From NCBI RefSeq assembly GCF_029625215.1, contig NZ_CP121197.1, positions 3,534,001 to 3,598,000 of the forward strand: a stretch of 64,000 nucleotides of DNA. The letters are read 5' to 3'. This document shows, one piece after another, positions 1 to 64,000 of this stretch. A program made the position numbers and the translations under genes. Source of the stretch: Aurantibacillus circumpalustris. GTDB lineage: Bacteria > Bacteroidota > Bacteroidia > B-17B0 > Aurantibacillaceae. Every line of letters begins with the position of its first letter. Position 1 is the stretch's first letter. The notes beneath the pieces were generated by a model. The model did not search any database. It was not told the DNA's origin and worked only from the letters and a program-made list of their open reading frames with translations.

Positions 1-101
1 TAAAAAAGAGTAATATTGTAGCGAGTTTTGAAGTAGACCAACGTTCGGATATGAAAAAATTCTGTAACAACTATTACCTAATTACACAAAAGAGTTTTTA
101 A
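1..101 (+). CDS. C-terminal end of an upstream gene (partial)
   Basis: One forward frame (codons starting at position 3) is open from the window edge to a TAA at 99-101 and reads about 32 residues ending DMKKFCNNYYLITQKSF. The stop lies 4 bases before the ATG of the methyltransferase at 106, the tight spacing expected inside an operon. Too little is visible to name a family. It is probably another gene of the polysaccharide locus, but that is inferred from position only. Confidence 0.45.
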   Translation, partial: KKSNIVASFEVDQRSDMKKFCNNYYLITQKSF

Positions 102-105
102 TAAA

Positions 106-819
106 ATGGCAAAAATAAAATACATTCATATTCCTGAGGAGCATAATACTAAAGCCGCCACAATTGTTGTTCCTCAATTTATTAACCTGTATTCACCAAA
201 AAGTGTTGTTGATATAGGCTGCGGACTTGGCACATGGCTAAAAGTATTTGAAGATCATGGCGTTAATGATATTTTAGGTTACGACGGCTCTCATTTAGAT
301 CTTTCAAAAATTGCTATTGACAAGAGTAAAATTGTTATTGCAGATTTGGAAAAAGAAATAAAAAGCGATAAAACATTTGACCTTGCAATTTCTTTGGAAG
401 TAGCGGAACACATTTCTGAAAAAAGCGCTGAAAATTTCGTAAAAAGTCTCTGTAACTTAAGTCAAACCATAATTTTTTCGGCAGCTATTCCGCAACAGGG
501 CGGGCAAAATCATATAAATGAACAATGGCCTGAATATTGGCAAAACTTATTCTTAAAACATGGGTACACCTCTCATGATTCTTTACGCGAGCTTTTTTGG
601 GAACACAATCAAGTTGATTATTGGTACAAACAAAATATGTTTTTAGTTACTGGACCAAAAAGTCCATTTTACTCAAAAGAAAACAAACCAATTCGTAAAC
701 TTGTTCATCCTGAACTTTTAGACATCTACTACAACACTCTAAAAAACATCTCAGAAGGTAAAGTTGAAAAAAAGCAAGCTTTGAAATACTTAATAAAAAG
801 TGTTATCAGGAAGAAATAA
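106..819 (+). CDS. class I SAM-dependent methyltransferase
   Basis: A 237-aa soluble protein. Residues about 34-55 carry the class I motif I (VVDIGCGLGTW) with an acidic motif II residue in GYDG, followed by DLAISLEVAEHI, which resembles motif IV/post-motif regions of small-molecule and sugar methyltransferases (Methyltransf_11/23 type). It has no signal peptide or membrane segment, so it should act in the cytoplasm. It sits beside FkbM methyltransferases, a glycosyltransferase and sugar-nucleotide enzymes, which suggests that a nucleotide sugar or glycan chain end is methylated. It is convergent with the FkbM gene at 831, with an 11-base gap. The exact substrate cannot be told. Confidence 0.8.
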   Translation: MAKIKYIHIPEEHNTKAATIVVPQFINLYSPKSVVDIGCGLGTWLKVFEDHGVNDILGYDGSHLDLSKIAIDKSKIVIADLEKEIKSDKTFDLAISLEVAEHISEKSAENFVKSLCNLSQTIIFSAAIPQQGGQNHINEQWPEYWQNLFLKHGYTSHDSLRELFWEHNQVDYWYKQNMFLVTGPKSPFYSKENKPIRKLVHPELLDIYYNTLKNISEGKVEKKQALKYLIKSVIRKK

Positions 820-830
820 TTGGTTTGAAT

Positions 831-1676
831 TTAAAAAGGTTTTTTAGCATTGCCAGGAACAAACAAATAATCGTTAAGATCGAAGCTTGAGGGCTCCCAA
901 AGTTTAAGTTTTATTTGTTTAACTTCTTCTAATTCTAGTTTAGTTTTATGTATTATGCGGTATACAGTATACCCGCATGTTTGTATCAAAGCGAACAATT
1001 TAGTGGCTCTTTCTTGCATAGCTTGTATGCTACTTTCAGAATGACAGTCAAGCACTTCACAAATTATAAGAGGTTGGTGTTTCTTAATTGTATTAATCAA
1101 CCCCGTTATTACCTCCAATTCTGCACCTTCTACATCAATTTTAATAAGTGAAATAGGTTTTATTTCATTTAAACCAACGGTTTCAAACGTAAAAAGAGGC
1201 ACGTAACTAATCTTTTCGGTTTCGTAATAATCAGGTCGAAGATCTTTAACAATAGTACCAGCAGAATCAACTTCATTTTTAAGATAAAATCTTCCCAAAC
1301 TGTTTTCTGAAGATAAACCTATAGGAAGTATATGTGTATTCAACATCCCATTTACTTCCATTAAATTATGGAGGTAAAAAACACAGCTTGGATTGGGCTC
1401 AAAACCATAATAAGGATTGTTATACAAGCTTCTGAATGTTAGCAAGGTTTGTCCCACATTAACCCCTACATCAATAAATGAAGTATCGGAAGGCAATTTC
1501 AGATCTTTTAAAAAATTAAAAAACCAATCTTCTTTAACTTTAAGATTTAATAAACCCAAATTCTTTATGATTGGAATCTTGAATTTTTTATTGTTTAAAT
1601 AAAGTGATGCATTAAAATTAAATTTTGAACTTAATTGCTTCAACTTTAAAAATTTAGCTACACTTCGAATGCTCAT
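831..1676 (-). CDS. FkbM family methyltransferase (first copy)
   Basis: A 281-aa protein with the FkbM hallmarks: DVGVNVGQT near residue 69 for SAM binding, YGFEPNP shortly after, and LIKIDVEGAELEVI near residue 179. FkbM-type enzymes O-methylate sugars or polyketides, and in Bacteroidota they cluster with surface-polysaccharide genes. This is the last gene of the minus-strand run that starts at 7247, after a 50-base gap. A second FkbM protein lies at 2461-3189. The two share motifs but are clearly diverged, so they probably methylate different positions or sugars. The substrate is inferred only. Confidence 0.88.
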   Translation of the reverse strand: MSIRSVAKFLKLKQLSSKFNFNASLYLNNKKFKIPIIKNLGLLNLKVKEDWFFNFLKDLKLPSDTSFIDVGVNVGQTLLTFRSLYNNPYYGFEPNPSCVFYLHNLMEVNGMLNTHILPIGLSSENSLGRFYLKNEVDSAGTIVKDLRPDYYETEKISYVPLFTFETVGLNEIKPISLIKIDVEGAELEVITGLINTIKKHQPLIICEVLDCHSESSIQAMQERATKLFALIQTCGYTVYRIIHKTKLELEEVKQIKLKLWEPSSFDLNDYLFVPGNAKKPF

Positions 1677-1726
1677 ACTATAAATTTAATTGAAAGTTAA
1701 TAAATGATTGCAGGCAACTTCTTTTT

Positions 1727-2464
1727 CTACCACTTCTTATTAAAATCGCCTCTCGAAAAATACTTTTCAATAAAACAATACATAAGAATAAAAAAATATC
1801 GGCTGCCCATTTCCCGCATTTTTAATTTAGATTCCCCGTACTTCCTGTTAGTCCAGCTATTTGGTACAACCGCATAAGAATATCCTCTGATAATTGCTTT
1901 AAGGGGTAATTCAATCGTAAGGTTAAAATGTGGCGATAAAAAAGGTTTTATTCCGTCAATAGTATGCCTTTTATAAAGTTTAAAGGCATTAGTTGTATCA
2001 TTGTACTTAATACGCATTACGATTTGAATAATACGGTTTGCAATTCTATTAATTATTTTTTTTAACCAAGGGTAATCAATTAGTTTTCCACCTTTCATAA
2101 ACCTGCTACCAAACACACAATCATAATTACCTTCTAACATGGTAGTATAAAACTTTATAAGATCGTAGGGAGAATCTGATAAATCAGCCATCATAACGGC
2201 CACACAGTCTCCCGAATACCTTTCTAAACCAAAACGCACAGCAAAACCAAAACCATTTGGCCCCATATTGGTTTCATAACGCAGAGAAGGGTATTGTTTT
2301 GAAAGACCTTCCAAAACTTTTATAGTATTGTCTTTTGAATTATCATTCACCACAAAGATTTCGTGATCAATTTTCACGTTCTTAAAAGCCTCTTCAATCT
2401 TTTCAATTGTTTCAGTAATCGACTCTTCCTCGTTGTAGGCTGGTATTACAATACTTAATTTCAT
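1727..2464 (-). CDS. GT2 family glycosyltransferase (dolichol-phosphate-mannose synthase-like)
   Basis: A 245-aa protein with a GT-A fold: LSIVIPAYNEEESI at the N-terminus, VVNDNSKDNT near residue 40, and VMMADLSDSP where the metal-binding DxD motif normally lies. The acidic site here reads D-L-S-D. No C-terminal membrane domain is evident, so it resembles short DPM1/polyisoprenyl-phosphate sugar synthases. It would move a sugar from a nucleotide donor to a lipid or growing glycan at the cytoplasmic face. Its start overlaps the stop of the upstream FkbM gene by 4 bases (ATGA type), showing co-transcription. Donor and acceptor are unknown. Confidence 0.85.
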   Translation of the reverse strand: MKLSIVIPAYNEEESITETIEKIEEAFKNVKIDHEIFVVNDNSKDNTIKVLEGLSKQYPSLRYETNMGPNGFGFAVRFGLERYSGDCVAVMMADLSDSPYDLIKFYTTMLEGNYDCVFGSRFMKGGKLIDYPWLKKIINRIANRIIQIVMRIKYNDTTNAFKLYKRHTIDGIKPFLSPHFNLTIELPLKAIIRGYSYAVVPNSWTNRKYGESKLKMREMGSRYFFILMYCFIEKYFSRGDFNKKW

Positions 2465-3189
2465 TTATTTTTTTTATTTTCAAATATAATTTCATAAAAA
2501 TCACCAAATCCGTGTTTGAATCTAGCAACCTCAAAAAAACCGTTTTCGTTTAAAAGCCCTAACACTTTATCACCGTTAGAATTCTTGTACATATCATCGT
2601 TATGACTTTCTATCTGAATAAACCTAATAGGATAATTCTCATTTTTTTTCCTAAACAAACCTTTTAAACATTGCCACTCATGTCCTTCTACATCAATCTT
2701 TAGCACATCAAAAAATAGATTTTGTTTACCCGCTAAAAAATCGCCCAAAGCCTTTACTTTTACTTCATAAGATTTTTTAATCAACCCTTTTTTCTCAACA
2801 CCCAAAATTTTTGCTTTTCTTTCAAGATAAGCAGAATCATAATTTAATTCTTCAAATGAGGATGTTTCATCCAAAACATTTTCATGAAAAAGTAACATAC
2901 TGGCTTTGTTACTAATCCCATAATTATTTAAATGAATGTTTTTGTTGTGGTCGTACTTTTTAACCAAATTCAGATAAAGATTTCTATTCGGTTCAAATCC
3001 ATAAATAGAAGCCTTTGAATCTAAATTTAAAAAAAAATCTATACTTTGTCCTTTATTACTTCCAACATCCATTATCGTAATACTATCAGTTTTAAGTTTC
3101 TCGGTATAGAACTTTTTTAGCTTAGGATAAAAAATAATCCTCTCATTGATATCAATTAAAAGTTGTATAACTCTGGTTCTTATCCCCAT
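2461..3189 (-). CDS. FkbM family methyltransferase (second copy)
   Basis: A 242-aa protein with MDVGSNKGQS near residue 41 (SAM-binding loop), IYGFEPN, and VLKIDVEGHEWQCL near residue 164, the standard FkbM motif order. It is cytoplasmic by sequence. It overlaps the GT2 gene by 4 bases and follows the SDR enzyme gene by 25 bases, so it belongs to the same operon. Together with the FkbM gene at 831 and the class I enzyme at 106, this locus has three methyltransferases. That points to a glycan carrying several methyl groups, which is an inference from content. Confidence 0.88.
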   Translation of the reverse strand: MGIRTRVIQLLIDINERIIFYPKLKKFYTEKLKTDSITIMDVGSNKGQSIDFFLNLDSKASIYGFEPNRNLYLNLVKKYDHNKNIHLNNYGISNKASMLLFHENVLDETSSFEELNYDSAYLERKAKILGVEKKGLIKKSYEVKVKALGDFLAGKQNLFFDVLKIDVEGHEWQCLKGLFRKKNENYPIRFIQIESHNDDMYKNSNGDKVLGLLNENGFFEVARFKHGFGDFYEIIFENKKNK

Positions 3190-3214
3190 TTACTTGTTTT
3201 TAATTCGGCTTTAA

Positions 3215-4279
3215 TTAGAGTTGTCTTTGAGACATATTTGAATGAATTTGCGTAAGAATATCATTAATATCGTACTTCCACGTCCATTCCGGATAATCCT
3301 TTTTAAACTTTGTAAGATCACTTATCCACCATATATGATCTCCAATTCTATTCGCCTCAGTATATTCATAATTCATTTTTTTGCCAGTTATTTTTTCACA
3401 CAAATCAATAGCTTCTGCCATCGAGCAATTAGAATGCCTTCCGCCTCCGGCATTATAAACCTCGCCTTTTTTCGGATTTTGATAAAAATGCCAAAACATA
3501 TTTACCAGATCCCAACTATGAATATTATCTCTTACCTGTTTGCCATGGTATCCAAAAACGGTGTATTTATCTCCTGTTATGGCGCATTTCATTAAATACG
3601 AAAGAAAACCGTGCAACTGAGTACCTGAATGATTTGGGCCAGTTAAACAACCTCCTCTAAAAACACCTGTATTCATTTCAAAATATTTACCATACTCCTG
3701 AACAAGAACATCGGCAGCAACTTTTGACGCACCAAACAATGAATGCTTGGTTTGATCAATACTCATAAATTCATCTATTCCTTCTTTGTAATAAGGATGT
3801 TTCGTGTCAATCTCCCATCTTTTTTCTAATTCAACCAAAGGCAAGTAATTCGGAGTATCACCATATACTTTATTAGTAGAGGTGAAAATAAATGTCGCTT
3901 TAGGACAATGCAATCGTGCTGCTTCAAGCATATTTAATGTACCGTTTGCGTTTACTGTAAAATCGGTAATAGGCTCTCTTGCCGCCCAATCGTGACTAGG
4001 TTGCGCCGCTGCATGTACTATCAATTTAATATCTGTGTTATACTTTGCAAACAATTTATTAAGACCATCCATATCCCTTATATCAAGAGCATGGTGTTCA
4101 AAATTGGCGGTGGAATCGACTAACCGTTTAGTATTCCATTCGGTTGATGCATCTTTTCCAAAAAACACTGCGCGCATGTTATTATCGATGCCAATAATTT
4201 TATCAAATTTAGAAGAAAAAAACGAAACGGATTCACTCCCAATCAATCCGGAAGATCCGGTAACAATACATATATTCAT
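3215..4279 (-). CDS. NAD-dependent epimerase/dehydratase (extended SDR), CDP-paratose 2-epimerase-like
   Basis: A 354-aa extended SDR. The N-terminal TGSSGLIGS is the NAD(P) Rossmann glycine motif, and [12 protein letters not shown] near residue 131 gives the catalytic Ser/Thr and a segment typical of CDP-tyvelose/paratose 2-epimerases. At the YxxxK position the sequence reads LFGASK, so the usual tyrosine is Phe182 and the lysine is Lys186. The neighbour at 6186 keeps the tyrosine. It would act on a nucleotide sugar in the cytoplasm. It is followed after 25 bases by an FkbM gene and preceded 2 bases away by the membrane protein gene. The product sugar cannot be named from sequence. Confidence 0.82.
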
Positions 4280-4281
4280 CC

Positions 4282-6186
4282 TTAATTAATTTTATATTCT
4301 ATTATTTTAATTTCATTTTTAAATAACGCTGGGCCATCTACCTTTAAATGATAGCTTTCTATCTCAGTATTTACCTGAGTGCTGTCCTTTCCAATTTCTT
4401 TATAAAAATCGAGGGTGGAATTAAGAGTTCTATTCAAAAAGATCCCAGATTCTAATAACTTCTTTGAGGTTTTGTAGCGCCTCTCGTCACCATTCTTAGT
4501 CCGTATCACTAAATAAACAGCAGGCGCTTGATGAAGAATCGAAACTAATTTACCTTTTAAAGTGCTAGAAATAAACAACTCATAGTAAACATTAGATTGA
4601 GGCACAATAACAGTGTTGGTATCTATTTGGTATTCACGTATTTTTTCAAGAGATACTTTTTCGTTTTTTATTTTTTCCAATAACAAAACGGGTCGGCCTG
4701 AAAACCCAAATGTATCAATACATTGGTAGTTCTTCAATAAAACCAGATTCATCTTAGGTTCATCAAATAAAGGATAACGCGAATCAATGGCATCGTATTC
4801 ATAAAAAACAAATTTTGGTGCCTTCTCAGAATTATAGTATTCAAAATTTAAATTTTCTAAATATGGCGTGTAGGCCGTATAGGATTGAAAAGTTGGACGC
4901 GGAAAAAAGTTTAGTTTGTTTTCAATCAAACTTTGCGTGTTCCAAGGATAAGCATCTACCTTATCATTGCCGACTTTAGTAATGACACGTTCTGGAAACT
5001 TATTGTAAATTCCGCTCATAAAAATACCTGCGGTGTCGCTATGGTTCAATGCACCTGTAAAATATTCAACCTTCGTTATTCTACTCATTAAATTAAGAAG
5101 ATGATCCTCTCTTTTCTTAGCAAAAAATATCGCGATAAAAACTATTGAAATTATAACAACGTTGGAGTTTTTTCCTGTTTCGCTAAAATGAAAGTCTTGT
5201 AAACATAGTATAAATAACAACACATACTTGTAAAACTCAAGTATGTGTTGAATGTCCTGTCGCGTAAATGCCTGTTTATAAATAATATAAATAGTCGAAG
5301 AAAATAAAAAAAGCACGATCAAGTTTCTAAACAAATAGCTTTTTTCTTTAAAAGCTTTTAAAAGAAGAACTGATAAAGCACTAAAAATAATAACTAATGA
5401 AAATCTAAATTCATTTACATAATTTTCATTTAAGCACATAATTTCGTTGTAACCGCTAACCATTTCCATTCCAGCCATTAGGTAAGCCTTTATGGAAACA
5501 TGCAATACTTTAGATAAAATAAAAATAAAAATAAATGGACTAACAAAATATGACGCGATTAGCAATTTATTATCCTTGGCATAAATTAATCTATAAATTA
5601 ATCCAGCAAAAAAGAATACAAATGAAACAAGCCCAGTATTGAATTTTATAAAAAAAGTCAAAACAACAAGTACAATTTGTATAAAATAAAACAAAGGCTT
5701 GTTTTCATTTAAACTAAGCCTAATCCAAAAAATTAAAAAAGCTGTAAGAATAAGAGCTATTCCAGAACCAAAATGATTCGGTAACAAAAGTGTAGTAGCA
5801 AAGATAAGGAGGGTTGTAATTCTTGTGTTATTGCTTTTTAAGTAACTTGTATAAAAAATATAGAGAAAATTAAATAAAACGAAAAGATCAAAGAGAATAA
5901 AATGAAATTTATTAACTCCCCACGCAATTCTTGTTGAAAAATAAGAAAGTGGCCCATACGTAAATGCGAAATCTTCACCCCAAACTAAATTTTCTAAATT
6001 AACCTTATTAAGAGTTAATTGCCAAGAAGGATCTAAAGAATACCAAGAAGGACCCAATGATGATAAAGGATACACTCCAACATTGAAAAAGGTAGGAAAT
6101 AAAATAAACGAACACAAAAGAGCAATAATACACCCTAAAAATTCTTTCTTCTTAATTAGCTTATAGAAATTTTCTAAAACAATCAT
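4282..6186 (-). CDS. large polytopic membrane protein, possible GT-C type glycosyltransferase
   Basis: A 634-aa protein with roughly ten hydrophobic segments up to about residue 375 and a soluble C-terminal part of about 250 residues. After the first membrane helix it has LDPSWQLTL (Asp52) and [12 protein letters not shown] (Glu71, Asp72). Acidic residues in the first periplasmic loop are typical of GT-C enzymes, which use lipid-phosphate sugars. No exact family is recognised. It overlaps the SDR gene at 6186 by one base and ends 2 bases before the next, so it is in the polysaccharide operon. It could instead be a polymerase-like or scaffold membrane protein. Confidence 0.6.
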
Positions 6187-7247
6187 TATTTAAGAATTAA
6201 TTTTAGTTGCTCTTCATTTGTTTTGATCCAACTAAAAATATCTGAGAAAATCATTTCAACATTTTTTTTTGGTTTCCACCCTAATTCCTTTTCAATTTTA
6301 CTATTATCAGTAACAAAAATTCTGAGATCTGCCGGACGGTTTTGGATTTCGCTCTCTATCTTAATTTTATTTCCTGTAATTTGAGAGCAAATACCACTCA
6401 TTTCAAGCAAAGAAGCACTTCCAGCCAAACCGCCACCAACATTGTATACTTTATCATTAAATTTTTCTATGGAGTGAATTTGTAAATCGATCAATTCTAC
6501 CAAATCATCAATATGAAGTAAGTCTCTTACTTGTTTCCCAAAACCACCATAGCCAATATATTTCAAAGATTGGTTCCAGAAATGTTTGGCCATCCAAAGA
6601 GTTGCAATACCTTGATCTGTTTTACCCATTTGTCTAGGTCCAGCAATTACCCCAAATCGCGTAATCGCTGCTTGCAGATTATAAAATGCAGCGTACTCCT
6701 GAATAAAAAGTTCAGATGCTAGTTTTGTAGTTCCATAAAATGATCTTGATCCTTGAAGACTTAAATCTTCAGAAATACCCTGCTTAGAAATTCCTTTTTC
6801 AGTTTGTTTATCGGTGAATGAAAAACGTGTTTCTTCATCCTCAAAATCAGCATTTTCAATTCTATTTATTGGGTATACACGACTAGTTGAAAGAAAAATT
6901 AATTTGGCTTTATTTTTTAAACAGGCATTAAAGCAATTTATAGACCCAAAAAGATTGTTATTAATCACGTAAGTTGGATCGGAATTTAAACCCGCCATCA
7001 CCGAAGGTTCCGCCGATGCCTCAATTAAAACATCAAACTCCCCAAGCGAATTAATATCTTCAAGATTGCGAATATCGCCATGAATAAAATCTACACCAAT
7101 TTTTTTAAAATCCACTAAACTTAATTCAGAACCCCTCCGTTTTAAATTATCAAAAGCAACAATTGAATAATTAGGGTATTTTTTTTTTAGTTGTATAGAT
7201 AATGATGAGCCAACAAACCCTGCTCCACCGGTTATTAATATCTTCAT
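6186..7247 (-). CDS. NAD-dependent epimerase/dehydratase (extended SDR), CDP-paratose 2-epimerase-like
   Basis: A 353-aa extended SDR and first gene of the minus-strand polysaccharide operon. It has TGGAGFVGSS at the N-terminus (NAD binding), FLSTSRVYP near residue 118, and an intact catalytic pair in FYGTTK (Tyr171, Lys175). The GKQVRDLLHIDDL segment near residue 235 is shared with UDP/CDP-sugar epimerases. It is cytoplasmic and would supply a nucleotide sugar for the glycan. It is related to the SDR at 3215 but only this copy has the canonical tyrosine. The intergenic region upstream is shared with the divergent sugar transferase. Substrate inferred only from family. Confidence 0.85.
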   Translation of the reverse strand: MKILITGGAGFVGSSLSIQLKKKYPNYSIVAFDNLKRRGSELSLVDFKKIGVDFIHGDIRNLEDINSLGEFDVLIEASAEPSVMAGLNSDPTYVINNNLFGSINCFNACLKNKAKLIFLSTSRVYPINRIENADFEDEETRFSFTDKQTEKGISKQGISEDLSLQGSRSFYGTTKLASELFIQEYAAFYNLQAAITRFGVIAGPRQMGKTDQGIATLWMAKHFWNQSLKYIGYGGFGKQVRDLLHIDDLVELIDLQIHSIEKFNDKVYNVGGGLAGSASLLEMSGICSQITGNKIKIESEIQNRPADLRIFVTDNSKIEKELGWKPKKNVEMIFSDIFSWIKTNEEQLKLILK

Positions 7248-7558
7248 TTACTTTTTTTACTTAAATTGTTGTTAATAAATGACTTACATTAACATTGTTG
7301 TACAAAAATAGCATTATATCGTTAAGAATATTTATCAAAAATACCATAAATATCTTTATTGCAGATGGAATAAGCAAGTTTAATTTAGTTGTCTATCTAA
7401 TAATAACTTGTTCAATACTATTGCATAAATATTAATTCTCTTATTATTTTTAAACTATTTTTAAAAGTTATAATTAAGGTAATTTGGCATTTAGTTTTAA
7501 ATTGGAGAAAGGGCTACCCGTAATTTTATAGTATTTTTACCCACCATTACATTAATAG
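7248..7558. promoter_or_regulatory. divergent regulatory region of the polysaccharide locus
   Basis: These 311 bases separate the minus-strand polysaccharide operon from the plus-strand sugar transferase and must hold both promoters. The sequence is very AT-rich and has no open frame worth calling. CAAAAATA occurs at 7303-7310 and again at 7336-7343, which on the minus strand reads TATTTTTG and fits the Bacteroidota -7 box. No equally good box was found for the plus strand, and no strong terminator or riboswitch was seen. Confidence 0.5.
7303..7310 (-). promoter_or_regulatory. candidate -7 box for the polysaccharide operon
   Basis: Reads TATTTTTG on the minus strand, matching TAnnTTTG, 56 bases upstream of the SDR start at 7247. 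A TTTG that could serve as the -33 element lies at 7336-7339 with a 25-base spacer, longer than the usual 19-21. A second TATTTTTG at 7336-7343 is an alternative. Confidence 0.35.
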
Positions 7559-8278
7559 TTGACTCAAAACAGTGCCATATTTGACAAAGACGTTTTCACG
7601 CTAGAACACAATGAGCAATTAGCCGAAGCCGTTGAAAATAGAAGAAGAAGTTTTCTTATTGTTAAACGGAGTATCGACATTTTCTTTTCTCTAATTATTG
7701 TGCTTTTAATTCTAAGTTGGCTAATGCCTATTCTTGCCATACTCATTAAACTGGACTCAAGAGGGCCTATCTTTTTCAAACAGAAACGCACCGGTTATAG
7801 AGGCAAAACATTTAACTGCTTTAAACTTCGCACCATGCAAGTTAATAAAACTGCAAACGATCTTCAGGCAGCTATTAACGACCCACGTATTACCCGTATG
7901 GGAAAATTTCTTCGCATGTCGAACCTCGATGAGTTACCTCAGTTTATAAACGTACTTATTGGAGATATGTCTATTGTTGGGCCTCGTCCTCATATGCTTA
8001 AAGATTCTGAATACTTTGCCGAAATTTTCCCTGGCTATTATAACCGGTACCTTGTTGAACCTGGAATTACAGGCCTTGCTCAAATTAATGGTTTTAGAGG
8101 GCCAACACCTAATATACGGTCTATTTACAAACGTTTACAATGGGATTTATATTACGTAGAACACGCAACCACTGGAATGGATGTTCGTATTATTTTGCTT
8201 ACCGCACTGGAAACAGTTCGCGAAGCCTTGAAAATAGAAATCACTAAAAAAATGCCTTTCAGTAGAGGAAATCAATAA
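7559..8278 (+). CDS. initiating sugar transferase (monotopic phosphoglycosyl transferase)
   Basis: A 239-aa bacterial sugar transferase of the WcaJ/PglC/ExoY catalytic type. It moves a sugar-1-phosphate from a nucleotide sugar to undecaprenyl phosphate and so begins assembly of a lipid-linked glycan at the inner membrane. It shows the basic segment KRSID before one hydrophobic helix (about 40-63), then GPIFFKQKRTGYRG, the catalytic Asp124-Glu125 pair in LDELPQ, and SIVGPRP. It lacks the four extra helices of long WbaP enzymes. The start is TTG at 7559: a TAG lies directly upstream and no other start precedes the membrane anchor. It diverges from the polysaccharide operon. Confidence 0.9.
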   Translation: MTQNSAIFDKDVFTLEHNEQLAEAVENRRRSFLIVKRSIDIFFSLIIVLLILSWLMPILAILIKLDSRGPIFFKQKRTGYRGKTFNCFKLRTMQVNKTANDLQAAINDPRITRMGKFLRMSNLDELPQFINVLIGDMSIVGPRPHMLKDSEYFAEIFPGYYNRYLVEPGITGLAQINGFRGPTPNIRSIYKRLQWDLYYVEHATTGMDVRIILLTALETVREALKIEITKKMPFSRGNQ

Positions 8279-8396
8279 TCTACTTTTTACATTTTAATTC
8301 AGACCTGTTCTTTTTTTGCCAAGACAAATCACGAAAAATTACTGATAAGTCTCAACGATTTCTTTCGTTATAGATTCATTAATTGTAAATTTACCC

Positions 8397-8966
8397 GTGC
8401 ATTCAATTGAACCTTTCTATAACTGGCAGCATCTTTATGTTGCCTCTGAAGACCCCGAATCTCCTTTCTATGGGCGGGAATATAGCGAGTTTGAATTCAC
8501 AAATACTATTTATAATTTTTATATCCACCCGCAGTGGGATGATATTGGAAGCGAAACGCTTTACATAAAAATTTTGTTTACCGATTATGATGAAAAATAT
8601 GCAATCATAGAACTTATTGGTGAATGGAATGATGCCATCACAAACGACATTATGATATTAAAACGTGATATCATTGACGAACTTAATTTTCATGGGATTA
8701 ATAAATATATTCTCGTTGGAGAAAACGTTCTTAATTTTCATCAAAGTGATGACAGCTATTACGAAGAATGGTTTGATGAAAATGGTGATGATGGTTGGAT
8801 AGTACTTCTTAATTTCAGAGATCATGTACTAAAGGAATTTAAACAAGCAGGGTTAGATTATTTTTTTATTTCTGGTGGTGAACTTGATGATTTTGATTGG
8901 CGGAAATTTTCTCCAGGTCAGGTTTTTGGAAACGTAAGTAAGATCATTAACAAAAGATTAAACTAA
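8397..8966 (+). CDS. acidic conserved-looking protein of unknown function
   Basis: A 189-aa protein I do not assign to a family. It is strongly acidic, with runs such as DENGDDGW and GELDDFDW, and has no signal peptide or membrane segment, so it is probably cytoplasmic. The only possible start in frame near the 5' end is GTG at 8397. No earlier start exists before a stop. It is followed after 17 bases by the O-methyltransferase gene, suggesting co-transcription. Alternating hydrophobic stretches around ILKRDIIDELNFHGINKYILVGENVL suggest an alpha/beta fold. Function unknown. Confidence 0.75.
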   Translation: MHSIEPFYNWQHLYVASEDPESPFYGREYSEFEFTNTIYNFYIHPQWDDIGSETLYIKILFTDYDEKYAIIELIGEWNDAITNDIMILKRDIIDELNFHGINKYILVGENVLNFHQSDDSYYEEWFDENGDDGWIVLLNFRDHVLKEFKQAGLDYFFISGGELDDFDWRKFSPGQVFGNVSKIINKRLN

Positions 8967-8983
8967 AAAATTATATTAGCAAG

Positions 8984-9619
8984 ATGGAATTTATTACGGA
9001 AGAGCTTCTACATTATTGCGAAAATTTTACTGAGCCAGAAAGCGATCTATTAAAAAAACTTAATCGTGAAACGCACTTAAAAATAGGTAGTCCACGGATG
9101 TTAAGCGGCCATTTACAAGGACGCTTTTTAAGTTTTCTGTCTACATTACAACAACCTACTTTTATTCTTGAAATTGGCACCTACACAGGTTATTCAGCCC
9201 TTTGCCTTGCTGAAGGTCTAAAAGAAAATGGCAAACTAATCACCCTTGATCCAAACGAAGAAACCAATGTGTTTGCAAAAAAATTTATTGATCAGTCTCC
9301 CTTTAAAAATAAAATTGAATTAGTGGAAGGGGATGCTCAAAAAATAATTCCCGAACTGAAACAAAAGTTTGATCTGGTATTTATTGATGCGGATAAAAAA
9401 AACTACCCAAATTATTATGATCTTATAATAGATAAAGTAAATTCTGGTGGATTAATTATTGTCGATAATGTACTTTGGAGTGGAAAAGTGTTGGATGAAA
9501 AAAAAGATGCGGATACACAAATCATTCACGATTTTAATCAAAAAGTAAATAACGATTCAAGAGTTTCAAATGTACTGTTACCATTACGAGATGGCTTGAT
9601 GGTGATGCGGAAAATCTAG
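8984..9619 (+). CDS. O-methyltransferase (family 3, COMT-like)
   Basis: A 211-aa SAM-dependent O-methyltransferase of the catechol/caffeoyl-CoA type (Methyltransf_3). It has ILEIGTYTGYSALCLAEGL near residue 62 (SAM motif I), an acidic residue in ITLDPNEE, LVFIDADKKNY near residue 129 (metal-binding Asp) and IIVDNVLWSGKV near 155, the canonical family order. It is cytoplasmic and would methylate a hydroxylated small molecule with a divalent metal. The substrate is unknown. It is probably co-transcribed with the acidic unknown protein upstream and is convergent with uvrA. Confidence 0.92.
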   Translation: MEFITEELLHYCENFTEPESDLLKKLNRETHLKIGSPRMLSGHLQGRFLSFLSTLQQPTFILEIGTYTGYSALCLAEGLKENGKLITLDPNEETNVFAKKFIDQSPFKNKIELVEGDAQKIIPELKQKFDLVFIDADKKNYPNYYDLIIDKVNSGGLIIVDNVLWSGKVLDEKKDADTQIIHDFNQKVNNDSRVSNVLLPLRDGLMVMRKI

Positions 9620-9722
9620 TTGTCTTTCTATCCTTTAATAAACCACATAAGAAATATAAGAACACATAGGTGGAAGTCTTTTAGACCCGTTTAAAGGTTC
9701 AAAAAAACGAAAACTAAAGGGA

Positions 9723-12623
9723 TTACCTCTTCAATGCTAACTCTTTCTTCAAAAAAGGAGCGGTATAACTCTTTTTATCTTTGGCTAATTCTTCAGGAGT
9801 TCCGGCAAATAGAACCTCTCCTCCACCCTTTCCTCCTTCAGGACCAAGATCTATGATATGATCAGCAACTTTTATAATGTCTAAATTATGTTCGATTACC
9901 AACACCGTATTTCCGTTCTCAACAAGTCTATTTAAAACTCCCAAAAGAATTCGGATATCTTCAAAATGCAAACCGGTTGTTGGTTCATCAAGAATATAAA
10001 ATGTATTTCCAGTATCACGCTTACTCAACTCAGTTGATAGTTTTACACGCTGCGCTTCACCACCACTCAAGGTTGTAGCCTGCTGACCCAATGTTATATA
10101 ACCCAAACCAACATCTTGTAATGTTCTAATCTGTCGATAAATATTCGGAACGTTTTCAAAGAACTCACACGCCTGATCAACAGTCATGTTTAATACATCG
10201 CTTATGGATTTTCCCTTAAAACGCACTTCTAATGTTTCCCTATTATACCGTTTGCCATTGCACACATCACAGTTTACATAAACATCTGGTAAAAAATTCA
10301 TTTCAATTGTCTTCACCCCCGCTCCACCACAGGTTTCACAGCGTCCACCTTTTACATTGAAAGAAAAACGACCAGGCTTATAACCGCGAATTTTAGCTTC
10401 TGGAATTTCTGAAAATAAATTACGGATATCAGAAAACACATTGGTATATGTTGCGGGATTACTGCGAGGGGTTCTGCCAATTGGTGATTGGTTGATGTCT
10501 ATAACCTTGTCTACATTATCCAATCCAAGAATTGACTTATGTGGCAAAGATTTTTTTTCTGAATTATAAAAATGTTCTGCGAGTAAGGGATAGAGCGTTT
10601 CATTGATTAAACTGCTTTTTCCACTTCCACTCACTCCTGTGACACAAATAAATTTTCCCAAAGGGAAATCAACACTTACATTTTTTAAATTATGTCCGGT
10701 GCAACCTTTGAGTGAAATTTTTTTTCCATTTCCTTTTCTTCTCGTTTTCGGAACCTCGATGTTCATTTTACCGGTCATGTAATTCGCGGTCATGGTATTA
10801 AACTTCAACATTTCTTTTGGCGTTGAAGCCGCTACTATCTTACCACCGTGAACACCTGCTCCTGGGCCAATATCAATCACATAATCGCTTTCCATCATCA
10901 TATCTTTGTCGTGCTCCACAACAATCACACTATTTCCAACGTCCCGTAAATTTTTTAATGCGGTAATAAGCCTTACGTTATCCCTTTGATGTAAACCAAT
11001 ACTTGGTTCATCTAAAATATATAAAACACCAACTAATTGAGATCCAATTTGCGTTGCCAGACGAATACGTTGCGCCTCGCCACCACTTAAGGACTTAGAA
11101 GAACGGTTGAGAGTTACATAGTCCAAACCAACTTCTACCAAAAACTGAATTCGCGCCCTAATCTCTTTTAAAACCTCGATAGCAATTATGTTTTGATTCT
11201 TATTTAATTTTTTTTCGATGTCTTTAAACCAAAACTGCAAAACAGAAATATCCATTTCCGCCACTTCAGAAATGTTTTTATCAGCAATCTTAAAGTAAAG
11301 TGCCTCTTTCTTTAAACGCGCACCGTTGCAAGTAGGACATACTTTTTTATCCGTAAACCCTTGTGCCCATCTCAGCATAGCAGGACTAGGATCGTCTTCT
11401 GATTGCCGCGTAATAAATGTGGCTATCCCTTCAAAATTAGTATTGTAACTGCCCGCTTCAGTGGTTACGGTAAAAAGTTCGTCACTTCCATATAGCAAAA
11501 CGTTTACCGCCTCATCGCTAATATCTTCAAAAGGCGTTTCAAGTGTGAATCCATAGGTATGCCCAATTGCTTCTACTTGCTTAAAAATCCATCCACCACC
11601 ACCATACGATTTTTGTGCACCCAAAGGAGCAATGGCACCTTTAGCAATAGAGATTTTAGGATTGGCAACTATTTTATTAATATCAATTTCAGAAATTTCT
11701 CCCAGTCCGTTGCATTGTGGACAAGCGCCATAGGGCGAATTAAACGAAAATAAATTTGGTGCTGGTTCGTCGTAACTGATACCACTGGTTGGACACATTA
11801 GGAAGCGACTAAAGAAACGCAACTTTCCAAAACCATAAGTTTGAGTTTTAGTCGTTTTTGCAGCAGCTTTCTTTTTTGGAACTTCTTCCTCATGTTCTAT
11901 TACCATAATCGTTCCTTTACCATGTTTCATGGCTGTTTGAAGAGACTGGTAAAGACGAGATCTGATGTCCGTGGTCACTTCAAGACGATCAATTACAATT
12001 TCAATATCATGAATTTTGTAACGATCAACCTGCATTTTTGGAACGATGTCTTTTATTTCGCCATCAATCCGCACTTTATTAAATCCTCGTTTACGAACGT
12101 CTTCGAATAACTCGCGGTAATGCCCTTTACGCCCTTTCACAATAGGTGCCAGCAAATTTATTTTCTTTGCTTTATAATCTTCAATAATCAAATCCACAAT
12201 TTGATCATCGCTATAACGAACCATTTTTTCACCGGTATTGTATGAAAAGGCTTCTCCGGCGCGCGCATACAAAAGACGCATAAAGTCATAAATCTCAGTG
12301 ATTGTGCCAACTGTAGAGCGCGGATTTTTATTGACTGTTTTTTGTTCGATAGAAATTACAGGGCTTAAGCCGGAAATTTTATCCACGTCAGGGCGTTCCA
12401 GATTTCCTAAAAAATGCCGCGCATAAGAAGAAAAACTTTCAATATAACGTCTTTGCCCTTCAGCATAAATCGTATCAAAAGCTAGGGATGATTTACCACT
12501 TCCACTTAAACCTGTTATAACAACAAGTTTATTACGTGGAATGGTAATCGAAATATCTTTTAAGTTATGCGAACGTGCTCCAATAACTTCTATATTTTCG
12601 TCTTCAATAAAATCGGTTGCCAT
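9723..12623 (-). CDS. uvrA: excinuclease ABC subunit A
   Basis: UvrA is the DNA-damage sensor of nucleotide excision repair and works with UvrB. It is a tandem ABC ATPase: Walker A GLSGSGKS near residue 40 and GVSGSGKS in the second half, signature SLSGGEAQR and TLSGGEAQR, and Walker B LYILDEPS and FYILDEPT. Zinc-binding CxxC pairs are seen in CPTCNG, CETCGG and CDVC. The first zinc site reads CPTSG...CPQC, so one cysteine of the usual CxxC pair is serine. The reading frame is open further upstream, but the extension is hydrophobic and unlike UvrA. ATG at 12623 (MATDFIEDENIEV) is the better start, giving 966 aa. Confidence 0.97.
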   Translation of the reverse strand: MATDFIEDENIEVIGARSHNLKDISITIPRNKLVVITGLSGSGKSSLAFDTIYAEGQRRYIESFSSYARHFLGNLERPDVDKISGLSPVISIEQKTVNKNPRSTVGTITEIYDFMRLLYARAGEAFSYNTGEKMVRYSDDQIVDLIIEDYKAKKINLLAPIVKGRKGHYRELFEDVRKRGFNKVRIDGEIKDIVPKMQVDRYKIHDIEIVIDRLEVTTDIRSRLYQSLQTAMKHGKGTIMVIEHEEEVPKKKAAAKTTKTQTYGFGKLRFFSRFLMCPTSGISYDEPAPNLFSFNSPYGACPQCNGLGEISEIDINKIVANPKISIAKGAIAPLGAQKSYGGGGWIFKQVEAIGHTYGFTLETPFEDISDEAVNVLLYGSDELFTVTTEAGSYNTNFEGIATFITRQSEDDPSPAMLRWAQGFTDKKVCPTCNGARLKKEALYFKIADKNISEVAEMDISVLQFWFKDIEKKLNKNQNIIAIEVLKEIRARIQFLVEVGLDYVTLNRSSKSLSGGEAQRIRLATQIGSQLVGVLYILDEPSIGLHQRDNVRLITALKNLRDVGNSVIVVEHDKDMMMESDYVIDIGPGAGVHGGKIVAASTPKEMLKFNTMTANYMTGKMNIEVPKTRRKGNGKKISLKGCTGHNLKNVSVDFPLGKFICVTGVSGSGKSSLINETLYPLLAEHFYNSEKKSLPHKSILGLDNVDKVIDINQSPIGRTPRSNPATYTNVFSDIRNLFSEIPEAKIRGYKPGRFSFNVKGGRCETCGGAGVKTIEMNFLPDVYVNCDVCNGKRYNRETLEVRFKGKSISDVLNMTVDQACEFFENVPNIYRQIRTLQDVGLGYITLGQQATTLSGGEAQRVKLSTELSKRDTGNTFYILDEPTTGLHFEDIRILLGVLNRLVENGNTVLVIEHNLDIIKVADHIIDLGPEGGKGGGEVLFAGTPEELAKDKKSYTAPFLKKELALKR

Positions 12624-12892
12624 AAATAAATGTGCGTGAAATGCTAAACTAACGGATGCAAAGCAAACCATTAAAATTAGAGAGGAAGAGTTTATTTACC
12701 AACAAAATTTGCAATCATTAACGAAAAGAAATCCATATGAGGTAGTCGCAAAATGCGACCATCTCAGAATTCCAAAAAATATTTTTAAAAAACTCCTGCT
12801 GTTGCAAGAAATTTAAATTCTGATCTCTCCCAACTGTTAAAACATCTAAAACGATTTAAATTTTTGTTATATTTATAACCAAAATCAATACA

Positions 12893-14872
12893 ATGACAAG
12901 AAAACTTACTCGTTTAGCGAATCTTAAAAAAATTGTTCTTCTTTTAATTTTTGCAGAGGTATACAATTTTTCAGCACTATCTAACCCTGGTGATACCACT
13001 TGGGTAACAATTTTTAATCAAAGAAAAATAACGCAGTATGGAAATTACGATACTACCGCGGTATTTCCGACAGGATTACGCTACCGAAAAATTCGCATGC
13101 ACTACATCTTGGGAAGATATGGTTGTCCGGCCGGATCTCAATACTGTGGATCGTGGGACTATACAACACAAATTCATGCAAAGCCCGTAGGCAAAGATAC
13201 TGTTGAAATAGCAAGGGTTATTACACCTTACGCAACGGATTGGCTTTCTCTTAATAAAAAACACGATTACATTGTTGACATCACAGATTATGCGTCTGCT
13301 TTGGAAGGTATAACTGATATGAGATACAACTACTCGGGTTATTCATGGGGATTTACGCTTACACTAAAAATTGAATTTATAGAAGGTGTTCCTCCTATGG
13401 ATGCTCTTTCGGTTCAAAATATTTACGATGGTTATTTTCCTTATGGAAACAGTTCTAATTCCATTGAAAATTACTTAACAGCAAAATCCTTTTCGTATAC
13501 AACTCCTACTGCAAGAACATTTGTAAAAAACACCGTAAGTGGCCATGGCTCTGATAATACTGGATGTGCTGAGTTCTGTAGTAAATACTACCAATTAAAG
13601 ATCAACAACACTATGATTTCTCAAAAACAATTATGGAGAAGTGATTGTGGTATTAATGAAGTATATCCACAAACAGGCACATGGATTTACGATCGTGGAA
13701 ATTGGTGTCCTGGTGCTGTGGTTTGGCCAATTTATCATGAACTAACCAACATCACAAGTGCTAATACAACATTTACAGTAGACGCGGATATGCAACCGTA
13801 TATTGGTAGCGGATCATTAGGTGGTTATAATTTTGTTTCTCAGCTGATTAATTACAGTGCTCCGAACCACTCATTAGATGTTTCAATTGAGGACATTGTC
13901 TCACCAACGAAAGATGCAAACTACTTTAGAGAAAATCCAAGATGTTCTAATCCCGTTATTAAAATAAAAAATGTTGGGACTGATTCTTTAAAAAGTATTG
14001 TATTTAATTACGGTTTAAAAGGTCAAACACCGTTAACACACACGTGGACTGGTTCATTGGGTTATTTGGAAGAACGACAAGAAGTTTTCCCTACTTCCAC
14101 AGTAATTCTTTCTGGAACAGTAAGCAGTGTCTTTGAAGTGTCGGTTGTTTCTGTGAACGGCAACACCGGAGATCAAAATCTTTTTAATAATATTTATACA
14201 TCTGAAACTACACCCGTACCTATATATCCAAAAGATTTTATTATTAAAATGTACACCAATAATGATCTTAATCCAAATAATGGTTATAGCGAAACAAGCT
14301 GGATGTTGACCAATGAAACAGGAAGTGTTATTGTTAAAAGAGATTCGTTAGCAAAAACCACTGTTTATATAGATACTGTTTTGAACTTACCCGCAGGTTG
14401 TTATAAACTTGAAATTAATGATACTGGTTGTGACGGTATGAGTTGGTGGGCGAATACTGCCGGCGGCACAGGCAGTCTACGTTTTGACTACACAAATGCC
14501 AATAATAGTATTGCAACTTTTCCTGGCGATATGGGATGTAATTACGTTAGGTATTTTAGGGTTCTAGCTCCCGCTACTCCGCCTGTTTTAACGGGAGTCA
14601 AAACAGCTAATATTAATTCAAACAACATCGAAGTATACCCCAATCCGGCAGACAACATGGCTTACATCAAATTTGATTTAACTAAAAGTCAAACACTTAG
14701 TTATAAAATAATGGATATAACTGGTAAAATAGTTTTTCAAATAAAGACTTCTAAAATTGCCGCATCCTATGAGACTATTGATGTGAGTCATTTTAGTAAC
14801 GGCGTTTATTTTATTTCGGTTGAACTAGAAGATAAATCTGTTTTGACTAAAAAACTTGTTATTCAGAAATAA
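12893..14872 (+). CDS. peptide-N-glycosidase F-like protein with T9SS type A sorting domain
   Basis: A 659-aa secreted protein. It has an N-terminal signal segment, then two regions resembling the PNGase F N and C domains: CGSWDYTTQIHA near residue 85 and IARVITPY near 106, then SGHGSDNTGCAEFC near 216 and GTWIYDRGNWCPG near 262. In PNGase F, which removes N-glycans from asparagine, catalysis uses an Asp and two Glu. Asp89 and Glu227 match two of them, while the position of the third is not clearly acidic. The C-terminus (VYPNPADN, SNGVYFISVEL, LVIQK) is a T9SS type A sorting domain, so it should be exported through the outer membrane. Confidence 0.8.
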   Translation: MTRKLTRLANLKKIVLLLIFAEVYNFSALSNPGDTTWVTIFNQRKITQYGNYDTTAVFPTGLRYRKIRMHYILGRYGCPAGSQYCGSWDYTTQIHAKPVGKDTVEIARVITPYATDWLSLNKKHDYIVDITDYASALEGITDMRYNYSGYSWGFTLTLKIEFIEGVPPMDALSVQNIYDGYFPYGNSSNSIENYLTAKSFSYTTPTARTFVKNTVSGHGSDNTGCAEFCSKYYQLKINNTMISQKQLWRSDCGINEVYPQTGTWIYDRGNWCPGAVVWPIYHELTNITSANTTFTVDADMQPYIGSGSLGGYNFVSQLINYSAPNHSLDVSIEDIVSPTKDANYFRENPRCSNPVIKIKNVGTDSLKSIVFNYGLKGQTPLTHTWTGSLGYLEERQEVFPTSTVILSGTVSSVFEVSVVSVNGNTGDQNLFNNIYTSETTPVPIYPKDFIIKMYTNNDLNPNNGYSETSWMLTNETGSVIVKRDSLAKTTVYIDTVLNLPAGCYKLEINDTGCDGMSWWANTAGGTGSLRFDYTNANNSIATFPGDMGCNYVRYFRVLAPATPPVLTGVKTANINSNNIEVYPNPADNMAYIKFDLTKSQTLSYKIMDITGKIVFQIKTSKIAASYETIDVSHFSNGVYFISVELEDKSVLTKKLVIQK

Positions 14873-14891
14873 AACTCGCACTTGTAAAAAG

Positions 14892-14924
14892 AGCCTTTCG
14901 GTGAAAATCGAGAGGCTTTGTTAT
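14892..14924 (+). terminator. Rho-independent terminator after the PNGase F-like gene
   Basis: The stem AGCCTTTCG (14892-14900) pairs with CGAGAGGCT (14909-14917) with one G-U pair and an 8-base loop, followed by TTGTTATTT. It begins 19 bases after the stop codon of the gene at 12893. Confidence 0.75.
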
Positions 14925-14997
14925 TTATAAAATACTGCTGAAACTTGTATTCATTATTTTAATATAAAAAAATAAATCCCTATAATCGTATTGAATT

Positions 14998-16446
14998 ATG
15001 CTGTTTAGCTCGCTCTTATTTTTATACCTGTTCTTACCACTAACTTTATTAGGTTATTATGTGTTACCTAATAAGTTCAAAAATTATTGGCTACTATTTA
15101 CAAGTCTCATTTTTTTTGCATGGGGTGGCGTTAGTTTAACCGGACTTTTACTCCTTTCTATTTTTCTAAATTATTGTTTTGGGATTTTTATTCAAAAAAA
15201 TATAGATACTCGCGCTGGGTATTGGTGGACTTTTACTGGAGTTTCTGTAAATCTTCTTTTTTTGGGAATTTACAAATACACTAATTTCATCATTTTTAAC
15301 CTTAATCAATTATTTGAAACTTTTTCAATTCCACCTATCTCACAAACCAGCATTATCCTGCCAATAGGCATCTCCTTTTACACTTTTCATTCTTTATCTT
15401 ACTTAATAGATATTTACAGAAGAAAAACAACTGCGCAAAAAAACATTTTTGATCTTGCTTTGTATATAAGTATGTTCTCGCAATTGATTGCAGGTCCTAT
15501 AATTCGTTACAGTGATATTTGGCAACAATTAACTGAACGTAAACATACTCTACAAAAATTTTCTTCGGGAGTCGAACGCTTTTTAATTGGACTTGGAAAA
15601 AAAGTTTTATTGGCAAACGCTTTTGCAAAAGTGGCAGACTTTATGTTTGAGAACGATATTCAAGGCGTTGGCGCATTGAATGCCTGGCTTGGAATATGTT
15701 GTTATACATTACAAATTTATTGTGATTTTGCTGGATATTCAGACATGGCCATCGGTTTAGGCCGAATGTTTGGTTTTGAATTTAAAGAAAATTTTAATTT
15801 CCCATATTTAGCAAAATCCGTAAAAGAATTTTGGCGCCGCTGGCATATTTCCTTATCGACTTTTTTTAGAGATTATGTTTATTTTCCTTTAGGCGGAAAT
15901 AGGATTACTAAAAGTCGTACTTATTTGAATTTACTTTTTGTTTTTTTTCTTACCGGATTCTGGCACGGTGCCAGTTGGAGTTTTGTAGTTTGGGGCTTGT
16001 TTCACGGCTTCTTTATGATTTTAGAAAGGCTTGGACTTGAAAAACTTCTTGAAAAAAGCTGGAAACCCTTTGCAACACTTTACACTCTTTTGGTTGTAAT
16101 GTTTGCCTGGGTTTTGTTTAGAGCCAACACACTTAGTTTCGCGATCGACTACTGGAAAGAACTTTTTAATTTTTCTACCTCTCCTGAACAAATCAGTTTA
16201 TTTATGAAATCTTTCGACCGCGAATTGATGCTTGCAATGATAATAGCATTGTTAGGATCCGTTGGATTTTTTAAATGGATTGCAGACATGATACAACCAG
16301 TATTATCTTCTGCGAAAAAATCAGCAATTACATTTGCTTACGGTTACCACATTGTTTCTGCTGCTGTTTATGCAGGAATAATTATTTTATGCACATTGTA
16401 TCTCGTAGCAGGTACGTATAACCCCTTTATTTATTACCGATTTTAA
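14998..16446 (+). CDS. MBOAT family O-acyltransferase (AlgI-like)
   Basis: A 482-aa polytopic inner-membrane protein of the membrane-bound O-acyltransferase family. It has the AlgI-type signatures QIYCDFAGYSDMAIGLG near residue 237, FWRRWHISLSTFFRDYVYFPLGG near residue 280 (split by family convention into two motifs), and FWHGASWSF with the catalytic His near residue 323. AlgI-like proteins pass an acetyl group across the membrane for O-acetylation of extracellular polysaccharide. The next gene starts at the very next base and encodes an AlgX/AlgJ-like SGNH protein, the expected periplasmic partner. The substrate may be the surface glycan encoded nearby, but that is inference. Confidence 0.93.
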   Translation: MLFSSLLFLYLFLPLTLLGYYVLPNKFKNYWLLFTSLIFFAWGGVSLTGLLLLSIFLNYCFGIFIQKNIDTRAGYWWTFTGVSVNLLFLGIYKYTNFIIFNLNQLFETFSIPPISQTSIILPIGISFYTFHSLSYLIDIYRRKTTAQKNIFDLALYISMFSQLIAGPIIRYSDIWQQLTERKHTLQKFSSGVERFLIGLGKKVLLANAFAKVADFMFENDIQGVGALNAWLGICCYTLQIYCDFAGYSDMAIGLGRMFGFEFKENFNFPYLAKSVKEFWRRWHISLSTFFRDYVYFPLGGNRITKSRTYLNLLFVFFLTGFWHGASWSFVVWGLFHGFFMILERLGLEKLLEKSWKPFATLYTLLVVMFAWVLFRANTLSFAIDYWKELFNFSTSPEQISLFMKSFDRELMLAMIIALLGSVGFFKWIADMIQPVLSSAKKSAITFAYGYHIVSAAVYAGIIILCTLYLVAGTYNPFIYYRF

Positions 16447-17604
16447 ATGAACCATAATTTAGTTCGCATATATTTAATCGTCTTAGTGTTTTCAGCAGCT
16501 ATTATATTTCCTTTGGTAAATAGCAAGGTTCACCTTTTAAATGATATTGAAAGTTTCGAAAACAGAGCGATGAAAAGAGAACCTGATTTTGACATCAATC
16601 ACCTTGATCCTTTTCCTGTAAAATATGACACATTTTATACCGATAATTTTGATCTCCGCAACCGATACATCCGTTACTTTAATATTTATAAAGTTCTTGC
16701 ATTTCGAAAATCACCCATCCGCAACATTGTAATTGGCGGTAACAGTTGGTTATATTTATTAGGCGATGAGATGGATTCGTATATGGGAAAAAATAGATTA
16801 ACAGCTGCTGAGTTAGAATCTATTGGAAAAGAACTTAATTACCGGAAAAACTATTTAGAAGAAAAAGGGATCAAATTCTATTTTATGGTGGTACCCTGCA
16901 AAGCAAGTATTCACAGTGAACACATCGGTTATGAGTATTTCAGAATGCACGAAGATACATGGGGAGAACAACTTATTAATTATTTAGATAAAAACTCATT
17001 AGTTAATTCAATCAATGTTTATGACTCCCTTAGAAAATTTAAAGGCGATGAAAATCTTTACTTTAAGCTCGATAATCATTGGAATGATCTTGGCGCATTT
17101 TATACAGCTAATGAAGTATTCAAACATATGCGTGCTGAGTTTCCTTCGATTGAGCTGCTATCCGTTAATGATTTTAATAAAATCCCCCCTAATAATCCAA
17201 AAGGGAATCTTGACAAAATGTTAGGCAACTTGGGTGTCTTTAATGAATCTTACATTGAATTATCTCCTAAAAATGGATACAAGGCTACAGAAGGTGCAAA
17301 GGCTAATTATCCCCCAACCCATGGCTTTGTCTATCCTTGGGATTTTGAAAAAGTACGCGAGATAAAAGATTCTAAAAAACCCAAACTTCTAATTATTTCT
17401 GATTCATTTGGAGGTAGTATTTTTCCTTTTTTAGCCGAAAATTTCAGCAAAAGCGTAAAGATATTTGATTCATGGCAATATAAACTTAACGAAGAGATTG
17501 TAGATCAGGAAAAACCAAATGTAGTACTACTTATGATTAACGAACCAATTCTGCGTGAACTTTTGAAATTTCAATCTCGTCCAAATGCCAACAAAATACA
17601 GTAA
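16447..17604 (+). CDS. AlgX/AlgJ-like SGNH-fold O-acetylation protein
   Basis: A 385-aa protein with one N-terminal membrane helix and a periplasmic catalytic domain. The motif KLDNHWNDLGAFYTA near residue 207 matches the D-x-H-W segment of AlgJ/AlgX proteins, and LLIISDSFGGS near residue 314 carries the SGNH nucleophile serine. The family transfers acetyl groups, received from the MBOAT partner, onto polysaccharide hydroxyls. The ATG directly follows the TAA of the MBOAT gene with no gap, so the two are translated as a unit. No other acetylation or alginate genes are adjacent. Confidence 0.88.
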   Translation: MNHNLVRIYLIVLVFSAAIIFPLVNSKVHLLNDIESFENRAMKREPDFDINHLDPFPVKYDTFYTDNFDLRNRYIRYFNIYKVLAFRKSPIRNIVIGGNSWLYLLGDEMDSYMGKNRLTAAELESIGKELNYRKNYLEEKGIKFYFMVVPCKASIHSEHIGYEYFRMHEDTWGEQLINYLDKNSLVNSINVYDSLRKFKGDENLYFKLDNHWNDLGAFYTANEVFKHMRAEFPSIELLSVNDFNKIPPNNPKGNLDKMLGNLGVFNESYIELSPKNGYKATEGAKANYPPTHGFVYPWDFEKVREIKDSKKPKLLIISDSFGGSIFPFLAENFSKSVKIFDSWQYKLNEEIVDQEKPNVVLLMINEPILRELLKFQSRPNANKIQ

Positions 17605-17705
17605 AGCAATCACCTTTCTCAACTCCCTTTCAAAATAGAGTAAATATTAAGTTTTTTTAGAGCTTTTCTTTAAAAACAACAAAAACAGTTAACTATCTTC
17701 ATTTC

Positions 17706-20153
17706 CTGAAAAAATCCAATTTCATATTTTTCCTTCTCATTTTTATTGCTTCGTTTGGACACTCTCAAACTTTTATAATTAAAGGTAGTATTAAAGATGC
17801 CTCTAGCGGAGAACCTGTAATTGGAGCTACTATTAATCTTAAGAATACAAAATTTGGAACTATAAGTGACATTAACGGTAATTTTTCATTTAGTGCGAGT
17901 AAGGGAAAATACTCTCTGTTGTTTACGTATATAGGTTACAAAACTATAAAACAAGAAATAAAACTCAGTCAGGATATTACATTGAATATTTCGTTCACCC
18001 AATCAGAAACAGATCTTGAAGAGGTTGAAGTAAGCACTACTAAAACAGACGAGAATGTTAAGAGTACGCAGATGGGCGTAGTTCAGCTAGAAATGTCGGA
18101 AATAAAGAAAATACCGGCGTTTATGGGTGAAGTAGATGTACTAAAAACCATTCAACTATTACCAGGAATAAAAAATGCTGGCGATGGTAATACAGGTTTT
18201 TATGTGCGTGGTGGTGGACCAGATCAAAACTTAATACTTCTCGACGGAGCCAATATTTACAATGCTTCTCACCTACTCGGCTTTTTTTCAGTGTTTAACG
18301 GTGATGCAGTGAAAAGTGTTGACTTGTACAAAGGCAATATGCCAGCACAATATGGCGGACGTTTATCTTCTGTTCTTGACATTAGCTTAAAGGAAGGCGA
18401 CGACAAAGCGTTTCATGTTGACGGAGGTATTGGTGTTATTGCATCAAGACTTACTATACAAGGACCTTTAATAAAAAACAAAGCAGCGTTTATAATAAGT
18501 GCTAGAAGAACTTATTTAGACGCGCTTGTGAAACCATACATAGACAACTCAGACTTTAAAGGAACCTCTTATTTTTTTTACGATTTAAATGCAAAACTCA
18601 ACTATACAATTAATAACAAAAATCGACTTTTCTTAAGTGGTTATTATGGTAGAGATAAATTTAAATTCGTTGACGCGGAAGGTGGCTTCAATGCTGATAT
18701 TCCATGGGGCAACGCAGCAGCGACTTTACGATGGAATCATATTTTTAGTCCAAAGTTATTTTCAAATATGTCGCTCATATTTACGAATTATGATTTTAGT
18801 TTTGGTGCTGCTCAACAAGATTTTGACTTAATTATCAAATCAGGCATTACTGATTACGGTTTTAAGTACGATCTAAACTATTACCCTAATTCGAGACATA
18901 ATGTGAAAGTAGGACTCAATTACATATTTCACACCTTTGTACCAACCACTGTAAGTGCCCAACAAGGTTCAACTGTTTTTGATTTTGGAAAAAAAATAAA
19001 ACTCTACTCTCACGATGTAGGCGTTTATGTTAGTGATGATTGGGAAATTACTCAGAAACTTCAAATGAATATTGGACTTCGCTTTACTAACTTTACTCAA
19101 ATTGGACCATTCACTCGTTACAAAAAAGATAATTTCGGAGTGATTAACGATACCGTTAATTACAACACAAATGACATTGTAGCTAATTACAATGGACTCG
19201 AACCTCGATTATCAGCGCGCTACTCGTTGACCAAAAAACTATCACTTAAAGCCTCTTATTCACGAAATTTTCAATACATACATTTAGCTACTATTTCATC
19301 CGTTAGTTTGCCAACAGACGTGTGGATGCCTTCAACAGAAATAATTAAGCCTCAAGAATCCAATCAATATGCCTTAGGAATCTTTAGAAACTTTAAGGAG
19401 AACATCTTTGAGACAAGCATTGAAGTGTATTATAAAACCATGAGTAATCAGATTGAATATGCTGAAGGCTCTCAACCAAGTGATAATATCTATGACAATC
19501 CTGATAACGCCTTTACATACGGAAAAGGTTGGGCTTACGGAGCTGAGTTTTTTATTAAAAAGAATCGCGGTAAGTTAACGGGTTGGATTGGATATACTTT
19601 GTCGTGGACCTGGCGGCAATTCGACCAAATTAATTATGGTCAAAAGTTTCTGGCAAAATATGATCGAAGACATGATGTGTCAATAGTTCTGATGTATGAT
19701 GCTTCTAAAAAATGGAATTTTGGTATGGTTTGGATTTATGGATCTGGAAATAGAGGCACTCTTCCTAACGGTTTCTTCCTTTACGAAGGGAGTTTAAGTA
19801 ATGATTATGGACTCAGAAATTCTTATCAGTTTATTCCTTATCATCGTCTTGACTTAAATGTCACTTTTACTCCTGATAGAACTAAAAAACTAGAAAAACG
19901 AAAACGTACATTAATTAATCAATACATAGAACAAGGTAAGGACACAAGCAACATACAAGTGACAAAAAGTTGGATGAAAAATTTCAGTAATAGTTTTACA
20001 CTAAGTTTATTTAACGTTTATAACCGCTACAACCCTTATTTTATTTACCTAACACGTGAAGGCGACTTTAATAATGGCTCACTAAAAGTTGGTGCTAAAC
20101 AAGTTTCACTTTTTCCAATTCTACCAAGTTTAACATGGAATTTTAAATTCTGA
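17706..20153 (+). CDS. TonB-dependent receptor with carboxypeptidase-like domain; apparent CTG start
   Basis: An outer-membrane TonB-dependent receptor of about 815 aa. The first conventional start in frame is a TTG at 17919, but the frame is open back to about 17640. Beginning at CTG 17706 it encodes (M)KKSNFIFFLLIFIASFGHSQ, a classic signal peptide, followed by a CarboxypepD_reg-like domain (GEPVIGATINLKN, ISDINGNFSF). The plug follows (VDVLKTIQLLPGIKN, GFYVRGGGPDQNLILLDG) and then the barrel. No ATG, GTG or TTG precedes 17919 in frame, so the start is CTG or the start codon is mutated. The stop overlaps the ATG of the DUF4249 gene (TGATG). Transported substrate unknown. Confidence 0.88.
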   Translation: MKKSNFIFFLLIFIASFGHSQTFIIKGSIKDASSGEPVIGATINLKNTKFGTISDINGNFSFSASKGKYSLLFTYIGYKTIKQEIKLSQDITLNISFTQSETDLEEVEVSTTKTDENVKSTQMGVVQLEMSEIKKIPAFMGEVDVLKTIQLLPGIKNAGDGNTGFYVRGGGPDQNLILLDGANIYNASHLLGFFSVFNGDAVKSVDLYKGNMPAQYGGRLSSVLDISLKEGDDKAFHVDGGIGVIASRLTIQGPLIKNKAAFIISARRTYLDALVKPYIDNSDFKGTSYFFYDLNAKLNYTINNKNRLFLSGYYGRDKFKFVDAEGGFNADIPWGNAAATLRWNHIFSPKLFSNMSLIFTNYDFSFGAAQQDFDLIIKSGITDYGFKYDLNYYPNSRHNVKVGLNYIFHTFVPTTVSAQQGSTVFDFGKKIKLYSHDVGVYVSDDWEITQKLQMNIGLRFTNFTQIGPFTRYKKDNFGVINDTVNYNTNDIVANYNGLEPRLSARYSLTKKLSLKASYSRNFQYIHLATISSVSLPTDVWMPSTEIIKPQESNQYALGIFRNFKENIFETSIEVYYKTMSNQIEYAEGSQPSDNIYDNPDNAFTYGKGWAYGAEFFIKKNRGKLTGWIGYTLSWTWRQFDQINYGQKFLAKYDRRHDVSIVLMYDASKKWNFGMVWIYGSGNRGTLPNGFFLYEGSLSNDYGLRNSYQFIPYHRLDLNVTFTPDRTKKLEKRKRTLINQYIEQGKDTSNIQVTKSWMKNFSNSFTLSLFNVYNRYNPYFIYLTREGDFNNGSLKVGAKQVSLFPILPSLTWNFKF

Positions 20154-21016
20154 TGAAAAAATATTTTTGTTACATAGCCACTTTATTAGTCATTGCTTCT
20201 TGTCGTAAAGATGTGAAATTAGATTTGCCTAATTACCAGCAAAAAATAGTTATTGAAGGTTCAATAGAAACAGGTTCTACAGCCTTAGTTTTTGTTTCTT
20301 ACTCTGTTCCCTACTTTGGGGAATTTGATTTTAGTACCCCTGAAGAAGCTTTCGTAAAAGGAGCTCTTGTAACAGTGAGCGATGGTATAATGACAGATAC
20401 GTTAAAAGAGATCGATCCGTCAGTAGGTTATATTTATGTTGGCTTAAAACTCATTGGAAAGCAAGGCGGAACTTATACCATAAGAGTAAGTACTGGAGGT
20501 AAAACTTTTGAAACAAGCAGTACTATTTTAAATCCAGTAAAACTTGATACACTCTATTTTGATAAAATAAAAGGCGATACGCTTGGTTTCATTGCACAAA
20601 AATTATCTGAACCTGCGGGCAGTGGTGATAATTACAGGTGGTCTGCAAAGCGTTTAGGACGTGATCAGTTTTACACATCCCCGTTTAATTCGGTATTTGA
20701 CGATAAGTTTATTGATGGAAAGTCCTTTAATTTTTCTTACAATCGCGGTGTACAGCCTAATCAAAGAGCACAAAACTCAAGCGATCCGGAAAGAGGTTAT
20801 TTTAAAGCCGGAGATACAGTCGTGGTAAAATTCTGTAAGATCGGCAAAAAAGAATTTGATTTTTGGCACACGTATTATTTAAACAGATCCAGTAATTTTA
20901 ATCCTTTTAGCTCACCAACGAATATAAAAAGTATGTTTAATAACTATCAGGAATGTTTTGGCGCTTTTGTTGCCTACGCTCCAAGTTTTGATACGATAAT
21001 TATTCCTAGAGAATAG
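20153..21016 (+). CDS. DUF4249 family lipoprotein, receptor partner
   Basis: A 287-aa lipoprotein: the signal peptide MKKYFCYIATLLVIASC ends in a lipobox cysteine at residue 17. The mature part (KIVIEGSIETGSTALVFVSYS, then AFVKGALVTVSDG and GGTYTIRVSTGGKTFETSS) matches the DUF4249 family of Bacteroidota, which is almost always encoded directly after a TonB-dependent receptor. It would sit on the outer membrane and take part in binding or handing over the receptor's substrate. That role is inferred from pairing, not shown. It overlaps the receptor gene by one base, so translation is probably coupled. Confidence 0.85.
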   Translation: MKKYFCYIATLLVIASCRKDVKLDLPNYQQKIVIEGSIETGSTALVFVSYSVPYFGEFDFSTPEEAFVKGALVTVSDGIMTDTLKEIDPSVGYIYVGLKLIGKQGGTYTIRVSTGGKTFETSSTILNPVKLDTLYFDKIKGDTLGFIAQKLSEPAGSGDNYRWSAKRLGRDQFYTSPFNSVFDDKFIDGKSFNFSYNRGVQPNQRAQNSSDPERGYFKAGDTVVVKFCKIGKKEFDFWHTYYLNRSSNFNPFSSPTNIKSMFNNYQECFGAFVAYAPSFDTIIIPRE

Positions 21017-21040
21017 AACATCTTTAGTTTTACATCTTCC

Positions 21041-21058
21041 TCCCGATAGCCATCGGGA
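21041..21058. terminator. short perfect hairpin between convergent genes
   Basis: TCCCGAT (21041-21047) and ATCGGGA (21052-21058) form a perfect 7-bp stem with a 4-base loop. It lies between the convergent DUF4249 and thiamine-binding genes, where it could terminate either transcript. The CCCGAT/ATCGGG core is also a common dispersed palindrome in Bacteroidota. No long U-tract follows, so the terminator role is uncertain. Confidence 0.5.
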
Positions 21059-21069
21059 TTACATTTCCC

Positions 21070-21351
21070 CTAGTATTTCTCCAGCTTCTCACTAAAACTT
21101 AAATCACGCGTCGCTGCATGAATCTTAATATTAATAAGCAATTCAGAGCAATCATGCTTCAAAGTTTCTGTCTGAATGTTATGTATCAGTTTATATACCG
21201 CATCTGAATTTCCTTCAATAACGGTTTCAAAAGGACAGACCTTGTAATTTAAACCACTGGTTTGTATTAGCGCTATCGCTTTATCAATAAGCTCGTATTT
21301 GTTTTCTTTGGCACCAATAGGTAACAATTGTATTGCAGCGTTTATTTTCAT
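21070..21351 (-). CDS. thiamine-binding (MTH1187/DUF77) family protein
   Basis: A 93-aa small cytoplasmic protein with INAAIQLLPIG at the N-terminus, ALIQTSGLNYKVCPFETVIEG in the middle and a C-terminal helix. This pattern is that of the MTH1187/YkoF-like family (PF01910), ferredoxin-like folds, some of which bind thiamine or its pyrimidine part. It is the third gene of a tight operon after the SIMPL and SRPBCC genes (2-base gaps). Nothing else in the neighbourhood concerns thiamine, so the ligand is uncertain. Confidence 0.8.
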   Translation of the reverse strand: MKINAAIQLLPIGAKENKYELIDKAIALIQTSGLNYKVCPFETVIEGNSDAVYKLIHNIQTETLKHDCSELLINIKIHAATRDLSFSEKLEKY

Positions 21352-21353
21352 AT

Positions 21354-21764
21354 TTATAAGGTAAGTTGTGATAATTTTAATGACATAGTATTTACTAAAT
21401 TTCCTAGAGGTTTCTCAGCCATAGCTTTAATAAAAGGATTAAGATCGCCAAGTAAATCAATTTTACATTCACCAGGCGCTTCTGCATCTCCCATAAACTG
21501 AACCTTTAAACTAAAATTAAATTTGGCTAAACCATTGCTCGAAAATAAAATAAAATCGTTAGTAACTTTTTCTTCTACAATAATTGTCATCTCCGTTATT
21601 CCCTTTATTGTAAAAGAACATTCATTTTCTGAATATTTAAAATCTTGTACTTTATCTTCTGGTAAAATGGTACCAAAATTTTTAAAATCACTTAGGAAGT
21701 TATAAAGATCTTTTATACTCGATACCGTTTTATTCGTTTCACTGTTAATTGTAAACTTTGCCAC
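21354..21764 (-). CDS. SRPBCC/START-like domain protein
   Basis: A 136-aa protein filled by one SRPBCC (polyketide cyclase/START-like) domain: an N-terminal beta strand and helix around VSSIKDLYNFLSDFKNFG, a central sheet (CSFTIKGITEMTIIVEEK) and a long C-terminal helix (PLGNLVNTMSLKLSQL). Such folds bind hydrophobic ligands, and no catalytic residues can be assigned. The start appears to be GTG at 21764, because the domain begins right there. It lies in an operon with SIMPL upstream and the thiamine-binding protein downstream, each with 2-base gaps. Confidence 0.75.
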   Translation of the reverse strand: MAKFTINSETNKTVSSIKDLYNFLSDFKNFGTILPEDKVQDFKYSENECSFTIKGITEMTIIVEEKVTNDFILFSSNGLAKFNFSLKVQFMGDAEAPGECKIDLLGDLNPFIKAMAEKPLGNLVNTMSLKLSQLTL

Positions 21765-21766
21765 AC

Positions 21767-22477
21767 TTATTTATTTAAGATTTCGTATTTAACTAAAAAA
21801 CTAGAACGGATTTTAATTTTCTTGAACCCGATTTGACTATCAGAATCCTCCGATAATTTTTCGCTCCGCATCGACATTGCATTTGCATACATGGGCACCG
21901 GTGCATTTTGAACATAATTCTCATGCTCCTTTATCTCTATAGGTTTTCCAGCTTGTTGTCCTACTGCAGCTAATAAATAATCAATTTTTTCTTTAGCAGC
22001 CTTAACTGCCTTTATTCTATTTTCTTTTTGCAAATCAAGTATTTTTGAGTGAGAGTATCTTGAAATAAAAGCGTCATTCGCATTAATTTTATCCAAACGT
22101 TCATATACCTTGCTTAACATATCAGCATTGCTAACTTTCAACAAATAAGATTTTTTCACAAGTACATCCTTTGTTGATCTACGAACCTTGCCATAATCAG
22201 CATCAGCAGAATTAAGGGTTAAATCATTTAAATCAAGTCCTAGTTCTTTAATGTTTTTTTTGAGATCCCCTTCTTGTTTTTCAATGGTTACTTTGTCTTT
22301 ACCGTCCATCCGCTCTAGCAAAGTAATCGTTACATAAATCTCATCGGGAGTAACTTCTGTTTCACTGGTACCGGTAACTTCTATAAAGTTTTTACCACCA
22401 AGCTCTAATGAATTTTGAGCAAGTGTAGAATAAACACTCGTGAAGATCAGACATAAAATTAAAAATAGTTGCTTCAT
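21767..22477 (-). CDS. SIMPL domain-containing secreted protein
   Basis: A 236-aa protein with signal peptide MKQLFLILCLIFTSVYSTLAQ and a SIMPL (DUF541/YggE-like) domain. It begins IEVTGTSETEVTPDEIYVTITLLE, has a long central helix region (LSKVYERLDKI, AVKAAKEKIDYLLAAVGQQAG) and ends FKKIKIRSSFLVKYEI. SIMPL proteins are periplasmic or outer-membrane associated and have been linked to stress protection, but the biochemical role is unclear. ATG at 22477 is chosen over the TTG nine codons upstream because it opens the signal peptide. It is the first gene of a three-gene operon. A palindrome overlapping a -7 box lies just upstream. Confidence 0.85.
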   Translation of the reverse strand: MKQLFLILCLIFTSVYSTLAQNSLELGGKNFIEVTGTSETEVTPDEIYVTITLLERMDGKDKVTIEKQEGDLKKNIKELGLDLNDLTLNSADADYGKVRRSTKDVLVKKSYLLKVSNADMLSKVYERLDKINANDAFISRYSHSKILDLQKENRIKAVKAAKEKIDYLLAAVGQQAGKPIEIKEHENYVQNAPVPMYANAMSMRSEKLSEDSDSQIGFKKIKIRSSFLVKYEILNK

Positions 22478-22492
22478 TTCATTAAAATTAAA

Positions 22493-22515
22493 AATGCATA
22501 CCAAAAGTATGCATT
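22493..22515 (-). promoter_or_regulatory. -7 box inside a perfect inverted repeat, SIMPL operon
   Basis: TACTTTTG on the minus strand (22502-22509) fits TAnnTTTG and lies 25 bases upstream of the ATG at 22477. It is embedded in an inverted repeat with 9-bp perfect arms, AATGCATAC (22493-22501) and GTATGCATT (22507-22515), with a 5-base spacer. This is the layout of a repressor operator over a promoter, although a role as an RNA hairpin cannot be excluded. Confidence 0.5.
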
Positions 22516-22544
22516 AGAAATTAATATATCAGTTTAATTTAGCT

Positions 22545-23198
22545 TTATTTCACACAGTTTTCACTCCACAATGCAGGATTTGTGCGCCACTCCTTTAAAC
22601 TCTTGATATCTTTTTCATCAACGTATTCTCTCTGCAATGCGGCATTTATCAATGTTGAATAATTTGTCAGAGTTTCAATACGACAATTTGCTTTCTTAAA
22701 ATTTTCAATAGCCTGATCAAATCCGTATGTGAAAATAGCCACCATGCCTTTTACGTTGCACCCTTTTTCACGTAAGGCTTCTACAGCTTTTAAACTGCTT
22801 CCACCAGTACTAATAAGATCTTCAATCACAACAACCGATTGTCCTTTTTCAATCTCACCTTCAATCATATTAGTGAGGCCGTGTTTTTTAGCTTCACTTC
22901 TTACATACACAAAAGGCAAACCCATTTCTTGAGCCACCAAGGCACCAAGCGCAATACCACCCGTAGCTACGCCGGCAATCACATCAGGTTTTGTAAAATG
23001 CTCGTTAATGGTTTCAACAAAATGTTGGCGGATATACGTTCTTATTTTAGGATAAGAAAGTGTTTTTCTATTATCGCAATAGATTGGAGATTTTAATCCA
23101 CTTGCCCAGGTAAACGGATTTTCAGGTTGAAGCTTTACAGCTTTTATTTGTAATAAAAATTCAGCAACTTTATACGCGGCGTCATCAAACGAAGTCAT
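22545..23198 (-). CDS. pyrE: orotate phosphoribosyltransferase
   Basis: PyrE joins orotate to PRPP to make orotidine 5'-phosphate in pyrimidine biosynthesis, in the cytoplasm. The 217-aa length is usual for the family. Seen are IYCDNRKTLSYP near residue 39, VIAGVATGGIALGALVA near residue 73, the flexible-loop segment VRSEAKKHG near residue 99 and the PRPP-binding loop VVVIEDLISTGGS near residue 121. It stands alone, without other pyr genes nearby. A TATTTTTG -7 box at 23203-23210 lies so close to the ATG that the transcript may be nearly leaderless. The divergent NUDIX gene starts 43 bases away. Confidence 0.96.
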   Translation of the reverse strand: MTSFDDAAYKVAEFLLQIKAVKLQPENPFTWASGLKSPIYCDNRKTLSYPKIRTYIRQHFVETINEHFTKPDVIAGVATGGIALGALVAQEMGLPFVYVRSEAKKHGLTNMIEGEIEKGQSVVVIEDLISTGGSSLKAVEALREKGCNVKGMVAIFTYGFDQAIENFKKANCRIETLTNYSTLINAALQREYVDEKDIKSLKEWRTNPALWSENCVK

Positions 23199-23202
23199 GC
23201 GG

Positions 23203-23210
23203 CAAAAATA
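23203..23210 (-). promoter_or_regulatory. -7 box of pyrE
   Basis: TATTTTTG on the minus strand, 4 bases upstream of the pyrE ATG. It faces the NUDIX -7 box at 23215-23222. No matching -33 element was seen. Confidence 0.4.
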
Positions 23211-23214
23211 AAAT

Positions 23215-23222
23215 TAACTTTG
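23215..23222 (+). promoter_or_regulatory. -7 box of the NUDIX gene
   Basis: TAACTTTG on the plus strand, 19 bases before the ATG at 23242, matching TAnnTTTG. The identical octamer is found in the well-formed rpe promoter at 33391-33398. Confidence 0.5.
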
Positions 23223-23241
23223 TTTCCTAAACTACTTATTT

Positions 23242-23862
23242 ATGAACACACGAATATATTTTAATGATAAGTTTATAGAGTTAACGGGTTTTAACACGCA
23301 ATCTTCGCAAAATCAATCAATTAAAATAGACCAAACAAAAGAGGGCGGGAAGGATTTAAACAAACTAGTTGAAGCTTTTCTGGACGATTCCCATAAAAGT
23401 TCCATTTACATTTCACACATCTCGGTAGAAAAAGCAATAGATATTCTAAAGAACACTTTTTATTACATAGAAGCAGCAGGAGGTTTTATTGAAAAACAAA
23501 ATCAATTTTTGTTTATTAGAAGGCATAATCGTTGGGATCTTCCCAAAGGTAAACTCGAAAAAGGAGAAACAATTCAGGAAGCCGCTGTGAGAGAATGCGA
23601 AGAAGAATGTGGTATTAAAGACCTCAATATTATTAAACCTCTTAACTCTACATTTCATATTTATCAATACAAAAAGGGTTATGCGCTTAAACAATCGTAT
23701 TGGTTTTACATGCGAACGGATTTTTCAGAAAAACTCATACCTCAGCTAGAAGAAAGCATTACCGAAGTAGATTGGTTTGATAAAAAAACTATTCAAGAGA
23801 CTCTTTTGAAAGACACCTACTACACTATTGCTGATGTAACTAGAGAGGCTCTTGATTTGTAA
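23242..23862 (+). CDS. NUDIX hydrolase
   Basis: A 206-aa protein with a complete Nudix box: Gly103, Glu109, Arg117-Glu118, Glu121-Glu122 and Gly124-Ile125 fit GX5EX7REUXEEXGU. The motif coordinates magnesium or manganese and hydrolyses nucleoside diphosphates linked to another group. The domain starts at about residue 77 (IEAAGGFIEKQNQFLFIRR). The first 75 residues are an extra N-terminal region of unknown role, which makes the protein longer than a bare Nudix domain. The substrate cannot be told. It is transcribed divergently from pyrE over only 43 bases. Confidence 0.92.
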   Translation: MNTRIYFNDKFIELTGFNTQSSQNQSIKIDQTKEGGKDLNKLVEAFLDDSHKSSIYISHISVEKAIDILKNTFYYIEAAGGFIEKQNQFLFIRRHNRWDLPKGKLEKGETIQEAAVRECEEECGIKDLNIIKPLNSTFHIYQYKKGYALKQSYWFYMRTDFSEKLIPQLEESITEVDWFDKKTIQETLLKDTYYTIADVTREALDL

Positions 23863-23978
23863 GTGTTACACAACTTATTTCAAGACCCATAAGCTTCACT
23901 ATAGGTTTTATTTACGCTAATTCGTGTCGGTTTAACGCAATCCTATTCAAGAGAAGAACACAAAACCTAAAATATACG

Positions 23979-23986
23979 TATATTTG
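23979..23986 (+). promoter_or_regulatory. -7 box of rnpB
   Basis: TATATTTG matches TAnnTTTG and ends 3 bases before the 5' strand of the RNase P helix P1 at 23990. That is the spacing expected if transcription starts at the RNA's 5' end. A clear -33 TTTG was not found. Confidence 0.55.
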
Positions 23987-23987
23987 A

Positions 23988-24360
23988 AGGCAAGTGTTCT
24001 ACCGCTCTTGTTGAAAATACAAGAGAGGAAAGTCCGGGCAACGTAGGGTAATCCGCCACTTGAAAGGGTGGGTACTTAAACAGGAATGTTTTTGTAACAG
24101 AAAGTGCCACAGAAAACCAGGTAGCCGTGCTTCGGTGCGGTGATAGTGAAAATGTGAGGTAAGAGCTCACAGGCAGAATTAGTAATAGTTTTGCAGGGTA
24201 AACCTCGGGTGTTGAAAGGCCAAATAGGTTGCGGTAGTTAAGGCGACCCGTCTTATCTCAACGAAAGTTGGGAGCCGCAATGGGTAGGTCGCAAAGATAA
24301 ATGGTAGATATATTACTTAGCAATAAGTAACGAAACAGAACCCGGCTTACACACTTGCAT
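23988..24360 (+). ncRNA. rnpB: RNase P RNA component (bacterial class A-like)
   Basis: The catalytic RNA that removes 5' leaders from pre-tRNA. The conserved core GAGGAAAGTCCGGGC lies at 24025-24039, the CR-II-like segment GTGCCACAGAAA near 24104, and the 3' signature ACAGAACCCGGCTTAC at 24335-24350. GCAAGTGT at 23990-23997 is the perfect complement of ACACTTGC at 24351-24358 and closes helix P1, which sets the ends to within a few bases. The length of about 370 is normal. Short open frames on the opposite strand are incidental. Confidence 0.95.
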
Positions 24361-24403
24361 TTATTTGAAATCACTCACTTGTATTGAATGAAGTGCAATG
24401 TGA

Positions 24404-26443
24404 TTAATTTAATCCCGAATCATTAATCATTTCATCGTCTACAACGCCAATAATTTTAAAATCTGTTCGTCTGTTTTTTGCTCTGCCAGCAGGATTATCA
24501 CTACCATCACTATTTTGATTCGGAGCAATTGGCTCACTCTCGCCATACCCTTGTGCTTTTAAACGTTTTGGATCGACTCCTTTACTTACTAAATAATTTA
24601 CAATACTCTCTGCGCGTTTCTGAGATAACTTCAGATTGTATGCTTCAGTTCCCTTTCCATCTGTGTGAGCTTGAATTTCAATCACTAATTCTGGGTTAGC
24701 CTCCATTAAACTTAATACGCTTAAATCAAGGCCTTTTTTGCTTGATTCAGATAAATTAGATTTATCAAATTCATACTCAATATTTGGAATACGAACTGCG
24801 TTTTTTGGCTTCCTAATTAATTGCAGGCTCTTTTTTATTTCCTGCGAACTTGTTATACCCTTTGTAGTAATATCTTCACTGAAACCTAGAAAATCTTTTT
24901 TCTTAACCACCAAAAAATAATCCTGGCCTGCATCAACCATAGTTTTATAATTTCCGAGACTATCACTTCGCAGCGTTTTTATGAGAAATTTTTCGTTCGT
25001 TTTTTTATCCTTGGCATAAATCTCAACAATAGCATTTTTTACAGGCACATTGCCATCCAATACTTCGCTTACGTTGCCTGCAAGCGCAAGTCGAACATAC
25101 TTACTGTCTTTATAAAAATAAATATCATCACAACATGTTTTATTCTTTAAAGCATTGCCGCCCTTACGATTACTCACAAAAAACCCTTCACCACGATTTG
25201 TAGAAACAGTGTAAAAAATATCGTCAGCGCCAGTATTAATTGGTTGTCCAATATTTTCACTGCCCATCCATTTTTTTCCGTCGCCAATCGTTCTAAAAAC
25301 ATCAAAACCGCCTAATCCACCTAATCCATTAGAACTAAAATATAAGGTTCGGCTTTCTGTATCAAAAAATGGACTCATTTCATCTTGTGAGGTATTTACT
25401 TTCGAACCAGCATTTTTTGGATCCTTGTATGTTTTTTTCTTTTTGTCATAAATCGTGTACCAAATATCTAAACCTCCTCTACCCTTTTTATTATTACTTA
25501 CAAAATAAATGAGGTCGTTACCTTTAATCGGATCTACGGTTACTGCGGGCATAGTAGATGTATACTTCGGGTTATTAATCTCTTTAGGAAGTTTAACTGC
25601 TTCTGTCCATTTATCTCCTTTTTTTTCGGACACATAAATAGCACAAATCATTTTACCAGAATAATTGAGTTTACACTTTGTAAAATAAATGCGAGTTCTA
25701 TCAGGGTTAAAACAAGCATTACCCGTATTAAAATCAGGATCATTTAAAGTGCTCCCATATTCGCCCTTAAATTTCCATTCGCCGCCTTTTTTGGCTGCGT
25801 AATAAAGTTTTCTTTTTATACTTTTTGCTGTATCATCTTCTATCTGGTACTCTTCTTTGTCGGTGCGAAGCGACGTAAACACTAATAAATCGTTATTAAA
25901 ATTTATAGGTGCTCCTTCCGTGTTTATTTTATTAATTGTAGTATCGAGATGCTGAATAATAATTTTATTCTCAAACGAAACTAACCTGGCAACAGAATCA
26001 CAAAAAACAATTTCTCTGCCAGCCAATTTTTTTAATTTCTTCTCACTACCCTTATATTCTTTTTTAAATTTTTGGAAGTTAATTCTAGCACTATCGTATT
26101 GAGCATTCGACTTCATCATTAAAGCGTGATAATAAAGAGCCTCGGGAGCTTCTAACTTATCTGTTTTGTATGCATTTAAAAACATGTGCTGAGCTCTATC
26201 GTAATCACGAATTTGCATGTAAGATTTTGCCAACAGTGATTTAACCTTTGCGTCCTTTGGGTTATTCTTCACATAGGTTTCAAAAAACAAAATAGCTGAA
26301 CTTGGATCATTTTGCTTTAAAGCACTTTTACCAAGCTTTTTAAGCGTCTTGTCTTTAGCTCCTTTCAAAAGAGTACTATCTACTTGAGACTGCGCGGCTA
26401 CAAATAATACAAGGAAAAACAATATTAGTTTAGTATCTCTCAC
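24404..26443 (-). CDS. TPR-PD40-OmpA family protein (PorE-like, T9SS-associated)
   Basis: A 679-aa envelope protein. It has a signal peptide, TPR-like helices to about residue 160 (SAILFFETYVKNNPKDAKV, ARINFQKFKKEYKG), and PD40 beta-propeller repeats at about 175-420 (RTLYFSSNGLGGLGGFDVFR). A carboxypeptidase-like domain follows at about 440-530, and a C-terminal OmpA domain from about 553 (EYEFDKSNL, IEIQAHTDGKGTEAYN, LKAQGYGES, NRRTDF) binds peptidoglycan. PorE and related T9SS parts share this order. The start is GTG at 26443 and overlaps the PorP/SprF gene by 14 bases. With the upstream genes it should anchor a secretion or adhesin complex to the cell wall. Confidence 0.88.
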   Translation of the reverse strand: MRDTKLILFFLVLFVAAQSQVDSTLLKGAKDKTLKKLGKSALKQNDPSSAILFFETYVKNNPKDAKVKSLLAKSYMQIRDYDRAQHMFLNAYKTDKLEAPEALYYHALMMKSNAQYDSARINFQKFKKEYKGSEKKLKKLAGREIVFCDSVARLVSFENKIIIQHLDTTINKINTEGAPINFNNDLLVFTSLRTDKEEYQIEDDTAKSIKRKLYYAAKKGGEWKFKGEYGSTLNDPDFNTGNACFNPDRTRIYFTKCKLNYSGKMICAIYVSEKKGDKWTEAVKLPKEINNPKYTSTMPAVTVDPIKGNDLIYFVSNNKKGRGGLDIWYTIYDKKKKTYKDPKNAGSKVNTSQDEMSPFFDTESRTLYFSSNGLGGLGGFDVFRTIGDGKKWMGSENIGQPINTGADDIFYTVSTNRGEGFFVSNRKGGNALKNKTCCDDIYFYKDSKYVRLALAGNVSEVLDGNVPVKNAIVEIYAKDKKTNEKFLIKTLRSDSLGNYKTMVDAGQDYFLVVKKKDFLGFSEDITTKGITSSQEIKKSLQLIRKPKNAVRIPNIEYEFDKSNLSESSKKGLDLSVLSLMEANPELVIEIQAHTDGKGTEAYNLKLSQKRAESIVNYLVSKGVDPKRLKAQGYGESEPIAPNQNSDGSDNPAGRAKNRRTDFKIIGVVDDEMINDSGLN

Positions 26444-27443
26444 ACGGAATAATTTTTTTTGTAAGACGTGTATTTTTTGCTCGATATATTAATGCTATCT
26501 CGTACGCCCCTTTACTATCAACAGAAGTCTTTAATTGCGATAGAGTAATGTCGTAACTAAATCCCAAAATATAATGACTATAATTTAACCCTACTGTTAC
26601 TATACCGGCATCATAATTTCGCTTGAATCCGTCGCGCCACATAAATCCTGCAAATACCGAATTGGTAAAGTAGGCGTTTTTAGATAAAATATATTCTACA
26701 TTTAAACCGGATACCCAGTCGTTGGCCTTTGTTGTATAACCATATAGACTGTATAACTTAAGTATTAATAATGGTTTTACCTGGTAACTGATTGCTGCAT
26801 TTATAGTTGAGCGAACCGGGAGTTTGTTTTTAGTATTATTTAAAAAACTTTCACGTGGTTGGTTTAAGTGAAAAGCAGCAAAACCAACTTCTGGTTCCCA
26901 TTTACCCATTTTATGCGAAACCACTACTCCAGCATTTAAATCAAAGTAAGTAAAGCTCTGTCCGGCATTTGGCTCTATGTTTGGTAAATCTTTATCAAAT
27001 TGACCCGTGTTCCAGTTTAATTGATTTGGAAAAGAATGTTCATAAAAATCAATTGCTTTAATAACGATACCTGGTTGAATGCCCAAATGTACCTTAAATC
27101 CTGCTATTTTTGAATGAATCGCTATTGAGGGCAATATTTTTGTCACCACTAAATAATTCGCCGATCTATCTCTTAAAAAAAGTAGACCAGGACTTATGTT
27201 TATGTTTTTAGGATATAAATTTCCATCTAAACCAGCAGAAAACGTGCTATAAGCTTTGTCTAATTCGCGCCACTGACTTCGGTAATTTCCAAAAATCCGG
27301 TAGTCTCCCTTGTAATTACCTGTGTTAGCTGGGTTTAGTGTTAGCGGTGACAAATAATATTGACTAAAGTGAATATCTTGAGCGTAACATCTTTTTTCAA
27401 TTAGAAACAGAAGAACAATTAAGTATAAGGAACCTTTTCTCAA
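26430..27443 (-). CDS. PorP/SprF family type IX secretion membrane protein
   Basis: A 337-aa outer-membrane beta-barrel protein. It has a signal sequence ending near CYAQ and then DIHFSQYYLSPLTLNPANTG, the diagnostic start of PorP/SprF proteins. It continues with alternating beta strands and ends in an aromatic-rich barrel (YILGFSYDITLSQL). SprF-like proteins are needed for secretion or surface attachment of the particular T9SS cargo encoded beside them, in SprB-type systems. The start is TTG at 27443, 2 bases after the stop of the 1606-aa gene. It overlaps the OmpA gene downstream, so the three genes form one operon. Confidence 0.92.
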   Translation of the reverse strand: MRKGSLYLIVLLFLIEKRCYAQDIHFSQYYLSPLTLNPANTGNYKGDYRIFGNYRSQWRELDKAYSTFSAGLDGNLYPKNINISPGLLFLRDRSANYLVVTKILPSIAIHSKIAGFKVHLGIQPGIVIKAIDFYEHSFPNQLNWNTGQFDKDLPNIEPNAGQSFTYFDLNAGVVVSHKMGKWEPEVGFAAFHLNQPRESFLNNTKNKLPVRSTINAAISYQVKPLLILKLYSLYGYTTKANDWVSGLNVEYILSKNAYFTNSVFAGFMWRDGFKRNYDAGIVTVGLNYSHYILGFSYDITLSQLKTSVDSKGAYEIALIYRAKNTRLTKKIIPCERY

Positions 27444-27445
27444 AA

Positions 27446-30400
27446 CTATCTCAGTAATTTAAAAGTACCAGACTTATCAAGAATTGGCTCCGTGTCGAGA
27501 TAAGTTTCTACCGACACCTGATAAACGTAAGTCTCCATATTTTGTGGAATCCCTTGAAAAACACCATCCCAACCTATTTTAATATCATTACTTTCAAAAA
27601 TTAATTGTCCCCATCGGTTAAAAACCTTAAAATAAATTAATTTGCGTATTCCCCAACCGTCGGGAAAGATGACGTCGTTAATACCATCACCGTTAGGAGT
27701 GAAAGCTGTTGGTACATCTATACTTACCTTTGGGATTATATTTATATGATATGTGTTTTTTATAACCGAACAATACAATTCGTCTTCTACTTCAACGGTA
27801 TAAGTAATATTTACGGTTGAAGTAGATATTGGGTTTGGAAGAATACAGGTGTCACAATCCAAATCAGTTATTAAGGGCGTCCACGTGTAAGAATACCCTG
27901 GTCCAACAAAAGCGTTTAATGGTGTTGGCTTTCCTATAACGACAGAGGTATCCCACCTTATGGTAGGTGCAGGTGGAATAATATTTACTTTACTAAACAC
28001 GGGATCACTCTCGCAGGTATTCTCATCAGTTACCTTTAAAGTATAAGTAGTGGTTATAGAAGAAGCTGTTGTTGTCGAAAAACTATTTGCGGGTGCTAAG
28101 TTAAGAGGAAGAGCGCCAGCATAAGACGAAAGTGTTCCAGTTAGTGTTCCAGAAACACCAGGCGTTCCACTACCAGTAACCGTAAAGGTTGCATCAGGAC
28201 AATTTAATGTTGGGGTAATCGAAATATCGGCTTTAGGCAAAGGAAAAATAGTCATCTGTTTTATAGTATTTCCTACACAGCCATAATCTTTGTCTTTAAC
28301 CATTATGTTTACAGGATAAACGCCGGCTAGTGTATAAGTGTGGCCAACGCTATTTATACCCGAAATAAGTGGCGTTTTATCTCCAAAATCCCAAGTAGCT
28401 TCAAAATTCTGGCTCGTTGGATTAGGGGTGGTATTGGTGAAACTATCAGAAATTTTCAGACAATGCTCGTACTTATCTAACTGGTTTTTAAAATCAGCAT
28501 TTACCTTAATAACATGTATACTAAACGAACTTACAGGATCACAACCTTCTACTTTAATTGGTGGGCTATAATATAAATTAACCGTTGTAAAACCGTTCTC
28601 ACCAGTAGTAGGAAAAATTAAGTAAGGGTAAGATACAGTTGGATTTACAGTGCCATTGACTGTGCTACCTGCAAATATGGGCGATTGGTTAACATTGTCA
28701 CCAAAAAACCATTTCCATTCATAAACATCATTAAAATCCTTAATAGAAACTACAAGAGGTTCTCCTAAACAAATGGTTGTTTTATTGTCAACAGCAAATG
28801 CAATTGCTTTTGGGTCATAAACATAAACATTCGCCGTTGTTGTACTCGGACAATATCCCCCCGCGTAAACGGTTAAACTTATGTTGTGAATACCAGGTGG
28901 GAAAGTTTGAGGTACGGTATCTCCGGCAGGGCCGGTAAAATTAAGAACTGACCATATATTTAATGTTACTGGTGTAACATTAATAAGCGGTTTACTAACA
29001 ATGGTTGGTTGTCCGGGGACACAAAAGCTTTGCTTATCATCTATAAATTTTATTACTGCAGTTGGTTGTCCAATAGCAGCAACTGCAATTGTTTCGGTTG
29101 CTTTACAACCAGCGGCATCCGTAACCGTGAGCGTTGGGGTATAAGAGCCTGGAACCGAATAAGCGACGCCAGCACCATTAAAATTACCATTAAAGGTTGT
29201 CCATAAAGGAGGTGTGCCTGTACCATAATTTACACTGTATGTTACGTACCCAGCATTTGCTGTAAATAAAACTGTGCCCGATTGATTTTTAGGAACGCAA
29301 ACAAAAGGCGCACCTGTATTAAATCCTGGGACGGGATTATTAATTTGTAAGGTATGTGTGGTTTTTCCTTTACAGCCCAAAGGCGCATTTGTGGCGGTAC
29401 ATGTAACAGAAAATACTTGCGATGGAGGAAAAACATTCAGATATGTATGCGTAGGACTATCATTCGGATTCGTAGAATTAGATAGATTGCCGTCACCAAA
29501 ATCCCAGTTATAGTTGCTAATTACATCTGGTGCAACTTGGTTTGCCTGAGTTGTATTAATAATTTGTACTGGCTGACCCGTCTTACAAATAGGATTAGCC
29601 GAAAAAGTAAAATGCGGTACAGCATCACCGATTCTAAATACTTTTGTTTCGGTATCCGTGCAACCGTTGTCATCTATTACCATTAATGAAATGGTATAAA
29701 TGCCTGCGACTCTAAAAGTATCGAGTGCAATTTTGTCAACCATAATGTGCAACGTATCGTTTGGCGGTGGCACCTGAAGCGGAATAAAGCCAGTTGAAAA
29801 AGAAGCTGCTCCTAATTCTAAAGGGTGCAAAGTATAACCAGGAGAACCGGGCGCTTGAAAATTCCAAACATAACCTCTCTTACAACCTGCTTTAACATCA
29901 ATTGAATTGGGTGCATCAAACATGTATTTTGTATTTACACACGCTAGAGCGTTAGGTAACGTTGGAAAAGGTTGGCCAGCGTAAGTTATTTTTGCTTTTG
30001 GATCACGAATTTTAACGATTCTTGAAAACAAATGCGAACAGCCTGTAATAGAGTTTTCAGTCTTAAGAGTAACCGTAAAATTTCCAGTATTTGGGTAAAT
30101 GTGATTTTGCAACACACCAATATTAGCACTCGCATTTCCAGGTATAACACTATTAGCACCATCACCAAAATACAATGTTGCGGTTGATACCTCCTGCAAG
30201 TGTAAATTAAAATCTACAGAAAATTTATTACCAACACAGGTGTTTTCAAATTGAAACTTGCCATAAGGTCCTTTAATTTGAATTGTAGGCACAAGATTAG
30301 TGGTAGCACCACAATTTGCTTGATAAGCCGAAACACTCACTGTATGAGTGCCAACATGTGAAAAAGAAAAAGTTGGACTTGAATTTGTAATACATCCGGA

Positions 30401-32266
30401 AAACATTTGATTATCCGTATTTACGTGCCAATGGTCTATTCCAGAACTTGATGGAGTATTCAAGCCGCTACCCGTCAAAGATATTGTGACGGGGGTGCCC
30501 GCGCAGGCGTTAGCAGGAAATGTAGCGCTAACTGTTGGTGGATTTACGACAATAATTGTATCAACAAAAGAAGTATCCGTGCATCCAAATAAAGTATTAA
30601 TAACAAGATAGGGATAATAAGTTCCAGGTGTATTGTAAACAAATGTCTGTGGAGGAACCGCATAAGCGTTGCTTGCAGGCGGTAAAGGAGTATTGCCACT
30701 TACCGTAACCGATGGGGTTGCACCATTACACCATGTATAAGAAACAATATGATTGGATGGTGCGGTAAAACTAGAATCTCTGTACTTCACCGTTAAAGGA
30801 ACACAGCCATTTCTCTTATCCACATTAAACAATGCAGAAGGCCGAGCAATGGTATCGAATTCGTTATGAACTTTGCCAGAAGAACAATGTGCTATAGAAG
30901 TTGACTGGGCAACGAGTGTTATATTGGGATTAAAATATTGATAAATCGTATAGGGATTAGCACTTCCTTGATAAAATGTAAAGGTAACATTACCCATATT
31001 GTTTATACTGATGGACGCAGGTGAAACACTATGAGAAGAATTTGGGGGAAAAGTGGCTGTCCATATAAAAGTTAAAGGTGCGCCTGTATTACTGCTAGAA
31101 ATATTGATGTACGAGGCTATCATTGATTTAGTGCATGTCGAATGTGGAGGCGTTAATGTAAAATCGGGAGAAACCTGTTCTACGAACGTTGTTTTGAGAA
31201 CGCTAATTGGCGGGCAGCCTCCACCAGTTTGTACACTAACATTTAAGGTATGTATTCCTGGCGCTGTAAAAAAACAAACAGTATCAATAAAGGTAGTTCC
31301 GTTAGGATTGGTTGGAAAAGAAAACAGACCTAAAGACTGCGCATTAAATGTTACATTATTCTGCGACGTTTGTATGGTTGCCGGCACAGGACCATTAAGA
31401 CAAACTGTTCCAGGGATAGTTGCAGTGAGGCTTGGGTTCACAACTGCAACAGCAACCGTACCTGAATTACTACACTGATTATTGTCTGTAAGCTGCAATG
31501 TAATTAGATTTACTCCTTGTCCAAAAGAAATCTGCCCTGGATTTGCTCCACCCGAACTTGCAGGAGTACCACCAGTAAAAGTCCAATTGTAGGTAAGTTG
31601 CCCACCTGGTATAGGAGAACCACTTGAGGAGCCAGAGCCATTAATATTAGTTGTGAAAGGAGGAGCGCACCCAATAAAGCCGTTGGAAGAAAGGACAAGA
31701 GTGCTAGGGGGTGTTGAAACATATATAGTACCCGAGTTAGATGTAGCAAGTGCTGTGCACATCGAAACTGGGTCGAATACCGTAACAACGGGTACAAAGC
31801 TGCTTGCGATATTATAGGTATGACTCACACTAGCACCAGTTCCAAGCGCAGTTAAATCACCAAAAGCCCAACTATAAACGGCTCCGGGTGGTCCGCCACT
31901 TGCAGAAAAATTGACTATCATGGGTACGCAATGCGACGAAGGTAATACCGCTGAAAAATTTGCACTTGGCCCTTGACTAACAAGTAAAACCGAAGAATAT
32001 AATACTGGTGACCCAGCTACTATTGCCGTATAGGTGATATTGTAGCTACCAGGGGTTGTATAAAGGGTATTAGGACTACTAAGCGTAGATGTTCCAAGGC
32101 CAGATCCCAAAGTCCATGAAACAGCACTCGCACCACTAGGCCCTGAAAAAACCACTGATAAAGGAGCGCAACCAGCAGACGGAGTAAGAGTAATCTGGGA
32201 AAACGATTCTGAAAAGACGAAAATCAAAAACAGAAAAGTACTTTGGATCAGTTTTTGTTTGTACAT
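27446..32266 (-). CDS. giant PKD-repeat secreted protein with T9SS type B sorting domain
   Basis: A 1606-aa surface protein, first gene of a three-gene T9SS operon. After the signal peptide (to about residue 24) it is a string of PKD/immunoglobulin-like domains recognisable by YSWAFGD, YNWDFGDG, ATWDFGDKT and repeated CxxP/pairs of cysteines. The C-terminus, from about residue 1520, has FTPNGDGINDVIFPDG, VFNRWGQLIFES and YVYQVSVE, the gliding-motility-associated type B sorting domain (CHU_C). Such proteins use a partner PorP/SprF protein, present downstream. It is probably an adhesin or surface filament. No enzymatic domain was recognised. Confidence 0.92.
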   Translation of the reverse strand: MYKQKLIQSTFLFLIFVFSESFSQITLTPSAGCAPLSVVFSGPSGASAVSWTLGSGLGTSTLSSPNTLYTTPGSYNITYTAIVAGSPVLYSSVLLVSQGPSANFSAVLPSSHCVPMIVNFSASGGPPGAVYSWAFGDLTALGTGASVSHTYNIASSFVPVVTVFDPVSMCTALATSNSGTIYVSTPPSTLVLSSNGFIGCAPPFTTNINGSGSSSGSPIPGGQLTYNWTFTGGTPASSGGANPGQISFGQGVNLITLQLTDNNQCSNSGTVAVAVVNPSLTATIPGTVCLNGPVPATIQTSQNNVTFNAQSLGLFSFPTNPNGTTFIDTVCFFTAPGIHTLNVSVQTGGGCPPISVLKTTFVEQVSPDFTLTPPHSTCTKSMIASYINISSSNTGAPLTFIWTATFPPNSSHSVSPASISINNMGNVTFTFYQGSANPYTIYQYFNPNITLVAQSTSIAHCSSGKVHNEFDTIARPSALFNVDKRNGCVPLTVKYRDSSFTAPSNHIVSYTWCNGATPSVTVSGNTPLPPASNAYAVPPQTFVYNTPGTYYPYLVINTLFGCTDTSFVDTIIVVNPPTVSATFPANACAGTPVTISLTGSGLNTPSSSGIDHWHVNTDNQMFSGCITNSSPTFSFSHVGTHTVSVSAYQANCGATTNLVPTIQIKGPYGKFQFENTCVGNKFSVDFNLHLQEVSTATLYFGDGANSVIPGNASANIGVLQNHIYPNTGNFTVTLKTENSITGCSHLFSRIVKIRDPKAKITYAGQPFPTLPNALACVNTKYMFDAPNSIDVKAGCKRGYVWNFQAPGSPGYTLHPLELGAASFSTGFIPLQVPPPNDTLHIMVDKIALDTFRVAGIYTISLMVIDDNGCTDTETKVFRIGDAVPHFTFSANPICKTGQPVQIINTTQANQVAPDVISNYNWDFGDGNLSNSTNPNDSPTHTYLNVFPPSQVFSVTCTATNAPLGCKGKTTHTLQINNPVPGFNTGAPFVCVPKNQSGTVLFTANAGYVTYSVNYGTGTPPLWTTFNGNFNGAGVAYSVPGSYTPTLTVTDAAGCKATETIAVAAIGQPTAVIKFIDDKQSFCVPGQPTIVSKPLINVTPVTLNIWSVLNFTGPAGDTVPQTFPPGIHNISLTVYAGGYCPSTTTANVYVYDPKAIAFAVDNKTTICLGEPLVVSIKDFNDVYEWKWFFGDNVNQSPIFAGSTVNGTVNPTVSYPYLIFPTTGENGFTTVNLYYSPPIKVEGCDPVSSFSIHVIKVNADFKNQLDKYEHCLKISDSFTNTTPNPTSQNFEATWDFGDKTPLISGINSVGHTYTLAGVYPVNIMVKDKDYGCVGNTIKQMTIFPLPKADISITPTLNCPDATFTVTGSGTPGVSGTLTGTLSSYAGALPLNLAPANSFSTTTASSITTTYTLKVTDENTCESDPVFSKVNIIPPAPTIRWDTSVVIGKPTPLNAFVGPGYSYTWTPLITDLDCDTCILPNPISTSTVNITYTVEVEDELYCSVIKNTYHINIIPKVSIDVPTAFTPNGDGINDVIFPDGWGIRKLIYFKVFNRWGQLIFESNDIKIGWDGVFQGIPQNMETYVYQVSVETYLDTEPILDKSGTFKLLR

Positions 32267-32280
32267 TTTAAGAAATATTT

Positions 32281-32288
32281 TACATTTG
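32281..32288 (+). promoter_or_regulatory. candidate -7 box for the M43-like gene
   Basis: TACATTTG matches TAnnTTTG, 54 bases before the TTG start at 32343 and within the 76-base divergent gap. No convincing -33 element was found. Confidence 0.35.
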
Positions 32289-32342
32289 GGTAAACCATTG
32301 TAGTAAATATAAATAAAAATTCACTTCCAAAACACTGTAGCT

Positions 32343-33332
32343 TTGAAATTTTTCCAACCCATATTCTTTATAATTATTAGTCTCACTTTAAACGCTCAAA
32401 CAACAAAACCTGCGCTTAAATCTTCCACTAATCCTCCACAAAAAAAGTACAGTGCTTCAAGCACGCAAAACCTTGTAAACACTGCTAAAAGTGACACCTG
32501 TCTAAATAAAAAGTTTTCGATTGTTTTTTACCTTATCCAAGACAGCGCGTATTCTATACTTACGGCTCTACCTAGTAACCCCAACTCATTAGCTAGTTAT
32601 CAGTTAGGAAGTATTATTAACTTAATAAATGCTGCGTTTGATCCTATTTGCGTATCGTTTGAGCACTGCAAAACAGTCCTCATTCCTAATTACCCCCATA
32701 ATAAATGGAGAGCTTCAGGAAATGGGTATTCAATTATAAACACCTGGTTCACTGATAATACAATAAACGTTTACATTCCAAAAGAAATAATTCCTCCTTT
32801 TGGCGACGAACCACTTGCTTACACTTACCCTCCTCCAACCGGAACTACAGCACCAATAAACGCAATTGTCTGTGGTAAAGACGCCATTAAACCTGTTTCC
32901 ATGAATGCAGCGGGTTTAATTGGATCCTCAATTATTCATGCTTTTGGCATTTTTTTCGGCTTACCCCATACTTTTGACGAAATTAATCCTACAAGTATTC
33001 CAAGTCCGCCCCCTCCTTTAAATTGTACCCCACCAATAGCTACACTTGAATATGCTGATCATGTTAATATCCAAAACTGTAAAGACCATGGCGACGGATT
33101 TTGTGATACTGAAGCTGATCCATTCCCTTCAAACCTTTCAACACCTTCCACAATTCCCACAGGAATGGGAGGTTGTTCTGAGCCAGCAGGTATGAAGGAT
33201 GGAAACGGTACCTTATACTTACCACCTTCTGATAATTTCATGTCTCATTATGATTGCCGTTGTCGGTTTACACACGAACAATATAATCACATGGCTAAAA
33301 TTATTCTTACCAAACGCCTTTATTTACATTAG
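32343..33332 (+). CDS. secreted M43 pappalysin-like protein with degenerate zinc site
   Basis: A 329-aa exported protein; signal peptide MKFFQPIFFIIISLTLNAQ opens at a TTG (32343), the only start possible before the signal. The second half follows the layout of M43 (pappalysin-type) metallopeptidases: a histidine helix, GDGFCDTEADP near residue 250, and the Met-turn segment NFMSHYDCRCRFTHEQ near residue 298. The zinc motif HExxHxxGxxH reads H199-A-F-G-I-F-F-G206-L-P-H209. The catalytic Glu is Ala200 and the middle His is Ile203, so proteolysis is unlikely. A binding or structural role, or a decaying gene, are the alternatives. No T9SS sorting domain is seen. Confidence 0.75.
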   Translation: MKFFQPIFFIIISLTLNAQTTKPALKSSTNPPQKKYSASSTQNLVNTAKSDTCLNKKFSIVFYLIQDSAYSILTALPSNPNSLASYQLGSIINLINAAFDPICVSFEHCKTVLIPNYPHNKWRASGNGYSIINTWFTDNTINVYIPKEIIPPFGDEPLAYTYPPPTGTTAPINAIVCGKDAIKPVSMNAAGLIGSSIIHAFGIFFGLPHTFDEINPTSIPSPPPPLNCTPPIATLEYADHVNIQNCKDHGDGFCDTEADPFPSNLSTPSTIPTGMGGCSEPAGMKDGNGTLYLPPSDNFMSHYDCRCRFTHEQYNHMAKIILTKRLYLH

Positions 33333-33367
33333 TGCTTCTCGTTTTTGTTTCCTGACTATAAAGCACA

Positions 33368-33398
33368 TTGGCTATTTCATTCGTAATGGTTAACTTTG
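33368..33398 (+). promoter_or_regulatory. Bacteroidota-type promoter of rpe
   Basis: TTG at 33368-33370 (-33 region) is followed after 20 bases by TAACTTTG at 33391-33398 (-7 region), the spacing and consensus of Bacteroidota primary-sigma promoters. The ATG at 33418 is 19 bases downstream. This is the best-formed promoter in the window. Confidence 0.65.
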
Positions 33399-33417
33399 CA
33401 GTCTAATTTTTTTGTTT

Positions 33418-34068
33418 ATGTCTCACCTTATTGCGCCTTCCGTTTTATCAGCAAATTTTGCAAATCTTGAAAAAGATATTGAAATGATTAATGCCAGTGA
33501 AGCCGATTGGTTTCACGTAGATGTAATGGATGGTGTTTTTGTTCCAAATATTTCATTTGGATTTCCGGTGATTAAGGCTTTACAAAAGCTTGCTAAAAAA
33601 CCTTTAGATGTACATCTAATGATAGTTGATCCTGATAAATTCACACAGGCTTTTAAGGATGTAGGCGCAGATACACTTACCGTTCACTTAGAAGCATGCA
33701 CGCACCTTCACCGCAGCATTCAAAATATTAAGAATGTTGGTATGAAAGCTGGTGTTGCTATTAATCCACATACACCTATTCATTTACTTGAAGATATTAT
33801 AGCCGACATAGATTTAGTTTGTATGATGAGTGTGAATCCGGGTTTCGGTGGACAAAAATTTATTGAAAACACTTTTGATAAAGTAATAAAATTGAAGCAA
33901 CTGATTAAAAATAAAAACTCTAAAGCATTGATTGAAATTGATGGCGGTGTTGATTTGAATAATTACAAAAAACTCATCAATTGCGGTGCAGATGTTTTGG
34001 TTGCGGGCAACACCGTGTTTAGTTCCCCTAGTCCATCAAAAACTATTTCTCAGTTAAAGCAGATTTAG
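33418..34068 (+). CDS. rpe: ribulose-phosphate 3-epimerase
   Basis: Rpe interconverts ribulose 5-phosphate and xylulose 5-phosphate in the pentose phosphate pathway. The 216-aa TIM-barrel has IAPSVLSANFANL at the N-terminus, WFHVDVMDGVFVPN near residue 33 with metal ligands, LDVHLMI near residue 63, MSVNPGFGGQ near residue 139 and a phosphate-binding end (IDGGVD, ADVLVAGNTVF). All expected motifs are present. The ATG at 33418 is preferred over a TTG two codons upstream. It has its own promoter and no operon partner. Confidence 0.96.
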   Translation: MSHLIAPSVLSANFANLEKDIEMINASEADWFHVDVMDGVFVPNISFGFPVIKALQKLAKKPLDVHLMIVDPDKFTQAFKDVGADTLTVHLEACTHLHRSIQNIKNVGMKAGVAINPHTPIHLLEDIIADIDLVCMMSVNPGFGGQKFIENTFDKVIKLKQLIKNKNSKALIEIDGGVDLNNYKKLINCGADVLVAGNTVFSSPSPSKTISQLKQI

Positions 34069-34087
34069 TTTTTTGCTTACAATTTTA

Positions 34088-34194
34088 ACCACAGAGTCAC
34101 TCAGAGTTTTTTTAAAACAAAGAAAAGTTCGAAATAGAGTTACACGGAGTTTATTCATCAATCCTCTGTGCCTCTGTGCCTCAGTTTCTCTGTG
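34088..34194. repeat. dispersed-type inverted repeat (CACAGAG...CTCTGTG)
   Basis: ACCACAGAGTCACTCAGAG at 34088-34106 faces CCTCTGTGCCTCTGTGCCTC and TTCTCTGTG at 34163-34194, giving an imperfect inverted repeat with a partly tandem right arm (period about 9). Elements of this CACAGAG/CTCTGTG type recur between genes in many Bacteroidota genomes. Only one copy is in this window. It could form a long stem in RNA after rpe. Confidence 0.5.
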
Positions 34195-34241
34195 TTTAAG
34201 CAACACGTACTCAAAAAGGATAAAAAACTGTCTTTAAATTC

Positions 34242-34249
34242 TATATTTG
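34242..34249 (+). promoter_or_regulatory. -7 box of the DUF885 gene
   Basis: TATATTTG matches TAnnTTTG exactly, 19 bases before the ATG at 34269. It is the same octamer as at rnpB. No clear -33 element. Confidence 0.5.
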
Positions 34250-34268
34250 TAGTACAACGCTAATTCAT

Positions 34269-36044
34269 ATGAAAAAAATAATTTTATCTCTCGCTTTGCT
34301 TTCTTTCATCTCTTGTACTCAAACACCGCAGAAAGAAAGAATCAAAGAATTTCAAAATTTAGATTTCAATTTCTATAAAGCGCATTTCGTGGAACGTTTA
34401 TGGAAACTTTATCCAGAATGGGCTAGCAGTGTTGGATATCATAATTACGACAGTGTATTAACGGTGCCTGACCAAATGCAACGTGAAAAAGAATTGGCGT
34501 TTTTCAGAACAAACCTCGACTCGTTAAAACAATTTGATATTTCTAGATTGTCAGAACAAAATAAAACCGATCTGTATATGATCACCGATTTCCTAAAGGG
34601 TGGTGATTGGGGCCTTACTTCTTTAAAGTCGTACGAATGGAATCCATCAAACTATAACGTCTGCGGAGTTTTTGCTGAAATGCTGAATGGCAACTATGAT
34701 AGTTTAGATACCCGCTTATATCATTTTTATTTAAGAATGGCTTCGGTTCCTGAATACTACGAAGCCGCCAAAAACACAATTAAAAATCCAACAACTGAGC
34801 ATACTGAATTGGCAATCAGTCAAAACTTAGGCGGTGTTTCTGTTTTTGAAAAGGATTTGGAAGAACTTTTAGTAAAATCAAAATTAAGTGAAGAAGCCAA
34901 GGCAAACATGAAAGTAAGTGCCACCGATGCTGCGAATGCAGTTAAAGGCTACGCAGACTGGCTAAAAAAATTGAAAAATAATTCTCCAAGAAGTTTTCGT
35001 TTGGGTAAAGAATTGTATGCTAAGAAATTTGAATTCGATATTCAATCGGGCTACACAGCTGATCAAATATATGAGAAGGCTTTAGCGCATAAAAAAGATT
35101 TGCACGAAAAAATGTTTGAGCTTACTAAAGAATTATGGCCAAAGTATTTAAAAGGTAAAACAATGCCTGAAAATAAACTACAAGCCATCAAACAAATGAT
35201 TGATATTCTTTCCATTAAACATGTGAAACCAGATTCTTTTCAAACTGCCATTGAAAAACAAATTCCGGTTTTGGTAGATTTTGTGAACAAGAAGAACCTA
35301 CTTTATATGGATTCAACAAAACCTCTAGTTGTAAGAAAAGAACCTGCTTATATGGCTGGACTTGCTGGTGCTTCTATTTCTTCTCCTGGTCCTTATGATA
35401 AAAACGGCAACACCTATTACAATGTCGGAAGCATGAATGGCTGGACAAAAGAAAGAGCTGAAAGTTATTTGCGTGAATACAATCATTATATTTTGCAGAT
35501 TTTAAATATTCACGAAGCTATTCCAGGACATTATGCGCAATTAATTTATTCTAATCAAGCGCCGAGTATTATAAAAGCTATTCTTGGAAACGGTGCTATG
35601 ATAGAAGGCTGGGCGGTTTATACAGAACGGATGATGTTGGAAAATGGTTATGGTGCAAGTGATGGTTTTTTCAAAGTAGATTCTGAGATGTGGTTAATGT
35701 ATTATAAATGGAATTTAAGAAGTACCTGCAATACGATTTTAGATTATTCTGTACATACTAAAAACATGAGCAAAGAAGACGCTTTAAGCTTGTTAACGAA
35801 AGAAGCATTTCAGCAACAAGCGGAGGCCGAAGGGAAATGGAGACGCGTTACCTTAAGTCAGGTACAACTCTGCTCCTACTTTACAGGTTATAAAGAAATT
35901 TACGATTTTAGAGAAGAACTGAAAATCAAATTAGGAGACAAGTTTAACTTAAAAGAATTTCACGAAACGTTTTTAAGTTACGGAAGCGCACCAGTTAAAT
36001 ACATTAAGGAATTAATGTTGACTAAAGCGTTAGACGCAAAGTAA
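34269..36044 (+). CDS. DUF885 family lipoprotein, probable metallopeptidase
   Basis: A 591-aa lipoprotein: signal MKKIILSLALLSFISC with a lipobox Cys at residue 16. The rest is a long helical DUF885 domain, containing HEAIPGHYAQ near residue 414, the HExxPGHxxQ-type motif of the family, plus ENGYGASDGFFKVDSEMW and a final helical region. DUF885 proteins look like distant M32/M3-fold zinc peptidases, and activity on small peptides is inferred. It acts on the periplasmic or outer face. Its end overlaps the convergent TonB receptor gene by 23 bases. Confidence 0.88.
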   Translation: MKKIILSLALLSFISCTQTPQKERIKEFQNLDFNFYKAHFVERLWKLYPEWASSVGYHNYDSVLTVPDQMQREKELAFFRTNLDSLKQFDISRLSEQNKTDLYMITDFLKGGDWGLTSLKSYEWNPSNYNVCGVFAEMLNGNYDSLDTRLYHFYLRMASVPEYYEAAKNTIKNPTTEHTELAISQNLGGVSVFEKDLEELLVKSKLSEEAKANMKVSATDAANAVKGYADWLKKLKNNSPRSFRLGKELYAKKFEFDIQSGYTADQIYEKALAHKKDLHEKMFELTKELWPKYLKGKTMPENKLQAIKQMIDILSIKHVKPDSFQTAIEKQIPVLVDFVNKKNLLYMDSTKPLVVRKEPAYMAGLAGASISSPGPYDKNGNTYYNVGSMNGWTKERAESYLREYNHYILQILNIHEAIPGHYAQLIYSNQAPSIIKAILGNGAMIEGWAVYTERMMLENGYGASDGFFKVDSEMWLMYYKWNLRSTCNTILDYSVHTKNMSKEDALSLLTKEAFQQQAEAEGKWRRVTLSQVQLCSYFTGYKEIYDFREELKIKLGDKFNLKEFHETFLSYGSAPVKYIKELMLTKALDAK

Positions 36045-38427
36045 CATAAAAATTTATTGGATCCGCTGGAATTATACCAGGCCCAGGATAACCTTCGGCT
36101 CTGCGTGTGAAGTACTTTGAATTTGTGAGGTTATTTATCCCAGCAATTAGTCCAACTTTTTTGTAAGTGTAATTTGCAGAGAGATCAACAATACTATAAG
36201 CTGGAATAATTCCATAAATAGCAGATGATGAATATTCAGCGTTTGTGGCATCTGTATATTGTTCATCAGTATATGAGTACTGGCATGTAGCTCCAAACTT
36301 TTTAAACTTATAAGTTATTCCAGTTCTGAAAATAATTTCCGGAGCGAATTCAACAATTTTATCACGAAAAATTGCCTGAGAACTTAAATACTTTGCGTTG
36401 ATAAAAGACAGGTTAACAAAAGTAGAGAGATTATGTTTTGATGTTTTGTTGATCAGTTTTATCCAATCGAGTTCACCAAAAGCCTCAATTCCCATACTGC
36501 GACTATCACCGATATTTGTTCGATACCGCACAATTTGAGAAGTAGCAGGATTAACCTTAAGGCTGGTTCCCAAACGATTGTTATACCTTAAAAGAAAACC
36601 ATTTACATCGAAATACAGTAAATTTTTCAGAGCACCTCTAAACCCTCCGTCGATTGTGTAACCATTCTCGTCTCTTAGATTTGGATCCACTATATAATTA
36701 TCATTTACTACTCGCATGTCATTAAAATTGATAGAGCGATAATTCTGACTAAAATTAGCATAAAGTTCCAGTCCTTCAGTGGCTTTAAGTTGGGTGCCAA
36801 TTCCTGCAAGCAAAAAACTTCGCGTATTACTTCTATTGTCTCCTACTTTCTCATCTAATAAGATATTTCCGGCCAAGTCTTTATTTATTAATCGGTAATA
36901 GCCTTCAGATGCCGTAGAAATTGTCTCGTACCTTAATCCTGGTGCTACACACCACCGTTTAGTTAACTGAAAAATATTCTCCATGAAAAAAGCATAATTA
37001 TAGGAAGGGAAAATATAGGACGAGTTTTCTAGATTATTAGGGTTTAAAAATCTAAAATTTGCTTCACTTGATTTATCAGCATCACCTTGCTTACGATACG
37101 TGTTGCCTTTGTAATATCTCGCGCCAATTAATACATGGCTGTTTTGTTTGAATAAATAATACCGATGCAAGACTCTAAGTTCAGCTCCGTAATTCTTATA
37201 TGTATCGCTTAATAAATTTCGATTTGTTGTGGTATCATCAGCACGATCTGGTCTGATTAAGACACCCAAAGCATCTCTACCGGCTAGTAATCCAAAACTT
37301 AAAAAATTAATTTGGGTTCTTTCTGAAATTTTATAATCTGCAGTTAATGAAGTTAAATTCCAATTCACCTTAAACCAATTGCGATTGCGATTTACAATAG
37401 AATTATTAGTTGAAAATTGTTTATCCGTTAAACCACCCGGTTGTTGACTTACATAATTTAAATGGGTGTACTCACCCTTAATAAATAGTTTTTCGGTTAT
37501 TTGATACTTTAAACTTGCAAAGGTATTGTGGTTATTTAGTTCGGATCGACTCCGCCAGCCATTGTAATGTTTGTATTGATAAAACGTATTATACGAAACT
37601 TTTTTAAAGGTTCCCGATAACTGATTAAATGAATTTAAAAATCCATAAGAGCCACCAGTTTGCCTGAAATTTCCAGAGATTTTTTTATCTAAAGGAGCCT
37701 CAGCAAATTTGTAGTTTATCATTCCGCCAAACTGTGTACCGAATTGCAAACCCGCCGCGCCCCTTAGAATTTCTATACGATCAATGGCTTCGGTTGGCGG
37801 TGTGTAATAGCTTTCGGGGTAACCAAGCGCGTCTGCTGAAATATCGTAACCGTTTTGTCTAGTATTAAAATTTGTTACCCGATTCGGATCAAGTCCCCTA
37901 CCTCCTATTCCAATAGTAGAACCTGTACCATCGTTCTCAAACACATTGATTCCAGGAATCTTTGAAAATATTTGTCTGCTGCTATTCGCTGCAAGATTTG
38001 CATTTAAATCTTGAACATAGATTGCTTCCGATTTTTTACCCGCGTAAATTGTTGTGCCTTCTACATTGTTTAAGCGTGAAATACCAAAGCTATTGTCTTT
38101 TTCAGCTTGAATAGTTATTTCTTCCAGATAAATTAAATCAGATTTAATAAAAAAAGTAAGCACCGTATCTTTTGTGACACTCAGTTTTTGCGAAAATGAT
38201 TTGTAGCCCACATGTTTCACAGTGATTGTTACTGGTTTGTTTATTTGAATGGCCGCTTTAAAAAATCCGTTTGAATCGGTAACAATAGATTTATTTCCAA
38301 TAAGAATGATTGCCTCCTTGACAAATTGTGCCGACTTCTCGTTTTGCACAGAACCAATAACATTGGCAGTTTGGGAATAAAAACGGCCAACCACACATGA
38401 CAAAATAACTATCAGGTAAAATCTCAT
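36022..38427 (-). CDS. TonB-dependent receptor (FecA/siderophore type), fourth gene of the carboxylase-imelysin operon
   Basis: An 801-aa outer-membrane receptor. It has a signal peptide, a CarboxypepD_reg-like domain at about 20-100 (ITVKHVGYKSFSQKL), a plug (DLNANLAANSSRQIFSKIPGI, IDRIEILRGAAGLQFGTQFGG) and a 22-strand barrel ending LTNSKYFTRRAEGYPGPGI and YVTLRLTL with a terminal hydrophobic strand. The late segment resembles ferric-citrate/siderophore receptors. It follows the carboxylase-like gene by one base and so belongs to the operon that starts at 42107. Iron-complex uptake is inferred from the receptor class and the imelysin neighbour. Confidence 0.92.
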   Translation of the reverse strand: MRFYLIVILSCVVGRFYSQTANVIGSVQNEKSAQFVKEAIILIGNKSIVTDSNGFFKAAIQINKPVTITVKHVGYKSFSQKLSVTKDTVLTFFIKSDLIYLEEITIQAEKDNSFGISRLNNVEGTTIYAGKKSEAIYVQDLNANLAANSSRQIFSKIPGINVFENDGTGSTIGIGGRGLDPNRVTNFNTRQNGYDISADALGYPESYYTPPTEAIDRIEILRGAAGLQFGTQFGGMINYKFAEAPLDKKISGNFRQTGGSYGFLNSFNQLSGTFKKVSYNTFYQYKHYNGWRSRSELNNHNTFASLKYQITEKLFIKGEYTHLNYVSQQPGGLTDKQFSTNNSIVNRNRNWFKVNWNLTSLTADYKISERTQINFLSFGLLAGRDALGVLIRPDRADDTTTNRNLLSDTYKNYGAELRVLHRYYLFKQNSHVLIGARYYKGNTYRKQGDADKSSEANFRFLNPNNLENSSYIFPSYNYAFFMENIFQLTKRWCVAPGLRYETISTASEGYYRLINKDLAGNILLDEKVGDNRSNTRSFLLAGIGTQLKATEGLELYANFSQNYRSINFNDMRVVNDNYIVDPNLRDENGYTIDGGFRGALKNLLYFDVNGFLLRYNNRLGTSLKVNPATSQIVRYRTNIGDSRSMGIEAFGELDWIKLINKTSKHNLSTFVNLSFINAKYLSSQAIFRDKIVEFAPEIIFRTGITYKFKKFGATCQYSYTDEQYTDATNAEYSSSAIYGIIPAYSIVDLSANYTYKKVGLIAGINNLTNSKYFTRRAEGYPGPGIIPADPINFYVTLRLTL

Positions 38428-38428
38428 T

Positions 38429-39775
38429 TTAATAACTTCTCACCCACTCTTTATTTTTTAAGAAACAATTACTTTCAGCGCTTAAATCAACTGTCGGATC
38501 AATGAATTCTTGCGAGCCAGAGCCATTTAAAGTCACAAAGCTTTGCGCTCTTATACTTGGATCGGAATATCCTTTTTCTATAAACTCCTGCTTCAAAAAC
38601 TTGGCATAATCAACCATCATGTCAGGTTGCGTCGCCATCATTTTTTCCTGCATATAGGTTAAATACTCTTTGTTATCGACCTCAGTAATTTGTTTGGTCT
38701 CTTTATCTTCCACATAAAAAAACGCAGTCCCAGCTTTTTCCACAAGCATCACACGCCAGGAAAAACGATAACCTTGCTCAGTCCAGAACAATTTTCCATT
38801 ATACAATAGATACCTAAAAGGCAGTGTAATCTGAATTATAAAATAAAGAGAAAACACAATCGTTAGTCCTTTTGAAAATTGATTGATAGTAAAAGTGGAA
38901 CCGCTGACTACTTTGTAAACAAAAAGTTTTTTTAAATAGTTTACTATTTTCAAATGCAGGTCTTCTTTAAAAAAGATTATGGTAATTGTAATCATTACAT
39001 AAGGAAACATGCCGATGTTAAAGAAAAGAGCTGTTGCCAGATGAAACACGAGGACAAATACATAAGCAATATTTACAGTTCTTTTATTGAATAGTAAAAA
39101 TCCAATTACTAAATCATACGAACATCCGAACCAGCAAAATAAATAGGCCACCCACTCCTTTTCCATAAAATCTCCAATAACGGCATAATGCGAAAACGCC
39201 GGAAGCCATATTTTTAAAGGCTGTGCCTCCATTAACCAATCGTAATTTATTTTTGCTATTCCGGCAAAAAAGTAAACCAAAAATAACTGGAATTGCAGAA
39301 TGAAAATGTAAAACTTTGGTATTTCGATGGTTTCAGAACGTTTAAATATTTTATTGTCTAATGAAAAACTTTTAGCCGCAGGAATAAAAATGAGCATAAA
39401 CGAAACAAGACTCACAAAATAATAGTGATTAAGATAATTTGTTTTGTCAATGAGTTCAACATAGGTAAAGAGTAAAAAAAACAGAATGGAACTTATCCGG
39501 TAAAACGCACCAAACAAAATTCCAAGACTTGAAATTAAAAGAAGAGAGAAAACGATGTACATGCCTGTTGGGGGTAATGCTTTAACCCACTCAAAACCAT
39601 AATAAGGGAAATGCATTTTGGGTAATATGTACATAGAATGTACCCAACCTTTAAGAATAAAACGGCAAGTAGAAAAAAACATCAATGCCCCGAAGGCGAT
39701 TCTGAAAACAACCAGCGTAGCAATGCTACAATTAGTATTTAAATATTTGAACAGGTTTTTAATCGCCATCCCCAT
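38429..39775 (-). CDS. vitamin K-dependent gamma-carboxylase homologue (HTTM domain protein)
   Basis: A 448-aa integral membrane protein. Residues 1 to about 300 form the HTTM membrane domain, with VELIDKTNYLNHYYF near residue 106 (Lys111 in the region of the catalytic lysine of animal enzymes) and YFFAGIAKINYDWL near residue 168. The C-terminal part keeps features of the animal carboxylase beyond the membrane domain: FSWRVMLVEK, a YLTYMQ...QPDMMVDYAKFL stretch, and FIDPTVDLSAES. Animal enzymes turn protein Glu into gamma-carboxy-Glu using reduced vitamin K. The bacterial reaction is unknown. It overlaps the imelysin gene by 17 bases and ends 1 base before the TonB receptor. Confidence 0.88.
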   Translation of the reverse strand: MGMAIKNLFKYLNTNCSIATLVVFRIAFGALMFFSTCRFILKGWVHSMYILPKMHFPYYGFEWVKALPPTGMYIVFSLLLISSLGILFGAFYRISSILFFLLFTYVELIDKTNYLNHYYFVSLVSFMLIFIPAAKSFSLDNKIFKRSETIEIPKFYIFILQFQLFLVYFFAGIAKINYDWLMEAQPLKIWLPAFSHYAVIGDFMEKEWVAYLFCWFGCSYDLVIGFLLFNKRTVNIAYVFVLVFHLATALFFNIGMFPYVMITITIIFFKEDLHLKIVNYLKKLFVYKVVSGSTFTINQFSKGLTIVFSLYFIIQITLPFRYLLYNGKLFWTEQGYRFSWRVMLVEKAGTAFFYVEDKETKQITEVDNKEYLTYMQEKMMATQPDMMVDYAKFLKQEFIEKGYSDPSIRAQSFVTLNGSGSQEFIDPTVDLSAESNCFLKNKEWVRSY

Positions 39776-40907
39776 CCTGGTAAGTAATTACCACACCAAG
39801 GCTTGAAGGCAAATCTGTTTTTAAGAGTACCAACAATTTTATTAGTTCTTGATAAGCAGTTGTTACTGCTTGTGAGTTTGTTTCTATTTGATAAGAGAGA
39901 GGATTAGCTAAAACACTTAATTTTGCTTGTGCTGACATAAATTGATTTTTAATAGCGTTATATAATGTTCCATCAGTATACTGAATACCGAGATGATCGA
40001 GATAATCGTCAAATCCTTTTCCATTAGTACCTGAATAACTTTTTCCTAAATACATGTTTTCGATAATGCCAAGTGTTTCAATTGCATATGTTAGTGACTG
40101 ACCACTATAGTAGGCTTCACAGTTTTCTGGAAGTATTTTTCCACCGCTTTTTAATCCTAAAGGAATACCAATCTTTGCATTTTTTAAATAATCTAATTCA
40201 TAATTAATTTGATTAATTAAAAAACCAATCGAACTACCAACATCTGTTCCTAAAGAATTAATAAATGTGCTACGGTAAGTACTATTCCATGTGTCGATCA
40301 CAGAATTAAGTATAGTTGTCATTTCATTCAACAAATCGTTTACATATTTACTTCGCTTAGCGTCAGTTAAAAACAGTTGCATTTGATCGGCTTCTGCTTG
40401 ATTAAGTCCGTAAAACAAATAATCTAATGCAGGAAATCCCTTAGTAGCAATGTTTGAGATGGTCTTTAAATCATAAGATCCTGAACTAATATTAGAATTA
40501 ATTAAAGTAACATTTGCAGGAAATACATTAAAATTAAAACGCACGGACGCGTCTTCACCTGGACCAAAACCAAATAAACTAACACGTTGGTAACTTAAAT
40601 AAGCCAAGTGGAGTTTTTCTTTTACTGTTTGAAAATCTGTCAGCGAACCTGAAGTTTTAAAATTTGTAAAACTAAGTTTTAGATTTTCGAGAGCTGTTTT
40701 AAAATCGGCATACGAAGGAATGATGATATTATCCGCCATGTTCACTAAAAGTCCTTGTTTATCAAACACTTTTGAAGGATCTCCGGGTGTATCGTCAGGA
40801 GTTTTAGTTTTTTTGCAAGATGCACCTAAAAGAACCGTACTTGCCACAAGTAACATTCCTAGCTTAATTGCTGTGCTTTTCCTAATGATTTGATTTAATT
40901 TGAACAC
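39759..40907 (-). CDS. imelysin-like lipoprotein
   Basis: A 382-aa lipoprotein: the start is GTG at 40907, the lipobox is LLGASC with Cys31, followed by a short linker. The rest is an all-helical imelysin domain (YADFKTALENLKLSF, LAYLSYQRVSLFGFGPGED, GFPALDYLFYGLNQAEAD, AYYSGQSLTYAIETLGI). Imelysins are periplasmic proteins tied to iron uptake (EfeO/IrpA type), classically with a GxHxxE metal motif. Here that site reads G157-F-P-A-L-D162, so the His is absent and the Glu is Asp. It follows DUF4856 by 72 bases and overlaps the carboxylase gene. Confidence 0.88.
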   Translation of the reverse strand: MFKLNQIIRKSTAIKLGMLLVASTVLLGASCKKTKTPDDTPGDPSKVFDKQGLLVNMADNIIIPSYADFKTALENLKLSFTNFKTSGSLTDFQTVKEKLHLAYLSYQRVSLFGFGPGEDASVRFNFNVFPANVTLINSNISSGSYDLKTISNIATKGFPALDYLFYGLNQAEADQMQLFLTDAKRSKYVNDLLNEMTTILNSVIDTWNSTYRSTFINSLGTDVGSSIGFLINQINYELDYLKNAKIGIPLGLKSGGKILPENCEAYYSGQSLTYAIETLGIIENMYLGKSYSGTNGKGFDDYLDHLGIQYTDGTLYNAIKNQFMSAQAKLSVLANPLSYQIETNSQAVTTAYQELIKLLVLLKTDLPSSLGVVITYQDGDGD

Positions 40908-40979
40908 TTAATTTGATGTTTTAAAAACGAAAATAGAGCGCGGCATTACCGCACTCCATTCTCACCACGATTATTTTAT

Positions 40980-42107
40980 TTAAAGTTTACTTGCATCTAA
41001 ATTAAAAACAGTAGCAAGTTTCGTAATTGCATTATCAATGTCACTTTGACTCATTGTATAAAGGTTTCCACCAAAATAACCCAACAAAGCATTAATGTCT
41101 GCGTCAGAAATAATTCTTGAAGGATTGTATTTAAATGAAGTAACAAAACCATGACCTTCTGAAAGATTGTGATGAAGAGTACCTGCATCGGTTAAATTAT
41201 TTTTTGCACCTTTTAGGTAGCTAATACACTTTGCAGCCGCTACTTTCTCCCAAGTATTCATAACTACTTTACTTGCCGCGTCACGCGCTGTGTTGTCCTT
41301 ATTACTTATTGCAGCACGGCCTTTTAAAAATGCATCCATAATTATTGTGTTACAACCAATAGCGCTATTTACAGAATTCGCGTAACTACCCCAGTTTTTT
41401 AAACCCGTTGTGTTAATTGGAAAATCAACCGGCACACCAAAGTAACCAAAAGCTTCGTCCCATGCTCTTTCCTGAGTCGTCATTCCATTTGTTACAGTTA
41501 CATTGTCATAAGAATTGATGTTGGTTAGTAGTGTAGTTGCTTGGTAATAAAATACCGCGCCCATGATTCCTTTTTCAGTAAATTCTTTGTATTCAAAACC
41601 ATTTGCATCTACTAAAATTGCTCTTGCAGGAGAAATTAGTTTGCCTTTTGTTCCATTTGAAGCTGTTGTGTTGGTAGCATCAGCTGCGGCTACTATACTT
41701 GCAGCAGCAGCATCTTCAAAACTAGTTTCTAATGTTGCTTGAAAACCAAACTCGTTTCCTGTTTTATCTTTTAACTGAATGCCGCTTCCATTAAGATCTG
41801 CGTTTGCAAAAGCATTGTTTGCATTTATATACATGTTCTTCAATTTCTGAGCGTCTAAAGTTGGTTGACTAGCTGTAGTAGAAGTATGAGTGCTTCTTAG
41901 ATACGTGGTTATTTCACCTAGCATTGTAATACATCGTGTAGAATTTGCAAAATCCGTATTACTAAAATTATATGTTGTTGGAATGGTATATGAAAGAGTT
42001 GCTGGAACTTCTGGTTCAGGATCTGGTTCTTTTGTGTCTTTTTTACAGCCGATTAATGTTGTTGCCGCAACGAGTGCAATCATAGAAAGGTATTTAATAG
42101 TGCTCAT
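40980..42107 (-). CDS. DUF4856 lipoprotein, first gene of the carboxylase-imelysin operon
   Basis: A 375-aa lipoprotein with lipobox TLIGC (Cys21), an acidic Glu/Pro linker and a DUF4856 domain (TYNFSNTDFANSTRC, KDKTGNEFGFQATLETSFEDAAA, ERAWDEAFGYFGVPVDFP, NLSEGHGFVTSFKYNP). The family is found in Bacteroidota next to imelysins. Its fold looks helical and distantly imelysin-like, with acidic and histidine residues that could bind metal, but no function is established. It heads the operon DUF4856-imelysin-carboxylase homologue-TonB receptor. The promoter must lie in 42108-42245. Confidence 0.85.
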   Translation of the reverse strand: MSTIKYLSMIALVAATTLIGCKKDTKEPDPEPEVPATLSYTIPTTYNFSNTDFANSTRCITMLGEITTYLRSTHTSTTASQPTLDAQKLKNMYINANNAFANADLNGSGIQLKDKTGNEFGFQATLETSFEDAAAASIVAAADATNTTASNGTKGKLISPARAILVDANGFEYKEFTEKGIMGAVFYYQATTLLTNINSYDNVTVTNGMTTQERAWDEAFGYFGVPVDFPINTTGLKNWGSYANSVNSAIGCNTIIMDAFLKGRAAISNKDNTARDAASKVVMNTWEKVAAAKCISYLKGAKNNLTDAGTLHHNLSEGHGFVTSFKYNPSRIISDADINALLGYFGGNLYTMSQSDIDNAITKLATVFNLDASKL

Positions 42108-42288
42108 AATTTTTTTAATATTTTATGGTTTAAATTTCTTCTACAAAAGTGTTATTTAGACTGTTTATAAACAATACCCGAAACAAGGTATTTTGGTTTT
42201 TAGCCCGTTAAATCTGCGTTATGGGAATAGAAAGGGAATGTTAAGACTGTGAATTGGCGTCAGTTCCCGCGTGAGGGATAGTAGTGAA

Positions 42289-42321
42289 AATTCTTTTTGT
42301 TCCCGCTTTTCGCAGGGACAA
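42289..42321. repeat. hairpin CTTTTTGTTCCCGC/GCAGGGACAAAAAG within a palindromic element
   Basis: CTTTTTGTTCCCGC at 42292-42305 pairs with GCAGGGACAAAAAG at 42311-42324 (one mismatch, one G-U), loop of 5. It is framed by GCGTGAGGGATAG on the left and GCGGATAGTCCG on the right, the flanks of a class of intergenic palindromes abundant in flavobacterial genomes. It probably works as a terminator or REP-like element. Confidence 0.55.
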
Positions 42322-42342
42322 AAAGATTGTAGCGGATAGTCC

Positions 42343-42398
42343 GACCCCATAAAGCGAAAGTCAATAAAAAATAAAGAGTGATTTCGCTTTATGGGGTC
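42343..42398. terminator. perfect 17-bp inverted repeat downstream of acr3
   Basis: GACCCCATAAAGCGAAA (42343-42359) is the exact reverse complement of TTTCGCTTTATGGGGTC (42382-42398), with a 22-base AT-rich loop. It begins 31 bases past the acr3 stop codon on the minus strand and directly abuts the preceding palindromic element. Such a long perfect stem would stop or stabilise the ars transcript. A mobile palindromic repeat is the other possibility. Confidence 0.65.
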
Positions 42399-42428
42399 AT
42401 GCCCAAATTAATCGAAATTAAATATAAC

Positions 42429-43499
42429 TTATAAAGTCTGCGTATAGTATTTATTTCTTATCCAGAATGCGGCATTAACTAATAGAATGAGCGCAGGAAC
42501 TTCCACAAGCGGACCAATTACGCCCACAAAAGCCTGTCCGCTATTAATACCAAATACACCAATAGAAACGGCAATAGCTAGCTCGAAATTATTACCAGCT
42601 GCAGTAAAGGCTATGGAAGTACTTTTTGAATAATCTGCGCCCATTTTATTTCCAATAAGGAAACTCACAAAGAACATGATGGCAAAATAAATCACCAATG
42701 GAACAGCGATGCGGAGTACATCAAAAGGTATTTGAACAATTAATTCACCTTTTAAACTGAACATGACGATGATTGTAAATAATAAAGCGATAAGGGTTAT
42801 TGGAGAAATAAATGGAATGAACTTGTTCTCAAACCACTCTTTGCCTTTTATTTTAATTAAACCGTAGCGCGAAATAAGACCTGCAAGAAAAGGCAAACCC
42901 AAATAAATACCAACACTTTTTGCAATCTCTGCAATAGTAATGTTTACTTCTATTCCGCTGAACCCTAATAATGGTGGTAACACGGTAATGAAAAAATAAG
43001 CGTAGACACTGTATAACAAAACCTGAAAAATACTATTGAGCGCTATTAAACCGGCGGCATACTCACGATCGCCTTCTGCTAATTCATTCCACACAACAAC
43101 CATAGCAATACACCGTGCCAATCCAATCAAAATAAGACCTACCATGTATTCTGGATAATCGTGCAAAAAAAGAATTGCTAACAAAAACATTAATACCGGA
43201 CCAATAACCCAATTTAAAAACAAAGAAGCACCCAGCACTTTTGTGTTACGAAATACTTCACCCATTTTTTCATACCGTACTTTTGCTAACGGAGGATACA
43301 TCATTAAGATTAAACCAATAGCTAAAGGAATATTTGTTGCACCACTTGAAAATGAATTTATTAATGTAGATGAGCTTGGAAAAAAATTACCAATGGCAAC
43401 CCCAACAATCATCGCTAAAAAAATCCATAATGTAAGGTACCTATCTAAAAAACTTAATTTTTTTCTTTCTAACGCGGGCGCACAATCGTTTGCTGTCAT
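42429..43499 (-). CDS. acr3: ACR3 family arsenite efflux permease
   Basis: A 356-aa inner-membrane protein with ten hydrophobic segments, exporting arsenite with the proton-motive force. It has the family segments [16 protein letters not shown] near residue 62, [18 protein letters not shown] with the essential Cys130, and [14 protein letters not shown] and [13 protein letters not shown] in the last helices. It is the final gene of the ars operon arsR-DUF6428-phosphatase/ArsC-like-DUF2490-acr3, 6 bases after the DUF2490 gene. Two strong hairpins follow it. Confidence 0.95.
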
Positions 43500-43505
43500 A
43501 TTTAG

Positions 43506-44219
43506 TTATTTGTTTTTTATAAAATTCAAGTGATTAATCCAGGTTAGTTGTAAGTAGTACTGATTGAACCAGTTTTTATTTCCAATATTCCATGTAATGT
43601 ATAAAATACCCAGTTCTATTTTATTTCGGCTATCCAATTTTTTTCCAAGAGCTGCATATGCCCAGTTTTCTCCATATACAGCTCCTGGATTTTTAAATGT
43701 ATTAAAAAAAAGTTCTTCATAGGCTGTAAAATACAGTTTCTCGTTTAGCGGAGTGTCCATTCCGATCAAGTATCTAAGCCTATGCGTAAAAGGCGTTTCA
43801 TTTGTAATCTTGTTCTTTATAAATCTGCCATCAAAACGCAAACGGTGCATTAGATTTAGTTTCCCGATAGCGTGTTTGAATTTTGCCTGAAGGTAAAGCC
43901 TGTTTTCATTCATATAGTTATCATAAACTACATTTGTGCGCTGGTAAACATAACTTGCTGTTAAAGAAAACTTAGTGGTAATTTTATAAGATAATGCCTG
44001 CTCGGAATAGAACAAATTAAAATATGCATCCATTTTTGGCTTATCTAAGTTGACTAAAGGAAAGGCGGCAAAATAATATAAACTGTACTCAAGCTTGTTG
44101 GTTAAATCTCCCGAATGATCTGCTGTAGGAAATATTCCTGCTACATTAATGTTTTGAGACAAAAGGATTACAGATAAAAATAAGAATCCAATAACAAATT
44201 TATGTTGTCTTGAAAGCAT
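43506..44219 (-). CDS. DUF2490 family outer-membrane protein in the ars operon
   Basis: A 237-aa exported beta-rich protein with a hydrophobic signal segment (residues about 8-22). Strands such as LEYSLYYFAAFPLV, FDAYFNLFYSEQ-like stretches, FSLTASYVYQRTNVVYD and NRLYLQAKFKHAIG, and a C-terminal barrel end (YYLQLTWINHLNF), fit the DUF2490 family of outer-membrane barrels. It is 6 bases from acr3 and 3 from the phosphatase-like gene, so it is part of the ars operon. A role in letting arsenic species cross the outer membrane can only be guessed. Confidence 0.72.
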   Translation of the reverse strand: MLSRQHKFVIGFLFLSVILLSQNINVAGIFPTADHSGDLTNKLEYSLYYFAAFPLVNLDKPKMDAYFNLFYSEQALSYKITTKFSLTASYVYQRTNVVYDNYMNENRLYLQAKFKHAIGKLNLMHRLRFDGRFIKNKITNETPFTHRLRYLIGMDTPLNEKLYFTAYEELFFNTFKNPGAVYGENWAYAALGKKLDSRNKIELGILYITWNIGNKNWFNQYYLQLTWINHLNFIKNK

Positions 44220-44222
44220 AGC

Positions 44223-44834
44223 TTATATTTTAGAAAACACGTAAAGCGTTTCCAGCGCTATTTGACGGCAGCGTTCATCGTATTTCTCTTCACACAAATC
44301 TGTACCGTCAAACAATTTCGGATCATCGTAAGTAGTCGCGATTCTTAATTCAACATTTGGTATAAACGGGCAATTCTGTTCTGCTTCACTGCAGGTCATA
44401 ATTGCGGCAAATTTATCTTGCGGATTTTTTGGATGATCATACACCTTCGAAAAACACTCCAATGCGTTTTCCCCATCGTCATACGAAACAAGTTGAATCG
44501 CGTTTTTATCTGTGCCCAACGCTTTAGTTTTAAATCCAACCCGTTTCAATGCCTCAATGGCATTGTTATTAAATTCAGTTGACTCCGTTCCTCCAGAAAA
44601 AGAATGCACGTTTGAAATTGCGTAATAGTTGCTTGCTACAGCTGCCCATATTTGTCCAAAATGACTTCGTCTAGAGTTATGCGTACAGATATAAGTAAGG
44701 CTCACAGGTTCTTTGTCACTGAGTTTAACTTTGATATATTCTGAAATCTTACTTAAGCTTATTTTTCTTTCTTGTGGAATTGTTTCAAATTCTAAAACCA
44801 AAGAATCACAGTACTTTTTAATAGAAGTATACAT
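44223..44834 (-). CDS. low-molecular-weight phosphatase-fold arsenate reductase-like protein
   Basis: A 203-aa cytoplasmic protein with the CX5R P-loop YICTHNSRRSHF (Cys50 to Arg56 counted from the ATG at 44834). This fold is shared by LMW tyrosine phosphatases and thioredoxin-type ArsC. Further cysteines in MTCSEAEQNCPF and DLCEEKYDERC could form the disulfide relay of arsenate reductases. Operon position between arsR and acr3 favours arsenate reduction. ATG 44834 is preferred over a TTG 24 bases upstream that would run into the previous gene's end. It could alternatively act on phosphotyrosine. Confidence 0.85.
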   Translation of the reverse strand: MYTSIKKYCDSLVLEFETIPQERKISLSKISEYIKVKLSDKEPVSLTYICTHNSRRSHFGQIWAAVASNYYAISNVHSFSGGTESTEFNNNAIEALKRVGFKTKALGTDKNAIQLVSYDDGENALECFSKVYDHPKNPQDKFAAIMTCSEAEQNCPFIPNVELRIATTYDDPKLFDGTDLCEEKYDERCRQIALETLYVFSKI

Positions 44835-44861
44835 TGTTTTTTCGTTTAGATACAGCAAACC

Positions 44862-45335
44862 TTAACAACATTTAGATCCCGGAGCGCAGCAGCTTTCTGC
44901 GGAACCTGCTAATTCCGACAAGGATACTTTTTTCTTATCCTCTGGAACACCACAATTATCTTTTGCTAAACAATCTGTATGTTTTGCAAGTAACACAAAA
45001 TCTTTTCCGTTAAATGCCAAGTCATATTTCCCAATGGTGTCTGACTGATATTCCACTTCGATTTCCAAATCAGGTATTCCTAAAACTTTTTCAGAAAGTT
45101 CAATGATCTTAATTAATTTCTGTGGTTTTAAACGATGGTCGTTATCATTAGCGTTCCACAATTGAAAATTTACCACTTTTTCGTTCCTGACTTTTCCACC
45201 GCAATCGATAAAATCCTTTGTAATGACACCTACCTCGGTTACGTGAAAATGTTCGGGAACCATTGTGCCATTTGGCAGTATAAAGTTTACACCTAACGCA
45301 GTGCCTAAGTGATTTTTAATTTCTGATAGCTTCAT
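44862..45335 (-). CDS. DUF6428 family protein with Cys-rich tail
   Basis: A 157-aa cytoplasmic protein, second gene of the ars operon. The core (LNFILPNGT-like N-terminus, PEHFHVTEVGVITKDFIDCGG, FQLWNANDNDHRLKPQKL) matches DUF6428, a family common in Bacteroidota arsenic operons. The C-terminus ends SCCAPGSKCC, a cluster of four cysteines well suited to bind arsenite or a metal. A chaperone-like role for arsenite is an inference. It follows arsR after 62 bases that include a second operator-like palindrome. Confidence 0.82.
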   Translation of the reverse strand: MKLSEIKNHLGTALGVNFILPNGTMVPEHFHVTEVGVITKDFIDCGGKVRNEKVVNFQLWNANDNDHRLKPQKLIKIIELSEKVLGIPDLEIEVEYQSDTIGKYDLAFNGKDFVLLAKHTDCLAKDNCGVPEDKKKVSLSELAGSAESCCAPGSKCC

Positions 45336-45364
45336 AATTATTTATTTTTTTAGTTTATTATTAA

Positions 45365-45380
45365 ATCGTTAAATACCGAT
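45365..45380. promoter_or_regulatory. second ArsR-operator-like palindrome (between arsR and DUF6428)
   Basis: ATCGTTAAATACCGAT is a 16-bp near-palindrome with 7-bp arms, one mismatch and a 2-base spacer. It matches the layout of the operator at 45746-45761. It lies in the 62-base gap after arsR, so it could give ArsR control over the rest of the operon. Confidence 0.45.
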
Positions 45381-45397
45381 ATATTTAGTCAATTTTT

Positions 45398-45727
45398 TTA
45401 GCAGCAACTATTTTTAGTGGTAAACGATTCGAAAAGGCCACTTAAATAAGTTTTGGCACTTGCCCATTCCTTCTCATCGATGCAATAGCAAACTTTTGCA
45501 CCATCAATATCACCTTTAATAAATCCTGCTTCTTTTAATTCTTTTAAATGCTGTGAAACTGTGCTTTGTGAAAGTGGTAGCTCTTCTACTATGTCTCCGC
45601 AAACACAAGCTTGCTTTTTAATTAAAAGTTGTAAAATAGCAACACGTGCGGGATGTCCTAACGCCTTTGCGTATTTGGCTATCTTATTATCTTTAATCGT
45701 AAACTCTTCTGTTTTTGTTGTTCCCAT
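45398..45727 (-). CDS. arsR: ArsR family arsenic-responsive repressor
   Basis: A 109-aa winged-helix repressor of the SmtB/ArsR family. It has VAILQLLIKKQACVCGDIVEELPLSQS-type helices, where CVCG is the ELCVCDL-like arsenite-sensing pair, followed by STVSQHLKELKEAGFIKG (recognition helix and wing). A terminal CC pair could also take part in metal binding. It would repress its own operon and be released by arsenite. A perfect palindrome lies directly upstream of its ATG. Downstream genes are typical ars functions. Confidence 0.94.
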   Translation of the reverse strand: MGTTKTEEFTIKDNKIAKYAKALGHPARVAILQLLIKKQACVCGDIVEELPLSQSTVSQHLKELKEAGFIKGDIDGAKVCYCIDEKEWASAKTYLSGLFESFTTKNSCC

Positions 45728-45745
45728 ACTTAAGCAAACTAATAT

Positions 45746-45761
45746 ATCGTAAAATTACGAT
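45746..45761. promoter_or_regulatory. ArsR operator-like perfect palindrome
   Basis: ATCGTAAAATTACGAT has perfect 7-bp arms and a 2-base centre, 18 bases upstream of the arsR ATG. A -7-like TTAGTTTG on the minus strand lies between it and the gene. The position is what is expected for autorepression by ArsR. Confidence 0.6.
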
Positions 45762-45820
45762 TAATTTATTCATTCAACAATTAATTTTGAAAATTTGGCT
45801 AAAAAAATCAACCATTGTGT

Positions 45821-47464
45821 TTACTCAAGCAATTTAGTCGTAATGAAAAAATTATCATCTGCTTTAAACAGCGCGTCCTGATAAGACATTGTCTGCCACT
45901 TATCTGTTGGTGTTAACCAAGATTCCTTCTCAGCAGTAATTATCTTTAAAGGCATATTAAATCCTTTCACACAATTTGTCCAGCGATAAAAAAGTTTGTC
46001 CTTTTTAATTCTGTACTCTAACGTTGGTATTTGTATTGTTCTTAAATACTGGTCAAATATTTTTTGTAAGTCAAGGTTTAAATAAGAAGCCATATAACTT
46101 TCAATTTGACTGCTAACGACTGTCTGATGTCTGAACTTAAGATTCATACTTCTAAACATTTCACGCCATAATGAATCGTTAGCGACAACCTGACGAATGC
46201 CATGTAACATATTCGCTCCTTTGTAATACAAATCAATTGATCCGCCAGCATTTACATTGTAGTCGCTAATTATGGGTTTATCGTTCGCTACAGCTTTGCG
46301 GGTTCCTATCACATATTCTGCCCCTGCTTTTTTACCAAACAAATATTCCGTATACAAATTTTCTGCATAAGCCGTAAAGCTTTCATGAATCCAGTTATCA
46401 GCCACATCCTTAGCTGAAATACTATTCCCAAACCACTCATGTCCCGATTCATGAACAATTATAAAATCCCATTTTAAGCCCCAACCGCTGAGAGAGAGAT
46501 CGCGACCCATATATCCATTTTGAAAATTATTTCCATAAGCTATAGCACTTTGGTGCTCCATTCCTAAAAAAGGAGCTTCAACCAATTTATAACCATCTTC
46601 GTAAAAAGGATAAGGTCCAAACCAATATTCAAAACAACGCAACATTGATTTCGCTTGTTGAAGTTGTTTTTTTGCCTTCGCATAATTGTCCTCGAGTGCC
46701 CAAAAAGAAAGATCCAATACGCCTTTTTCGCCAACGATTGTATCTATAACGACTGTGTATTTCCCAATATAAGGAATGATGTTATAATTATTTATTGGGT
46801 TAACGACTTTCCAAATATAGGTAGCAGTGCCATCGGCATTCATCAATGCCATAGCTAATCGTCCATTTGAAACTGTTATGAGCTCTTTAGGCGCTGTAAT
46901 TCTAATAGTACAACTATCAGGTTCATCATACATGTGATCTTTATTTGGAAACCACACTTGTGCTGCCATTCCTTGACAGGCAATAGAAATCCAGGGATTA
47001 CCTTTAGTATCTTTAGCCCAAATGACTCCGCCTTCCCACGGTGGCATTTTTGCTACTTTCGGTTTGCCATGAAAATAAGTAATGACACTCTGAATCTTAT
47101 CGACTTTTTGTTCTGTCGACAAATAAACGAAATGTGCATTCCCTTCTTTTTTTATTTCACATTTTTTTGAATTCATTACAATACTGTCCAAAATCATCGG
47201 CTGCATTAAATCCAGCTGCATAACGGTATCAGACTCAATTATCTTGTAAGTGATTTTATTCGAACCAATAATACTACTATCATTATAATTAAATTTAACA
47301 TCAAGATCATAATGTAAAACATTCCACCAAGAACGAGCCTTTGAATAAGTACCCTTCAAAGTATCAGTACGGGTGTATTTTGCGCCTTGAGCATTTGCGC
47401 TGAACGATATCATAATTCCAAATAAAATAAGGCAAATAGAAAGATAGGTCTTTAACATAGACAT
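45821..47464 (-). CDS. M1 family metallopeptidase (aminopeptidase N-like), secreted
   Basis: A 547-aa protein with a signal peptide (to about residue 25, ANAQG). An N-terminal M1 saddle domain is followed by a catalytic domain: GMEHQSA is the substrate-binding GxMEN-like motif near residue 300, and HESGHEWFGN near residue 340 followed 18 residues later by WIHESF gives the zinc site HExxH-x18-E. It should cleave N-terminal residues from peptides in the periplasm or outside. It lacks the long C-terminal helical domain of E. coli PepN, like other short Bacteroidota M1 enzymes. It stands alone. Confidence 0.92.
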   Translation of the reverse strand: MSMLKTYLSICLILFGIMISFSANAQGAKYTRTDTLKGTYSKARSWWNVLHYDLDVKFNYNDSSIIGSNKITYKIIESDTVMQLDLMQPMILDSIVMNSKKCEIKKEGNAHFVYLSTEQKVDKIQSVITYFHGKPKVAKMPPWEGGVIWAKDTKGNPWISIACQGMAAQVWFPNKDHMYDEPDSCTIRITAPKELITVSNGRLAMALMNADGTATYIWKVVNPINNYNIIPYIGKYTVVIDTIVGEKGVLDLSFWALEDNYAKAKKQLQQAKSMLRCFEYWFGPYPFYEDGYKLVEAPFLGMEHQSAIAYGNNFQNGYMGRDLSLSGWGLKWDFIIVHESGHEWFGNSISAKDVADNWIHESFTAYAENLYTEYLFGKKAGAEYVIGTRKAVANDKPIISDYNVNAGGSIDLYYKGANMLHGIRQVVANDSLWREMFRSMNLKFRHQTVVSSQIESYMASYLNLDLQKIFDQYLRTIQIPTLEYRIKKDKLFYRWTNCVKGFNMPLKIITAEKESWLTPTDKWQTMSYQDALFKADDNFFITTKLLE

Positions 47465-47976
47465 AAAAATACACTGAAAAATCAGAATTCTAAAAATTAT
47501 ACATCATCTGCTTATTTTCGAACCTAATATTATGGCATTTCATCTATAAAAAGGAGTCAAACTTATATTTATATATGAAACCTTGAGTGTTGGCGCTATT
47601 TTTATTAAAAATTTAGATAAGGTTATAAAGTTGTGCGTTTTGAGGCGAGGTTCGTTTCTCATACCTTTTAATCTTTTAATAAAAATAATACAGGAGCTTT
47701 GTAAGAAAATAACCAGAAAAGAAGTAGGCCGATGGTCTGTTTGTGTGTGGTAATAATGAATAGCTTTACGCTCTTCTTTTTCTGGTTTTCTTAAAACTAT
47801 TTTTCATTTTAAATAAGTGTTCATCTAACCCAAAAAAAGATAACCGTTTAAAAACTTAAACTTATTCAAAGGTTAAGGCCTACGTGAATTTGATTTGTTT
47901 TTAAATAGTAAAGCTTTTAAAATTAGGATGTTAATTGGTATCTTTTCAAAATTTAAGTTGAATACAAAATCTGGTC
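47465..47976. other. 512-bp gene-free stretch with a long imperfect inverted repeat
   Basis: No credible open frame was found here. The clearest structure is an inverted repeat: TAAGAAAATAACCAGAAAAG (47702-47721, then AAG) faces CTTCTTTTTCTGGTTTTCTTA (47773-47793), with about 50 bases between the arms. The rest is AT-rich and probably holds the promoter of the LytS gene and of the divergent M1 peptidase. An unannotated small RNA is possible but nothing in the sequence names it. Confidence 0.45.
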
Positions 47977-49044
47977 ATGCATAAAAACTCTTCGCTCTTA
48001 AAGCTCACACTCCACATTCTTACTTGGATTTTGCTATCTCTATTTCCCTTTTTTCTATCTCAAAGTGAAAGTGTATCTATTGATTACATGCGTTTAACAA
48101 AGTATGTTTGGCTTCCACTTTTGTTTTATGCTTTAATTTTTTATATAAATTACTTTATTCTTATTAATCATTTTTTACTTAAAAGAAGAACACTATTATT
48201 TATCATCAGCAATATTTTTCTTGTTTTACTTTTCACCTGGCTCCATTTTGAAATAAAAGATCTCCTAAATATGATTGCTGAAACTAAACCTCATTTAGCT
48301 TCGGGAAATATTATACCGAAAAAAAAGCCTCCCTTACAGTACTATATATACAAGGACTTTATCTCAATGATTATCCCCATGATTATTGCTTATACTGTTA
48401 AAACAAGTGAAAGATGGGCAAAAATCGAGTCGGAAAAAAAAGAAGAAGAAAAAAATCATCTTAAGTCTGAACTTCAAAATTTAAAATACCAATTGCAACC
48501 CCATTTTTTCTTTAACTCTTTGAACACTATCTATGCATTAATTGAAAAATCACCTTCCCTTGCCCAAGAAACCGTTCACAGTCTGGGTAAATTAATGCGT
48601 TACATGCTTTATGAAACAGAACAAGGTAAAGTAAATTTAAACGAAGAGCTTGAGTTTATGAAACAATACATTGAACTAATGAGACTTAGACTCTCTGATA
48701 AAACAAAAGTTAATGTAAATTTTCCAGCCATAGATCAAACATATGAGATTACCCCCCTACTCTTTATTTCGTTAATAGAAAACGCTTTTAAACATGGGGT
48801 TTCTGCAACACACAACTCTGAACTCTATTTCAGTCTTGCCGTGCACGAAAATAAAATACAATTTATTGCAGAAAACACTAATTTTCCGAAAAACGAAAAA
48901 GACAAAAGCGGATCTGGTATTGGTTTAGTTAATTTAAAAAAACGACTCGAACTTAGTTATCCAAATCACTATAGCTTCACAACTAAAATAGTTGGCTTAA
49001 CCTTTAGTGTACTGCTTGAAATCAATCTCAATCAAAAATCGTAA
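47977..49044 (+). CDS. LytS/YehU-type sensor histidine kinase
   Basis: A 355-aa inner-membrane kinase. Four hydrophobic segments fill residues about 10-140. After a short coiled coil comes the His_kinase domain, LKYQLQPHFFFNSLNTIYALIE, with phosphoacceptor His176. The ATP-binding part has LLFISLIENAFKHG (N box) and KSGSGIGLVNLKKRLEL (G box). It would phosphorylate the LytTR response regulator encoded 18 bases downstream. The signal is unknown. No periplasmic sensor domain is present, so sensing probably occurs within the membrane part. Confidence 0.94.
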   Translation: MHKNSSLLKLTLHILTWILLSLFPFFLSQSESVSIDYMRLTKYVWLPLLFYALIFYINYFILINHFLLKRRTLLFIISNIFLVLLFTWLHFEIKDLLNMIAETKPHLASGNIIPKKKPPLQYYIYKDFISMIIPMIIAYTVKTSERWAKIESEKKEEEKNHLKSELQNLKYQLQPHFFFNSLNTIYALIEKSPSLAQETVHSLGKLMRYMLYETEQGKVNLNEELEFMKQYIELMRLRLSDKTKVNVNFPAIDQTYEITPLLFISLIENAFKHGVSATHNSELYFSLAVHENKIQFIAENTNFPKNEKDKSGSGIGLVNLKKRLELSYPNHYSFTTKIVGLTFSVLLEINLNQKS

Positions 49045-49062
49045 TATATTAAGTTAAGAGTA

Positions 49063-49782
49063 ATGAAAAAATTAAAGTGCATAATTGTTGATGATGAACC
49101 TCTGGCGCTTGACCTTGTTGGAGGCTACATATTAAAAACTCCTTTTCTTGAATTAAAAGCCAAATGTTTAAATGCCTTTGAAGCCATTCAAATTTTAAAT
49201 TCTGAAAAAATTGATCTTGTTTTTCTCGACATACAAATGCCAGATATGAATGGTATCGATTTAAGCAAAACCATTTCTCTAGAAACTAAAATAGTTTTTA
49301 CTACTGCATTTAAAGATTACGCTATCGATGGTTTTAAGGTTAACGCAGTCGATTTTCTTTTAAAACCTTTTAATTATGTTGAGTTTTTAAACGCCGCTAA
49401 CAAAGCCCTAGTGCATTTAGCTGGCAAAGTGCTTAAATCAGATTCTATTGCGGAAAACCAATTCATGTTTGTAAAATCGGAGTACAAACAACTAAAAATA
49501 AATTTTTACGAAGTGTATTATTTTGAAGGTCTCAAAGACTACATAAAGATATGGTTAACCTCTCAACCAAAACCAATTCTTACACTCATGAGCTTAAAAA
49601 CACTTGAAGAAGAATTACCTGAAGATAGATTTATGCGTATTCACCGGTCGTTTATTATTGCACTCGATAAAATTCAAGCTGTAGAAAGAGGTCAGGTAAT
49701 TATTCACGATCAACGTATCACAGTTGCAGAGCAATACAAAAATAAATTTCAGCAATTTATAGAACACAAGTCCTTTAATTAG
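49063..49782 (+). CDS. LytTR family response regulator
   Basis: A 239-aa cytoplasmic regulator. The receiver domain has IIVDDEP (Asp10-Asp11), phosphoacceptor Asp56 in LVFLDIQMPDMNG, Thr in FTTAFKDYA and Lys in FLLKPF. The C-terminal LytTR DNA-binding domain is seen as FVKSEYKQLKINFYEVYYFEGLKDY-like strands and FMRIHRSFIIALDKIQ. It pairs with the LytS kinase upstream and is followed after 8 bases by an outer-membrane barrel gene, which may be a target. That link is inferred from order only. Confidence 0.94.
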   Translation: MKKLKCIIVDDEPLALDLVGGYILKTPFLELKAKCLNAFEAIQILNSEKIDLVFLDIQMPDMNGIDLSKTISLETKIVFTTAFKDYAIDGFKVNAVDFLLKPFNYVEFLNAANKALVHLAGKVLKSDSIAENQFMFVKSEYKQLKINFYEVYYFEGLKDYIKIWLTSQPKPILTLMSLKTLEEELPEDRFMRIHRSFIIALDKIQAVERGQVIIHDQRITVAEQYKNKFQQFIEHKSFN

Positions 49783-49790
49783 TCCATTTC

Positions 49791-52664
49791 ATGTTTAAAA
49801 TCAACTCGGTCAGCCTTTTACTACATATTCAATCCCTAGTTAAAAAAACATTTTTAGTAATTAGTTTACTGTTTATTCAAAGCTTGGATTCGCAAGTTAC
49901 AATAACGGGTGTTCTTTCAGACAAAACCGGCGAAAGCTTGCCTGGTGCAACAGTAAAGGTATTAAAACCAGATTCCTCTTTTATACAAGGCGTTTCATCT
50001 GATAATGAAGGTAAATTCTCTTTATCACTTTCAACCAATAGCAAATTTATTCTTGTTTTTTCTTACCTAAGTTACAGAGATAAATACCGTGTTATTGAAA
50101 CAAAAAATCAAGCACTAGATCTCGGTAAAATTTTATTACGCGAGGACGCAAAAACCCTTAATGAGGTAGAAATTAAAACCCTACAACAAAGAGGCGAACA
50201 AAAGGGTGACACTACTGCCTTTAATGCCGATGCTTTTAAAACCAATCCAGAAGCTACTGCGGAAGACCTTCTTAAAAAACTACCAGGGGTAACTTCTGAT
50301 AACTCTGGAGTAAAAGTAAATGGCGAAAGTGTGCAAAAAGTACTGGTAGATGGGAAACCTTTTTTTGGAGACGATCCAAATGCTGCTTTAAAAAATTTAC
50401 CCGCTGAGATAGTAGATAAAGTAGAAGTGTTTGATAAGATGAGTGATCAAGCACAGTTTAGCGGTTTTGACGATGGTAATCAACAAAAAACAATAAACAT
50501 TGTTACAAAAAAAGGTAAAAACATTGGGCAATTTGGTAAAGTTTATGGTGGATATGGTTCAGATGAAACTGGTACACCCAGATACAATGGTGGCGCTGCC
50601 TTAAACAGTTTTAATGCAACAAGAAGAATTTCACTGTTATTGCTTTCAAACAATATCAATCAACAAAACTTTACAATGTCCGACATCACAGGAGCTCTTG
50701 GAAACTCTGGTCAAAGTGGCGGTGGTAGAGGCAGAAATAGTGCAGCAAATAATTTATTAACCAGTCCACAAAATGGTAATTCTGCCACGCAGTCTGCGGG
50801 ATTAAACTACTCAGACGCTTGGGGCAAAAAAATAAATGTTTCAGGAAGTTATTTCTTTAACTATACCGATAACCGCAGTGAATCGAATACCACCCGAAGT
50901 TATTTTACAGACGACAACATTATTTACAAGGAAGAAACCAGTAATAAAAACATTAATCAAAACCACCGTGTTAATTTTAGGTTTGAATATAACATAGACT
51001 CCTCAAATAAACTCACCATTCTTCCAACATTAAACTTCCAAAACAATAATGCAACAAGTTCTCTGCTAGGTAACACCAGCCATTTAGACGGTGTTAAACT
51101 CAACAATGCTTTAACAAACTCTAAAAGTCTTAATTTAGGATATGATTTTTCAAACACCCTTTTATATCTGCATAAATTCAAGAAAAATGGAAGAACCTTT
51201 TCTTTAAACTTCGACACTAAACTTTCTGAAAGAGACAACACTGGCAGCTATTATTCTTTATATAGCGATACTGCAGAAACGTTGCGCGATCAAGAATACA
51301 AAACCTACAGCTACAATAAAAAAATATCACCAAAACTCTCGTATACTGAACCACTAAACAAAAACGCACAAATAGAAATAAACTATAACCCATCCTATAC
51401 AAAAGGAAAATCAGACAAATCTACAAACGATTACAACATAGATGAGTACACTTATTCTGATTTTAACACAACACTTTCGAATAAGTACATTAATATTTAT
51501 GAAACTCAACGAGGTGGTTTAAGCTACAAGTACCGAAAAGATAAACTAAGCTTGAGTTTTGGTGTAGATGCTCAACAATCAACCCTCTCTGGTGAACAAA
51601 CTTTTCCATATGAACTGGGAATTGATCAATCTTTTAAAAATATTTTACCAAACGCTCGCTTAAACTATAAATTCAGTAAAACAAAAAACCTGCGTGTATA
51701 TTACCGCAGCAGTACTGACATTCCAGAACTTTCGCAACTTCAAAATGTTATAGATATTTCAAATCCACTTCAGGTAAAATCGGGTAACGATCAATTAAAA
51801 CAAAGTTTTGATAACAGGTTAGGAATGCGTTTTGGAGGCTTTAATCCAACCACTTCACGAAATACTATGTTATTTATGAATATTAATTACAGTAATAATT
51901 ATATTAGTAACGCCTCCTATATTTTAAGATCCGATTCCATTATTCAGGGATACAATGTTGCAGCCGGAAGTCAATTAACAAAACCTATAAACGTAGATGG
52001 TTTTTATAACATAAGAATGTTTGGTGTGTATGGTTTCCCACTAAAATCGCTTAAAAGCAATGTAAACGTTAATGGTGGAGTCAATTACAATCATACTCCA
52101 ACAATTATAAATGATTTTAGAAACTACTCCAATAGTTATGCAACAAACGCAGGTGTTTTTCTTGGAAGTAACATAAGTGAAAAGCTTGATTTTTCAATCG
52201 GTTACAATGGAAATTATACAGTTGTAAAAAACACCACACAAATTAATTCTGATAATAGTTATTTCACACATACTGCAACATTTAAACTAAATTATATATT
52301 AAAGAACTTTGTGTTTAATACAGACATTAGTAACACGATATACAAAGGTTTAAGTCAAAGTTTTAACCAAGCGTATTATTTATGGAATGCTTACATCGGC
52401 TACAAATTCCTTAAAAATAAATCACTTGAAGCAAAAATTTCGGTATTTGATATTTTAAATCAAAATAGAAGTATTAGCAGAACTGTTACAGGCTCTTATA
52501 CGGAAGATAATTATACTTCTGTATTACGACGTTATGCTATGTTTACTTTAACCTACACCCTTAAGAATTTTAAAAGTGGTACTGCACCAAAAACCGACGA
52601 CGAAAATAATCCATTTCCTGGCGGACCTTCTCCTGGTTCTCATACTCGCCCACCTGATCATTAG
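49791..52664 (+). CDS. TonB-receptor-like outer-membrane beta-barrel protein (OMP_b-brl_3 type)
   Basis: A 957-aa outer-membrane protein with a signal segment, a CarboxypepD_reg-like domain (residues about 35-110, VTITGVLSDKTGESLPGATVKV) and a plug-like domain (AEDLLKKLPGVTSDNSGVKVNGE, KVLVDGKPFFGDDPNAALKNLP). The long barrel is rich in Asn/Tyr, and a Pro/Gly-rich tail ends the protein. It belongs to the TonB-receptor-like family that lacks the standard barrel signature and is often found beside LytS/LytTR pairs in Bacteroidota. It forms an apparent operon with them (8-base gap). Substrate unknown. Confidence 0.88.
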   Translation: MFKINSVSLLLHIQSLVKKTFLVISLLFIQSLDSQVTITGVLSDKTGESLPGATVKVLKPDSSFIQGVSSDNEGKFSLSLSTNSKFILVFSYLSYRDKYRVIETKNQALDLGKILLREDAKTLNEVEIKTLQQRGEQKGDTTAFNADAFKTNPEATAEDLLKKLPGVTSDNSGVKVNGESVQKVLVDGKPFFGDDPNAALKNLPAEIVDKVEVFDKMSDQAQFSGFDDGNQQKTINIVTKKGKNIGQFGKVYGGYGSDETGTPRYNGGAALNSFNATRRISLLLLSNNINQQNFTMSDITGALGNSGQSGGGRGRNSAANNLLTSPQNGNSATQSAGLNYSDAWGKKINVSGSYFFNYTDNRSESNTTRSYFTDDNIIYKEETSNKNINQNHRVNFRFEYNIDSSNKLTILPTLNFQNNNATSSLLGNTSHLDGVKLNNALTNSKSLNLGYDFSNTLLYLHKFKKNGRTFSLNFDTKLSERDNTGSYYSLYSDTAETLRDQEYKTYSYNKKISPKLSYTEPLNKNAQIEINYNPSYTKGKSDKSTNDYNIDEYTYSDFNTTLSNKYINIYETQRGGLSYKYRKDKLSLSFGVDAQQSTLSGEQTFPYELGIDQSFKNILPNARLNYKFSKTKNLRVYYRSSTDIPELSQLQNVIDISNPLQVKSGNDQLKQSFDNRLGMRFGGFNPTTSRNTMLFMNINYSNNYISNASYILRSDSIIQGYNVAAGSQLTKPINVDGFYNIRMFGVYGFPLKSLKSNVNVNGGVNYNHTPTIINDFRNYSNSYATNAGVFLGSNISEKLDFSIGYNGNYTVVKNTTQINSDNSYFTHTATFKLNYILKNFVFNTDISNTIYKGLSQSFNQAYYLWNAYIGYKFLKNKSLEAKISVFDILNQNRSISRTVTGSYTEDNYTSVLRRYAMFTLTYTLKNFKSGTAPKTDDENNPFPGGPSPGSHTRPPDH

Positions 52665-52806
52665 GCAGTACAGTTTTACCATATGAGAATCTTTCTTTAA
52701 ACTAGTTCTCCCGTTCCAGAACAAAAGTGTTACGTGCATTTGAAGCAGTAGATGCCATTGAAAAGAAAACAGTTCTTCTACTCGAACTAAGCCTAGTTTA
52801 GCATAT

Positions 52807-53214
52807 CTATCCTTGATTACCAGAATCTTTTACGAATAAACCCCATTCTGTATTTTCATAGGCTGGTTCCATTTTATGAATTTGTGAAGCCCAAATTTTG
52901 AAGAGTTCTCTGAATTTCTCCATTTCAGCTCTGAAAAGCCTGATGTACTCTGGATCAAAACATTTTGAGTGATTTAGCAAATGATTGGATAAACGCAAAT
53001 ATTCTGCATGCTCCCTCACTAGTGAAGCATTTTGCATACATTGAACATAAGATTCCGATACCAAACCAGAAGATAATTTTGCGCAAATAATAGTGGCAGA
53101 TTCAAGTAATGTTGGCGCATAACGCTCTTTCGCTTCTTCATCTGCAGTGTCCATTAGGGTATCTAAAATTTTTAAAATTTCATGTGCTTGAAGATATAAC
53201 GGATGTTTAGACAT
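52807..53214 (-). CDS. small all-helical protein of unknown function
   Basis: A 135-aa protein (ATG at 53214, MSKHPLYLQAHEILKI; the frame is open 14 codons further up but this ATG opens the helical domain). It is predicted as four to five helices: HEILKILDTLMDTADEEAKERY, TLLESATIICAKLSS, YVQCMQNASLVREHAEYLRLSN and EYIRLFRAEMEKFRELFKIWASQI. It resembles four-helix-bundle proteins (DUF-type, similar in style to the 23S rRNA intervening-sequence protein family) but I do not recognise a family. No signal peptide. It stands alone on the minus strand. Confidence 0.65.
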   Translation of the reverse strand: MSKHPLYLQAHEILKILDTLMDTADEEAKERYAPTLLESATIICAKLSSGLVSESYVQCMQNASLVREHAEYLRLSNHLLNHSKCFDPEYIRLFRAEMEKFRELFKIWASQIHKMEPAYENTEWGLFVKDSGNQG

Positions 53215-53256
53215 AGTTACAATTTTTAGTCTTTTACTTGCGAAATCACAAAACAA

Positions 53257-53290
53257 AAAAGGCTCTTCCTAGTTACAGAAAGAGCCTTTT
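53257..53290 (-). terminator. Rho-independent terminator of the 499-aa T9SS cargo gene
   Basis: AAAAGGCTCTT (53257-53267) pairs perfectly with AAGAGCCTTTT (53280-53290), with a 12-base loop. Read on the minus strand, the stem is followed by a run of Ts. It begins 16 bases after the stop of the gene at 53306, so it terminates that transcript. Confidence 0.8.
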
Positions 53291-53305
53291 TAATTATTAA
53301 ATAAA

Positions 53306-54805
53306 TTAATCTTGGTTAATTATTTTAAGCATTTTTGTTTGCTTATCAGAATTAACTATTTTAAGTAAATACGTTCCTGTAGGTTGTTTTGATAGATTAA
53401 TTTCAAAACTCTCACTATTTGCTTTTTCAGTCAAAATCGTTTGGCCTAACATATTGTATACTTCAATGAGATTTTCTCCCTTCAGTCCGGATATAAGCGT
53501 TTTTCCACTTACGGCCGGATTAGGATAGACTTTTAGATACTTGTAATTATTATTCAACTCTCCTATTCCAACAGTATCCCCATTACACCAAGTCAAACAT
53601 ACTTTGAAGCTTTCAGTAAAGGCAAACTGAGGCACTCTACCTTTAGCGCCCATTGGTTTCAAACGTGCTCTAAACTGGTTATTTGCATCAAAACAAAAAG
53701 GTTCTGAAGCAACATCGTTATAAAGAGTTACTGTATGGTTATTGACATAAGGAAGGAAAACTCTTGAATCTCTTACGTTTTGAACATAAATAAAATCAAA
53801 GTTCCATGTAATCGAAGAATCGGCTGCAAATGCACTTGAGAAAAAAGGTGGAAACGGTGATCCCAAATTCCATTTTCTATAAAATTGATTCAGGTTATAC
53901 ATACGGTGCTCAAAAAAACCAGATGAAGTGTTAGTAAATGTCATTGGAAGCCTTGCACAAACAAACTCATCATCCGTTGTATCACCAAGAAGTTTTACCC
54001 AAGTTGGCATTATTTGACTTGCCTGAACCTCGTATTCTACATGAGGCGCAACTACAAATTCATAGGAGGTTCCAATACCGAATTCGGGAGATAACGTAAA
54101 ATCTTTGGTACTATAAAAAGTCCCGTTAAATCGCACAAAACTGTAATCCTTACCATTTTCGAAGTCGCTACATTTTGTGCTTACTGGAGCCGATGAGTTT
54201 GTTGCTGTTGTTCCTGCAGTTCTTAACAAATAAGCATAGTCACCTGAAGAGGTAGATACGTTTCTGAATAAAATAGCAAAATCCGTCGTCATTGTTCTTG
54301 GCCCATGCAACAGGGGCCCACCAATAGGCGTTACAGCATTTCCACCCACAATAGTTTGCACAGAGTCCAGCGGAGGTAAAACAGGAAAGCCTTGTGCGTT
54401 CAAATTACACAAGTAAATATTAATAGGAATTGTTAAATGAACTGCTGGTTGTACCCTTTGCCCAAACGCTTCAAGACCAGTAACTGTAACTGTCTCTCCA
54501 GCCGGCACATCAAATCTTGATCCAACGTGTGTAATGTTTGTAACTGTAGAAGCTGCTGATTTGTATTTTGGAAAATTAGTATAATCAACTGTTGCTGTTT
54601 TAAAATAAAATTTATTCAAATAGTAGTGTAAGGTGTCTTTCACCAACAGGGTATTAGTATTTGTTGTTTTAAAATTCGGATTTCCTTCAGAGGTGAAATG
54701 ACCTTGACTTTTTGTTGTAGTAACCTGCACGCTTTTACCTTGCGCACTCGCAACAAAATTCAATGCAAATAATGCAGAACCTAGGAGTAGTATTTTTTTC
54801 ATCAT
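53306..54805 (-). CDS. T9SS type A cargo protein of unknown function
   Basis: A 499-aa secreted protein with signal peptide MMKKILLLGSALFALNFVASA. The body is beta-rich (GSRFDVPAGETVTVTGLEAFGQ, FAILFRNVSTSSGDYAYLLRTAG) and I recognise no enzymatic domain. The C-terminal 80 residues are a T9SS type A sorting domain: KVYPNPAVSGKTLISGLKG, IEVYNMLGQTILTEK, QPTGTYLLKIVN. It should therefore be attached to or released from the cell surface. A good terminator follows, and a -7 box lies 28 bases before the ATG. A decayed copy of its sorting domain is found at 55041-55270. Confidence 0.85.
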   Translation of the reverse strand: MMKKILLLGSALFALNFVASAQGKSVQVTTTKSQGHFTSEGNPNFKTTNTNTLLVKDTLHYYLNKFYFKTATVDYTNFPKYKSAASTVTNITHVGSRFDVPAGETVTVTGLEAFGQRVQPAVHLTIPINIYLCNLNAQGFPVLPPLDSVQTIVGGNAVTPIGGPLLHGPRTMTTDFAILFRNVSTSSGDYAYLLRTAGTTATNSSAPVSTKCSDFENGKDYSFVRFNGTFYSTKDFTLSPEFGIGTSYEFVVAPHVEYEVQASQIMPTWVKLLGDTTDDEFVCARLPMTFTNTSSGFFEHRMYNLNQFYRKWNLGSPFPPFFSSAFAADSSITWNFDFIYVQNVRDSRVFLPYVNNHTVTLYNDVASEPFCFDANNQFRARLKPMGAKGRVPQFAFTESFKVCLTWCNGDTVGIGELNNNYKYLKVYPNPAVSGKTLISGLKGENLIEVYNMLGQTILTEKANSESFEINLSKQPTGTYLLKIVNSDKQTKMLKIINQD

Positions 54806-54832
54806 TTATCTTTTTTAGATTAAGTGTTTCCC

Positions 54833-54840
54833 AAAAATAT
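54833..54840 (-). promoter_or_regulatory. -7 box of the 499-aa T9SS cargo gene
   Basis: TATTTTTG on the minus strand, 27 bases upstream of the ATG at 54805. Exact fit to TAnnTTTG; no matching -33 element seen. Confidence 0.4.
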
Positions 54841-55040
54841 GAAAAAAACTGTTAGTTTATAAATAAAATTAGCTAATTTATTAAAACGTTTCTTTGTGAA
54901 ACAGTTTAAAGTAGAAATCTGGCATATTTAGCTGGTTTTAAGCTATGAGCGGGTTATTAAATCACCACTGTTAACATCTTAATATATACCTTGCTTATTT
55001 GATTTTAAATTGAATTTTTGGATTAATATTTACTGAAAAA

Positions 55041-55270
55041 CTAGTCAACAAGGCTTATTATTTTAATCACTTTTGATTGTTTATTTTAATTAACTATTTT
55101 TATCAGGTAGGTTCCAGCTGGTTGATTTGAGAGATTAATTTCAGAATCTGAACTTGTTACCCTATCCCTTAGAATCATATCACCCAACCTGTTATAAACC
55201 TCTACAGTATTTTTCTTATTTAAGTCCCTATAATAGCGCTTTTCCAAATACCGTGAAATCTGGATTTATT
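55041..55270 (-). pseudogene. decayed T9SS type A sorting domain
   Basis: Translated on the minus strand this stretch gives, in pieces, NPDFTVFGKALL, stop, GLK, stop, EK, then after a one-base frame change NTVEVYNRLGDMIL, SNQPAGTYLIKIVN, stop, NKQSKVIKIIS. The order and residues match the C-terminus of the protein at 53306 (YPNPAVSGKTLIS, GLKGEN, VEVYN-like IEVYNMLGQTIL, QPTGTYLLKIVN, DKQTKMLKIIN). Three in-frame stops and one frameshift show it is dead. The N-terminal remainder is missing, where the promoter of the giant gene now lies. Confidence 0.75.
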
Positions 55271-55423
55271 CGAAATAAAAAAGATCTACTACTTTTAACC
55301 AACCCCCCTCTGTTTATGGATTTTTTGATTGCTTTACATCTTATTAGAAACAAAGTGTTCATATTTAGATTTAAAAAATTTTATCGATTTTTAAATATTG
55401 TTAAATTTACACCAATTGTGCAT

Positions 55424-58400
55424 ATGGATGTAAGGCTAAAGACCTTAATAAACGACGTTATATTAAACTTTGCAAAGAAACCTTTGTTGTTTTTGCTACT
55501 GGTATTGGCTTGCCCTCTCTACTCTCAAAAATCTTCAGATTCTGATATTGCAAAAGAAGCAGACAAACTTTTTGAGCAAGAAGATTATTCCAGGGCTTAC
55601 AAACTGTATTCACAGCTAGTATCCAATTTTCCTAAAGACCCTATTTATAATTACAAACTTGGGGTATGCATGATATACAGTGAACCAGATAAAAAGAAAT
55701 GCCTGCCTTATCTCAAATTTGCCGCTACTAACGACGATATAAAAGAATTACAGGATGTTCATTTTTATCTCGGCAAAGCTTTTCATGTTAATTATCTTTT
55801 TGATGAAGCCATAAAAAATTACAACGAGTTTAAGCTTACCGCATCTTCCACCCAAATAAAAAAATTACAGGTAGATCGTGAAATTAAAGCCTGCTCTAAT
55901 GGTAAACATTTATTAAGTAGCCTCACCGATCTCGAAGTTATGAGTAAATCGGAGCTTTCGGAAAACGATTATTTTAGAAGCTATAAAAAAATTGGCGGAA
56001 AATTACTTATTAAACCAGATGATTTTAAAACCAAAACCGATAAAAAGAAAAATGAAACTTCGGTTGTTTTTCTTCCGAACGGTAGCAGTGTAGTATATTA
56101 CAGTAGTTATGGAGATAATGATGCTAATGGCAAAGACTTGTATACGGCATCAAAACAAGCCGATGGAACCTACGGAAAGCCTCAAAAAGTAAAGGGTGTC
56201 AATACGGAGTTTGACGAAGACTACCCCTTTCTTCACCCAGACGGTAAAACTCTTTATTTCGCCAGTAAAGGCTTTAATAGCATGGGTGGATATGATATTT
56301 TTAAATCCATCTTTAACGAAGAAACAAATACATGGGGCGCTCCTATTAATTTAGAATTTCCTATAAATTCACCCGACGACGACTATCTTTTTGTAACAGA
56401 TTCTCTTGAAACCATGGCGTATTTTAGTACTGGAAGACAGAGTTTACCCGGCAAAATCGACGTCTTAAAAGTTAAAACTAAGCGCAGACCTATTGATATT
56501 ATTGCTATGAAGGGAGAAGTAATTCCTGGGGACCCTGAATATTCGTTAACCAGCAATATTACTGTTAAAGATTTATTTACACAAAAGGAAATTGCAAAAT
56601 ACACGGCTAAAGAAGATGGAAGTTACCGCATGGAGTTACCAAATGGCGGAAAGCTGTTGTTTACAGTTGAAACACCAGGTCTTGAAACCCAATCATCTCA
56701 AGTATCGATACCAATGGCATCCGCAGCGAAACCATACAGACAAACGATTTCTTACGAAAAAGGTAAATTAAAAATTCTCAATTATTTTGATGAATTAGAG
56801 ACCGACGATTCTTACCTGCAGTATTTGAATGTTATTGAAAAGAAAGCTAAACTGGATGTTAGTGAAGCTAGCAACGAAACAACCCCACTTGCCGTAAACA
56901 CAACAAATCCAGAAGCTACTAAAGAGGATCCGAAACAAGAAAAAGTATCGGATAGCATTATTAATGACCCTGAGAAATCAATAACGGCAGATCCAAAAAA
57001 AGGGATGGATAACAAGCAATTAGCTAAAATTGCTAAACAGGATGCTTCCGAATTAAAACAAGAAGCATTACAGTTAAACCGTGATTATGAAGCTGCCAAT
57101 GCAACCGGACTTAAACAAAAAGAAGCCGCCGATAAAAGTCTTACCGAAGCGAATGCTACACTTTCCAATGCTGAATTAATCTCCGATGAATCAGAAAGAA
57201 AAATAGCTCTAAATGCAGCTAATTCTAAAATACAAACCGCTGAAAATGATCTAACAATTGCAAACAAAATATTGTCGCTGGCTAGTTCTCTGAAAGAAGA
57301 TGCTAATAGAAAGGAAAAAGAGTCTAAACTGAACATGGACTATGCTAACGAGCTTGAGAAAAGCACTAACAATAAAGGCAATAAGGCTTCGTTGGCTAAA
57401 TTAGAAGAACTACAAAACGAAATAGATGCACTGGCATCTAAAACAAACGCTTCCGAAAACTTAATCACTGAAATTAAAACTACTATTGAACAAAAAGAAA
57501 AACAAATTACAGATGTTGAACAAAGCAATACAATTGCGAAAAATGATTTAGAAGAAATAAAAACTGCTATAACAGACAAAGAAACAGAACTGAGTAAAAC
57601 AAAAAAGAAAGCGCTAAAAAAGGAAGTAACGAGTCAAATTGAAGAGCTAAAACTTGACGAGGCTGAGAAAATTAAACAGATAGCCTCGAACGATGCTGAA
57701 ATTTTAAATTTGAAAGAAGAGTTAAGCGCCAGTAAATTAGAATTAGACGCTGCTACAAAAATTAAGACCGAAAATATTGCTGCGACTAACAACACAAATA
57801 GCCAGCCTATTAGTACAAAAAGTTTAAAAGAAAAGTATAAAGACAAAACAGTTGTCCTTAATCCACAAAGTAAATCCAGCATAGAAGAAAGCACCACTCA
57901 ACTATACGGCTATAACAAAGAACTAGATGAATTAATAAGCAAAACCAAAATTGAAATAACTAAAACTAAAAACAAAGACGCTAAAATAAAGTTAAACAGC
58001 GAACTAAAACAAGCAGAACAATTAAAAAAGCAAAATCAGGAACAAATTACACGGAACACCAAAAAACTAGAAGATATTAACACCGTTGCAGTAAAAACAG
58101 CTGAAGTTAAAAATACCTTTGATCCTATTATTGCGGAAAATAGTGATGAAGCGGTCTCCAAGCTTGACAATCTAAGTAAGCAACTTATAGGAAATGACAA
58201 TCAAAATTTTGACTACAACGGTTATCAGAATGAAGAAGCGCAAAATCTTAAAGTAGAAGCCGACACTAAAATAAACGATGCCATAGCAAAAGAGAAAATT
58301 TTAAAAGAAAGAATAAGTACTTCAAAAAATGAATTGCAAGGAAATATAAAGATAGATGCTAAAAAATTAAACAGTGAGGCAGAAGACTTGGTTGCTCAAT

Positions 58401-61400
58401 CGCAAAAAATTAGAAACGAAGCAAAGGAAAAGGTGGGTTCTGAAAAAGATAAGCTAATTGAGCAAGCGAAAGAATTAGAGGAACAAGCCAACACGAAATT
58501 AATAAGTGCATCGGAAGTAACTAGAAAAGATAATGAAGCTATTATAGAAGCGAATAGAGAAAATATTCAAAACTTAATTAATGAGAAAAAATCTCCTGAA
58601 GAGGATTTAAATTTTGTAAAAGAATTAAGGGAAGAAGTGAAAGACGCGTTTAGAAAAGCTGCGGATATCAGAACAGAGGGCAATTCATTAAGTAACATTG
58701 GAGGTAAAGTTGGAAGTATTAGCAATGCTGAGGAAAAAGAAGCAGAAGGTATATTAAAACAAAAACAAATAATCGAATATCTTAAAAAAGCGAATCCTGA
58801 TTTTGTATTGAAAGAGCCTGTAACTAGTTCATCTCCCAATGCGTCAGGAAATTCAGGAAATGAAGTAGATGTGAACGCTGCACTACAATCCATCAATTCA
58901 GAATTAAGTGACCTTGCAGCAATTAAAATTGAATCTTATCAGAAACTAAATCAAGCTAATGATATAGAAATAGCTCAATTATTAAGCGACATTAATGAAA
59001 AGCAAACTATTATTGACAACAATCCTAATTTAAAAACAGATTTAATATCGGGCAACAATAAAGTTGAAAGCGCAAAGACGTTTAAGCAAAACTCTGAAAA
59101 TACGACCAATCCAAATGAAAAATTAAATGCTCTCATTGTAGCTACAAAAAAACAAAATGAAGCGATAAAACAATTTATAGGAATCAAAAATTCTATAACA
59201 GAATTAGGTGAGAATGGCGTAACATCAAATCATGTTAAAAGCAATCCCACTCAAAACAAAGCACCAAAAACGGCAACTAGCGATCTGGGTATGTTATCAG
59301 AGATTGATACGGAAGTAGGTGGAAACAATCCTCCTCAAAACAAAAAACCTAAAGCGGCAAACAGCGACCTGGGCATGTTATCAGAAATTGATATGGGAGT
59401 TGGAACCAATTCAGGTGCCAATGTTGAAACAACTTACGATGAATCTTCTTTAAAAAGTGACACAACAACGGGACAAATTTTAACTTACTTTGATAACAAC
59501 AATCTGTATATGCGTAATTCGCAAGCCGGCGCATCGGCAAAAAATTCTTTGAGCTTACTAAAAGACTATGAAACTAAAAACTCTGAAATAACTCAAAAGC
59601 TGAATACCCTTTCAAACACACCTGAAAGCGAACAAAAAGGATTGAGTTCAGGGGAATTAAGAACTAAAAGTGAAAATTTGCTGGCTGAAGCGGAAGATCT
59701 AAATGCGGAAGCAACACAGATAAAAAAAGAGGCCGAAGGAAAAAAAGGTGATGAAAAAAAACAATTACTTGAGCAAGCAAAAGAATTGGAAGGTCAAAGC
59801 CAAGATAAAATGATTGAAGGTTCGGACTATAAAATGAAGTCCAATGATTTGGAATATAAAATGAACTTAAATGCGATAACTGAATTGATTGAAAAATTAA
59901 AAAACGATAATCCTGAAATGGCTTCTGAGATGGAATCGCGAAGAGAAGAATATACGCCATTAAAAACACAGGTGAGTAATTTAAGAATTGAAGCGAATGC
60001 CTTAAGCAATAAAGCAGCTAAACTTGGCGCGATAAGTAATGCTGAAGAAAAAGAACTTGAGTTGATACAGAAACAATCGTCGTTACTAAACTCTCTAAAA
60101 CAACAATATCCTGATTATGTAGTAAAGGAAACTACTTCGCTTACCCCGGAACAGCAAGCTACTGAATTAAGACAAAAAAAATCAGAATTAAGCGAAAAAC
60201 AATACACGGAACTTACAAATCTTATTAATGCTTTTAGTCTAGAATATGAATCCTCTAAAAATAATGTTCAATCAAATCTAAGTCCAAATCAAGAGACATT
60301 AAAACAAGAAGCCGATGAATTAAATACTGAATCGAAGCGTTTATTAATTCAATCGTCTCAAGAAAGAAATGAAACCGAAAAAATGAAACTGTTAACACTT
60401 GCTGCAAAATCTGGAAATGCTGCAGTAGAAAAACTAAATAAACTTTTACCAAAATCTGTAAGGCCTAAAAGTGATTTGGATGCACTTGCCGAAATCGGAA
60501 GCGGCATCGACAATTCTAACGAAGGAGAATATGTAACTGTTTCCGCTTCAAAAACAACAAAATCAAAAAACATTAAGAACCAATCAAAAATTGTTGGTGT
60601 TGAAGTTCAATCTGGCAACGCTTACTCTACCAGTAATCCCATTCCTATTGATGGCAGGATGGAAGACGGTTTGGTGTTCAGAGTTCAAATTGGAGCATTT
60701 AAAACTCAATTACCTAACAATGCTTTTAAAGGTTTAAGCCCCCTTAATGGAGAAACGACTAACAGCGGATACATACGTTACACGGCTGGTAATTTCTTTA
60801 AAATTGAAAACGCAAATGCTGTTAAGAATGACCTTCGCAACTTAGGATACAGTGATGCCTTTGTAGTAGTTTATTTTAACGGCAGAAGAATTACTTTAGC
60901 AGAGGCTATGGCAGAAATGGAGCGACAAGGAAAAACAGTTGATCCGAACGCGCCGCAAACAGCAGGTATAACTGCCAATGCCAATGTACCAAAAGCAGCT
61001 GTTAACCCAGTTATTCAAGAAAGCGTTTCTATTACAAAAGAACTAGAACAAATGGACGGTTTATTATACACAATACAGATTGGAGTTTATACCAAACAAG
61101 TAAGTAAGCCACAGATTTTAAGTTTAAAACCAATCTTTAGAGAACAATTAACTAATGGGCTTTATAGATACACTGCCGGGATTTACAACAATCCAGAAAA
61201 ACTATTACTTGATAAAGCTAGAGTGGTAGATATGGGTATAAGAGATGCATTTGTTTCGGCTTATTTAAATGGCAAGCGTATACCATTTGCGGAAGCTAAA
61301 GATCTTCAAGCGAGTGGCAATCCATTAAAACTTGAAAAAGAAAACCCAATAGTATTTCCAAACAGAACTGTTGAACCTTCCAGTACATTTGACGCTCTTT

Positions 61401-61765
61401 TCAATACATCGGTAAACACAGTTGAACCGTTTAAAAATCAAGTTAGCGAGTACCCTATTCCAACTGCTGAAAATGGTGTAAAAACGACCGAAGAAGGCGT
61501 TTGCTATAAAGTTCAGATTGGTGCATTTAGTAAACAAGTTCCTGAGGATGTAGCTTCTAAATTTTCTTCTATAAGAACCTGGCCAGTAGATAATAAACAG
61601 ATTAATGGTTTATTTATTTACAATATTGGTAATTTTTCTGATCTCGCGCCAGCAAAAAATCTTAAAGAAGAAGCGGTAAGACTTGGTATAACCGATGCTT
61701 TTATAACCGTATATAGAAACGGCAAAAAAATGTACGGTGCAGAAGCAGAATCGTATTTGAGATAA
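55424..61765 (+). CDS. 2113-aa TPR-PD40-coiled-coil protein with three C-terminal SPOR-like domains
   Basis: A giant exported protein. From ATG 55424 it opens with a signal peptide (LLFLLLVLACPLYSQ). Approximate order: TPR helices 39-165, PD40 beta-propeller repeats 209-349 (YFASKGFNSMGGYDIFKS), a carboxypeptidase-like domain 360-445, then some 1150 residues of Glu/Lys/Asn-rich coiled coil (540-1690) with internal repeats. Three SPOR-like domains follow, starting near 1751 (VFRVQIGAFK), 1879 (YTIQIGVY) and 2025 (YKVQIGAF). SPOR domains bind denuded peptidoglycan, so it probably links envelope layers. The frame is open 90 codons further upstream, but that stretch crosses a pseudogene and lacks a signal. 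Codon use looks like its neighbours. Confidence 0.85.
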   Translation: MDVRLKTLINDVILNFAKKPLLFLLLVLACPLYSQKSSDSDIAKEADKLFEQEDYSRAYKLYSQLVSNFPKDPIYNYKLGVCMIYSEPDKKKCLPYLKFAATNDDIKELQDVHFYLGKAFHVNYLFDEAIKNYNEFKLTASSTQIKKLQVDREIKACSNGKHLLSSLTDLEVMSKSELSENDYFRSYKKIGGKLLIKPDDFKTKTDKKKNETSVVFLPNGSSVVYYSSYGDNDANGKDLYTASKQADGTYGKPQKVKGVNTEFDEDYPFLHPDGKTLYFASKGFNSMGGYDIFKSIFNEETNTWGAPINLEFPINSPDDDYLFVTDSLETMAYFSTGRQSLPGKIDVLKVKTKRRPIDIIAMKGEVIPGDPEYSLTSNITVKDLFTQKEIAKYTAKEDGSYRMELPNGGKLLFTVETPGLETQSSQVSIPMASAAKPYRQTISYEKGKLKILNYFDELETDDSYLQYLNVIEKKAKLDVSEASNETTPLAVNTTNPEATKEDPKQEKVSDSIINDPEKSITADPKKGMDNKQLAKIAKQDASELKQEALQLNRDYEAANATGLKQKEAADKSLTEANATLSNAELISDESERKIALNAANSKIQTAENDLTIANKILSLASSLKEDANRKEKESKLNMDYANELEKSTNNKGNKASLAKLEELQNEIDALASKTNASENLITEIKTTIEQKEKQITDVEQSNTIAKNDLEEIKTAITDKETELSKTKKKALKKEVTSQIEELKLDEAEKIKQIASNDAEILNLKEELSASKLELDAATKIKTENIAATNNTNSQPISTKSLKEKYKDKTVVLNPQSKSSIEESTTQLYGYNKELDELISKTKIEITKTKNKDAKIKLNSELKQAEQLKKQNQEQITRNTKKLEDINTVAVKTAEVKNTFDPIIAENSDEAVSKLDNLSKQLIGNDNQNFDYNGYQNEEAQNLKVEADTKINDAIAKEKILKERISTSKNELQGNIKIDAKKLNSEAEDLVAQSQKIRNEAKEKVGSEKDKLIEQAKELEEQANTKLISASEVTRKDNEAIIEANRENIQNLINEKKSPEEDLNFVKELREEVKDAFRKAADIRTEGNSLSNIGGKVGSISNAEEKEAEGILKQKQIIEYLKKANPDFVLKEPVTSSSPNASGNSGNEVDVNAALQSINSELSDLAAIKIESYQKLNQANDIEIAQLLSDINEKQTIIDNNPNLKTDLISGNNKVESAKTFKQNSENTTNPNEKLNALIVATKKQNEAIKQFIGIKNSITELGENGVTSNHVKSNPTQNKAPKTATSDLGMLSEIDTEVGGNNPPQNKKPKAANSDLGMLSEIDMGVGTNSGANVETTYDESSLKSDTTTGQILTYFDNNNLYMRNSQAGASAKNSLSLLKDYETKNSEITQKLNTLSNTPESEQKGLSSGELRTKSENLLAEAEDLNAEATQIKKEAEGKKGDEKKQLLEQAKELEGQSQDKMIEGSDYKMKSNDLEYKMNLNAITELIEKLKNDNPEMASEMESRREEYTPLKTQVSNLRIEANALSNKAAKLGAISNAEEKELELIQKQSSLLNSLKQQYPDYVVKETTSLTPEQQATELRQKKSELSEKQYTELTNLINAFSLEYESSKNNVQSNLSPNQETLKQEADELNTESKRLLIQSSQERNETEKMKLLTLAAKSGNAAVEKLNKLLPKSVRPKSDLDALAEIGSGIDNSNEGEYVTVSASKTTKSKNIKNQSKIVGVEVQSGNAYSTSNPIPIDGRMEDGLVFRVQIGAFKTQLPNNAFKGLSPLNGETTNSGYIRYTAGNFFKIENANAVKNDLRNLGYSDAFVVVYFNGRRITLAEAMAEMERQGKTVDPNAPQTAGITANANVPKAAVNPVIQESVSITKELEQMDGLLYTIQIGVYTKQVSKPQILSLKPIFREQLTNGLYRYTAGIYNNPEKLLLDKARVVDMGIRDAFVSAYLNGKRIPFAEAKDLQASGNPLKLEKENPIVFPNRTVEPSSTFDALFNTSVNTVEPFKNQVSEYPIPTAENGVKTTEEGVCYKVQIGAFSKQVPEDVASKFSSIRTWPVDNKQINGLFIYNIGNFSDLAPAKNLKEEAVRLGITDAFITVYRNGKKMYGAEAESYLR
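58351..60130 (+). repeat. two diverged ~155-residue repeats in the giant coiled-coil gene
   Basis: At about 58351-58818 and 59662-60130 the protein repeats the same order: SEAEDL / AEAEDL, then LIEQAKELE / LLEQAKELE, then GNSLSNIGGKVGSISNAEEKE / ANALSNKAAKLGAISNAEEKE, and finally NPDFVLKE / YPDYVVKE. Shorter relatives occur near 57046 and 60290. Divergence at the DNA level shows an old duplication. Confidence 0.75.
59252..59419 (+). repeat. two tandem 84-bp units encoding SDLGMLSEID
   Basis: Two consecutive 28-residue units, 59252-59335 and 59336-59419, each begin QNK.PK and contain SDLGMLSEID. A third relative, SDLDALAEIG, occurs near 60472. The linker lies between the two large coiled-coil repeats. 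Confidence 0.75.
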
Positions 61766-62111
61766 ATCAACAAACATCTTTAAAAAATCTTACACTATTT
61801 CAATTGCTAAGAAGTAAACATGTTTAGCTTATTAACAACGGTTATATTATTGTGTAATTCACTATAAGCAAACCACAAGAGCGCTGTTGTGACCCAAAAT
61901 ATTAGACTACTAATATTTATATGGACATTTTATCAAGTTTAGAAATATCCAATTAATTCGTCATACTAGCTGCAACTTTTATTCACATTGAAAAATAATA
62001 AAAACTACTACCAATAGTTTAACAAAAAGGTTTAAAATAGAATTTCATTCAAACGCAACGGAAAAAATAATAACTTAACAGGTAATTTACACCAACTCAA
62101 AAACACAATCT
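61766..62111. other. 346-bp gene-free stretch
   Basis: AT-rich sequence between the giant gene and the VWA-like gene. It must hold the promoter of the latter, but no TAnnTTTG box, terminator hairpin, RNA gene or small open frame stood out. Confidence 0.5.
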
Positions 62112-63218
62112 ATGAAACGAATTACAATTATCTTGTCTGTTTTTTCTCTCTTCTTGTCGGGGTTTTCTAAGGCCCAAGAACATGACGCTTATGAAACGGG
62201 AATAAATGAAGTAACTGTCTTACTCAAATTCAGGGATTTAAACGGAAATATTCTTGCCGGTGAGTCAATGACTATTTTTGAATTCTCTTCAGGGAATTCA
62301 AAAATATTTAAAAGCTCGCCAGTAGGTACCCTTATTTTGAAGGGATTATCCGGATCGGTGTTTGACATCAGTTTCAAATACAACCCACATTACCTTATAA
62401 TCGATACAAAACAGTATCAAGAAAGGATAATTGAAATACTGGTGACTTACGAGGGGACTGCCGAATTAGAACGACAAAAAATTGAACGAGAAAAGTTTGA
62501 AAAAATGGCACGCGAAAGATGGGGGTCGACCAATGCTGAAGGATTTAAAAAAGACCTTGAAAACTACTCTAATGGAAAATATAAATTCCAGGATGAGGTA
62601 TTTTTAAAAGTCCTGAAGAGAAACGTAAAATGGAAGAATAAACTCATAGTGTGCGATATTACTGGTAGTATGTATCCATATATTGGGCAGGTTTTATTAT
62701 GGTACAAACTTAATTATGCGGATGAGAAGACAACGCAGCTTTGTTTTTTTAATGACGGTGATTCAAAAAGTGAAGACCAAAAAACTATAGGTAATACAGG
62801 TGGGATATATTATTGCGATAAGTGTGAGGAAGATTCATTGACGGACGTAATGGTAAGAGCAATGGTTGGGGGCTGCGGTGGAGACGCTCCTGAAAACGAC
62901 TTAGAAGCACTTATTAAGGCATCAAATAAAATGAAAGATTTCAAGGAATTAATATTGGTTGCAGATAACAACAGTGATGTAAAAGATATAGCGTTACTAA
63001 AAGAACTGAAAATACCGGTTCGTGTTATTGTATGCGGTTCGAATAACCGCGTGGCTTCAGATTACTTGGAGATCGCATACAAAACTAAAGGCTCTGTTCA
63101 TACTATTGAAGAGGATATAGAAACCGTTTCTGCAATGAAAGAAGGTTCTGAAATTAAGATCGGGGGTAGGAAATATAAATTACGTAAAGGGGAATTTATT
63201 CTTATAAACAAAGGGTGA
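62112..63218 (+). CDS. secreted VWA-like domain protein of unknown function
   Basis: A 368-aa exported protein (signal peptide ending near SKAQ). After a beta domain (residues about 25-115) and a charged helix comes a von Willebrand A-like domain from about residue 175: LIVCDITGSMYPYIGQ, whose MIDAS reads D-I-T-G-S, then FFNDGDSKSEDQKTIGNTGG, GGCGGDAPENDLEALI, LILVADNNSDVKDI and VRVIVCGSNN. This looks like a distinct Bacteroidota VWA family. Metal-dependent binding of a protein or glycan is the likely role. It stands alone, and no sorting domain is present. Confidence 0.72.
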   Translation: MKRITIILSVFSLFLSGFSKAQEHDAYETGINEVTVLLKFRDLNGNILAGESMTIFEFSSGNSKIFKSSPVGTLILKGLSGSVFDISFKYNPHYLIIDTKQYQERIIEILVTYEGTAELERQKIEREKFEKMARERWGSTNAEGFKKDLENYSNGKYKFQDEVFLKVLKRNVKWKNKLIVCDITGSMYPYIGQVLLWYKLNYADEKTTQLCFFNDGDSKSEDQKTIGNTGGIYYCDKCEEDSLTDVMVRAMVGGCGGDAPENDLEALIKASNKMKDFKELILVADNNSDVKDIALLKELKIPVRVIVCGSNNRVASDYLEIAYKTKGSVHTIEEDIETVSAMKEGSEIKIGGRKYKLRKGEFILINKG

Positions 63219-63408
63219 GTGTAAATCAGTTCGTCAATACAATAAGTCAATTTGAAGAGCGCGATATCTTATAACGACAAACTTAATTTATGAGGACAAG
63301 GAAGAAATATTAGTACGAATCAACTAAACGACTTAGGTCTCTGAAAAAACATTGAACCACAGAATTACTGTTAACAACAGCCTTGTTATTAAAACTTAAG
63401 TCACTTAA

Positions 63409-64000
63409 TCACTCCTTCAACAAAATTTTCATCTCTACCCTTCTGTTTTTTTGTCGCCCCTGAGGAGTTGCATTATCTTCAATAGGTTTACTTTGTCCGA
63501 ACCACTCAGTAATTATTTGTTCTTCTTTAACAGCTTTCTTAACAAGATAATTTTTCACCGCTAAAGTCCGTTTTTCTGAAAGTACAAAATTCTTTTCTTC
63601 ATCGCCTGAATTATCAGTATGTCCAGAGAGTTTTAATTTCCAGTCTTTTGAATGTGCCACCATTAATTTTGCTAAAGCATTTAATGCAGGTAGTGATTTG
63701 GCTTTGATAATATCTTTAGCAGATGCAAACTCAAGACTAGCGAAAGCCTTTTCTATTATTTTTTTCTCAGCCGCTTTCATTGGTACTTCCTGAGGAGCAG
63801 TCTCAAGGACTACCGGACGTGAAACAGGACATCCTTTCAGTTCTACTAAACCAAATTCTTTCGGGCAATTATCATCTTTATCTAACACACCGTCGCCATC
63901 CGTATCTACATATGGACAACCTTTGTTTTCAATAGGCCCCGCTTGATCAGGGCACTCATCATTTTTATCAACAATTTTATCTCCATCCTTATCAGGACAA
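63409..64000 (-). CDS. OmpA family protein with calcium-binding repeats (partial, cut by the window edge)
   Basis: The 3' part of an OmpA-like gene whose 5' end lies beyond 64000. The frame is open through the edge. The visible N-terminal part has thrombospondin type-3-like repeats (CPDKDGDKIVDKNDECPD, DTDGDGVLDKDDNCPKE), which bind calcium. The C-terminal 120 residues are an OmpA peptidoglycan-binding domain (KLKLSGHTDNSGDEEKN, LSEKRTLAVKNYL, NRRVEM). It probably has an N-terminal barrel outside the window. It is an outer-membrane protein linked to the cell wall. Confidence 0.9.
   Translation of the reverse strand, partial: CPDKDGDKIVDKNDECPDQAGPIENKGCPYVDTDGDGVLDKDDNCPKEFGLVELKGCPVSRPVVLETAPQEVPMKAAEKKIIEKAFASLEFASAKDIIKAKSLPALNALAKLMVAHSKDWKLKLSGHTDNSGDEEKNFVLSEKRTLAVKNYLVKKAVKEEQIITEWFGQSKPIEDNATPQGRQKNRRVEMKILLKE

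Follow-up and report, generated by a model that had tools for sequence, protein, structure and literature searches.

A relative of the human vitamin K-dependent gamma-carboxylase (GGCX) is encoded within a 64,000-nucleotide stretch of the Aurantibacillus circumpalustris genome (contig NZ_CP121197.1; hereafter the window), and its position among lipoprotein and TonB receptor genes raises the question of what such an enzyme does in a bacterium and which of the adjacent gene products it serves. An earlier note on this DNA described four tightly packed genes for a DUF4856 lipoprotein, an imelysin, a gamma-carboxylase homologue (VKGC) and a TonB receptor; all four open reading frames are in place, read from the minus strand and spaced by 72, -17 and 1 bases, and Pfam matches bear out each identity (Table 1).

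Table 1. Features of the four-gene locus, in window coordinates
Feature	Position	Strand	Evidence
DUF4856 lipoprotein, 375 aa, Cys21	40980..42107	-	PF16148 E 1.1e-33; AlphaFold2 pLDDT 93.0
IPPA-like imelysin lipoprotein, 382 aa, GTG start, Cys31	39759..40907	-	PF09375 1.4e-27; AlphaFold2 pLDDT 92.5
HTTM/VKGC-family membrane protein, 448 aa	38429..39775	-	PF05090 4.1e-76, PF22777 3.9e-51
TonB-dependent receptor, 801 aa	36022..38427	-	PF00593 1e-29, PF07715 1.1e-9
Lys175 codon, counterpart of human catalytic base K218	39251..39253	-	72/72 operon enzymes; codon checked
Asn116-His117 codons, counterparts of human N159-H160 (Glu pocket)	39425..39430	-	72/72 operon enzymes; codons checked
Imelysin C-terminal tail YQDGDGD codons	39762..39782	-	Last three residues conserved
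Fur-box-like 19-mer GTTTATAAACAGTCTAAAT	42154..42172	-	46 bases before DUF4856 start codon; 14/19 to Riemerella Fur box

Conservation of the gene order

Comparison of gene neighbourhoods across Bacteroidota, as the earlier note had advised, reveals a conserved association. In a first sample of 395 genomes the order DUF4856-imelysin-VKGC-TonB occurs at 62 of 96 VKGC loci, and imelysin and TonB genes both adjoin the VKGC gene at 70 of the 96. A second sample, the best 80 of 570 from a scan of named genomes whose selection patterns included part of the active-site motif, has the same order at 72 of 79 loci (L213, whose VKGC frame was not found, was excluded), or 69 of 76 once the three loci common to both samples (L229, L232 and L234) are removed. 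The tightest coupling is that of imelysin and VKGC, which adjoin at 70/72 operon-type loci of the first sample and 76/79 loci of the second, drawn from the best 80 of 570; DUF4856 lies beside this pair at 62/72 and 72/79, respectively. The order in Persicobacter is canonical imelysin-DHOR-DGD imelysin-VKGC, where DHOR is a di-haem peroxidase and DGD a C-terminal Asp-Gly-Asp, and neither a DUF4856 nor a TonB gene is present in the stretch read there. Genomes with a split operon (G395, G288 and G108) still carry a DGD imelysin.

The flanks of the operon differ between the loci looked at, and none of the flanking genes looked at is clearly biosynthetic. In one family a gene for a protein of some 500 residues is found repeatedly near the loci; the GDSL match of one copy stayed below threshold. 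Some loci have LuxR-type regulators upstream of the operon. A literature search returned no paper pairing HTTM with imelysin, DUF4856 with imelysin, or bacterial VKGC with HTTM; PMC5609570 was the only paper found to join gamma-carboxylase with imelysin, or VKGC with TonB, and plasmid searches (3 and 4 records) were uninformative.

Such proximity could serve regulation only, with VKGC acting in general menaquinone or membrane metabolism. A paralogous clade of 15 VKGC genes follows riboflavin kinase/FAD synthetase genes (identified by Pfam for 3 and by size for the rest), so other VKGC genes do occur in unrelated settings. However, the operon-type enzymes form a single clade of their own (73 members including one orphan gene, support 0.998 in a VKGC tree from which L094 was left out), and both the near-constant adjacency of imelysin and the retention of its gene in split operons argue against this explanation, which we consider very improbable.

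Probable iron regulation

The earlier note advised looking for a Fur box in 42108-42245. A Fur-type site does recur upstream of the operon: 98 of 131 distinct orthologous regions hold a match of at least 15/19, whereas 44 of 1061 other ORF starts at these loci do so and shuffled sequences would give 1.3 of 134. The window site itself reaches only 14/19 and on its own is a weak candidate. A scan for sigma-70 promoters found 23, against 24.8 expected.

Iron-dependent expression, the other check advised there, has been published for Riemerella anatipestifer, where RAYM_09779-09794 comprise a TonB receptor, a VKGC, an imelysin and a gene called hypothetical in one run, a likeness to the window operon that extends to the same four genes by annotation alone (PMC5609570). 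In the available part of that paper the run is listed among iron- and Fur-regulated genes with iron-limitation ratios of 2.11 to 3.07, the iron response persisted in a fur mutant, and the Fur-box table as it appears there does not include this operon. The four-gene cluster of many Bacteroidota looks iron-repressed.

The VKGC-family enzyme

By Pfam the VKGC protein belongs to the HTTM/VKGC family (PF05090, 256 bits; PF22777, 173 bits; cut-off 27.7 each), and human GGCX chains match it at E about 3e-41. The alignment covers human residues 50-502 (numbered by our own offset, 9wf2 chain numbers + 31), with 120 of 430 aligned residues identical. Both FSWRVMLVEK and FIDPTVDLS, cited earlier as signs of a match beyond the membrane domain, are present, and the lumenal domain PF22777 accompanies HTTM. 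The term 'full-length' holds in that both domains are there, but not in extent, since the protein has 448 residues and the match stops at human 502.

The active-site lysine had been placed at Lys111, which instead aligns with human K154; the counterpart of the catalytic base K218 is Lys175. Counterparts of K218, H160, N159, W223, F286, F294 and F299 are invariant in 72/72 operon enzymes, and that of Y395 in the Glu pocket is Tyr or Phe. The window protein keeps the counterparts of K218, W223, G259, F286, F294 and F299, with M401 replaced by Val and N290 by Thr, and the quinone-site residues whose presence had been in question are conserved in the alignment. Judged by these positions, the enzyme is one that retains the predicted catalytic base and both substrate pockets of the human protein. 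The human C99-C450 disulphide is absent, both positions being Phe, and the K217 position is Ala.

A complete human-type propeptide-binding domain was not found, as the match ends before R513 and I532, which are among the propeptide-binding residues named in the available part of PMC12589487. VKOR (PF07884) was not found in this genome either, and it is not enriched with the operon: of 30 genomes that carry operon-type VKGC 8 have it, versus 12 of 30 comparison genomes. We do not class the window protein, on its sequence, as a vitamin K-dependent glutamate carboxylase. The menB match in this genome is below cut-off, and two MqnA/D-type genes are suggestive of the futalosine route.

DUF4856 and glutamate carboxylation

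The earlier note proposed that acidic linker residues of the lipoproteins are gamma-carboxylated. This does not fit the linkers, which lack Glu in 46 of 130 DUF4856 proteins and 47 of 107 imelysins (in the window the imelysin linker has none and the DUF4856 linker some), nor the missing VKOR. In its broader form the proposal is that VKGC creates metal sites by gamma-carboxylating Glu in both lipoproteins, DUF4856 and imelysin. PF16148 finds the family in at least 58 of 395 genomes, an undercount in that our own profile found copies it missed. In all five genomes without a copy adjacent to the imelysin-VKGC pair (G237, G079, G396, G397 and G398) DUF4856 is present elsewhere, and among 9 genomes searched it is absent only from G108; we therefore rejected the idea that DUF4856 is dispensable. 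Since it too is retained, the partner of VKGC could be DUF4856, which takes some weight from an imelysin partner and adds it to Glu carboxylation. Its Glu E317 is found in 134/134 operon copies, whereas 2 of 5 copies encoded apart from VKGC have lost it, and because of this invariance a weaker form of the carboxylation idea stays open, consistent with the retained Glu-pocket counterparts of N159, H160 and Y395. Against it, the imelysin has no Glu that sets VKGC-linked proteins apart, and nothing in the window protein corresponds to the human sequence after 502, where much of the propeptide-binding region lies. On balance we regard Glu carboxylation as quite unlikely.

DUF4856 was also considered as a hidden imelysin and rejected as such: a Foldseek comparison of its model with the PDB yielded nothing at E 0.001 (best 0.71), and VIA-align gave no imelysin among the 50 matches listed, the best being helical bundles at Z 7.8. 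Both results are compatible with distant kinship and do not amount to proof of a new fold.

The imelysin and its C-terminal tail

The imelysin model matches 4ecg (Foldseek E 1.8e-9) and Psychrobacter IPPA 3pf0 (E 2.5e-7, TM 0.78 by target length). In the window protein GxPxxD replaces GxHxxE, with Pro159 for His and Asp162 for Glu; the Glu position of IPPA/PA4372-type proteins (GxxxxE) is D in 80 and E in 18 of 107 operon imelysins. In a tree that used half of the second sample (itself from the best 80 of 570) and left out L044 and imelysins of 300 residues or fewer, operon imelysins and 3pf0 group together, separated from the 31 canonical imelysins (30 distinct) by a split with support of 0.994. 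The labels 'canonical' and 'DHOR-linked' were set by the tail, whose columns were removed before tree building, and the His of GxHxxE in 30/31 canonical imelysins provides a check on them that is independent of the tail. By these sequence features the operon imelysin is IPPA-like, which is a new observation.

The tail ends in DGD in 141 of 142 distinct operon imelysins (the frameshifted L219 copy, excluded from the count, ends DGD in its other frame), whereas none of the 1980 other ORFs at these loci has this ending. The tail is encoded immediately before the VKGC gene. Overlap of its codons with the VKGC start was ruled out as the cause of conservation, because gaps reach +153 and many loci without overlap retain the tail. 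Also ruled out was a VKGC-specific substrate mark, as IPPA-type paralogues beside DHOR end in DGD and so does 3pf0. In the AlphaFold2 model the tail has low confidence and is likely flexible. The near-invariant DGD of IPPA-like imelysins appears to be new and is not mentioned in the available part of PMC3143127, which reports that PIBO and IPPA gave no specific binding of ferric iron or haem by thermofluor.

VKGC might carboxylate or oxidise this free C-terminal Asp-Gly-Asp, for example to beta-carboxyaspartate, a distinctly improbable proposal. The tail would become a citrate-like iron(III)-binding end, vitamin-K-type protein modification would extend to bacteria, and, given that imelysins next to di-haem peroxidases have the same tail, both enzymes would act on it. 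No imelysin residue stood out as a VKGC-specific modification site.

A di-haem peroxidase in the same place

DHOR adjoins imelysin in 16 of 17 imelysin genomes without operon-type VKGC, a count that left out the imelysin matches in G390 (two, weak), G105:C3 and G280:C389. Conversely, DHOR is absent from 21 of the 30 genomes that have operon-type VKGC, and loci L080, L189 and L270 carry both enzymes. Pfam finds no di-haem peroxidase in the window operon, and a 397-aa DHOR is encoded elsewhere in this genome. VKGC holds the place beside imelysin that DHOR usually holds, and the operon is a variant, not a member, of the imelysin-peroxidase (EfeB/DUF1111) operons.

This shared position would suit a VKGC that is a membrane redox enzyme, moving electrons among menaquinol, O2 and imelysin-held iron with no covalent change to protein. 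The loci with both enzymes are in keeping with such a function. However, VKGC gives no Pfam match to a haem or metal domain, and GGCX-type enzymes are not known to change the oxidation state of metals, so that a purely redox role seems rather unlikely.

Proposed role

We favour, with a probability of about 0.45, an iron-starvation uptake operon of Bacteroidota that varies the imelysin-peroxidase theme and in which VKGC acts on the imelysin or its iron compound. The TonB receptor would import an iron source, and the iron compound would be bound or passed on in the envelope by two lipoproteins, DUF4856 and the IPPA-like imelysin. VKGC would be an inner-membrane enzyme whose active site faces the periplasm, as the ER-luminal side of human GGCX suggests, and its conserved quinone pocket and base point to the probable use of menaquinol and O2. 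Its most likely partner would be the imelysin, where it would act on the protein or the bound iron compound, in the position that DHOR takes elsewhere; we give about equal odds to a change in the imelysin protein and to a redox reaction of its cargo. The conserved gene order, the Fur-type site, the intact active-site residues, the tight linkage of the imelysin and VKGC genes and the presence of DHOR beside other imelysins speak for this reading. Against it stand the retention of DUF4856, the occurrence of the DGD tail in DHOR-linked imelysins and 3pf0, the lack of a VKGC-specific modification site in the imelysin, the absence of VKOR from 22 of 30 genomes, the negative thermofluor results with PIBO and IPPA, the Riemerella iron response that outlasted loss of fur, the omission of the Riemerella operon from the Fur-box table and the low match of the window's own Fur site.

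The substrate of VKGC could instead be a small molecule involved in the uptake, for instance an iron ligand that it carboxylates or oxidises, and not a protein. The receptor is highly conserved across loci and its best NCBIfam match is FecA (NF041676), at 81.6 bits far below the cut-off of 1100. Nevertheless, imelysin is the gene most tightly linked to VKGC, as it is in the Persicobacter stretch, where a TonB gene is missing, and the variable flanks offer no clearly biosynthetic gene, so we hold a small-molecule substrate to be unlikely.

For one large clade of bacterial VKGC relatives there is now a fixed set of partners, an apparent link to iron starvation and, in the di-haem peroxidase, another enzyme for the same place, which together make the role of bacterial VKGC testable by deletion and mass spectrometry.

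Comparison with known systems

A Leptospira VKGC homologue is reportedly able to epoxidise vitamin K without carboxylating peptides (Rishavy 2005); it is likewise a bacterial member of the family and is likened to the window enzyme by description only. Like human GGCX (PMC12589487), the window protein combines HTTM and lumenal domains with the catalytic lysine and the Glu and vitamin K pocket residues, and unlike human GGCX it has no known propeptide-bearing substrate. The closest kin of the operon are the imelysin-peroxidase operons, P. aeruginosa PA4370-PA4373 and V. cholerae VC1264-VC1266 (PMC3143127) and the Leptospira lruB cluster (PMC13066512). In the available parts of these papers the shared features are iron regulation, imelysin-like lipoproteins, an oxidative partner enzyme and a second imelysin without the His of GxHxxE. 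The present operon differs from them in that VKGC replaces the di-haem peroxidase, DUF4856 is the other lipoprotein, and the TonB receptor is fixed downstream.

Proposed exchange of VKGC and a di-haem peroxidase

The operon's relative of vitamin K gamma-carboxylase (VKGC) was compared with a di-haem peroxidase (DHOR) for occurrence beside imelysin. In the phylum sample of 395 Bacteroidota genomes, imelysin occurs in 90, 18 of which have no operon-type VKGC; in 16 of 17 such genomes DHOR adjoins imelysin by position, and no imelysin ending in Asp-Gly-Asp (DGD) was found in the 17 of the 18 that were read. DHOR is absent from 21 of 30 genomes with operon-type VKGC, and the DHOR in the window's genome belongs to a shorter type and lies far from the operon. 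Both enzymes occur in three loci, L080, L189 and L270 (a Persicobacter plasmid). The VKGC of L080 is the first branch of the operon clade (support 0.93 for the other 72). The imelysin of L080 is likewise excluded from the group formed by the remaining operon imelysins (0.92) and is placed on the side of those linked to DHOR. We infer that VKGC entered an imelysin-DHOR operon and later displaced DHOR. On a Pseudoalteromonas donghaensis plasmid (L269), an imelysin without DGD lies beside a di-haem oxidoreductase.

MauG and MbnH, relatives of DHOR, oxidise partner proteins, which makes it plausible that VKGC, as DHOR's replacement, would likewise modify a protein. Alternatively, VKGC might affect bound iron or ligand, and on this analysis the two possibilities are about equally plausible.

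Coordinates and gene orders of features in the window and in other loci
Locus	Position	Feature
Window	34269-36044	Convergent DUF885 gene; 3′ end overlaps the TonB receptor gene end by 23 bases
Window	42154-42172	Candidate Fur site
Window	42429-45727	Arsenic cluster upstream of operon: ACR3 arsenite efflux (TIGR00832); putative arsenate-reductase-like and ArsR-type ORFs, by sequence reading
L071	10232-10834	Haem oxygenase (PF01126, 6e-17) between DUF4856 and imelysin
L194	3440-4555	Extra operon imelysin ending ...RVEITY, immediately ahead of the DGD-tail start point
L080		Imelysin-DHOR-DGD imelysin-VKGC-TonB
L270		Imelysin-DHOR-DGD imelysin-VKGC; stretch read lacks TonB and DUF4856
L043, L048, L052, L060, L061, L066-L069, L081-L086		Second VKGC clade

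Conservation of the operon

The four open reading frames lie where the earlier note placed them, on the minus strand, spaced by 72, −17 and 1 bases, and Pfam identifies a DUF4856 protein, an imelysin (M75), a protein with HTTM and VKGC lumenal domains, and a TonB receptor. The comparison of VKGC neighbourhoods across Bacteroidota that the note called for shows a conserved association: PF22777 is present in 82 of the 395 phylum genomes, and the full order DUF4856-imelysin-VKGC-TonB recurs in 62 of 96 VKGC loci there and in 72 of 79 loci from a scan of named genomes (69 of 76 minus three loci common to both), in which the best 80 of 570 loci were retained, 79 of them readable, with titles indicating Bacteroidota or close groups (Rhodothermaceae, Balneolaceae) and one just ‘bacterium’. 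Imelysin and TonB flank VKGC on both sides in 70 of the 96 loci, and at least one of the two adjoins it in 72.

The remaining 24 phylum loci comprise an orphan gene belonging to the operon clade (L054), 8 elsewhere, and a second clade of 15 (support 0.993) downstream of riboflavin kinase/FAD synthetase-type genes, identified by Pfam for 3 loci and by size and position for the others; in L043 a seryl-tRNA synthetase follows VKGC. These 24 enzymes retain the counterparts of human K218 and H160, with Y395 replaced by His in 22 and D153 by Gln or Glu in 23. A plasmid of the alphaproteobacterium Paracoccus albus carries a VKGC gene among unrelated neighbours. DUF4856 also occurs in genomes with no VKGC match (L127-L131), without imelysin in the stretch read, and adjoins a TonB receptor in L129 and L131.

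Probable iron control

For RAYM_09779-09794, encoding TonB receptor, VKGC, imelysin and a hypothetical protein, a Riemerella Fur study (PMC5609570) gives ratios of 2.11, 2.64, 3.07 and 2.41 under iron limitation; between fur mutant and wild type in the presence of iron, the ratios are 1.90, 1.39, 1.93 and 1.36. The genes still respond to iron in the fur mutant, and the study's Fur-box listing does not include the operon. Using the study's 19-base consensus from −200 to +60 around the DUF4856 start, candidate sites with at least 15 matches were found in 101 of 134 loci (dinucleotide shuffles yield 1.3), or, with identical regions counted once, in 98 of 131 versus 44 of 1061 starts of other ORFs in these loci, although many loci are closely related and the events are not independent. 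In 42108-42245, where the note advised looking for a Fur box, there is a candidate, but its score of 14 falls below the threshold.

The imelysin and choice of partner

All but one of the 70 adjacent imelysins in the first sample terminate in DGD, L080 ending in DGDS; across both samples the exact end occurs in 144 of 145 (141 of 142 distinct), with consensus [IV]x[IV][TD][YF]x[DS]xDGD, and in none of 1980 other ORFs of operon loci. The tail was considered as VKGC-specific and this was dropped, since it also ends Psychrobacter IPPA (3pf0, ...GFNSTDGD) and IPPA-type paralogues adjoining DHOR (L241, L242, L244, L248, L189). By sequence, the tail is thus a property of the imelysin type, regardless of enzyme partner. 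In a tree built with tail columns removed, operon, DHOR-linked and Psychrobacter imelysins split from canonical ones (support 0.994). Of 107 operon imelysins, 85 have Pro in place of the His of GxHxxE (position 159), a His that 30 of 31 canonical imelysins retain; at position 162, 80 of the 107 carry Asp and 18 carry Glu. This pattern places the operon imelysin near the IPPA/PA4372 subfamily of Xu et al. (PMC3143127). An AlphaFold2 model of the window's imelysin shows the fold of this family at a mean pLDDT of 92.5, with values of 55-73 for the last residues, and its four top PDB matches are all imelysins. L189 carries an extra imelysin with the DGD tail.

Both lipoproteins are part of the system, imelysin being just the nearer neighbour of VKGC, because both are retained when unlinked. 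VKGC-TonB and DUF4856-imelysin (DGD) lie on separate contigs in genome G395, as do DUF4856-VKGC-TonB and a DGD imelysin in G288, and a non-adjacent DUF4856 was found elsewhere in five of five genomes (G237, G079, G396, G397, in two pieces, and G398). Among nine genomes searched, DUF4856 was absent only from G108, which has an isolated gene for operon-type VKGC (L054) and, next to DHOR, a DGD imelysin. We favour imelysin as the working partner because this genome has VKGC and DGD imelysin with no DUF4856 found, and because imelysin adjoins VKGC in 70 of 72 loci of the first sample and 76 of 79 of the second, versus 62 and 72 with DUF4856 next to imelysin, counts in which some loci stop at contig ends, a haem oxygenase intervenes in L071 and DUF4856 adjoins VKGC in L064.

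Lipoprotein carboxylation and quinone supply

The proposed carboxylation of Glu in the lipoproteins' acidic linkers is not supported by their composition, Asp exceeding Glu and Glu being frequently absent, and no conserved imelysin Glu distinguishes VKGC-linked from other imelysins. Against this evidence, one lead from residue conservation may point towards Glu carboxylation: in 134 operon copies of DUF4856, E317 and Y242 are retained in all and H313 in 119, and in five copies away from VKGC they are lost in 2, 3 and 4, respectively. VKOR, the recycling partner, was not found in the window's genome, and of 30 genomes that carry operon-type VKGC, 22 lack it; menaquinone in the window's genome is likely made via the futalosine route.

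Comparison with human GGCX

The window VKGC, the sole HTTM match in its 4.6-Mb genome, aligns over residues 7-445 with structures of human GGCX (human 50-502; about 3e-41). It therefore extends beyond a bare HTTM domain, as had been proposed, but ‘full-length’ needs qualifying, as human GGCX has about 250 further residues unmatched. The 96 phylum loci were aligned with human GGCX, and residue roles, including K218 as catalytic base, were taken from PMC12589487. Counterparts of K218, N159, H160, A214, W223, G259, F286, F294, F299 and M402 are invariant in all 72 operon-type enzymes, as are D153, H287 and G297, for which the text consulted gave no role; at Y395, 58 enzymes have Tyr and 14 have Phe. 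The second sample (n=79) agrees apart from G259 to Ser in 4 and F294 to Leu in 2, but was gathered with patterns that cover part of the active-site motif. Lys111, earlier taken as the active-site lysine, corresponds instead to human K154, an inter-domain contact according to PMC12589487, and Lys175 is the counterpart of the base. Relative to human GGCX, the window enzyme has Ala for K217, Leu for N158 and Val for M401, residues other than Cys at the C99 and C450 positions, and a residue other than Arg at that of R436.
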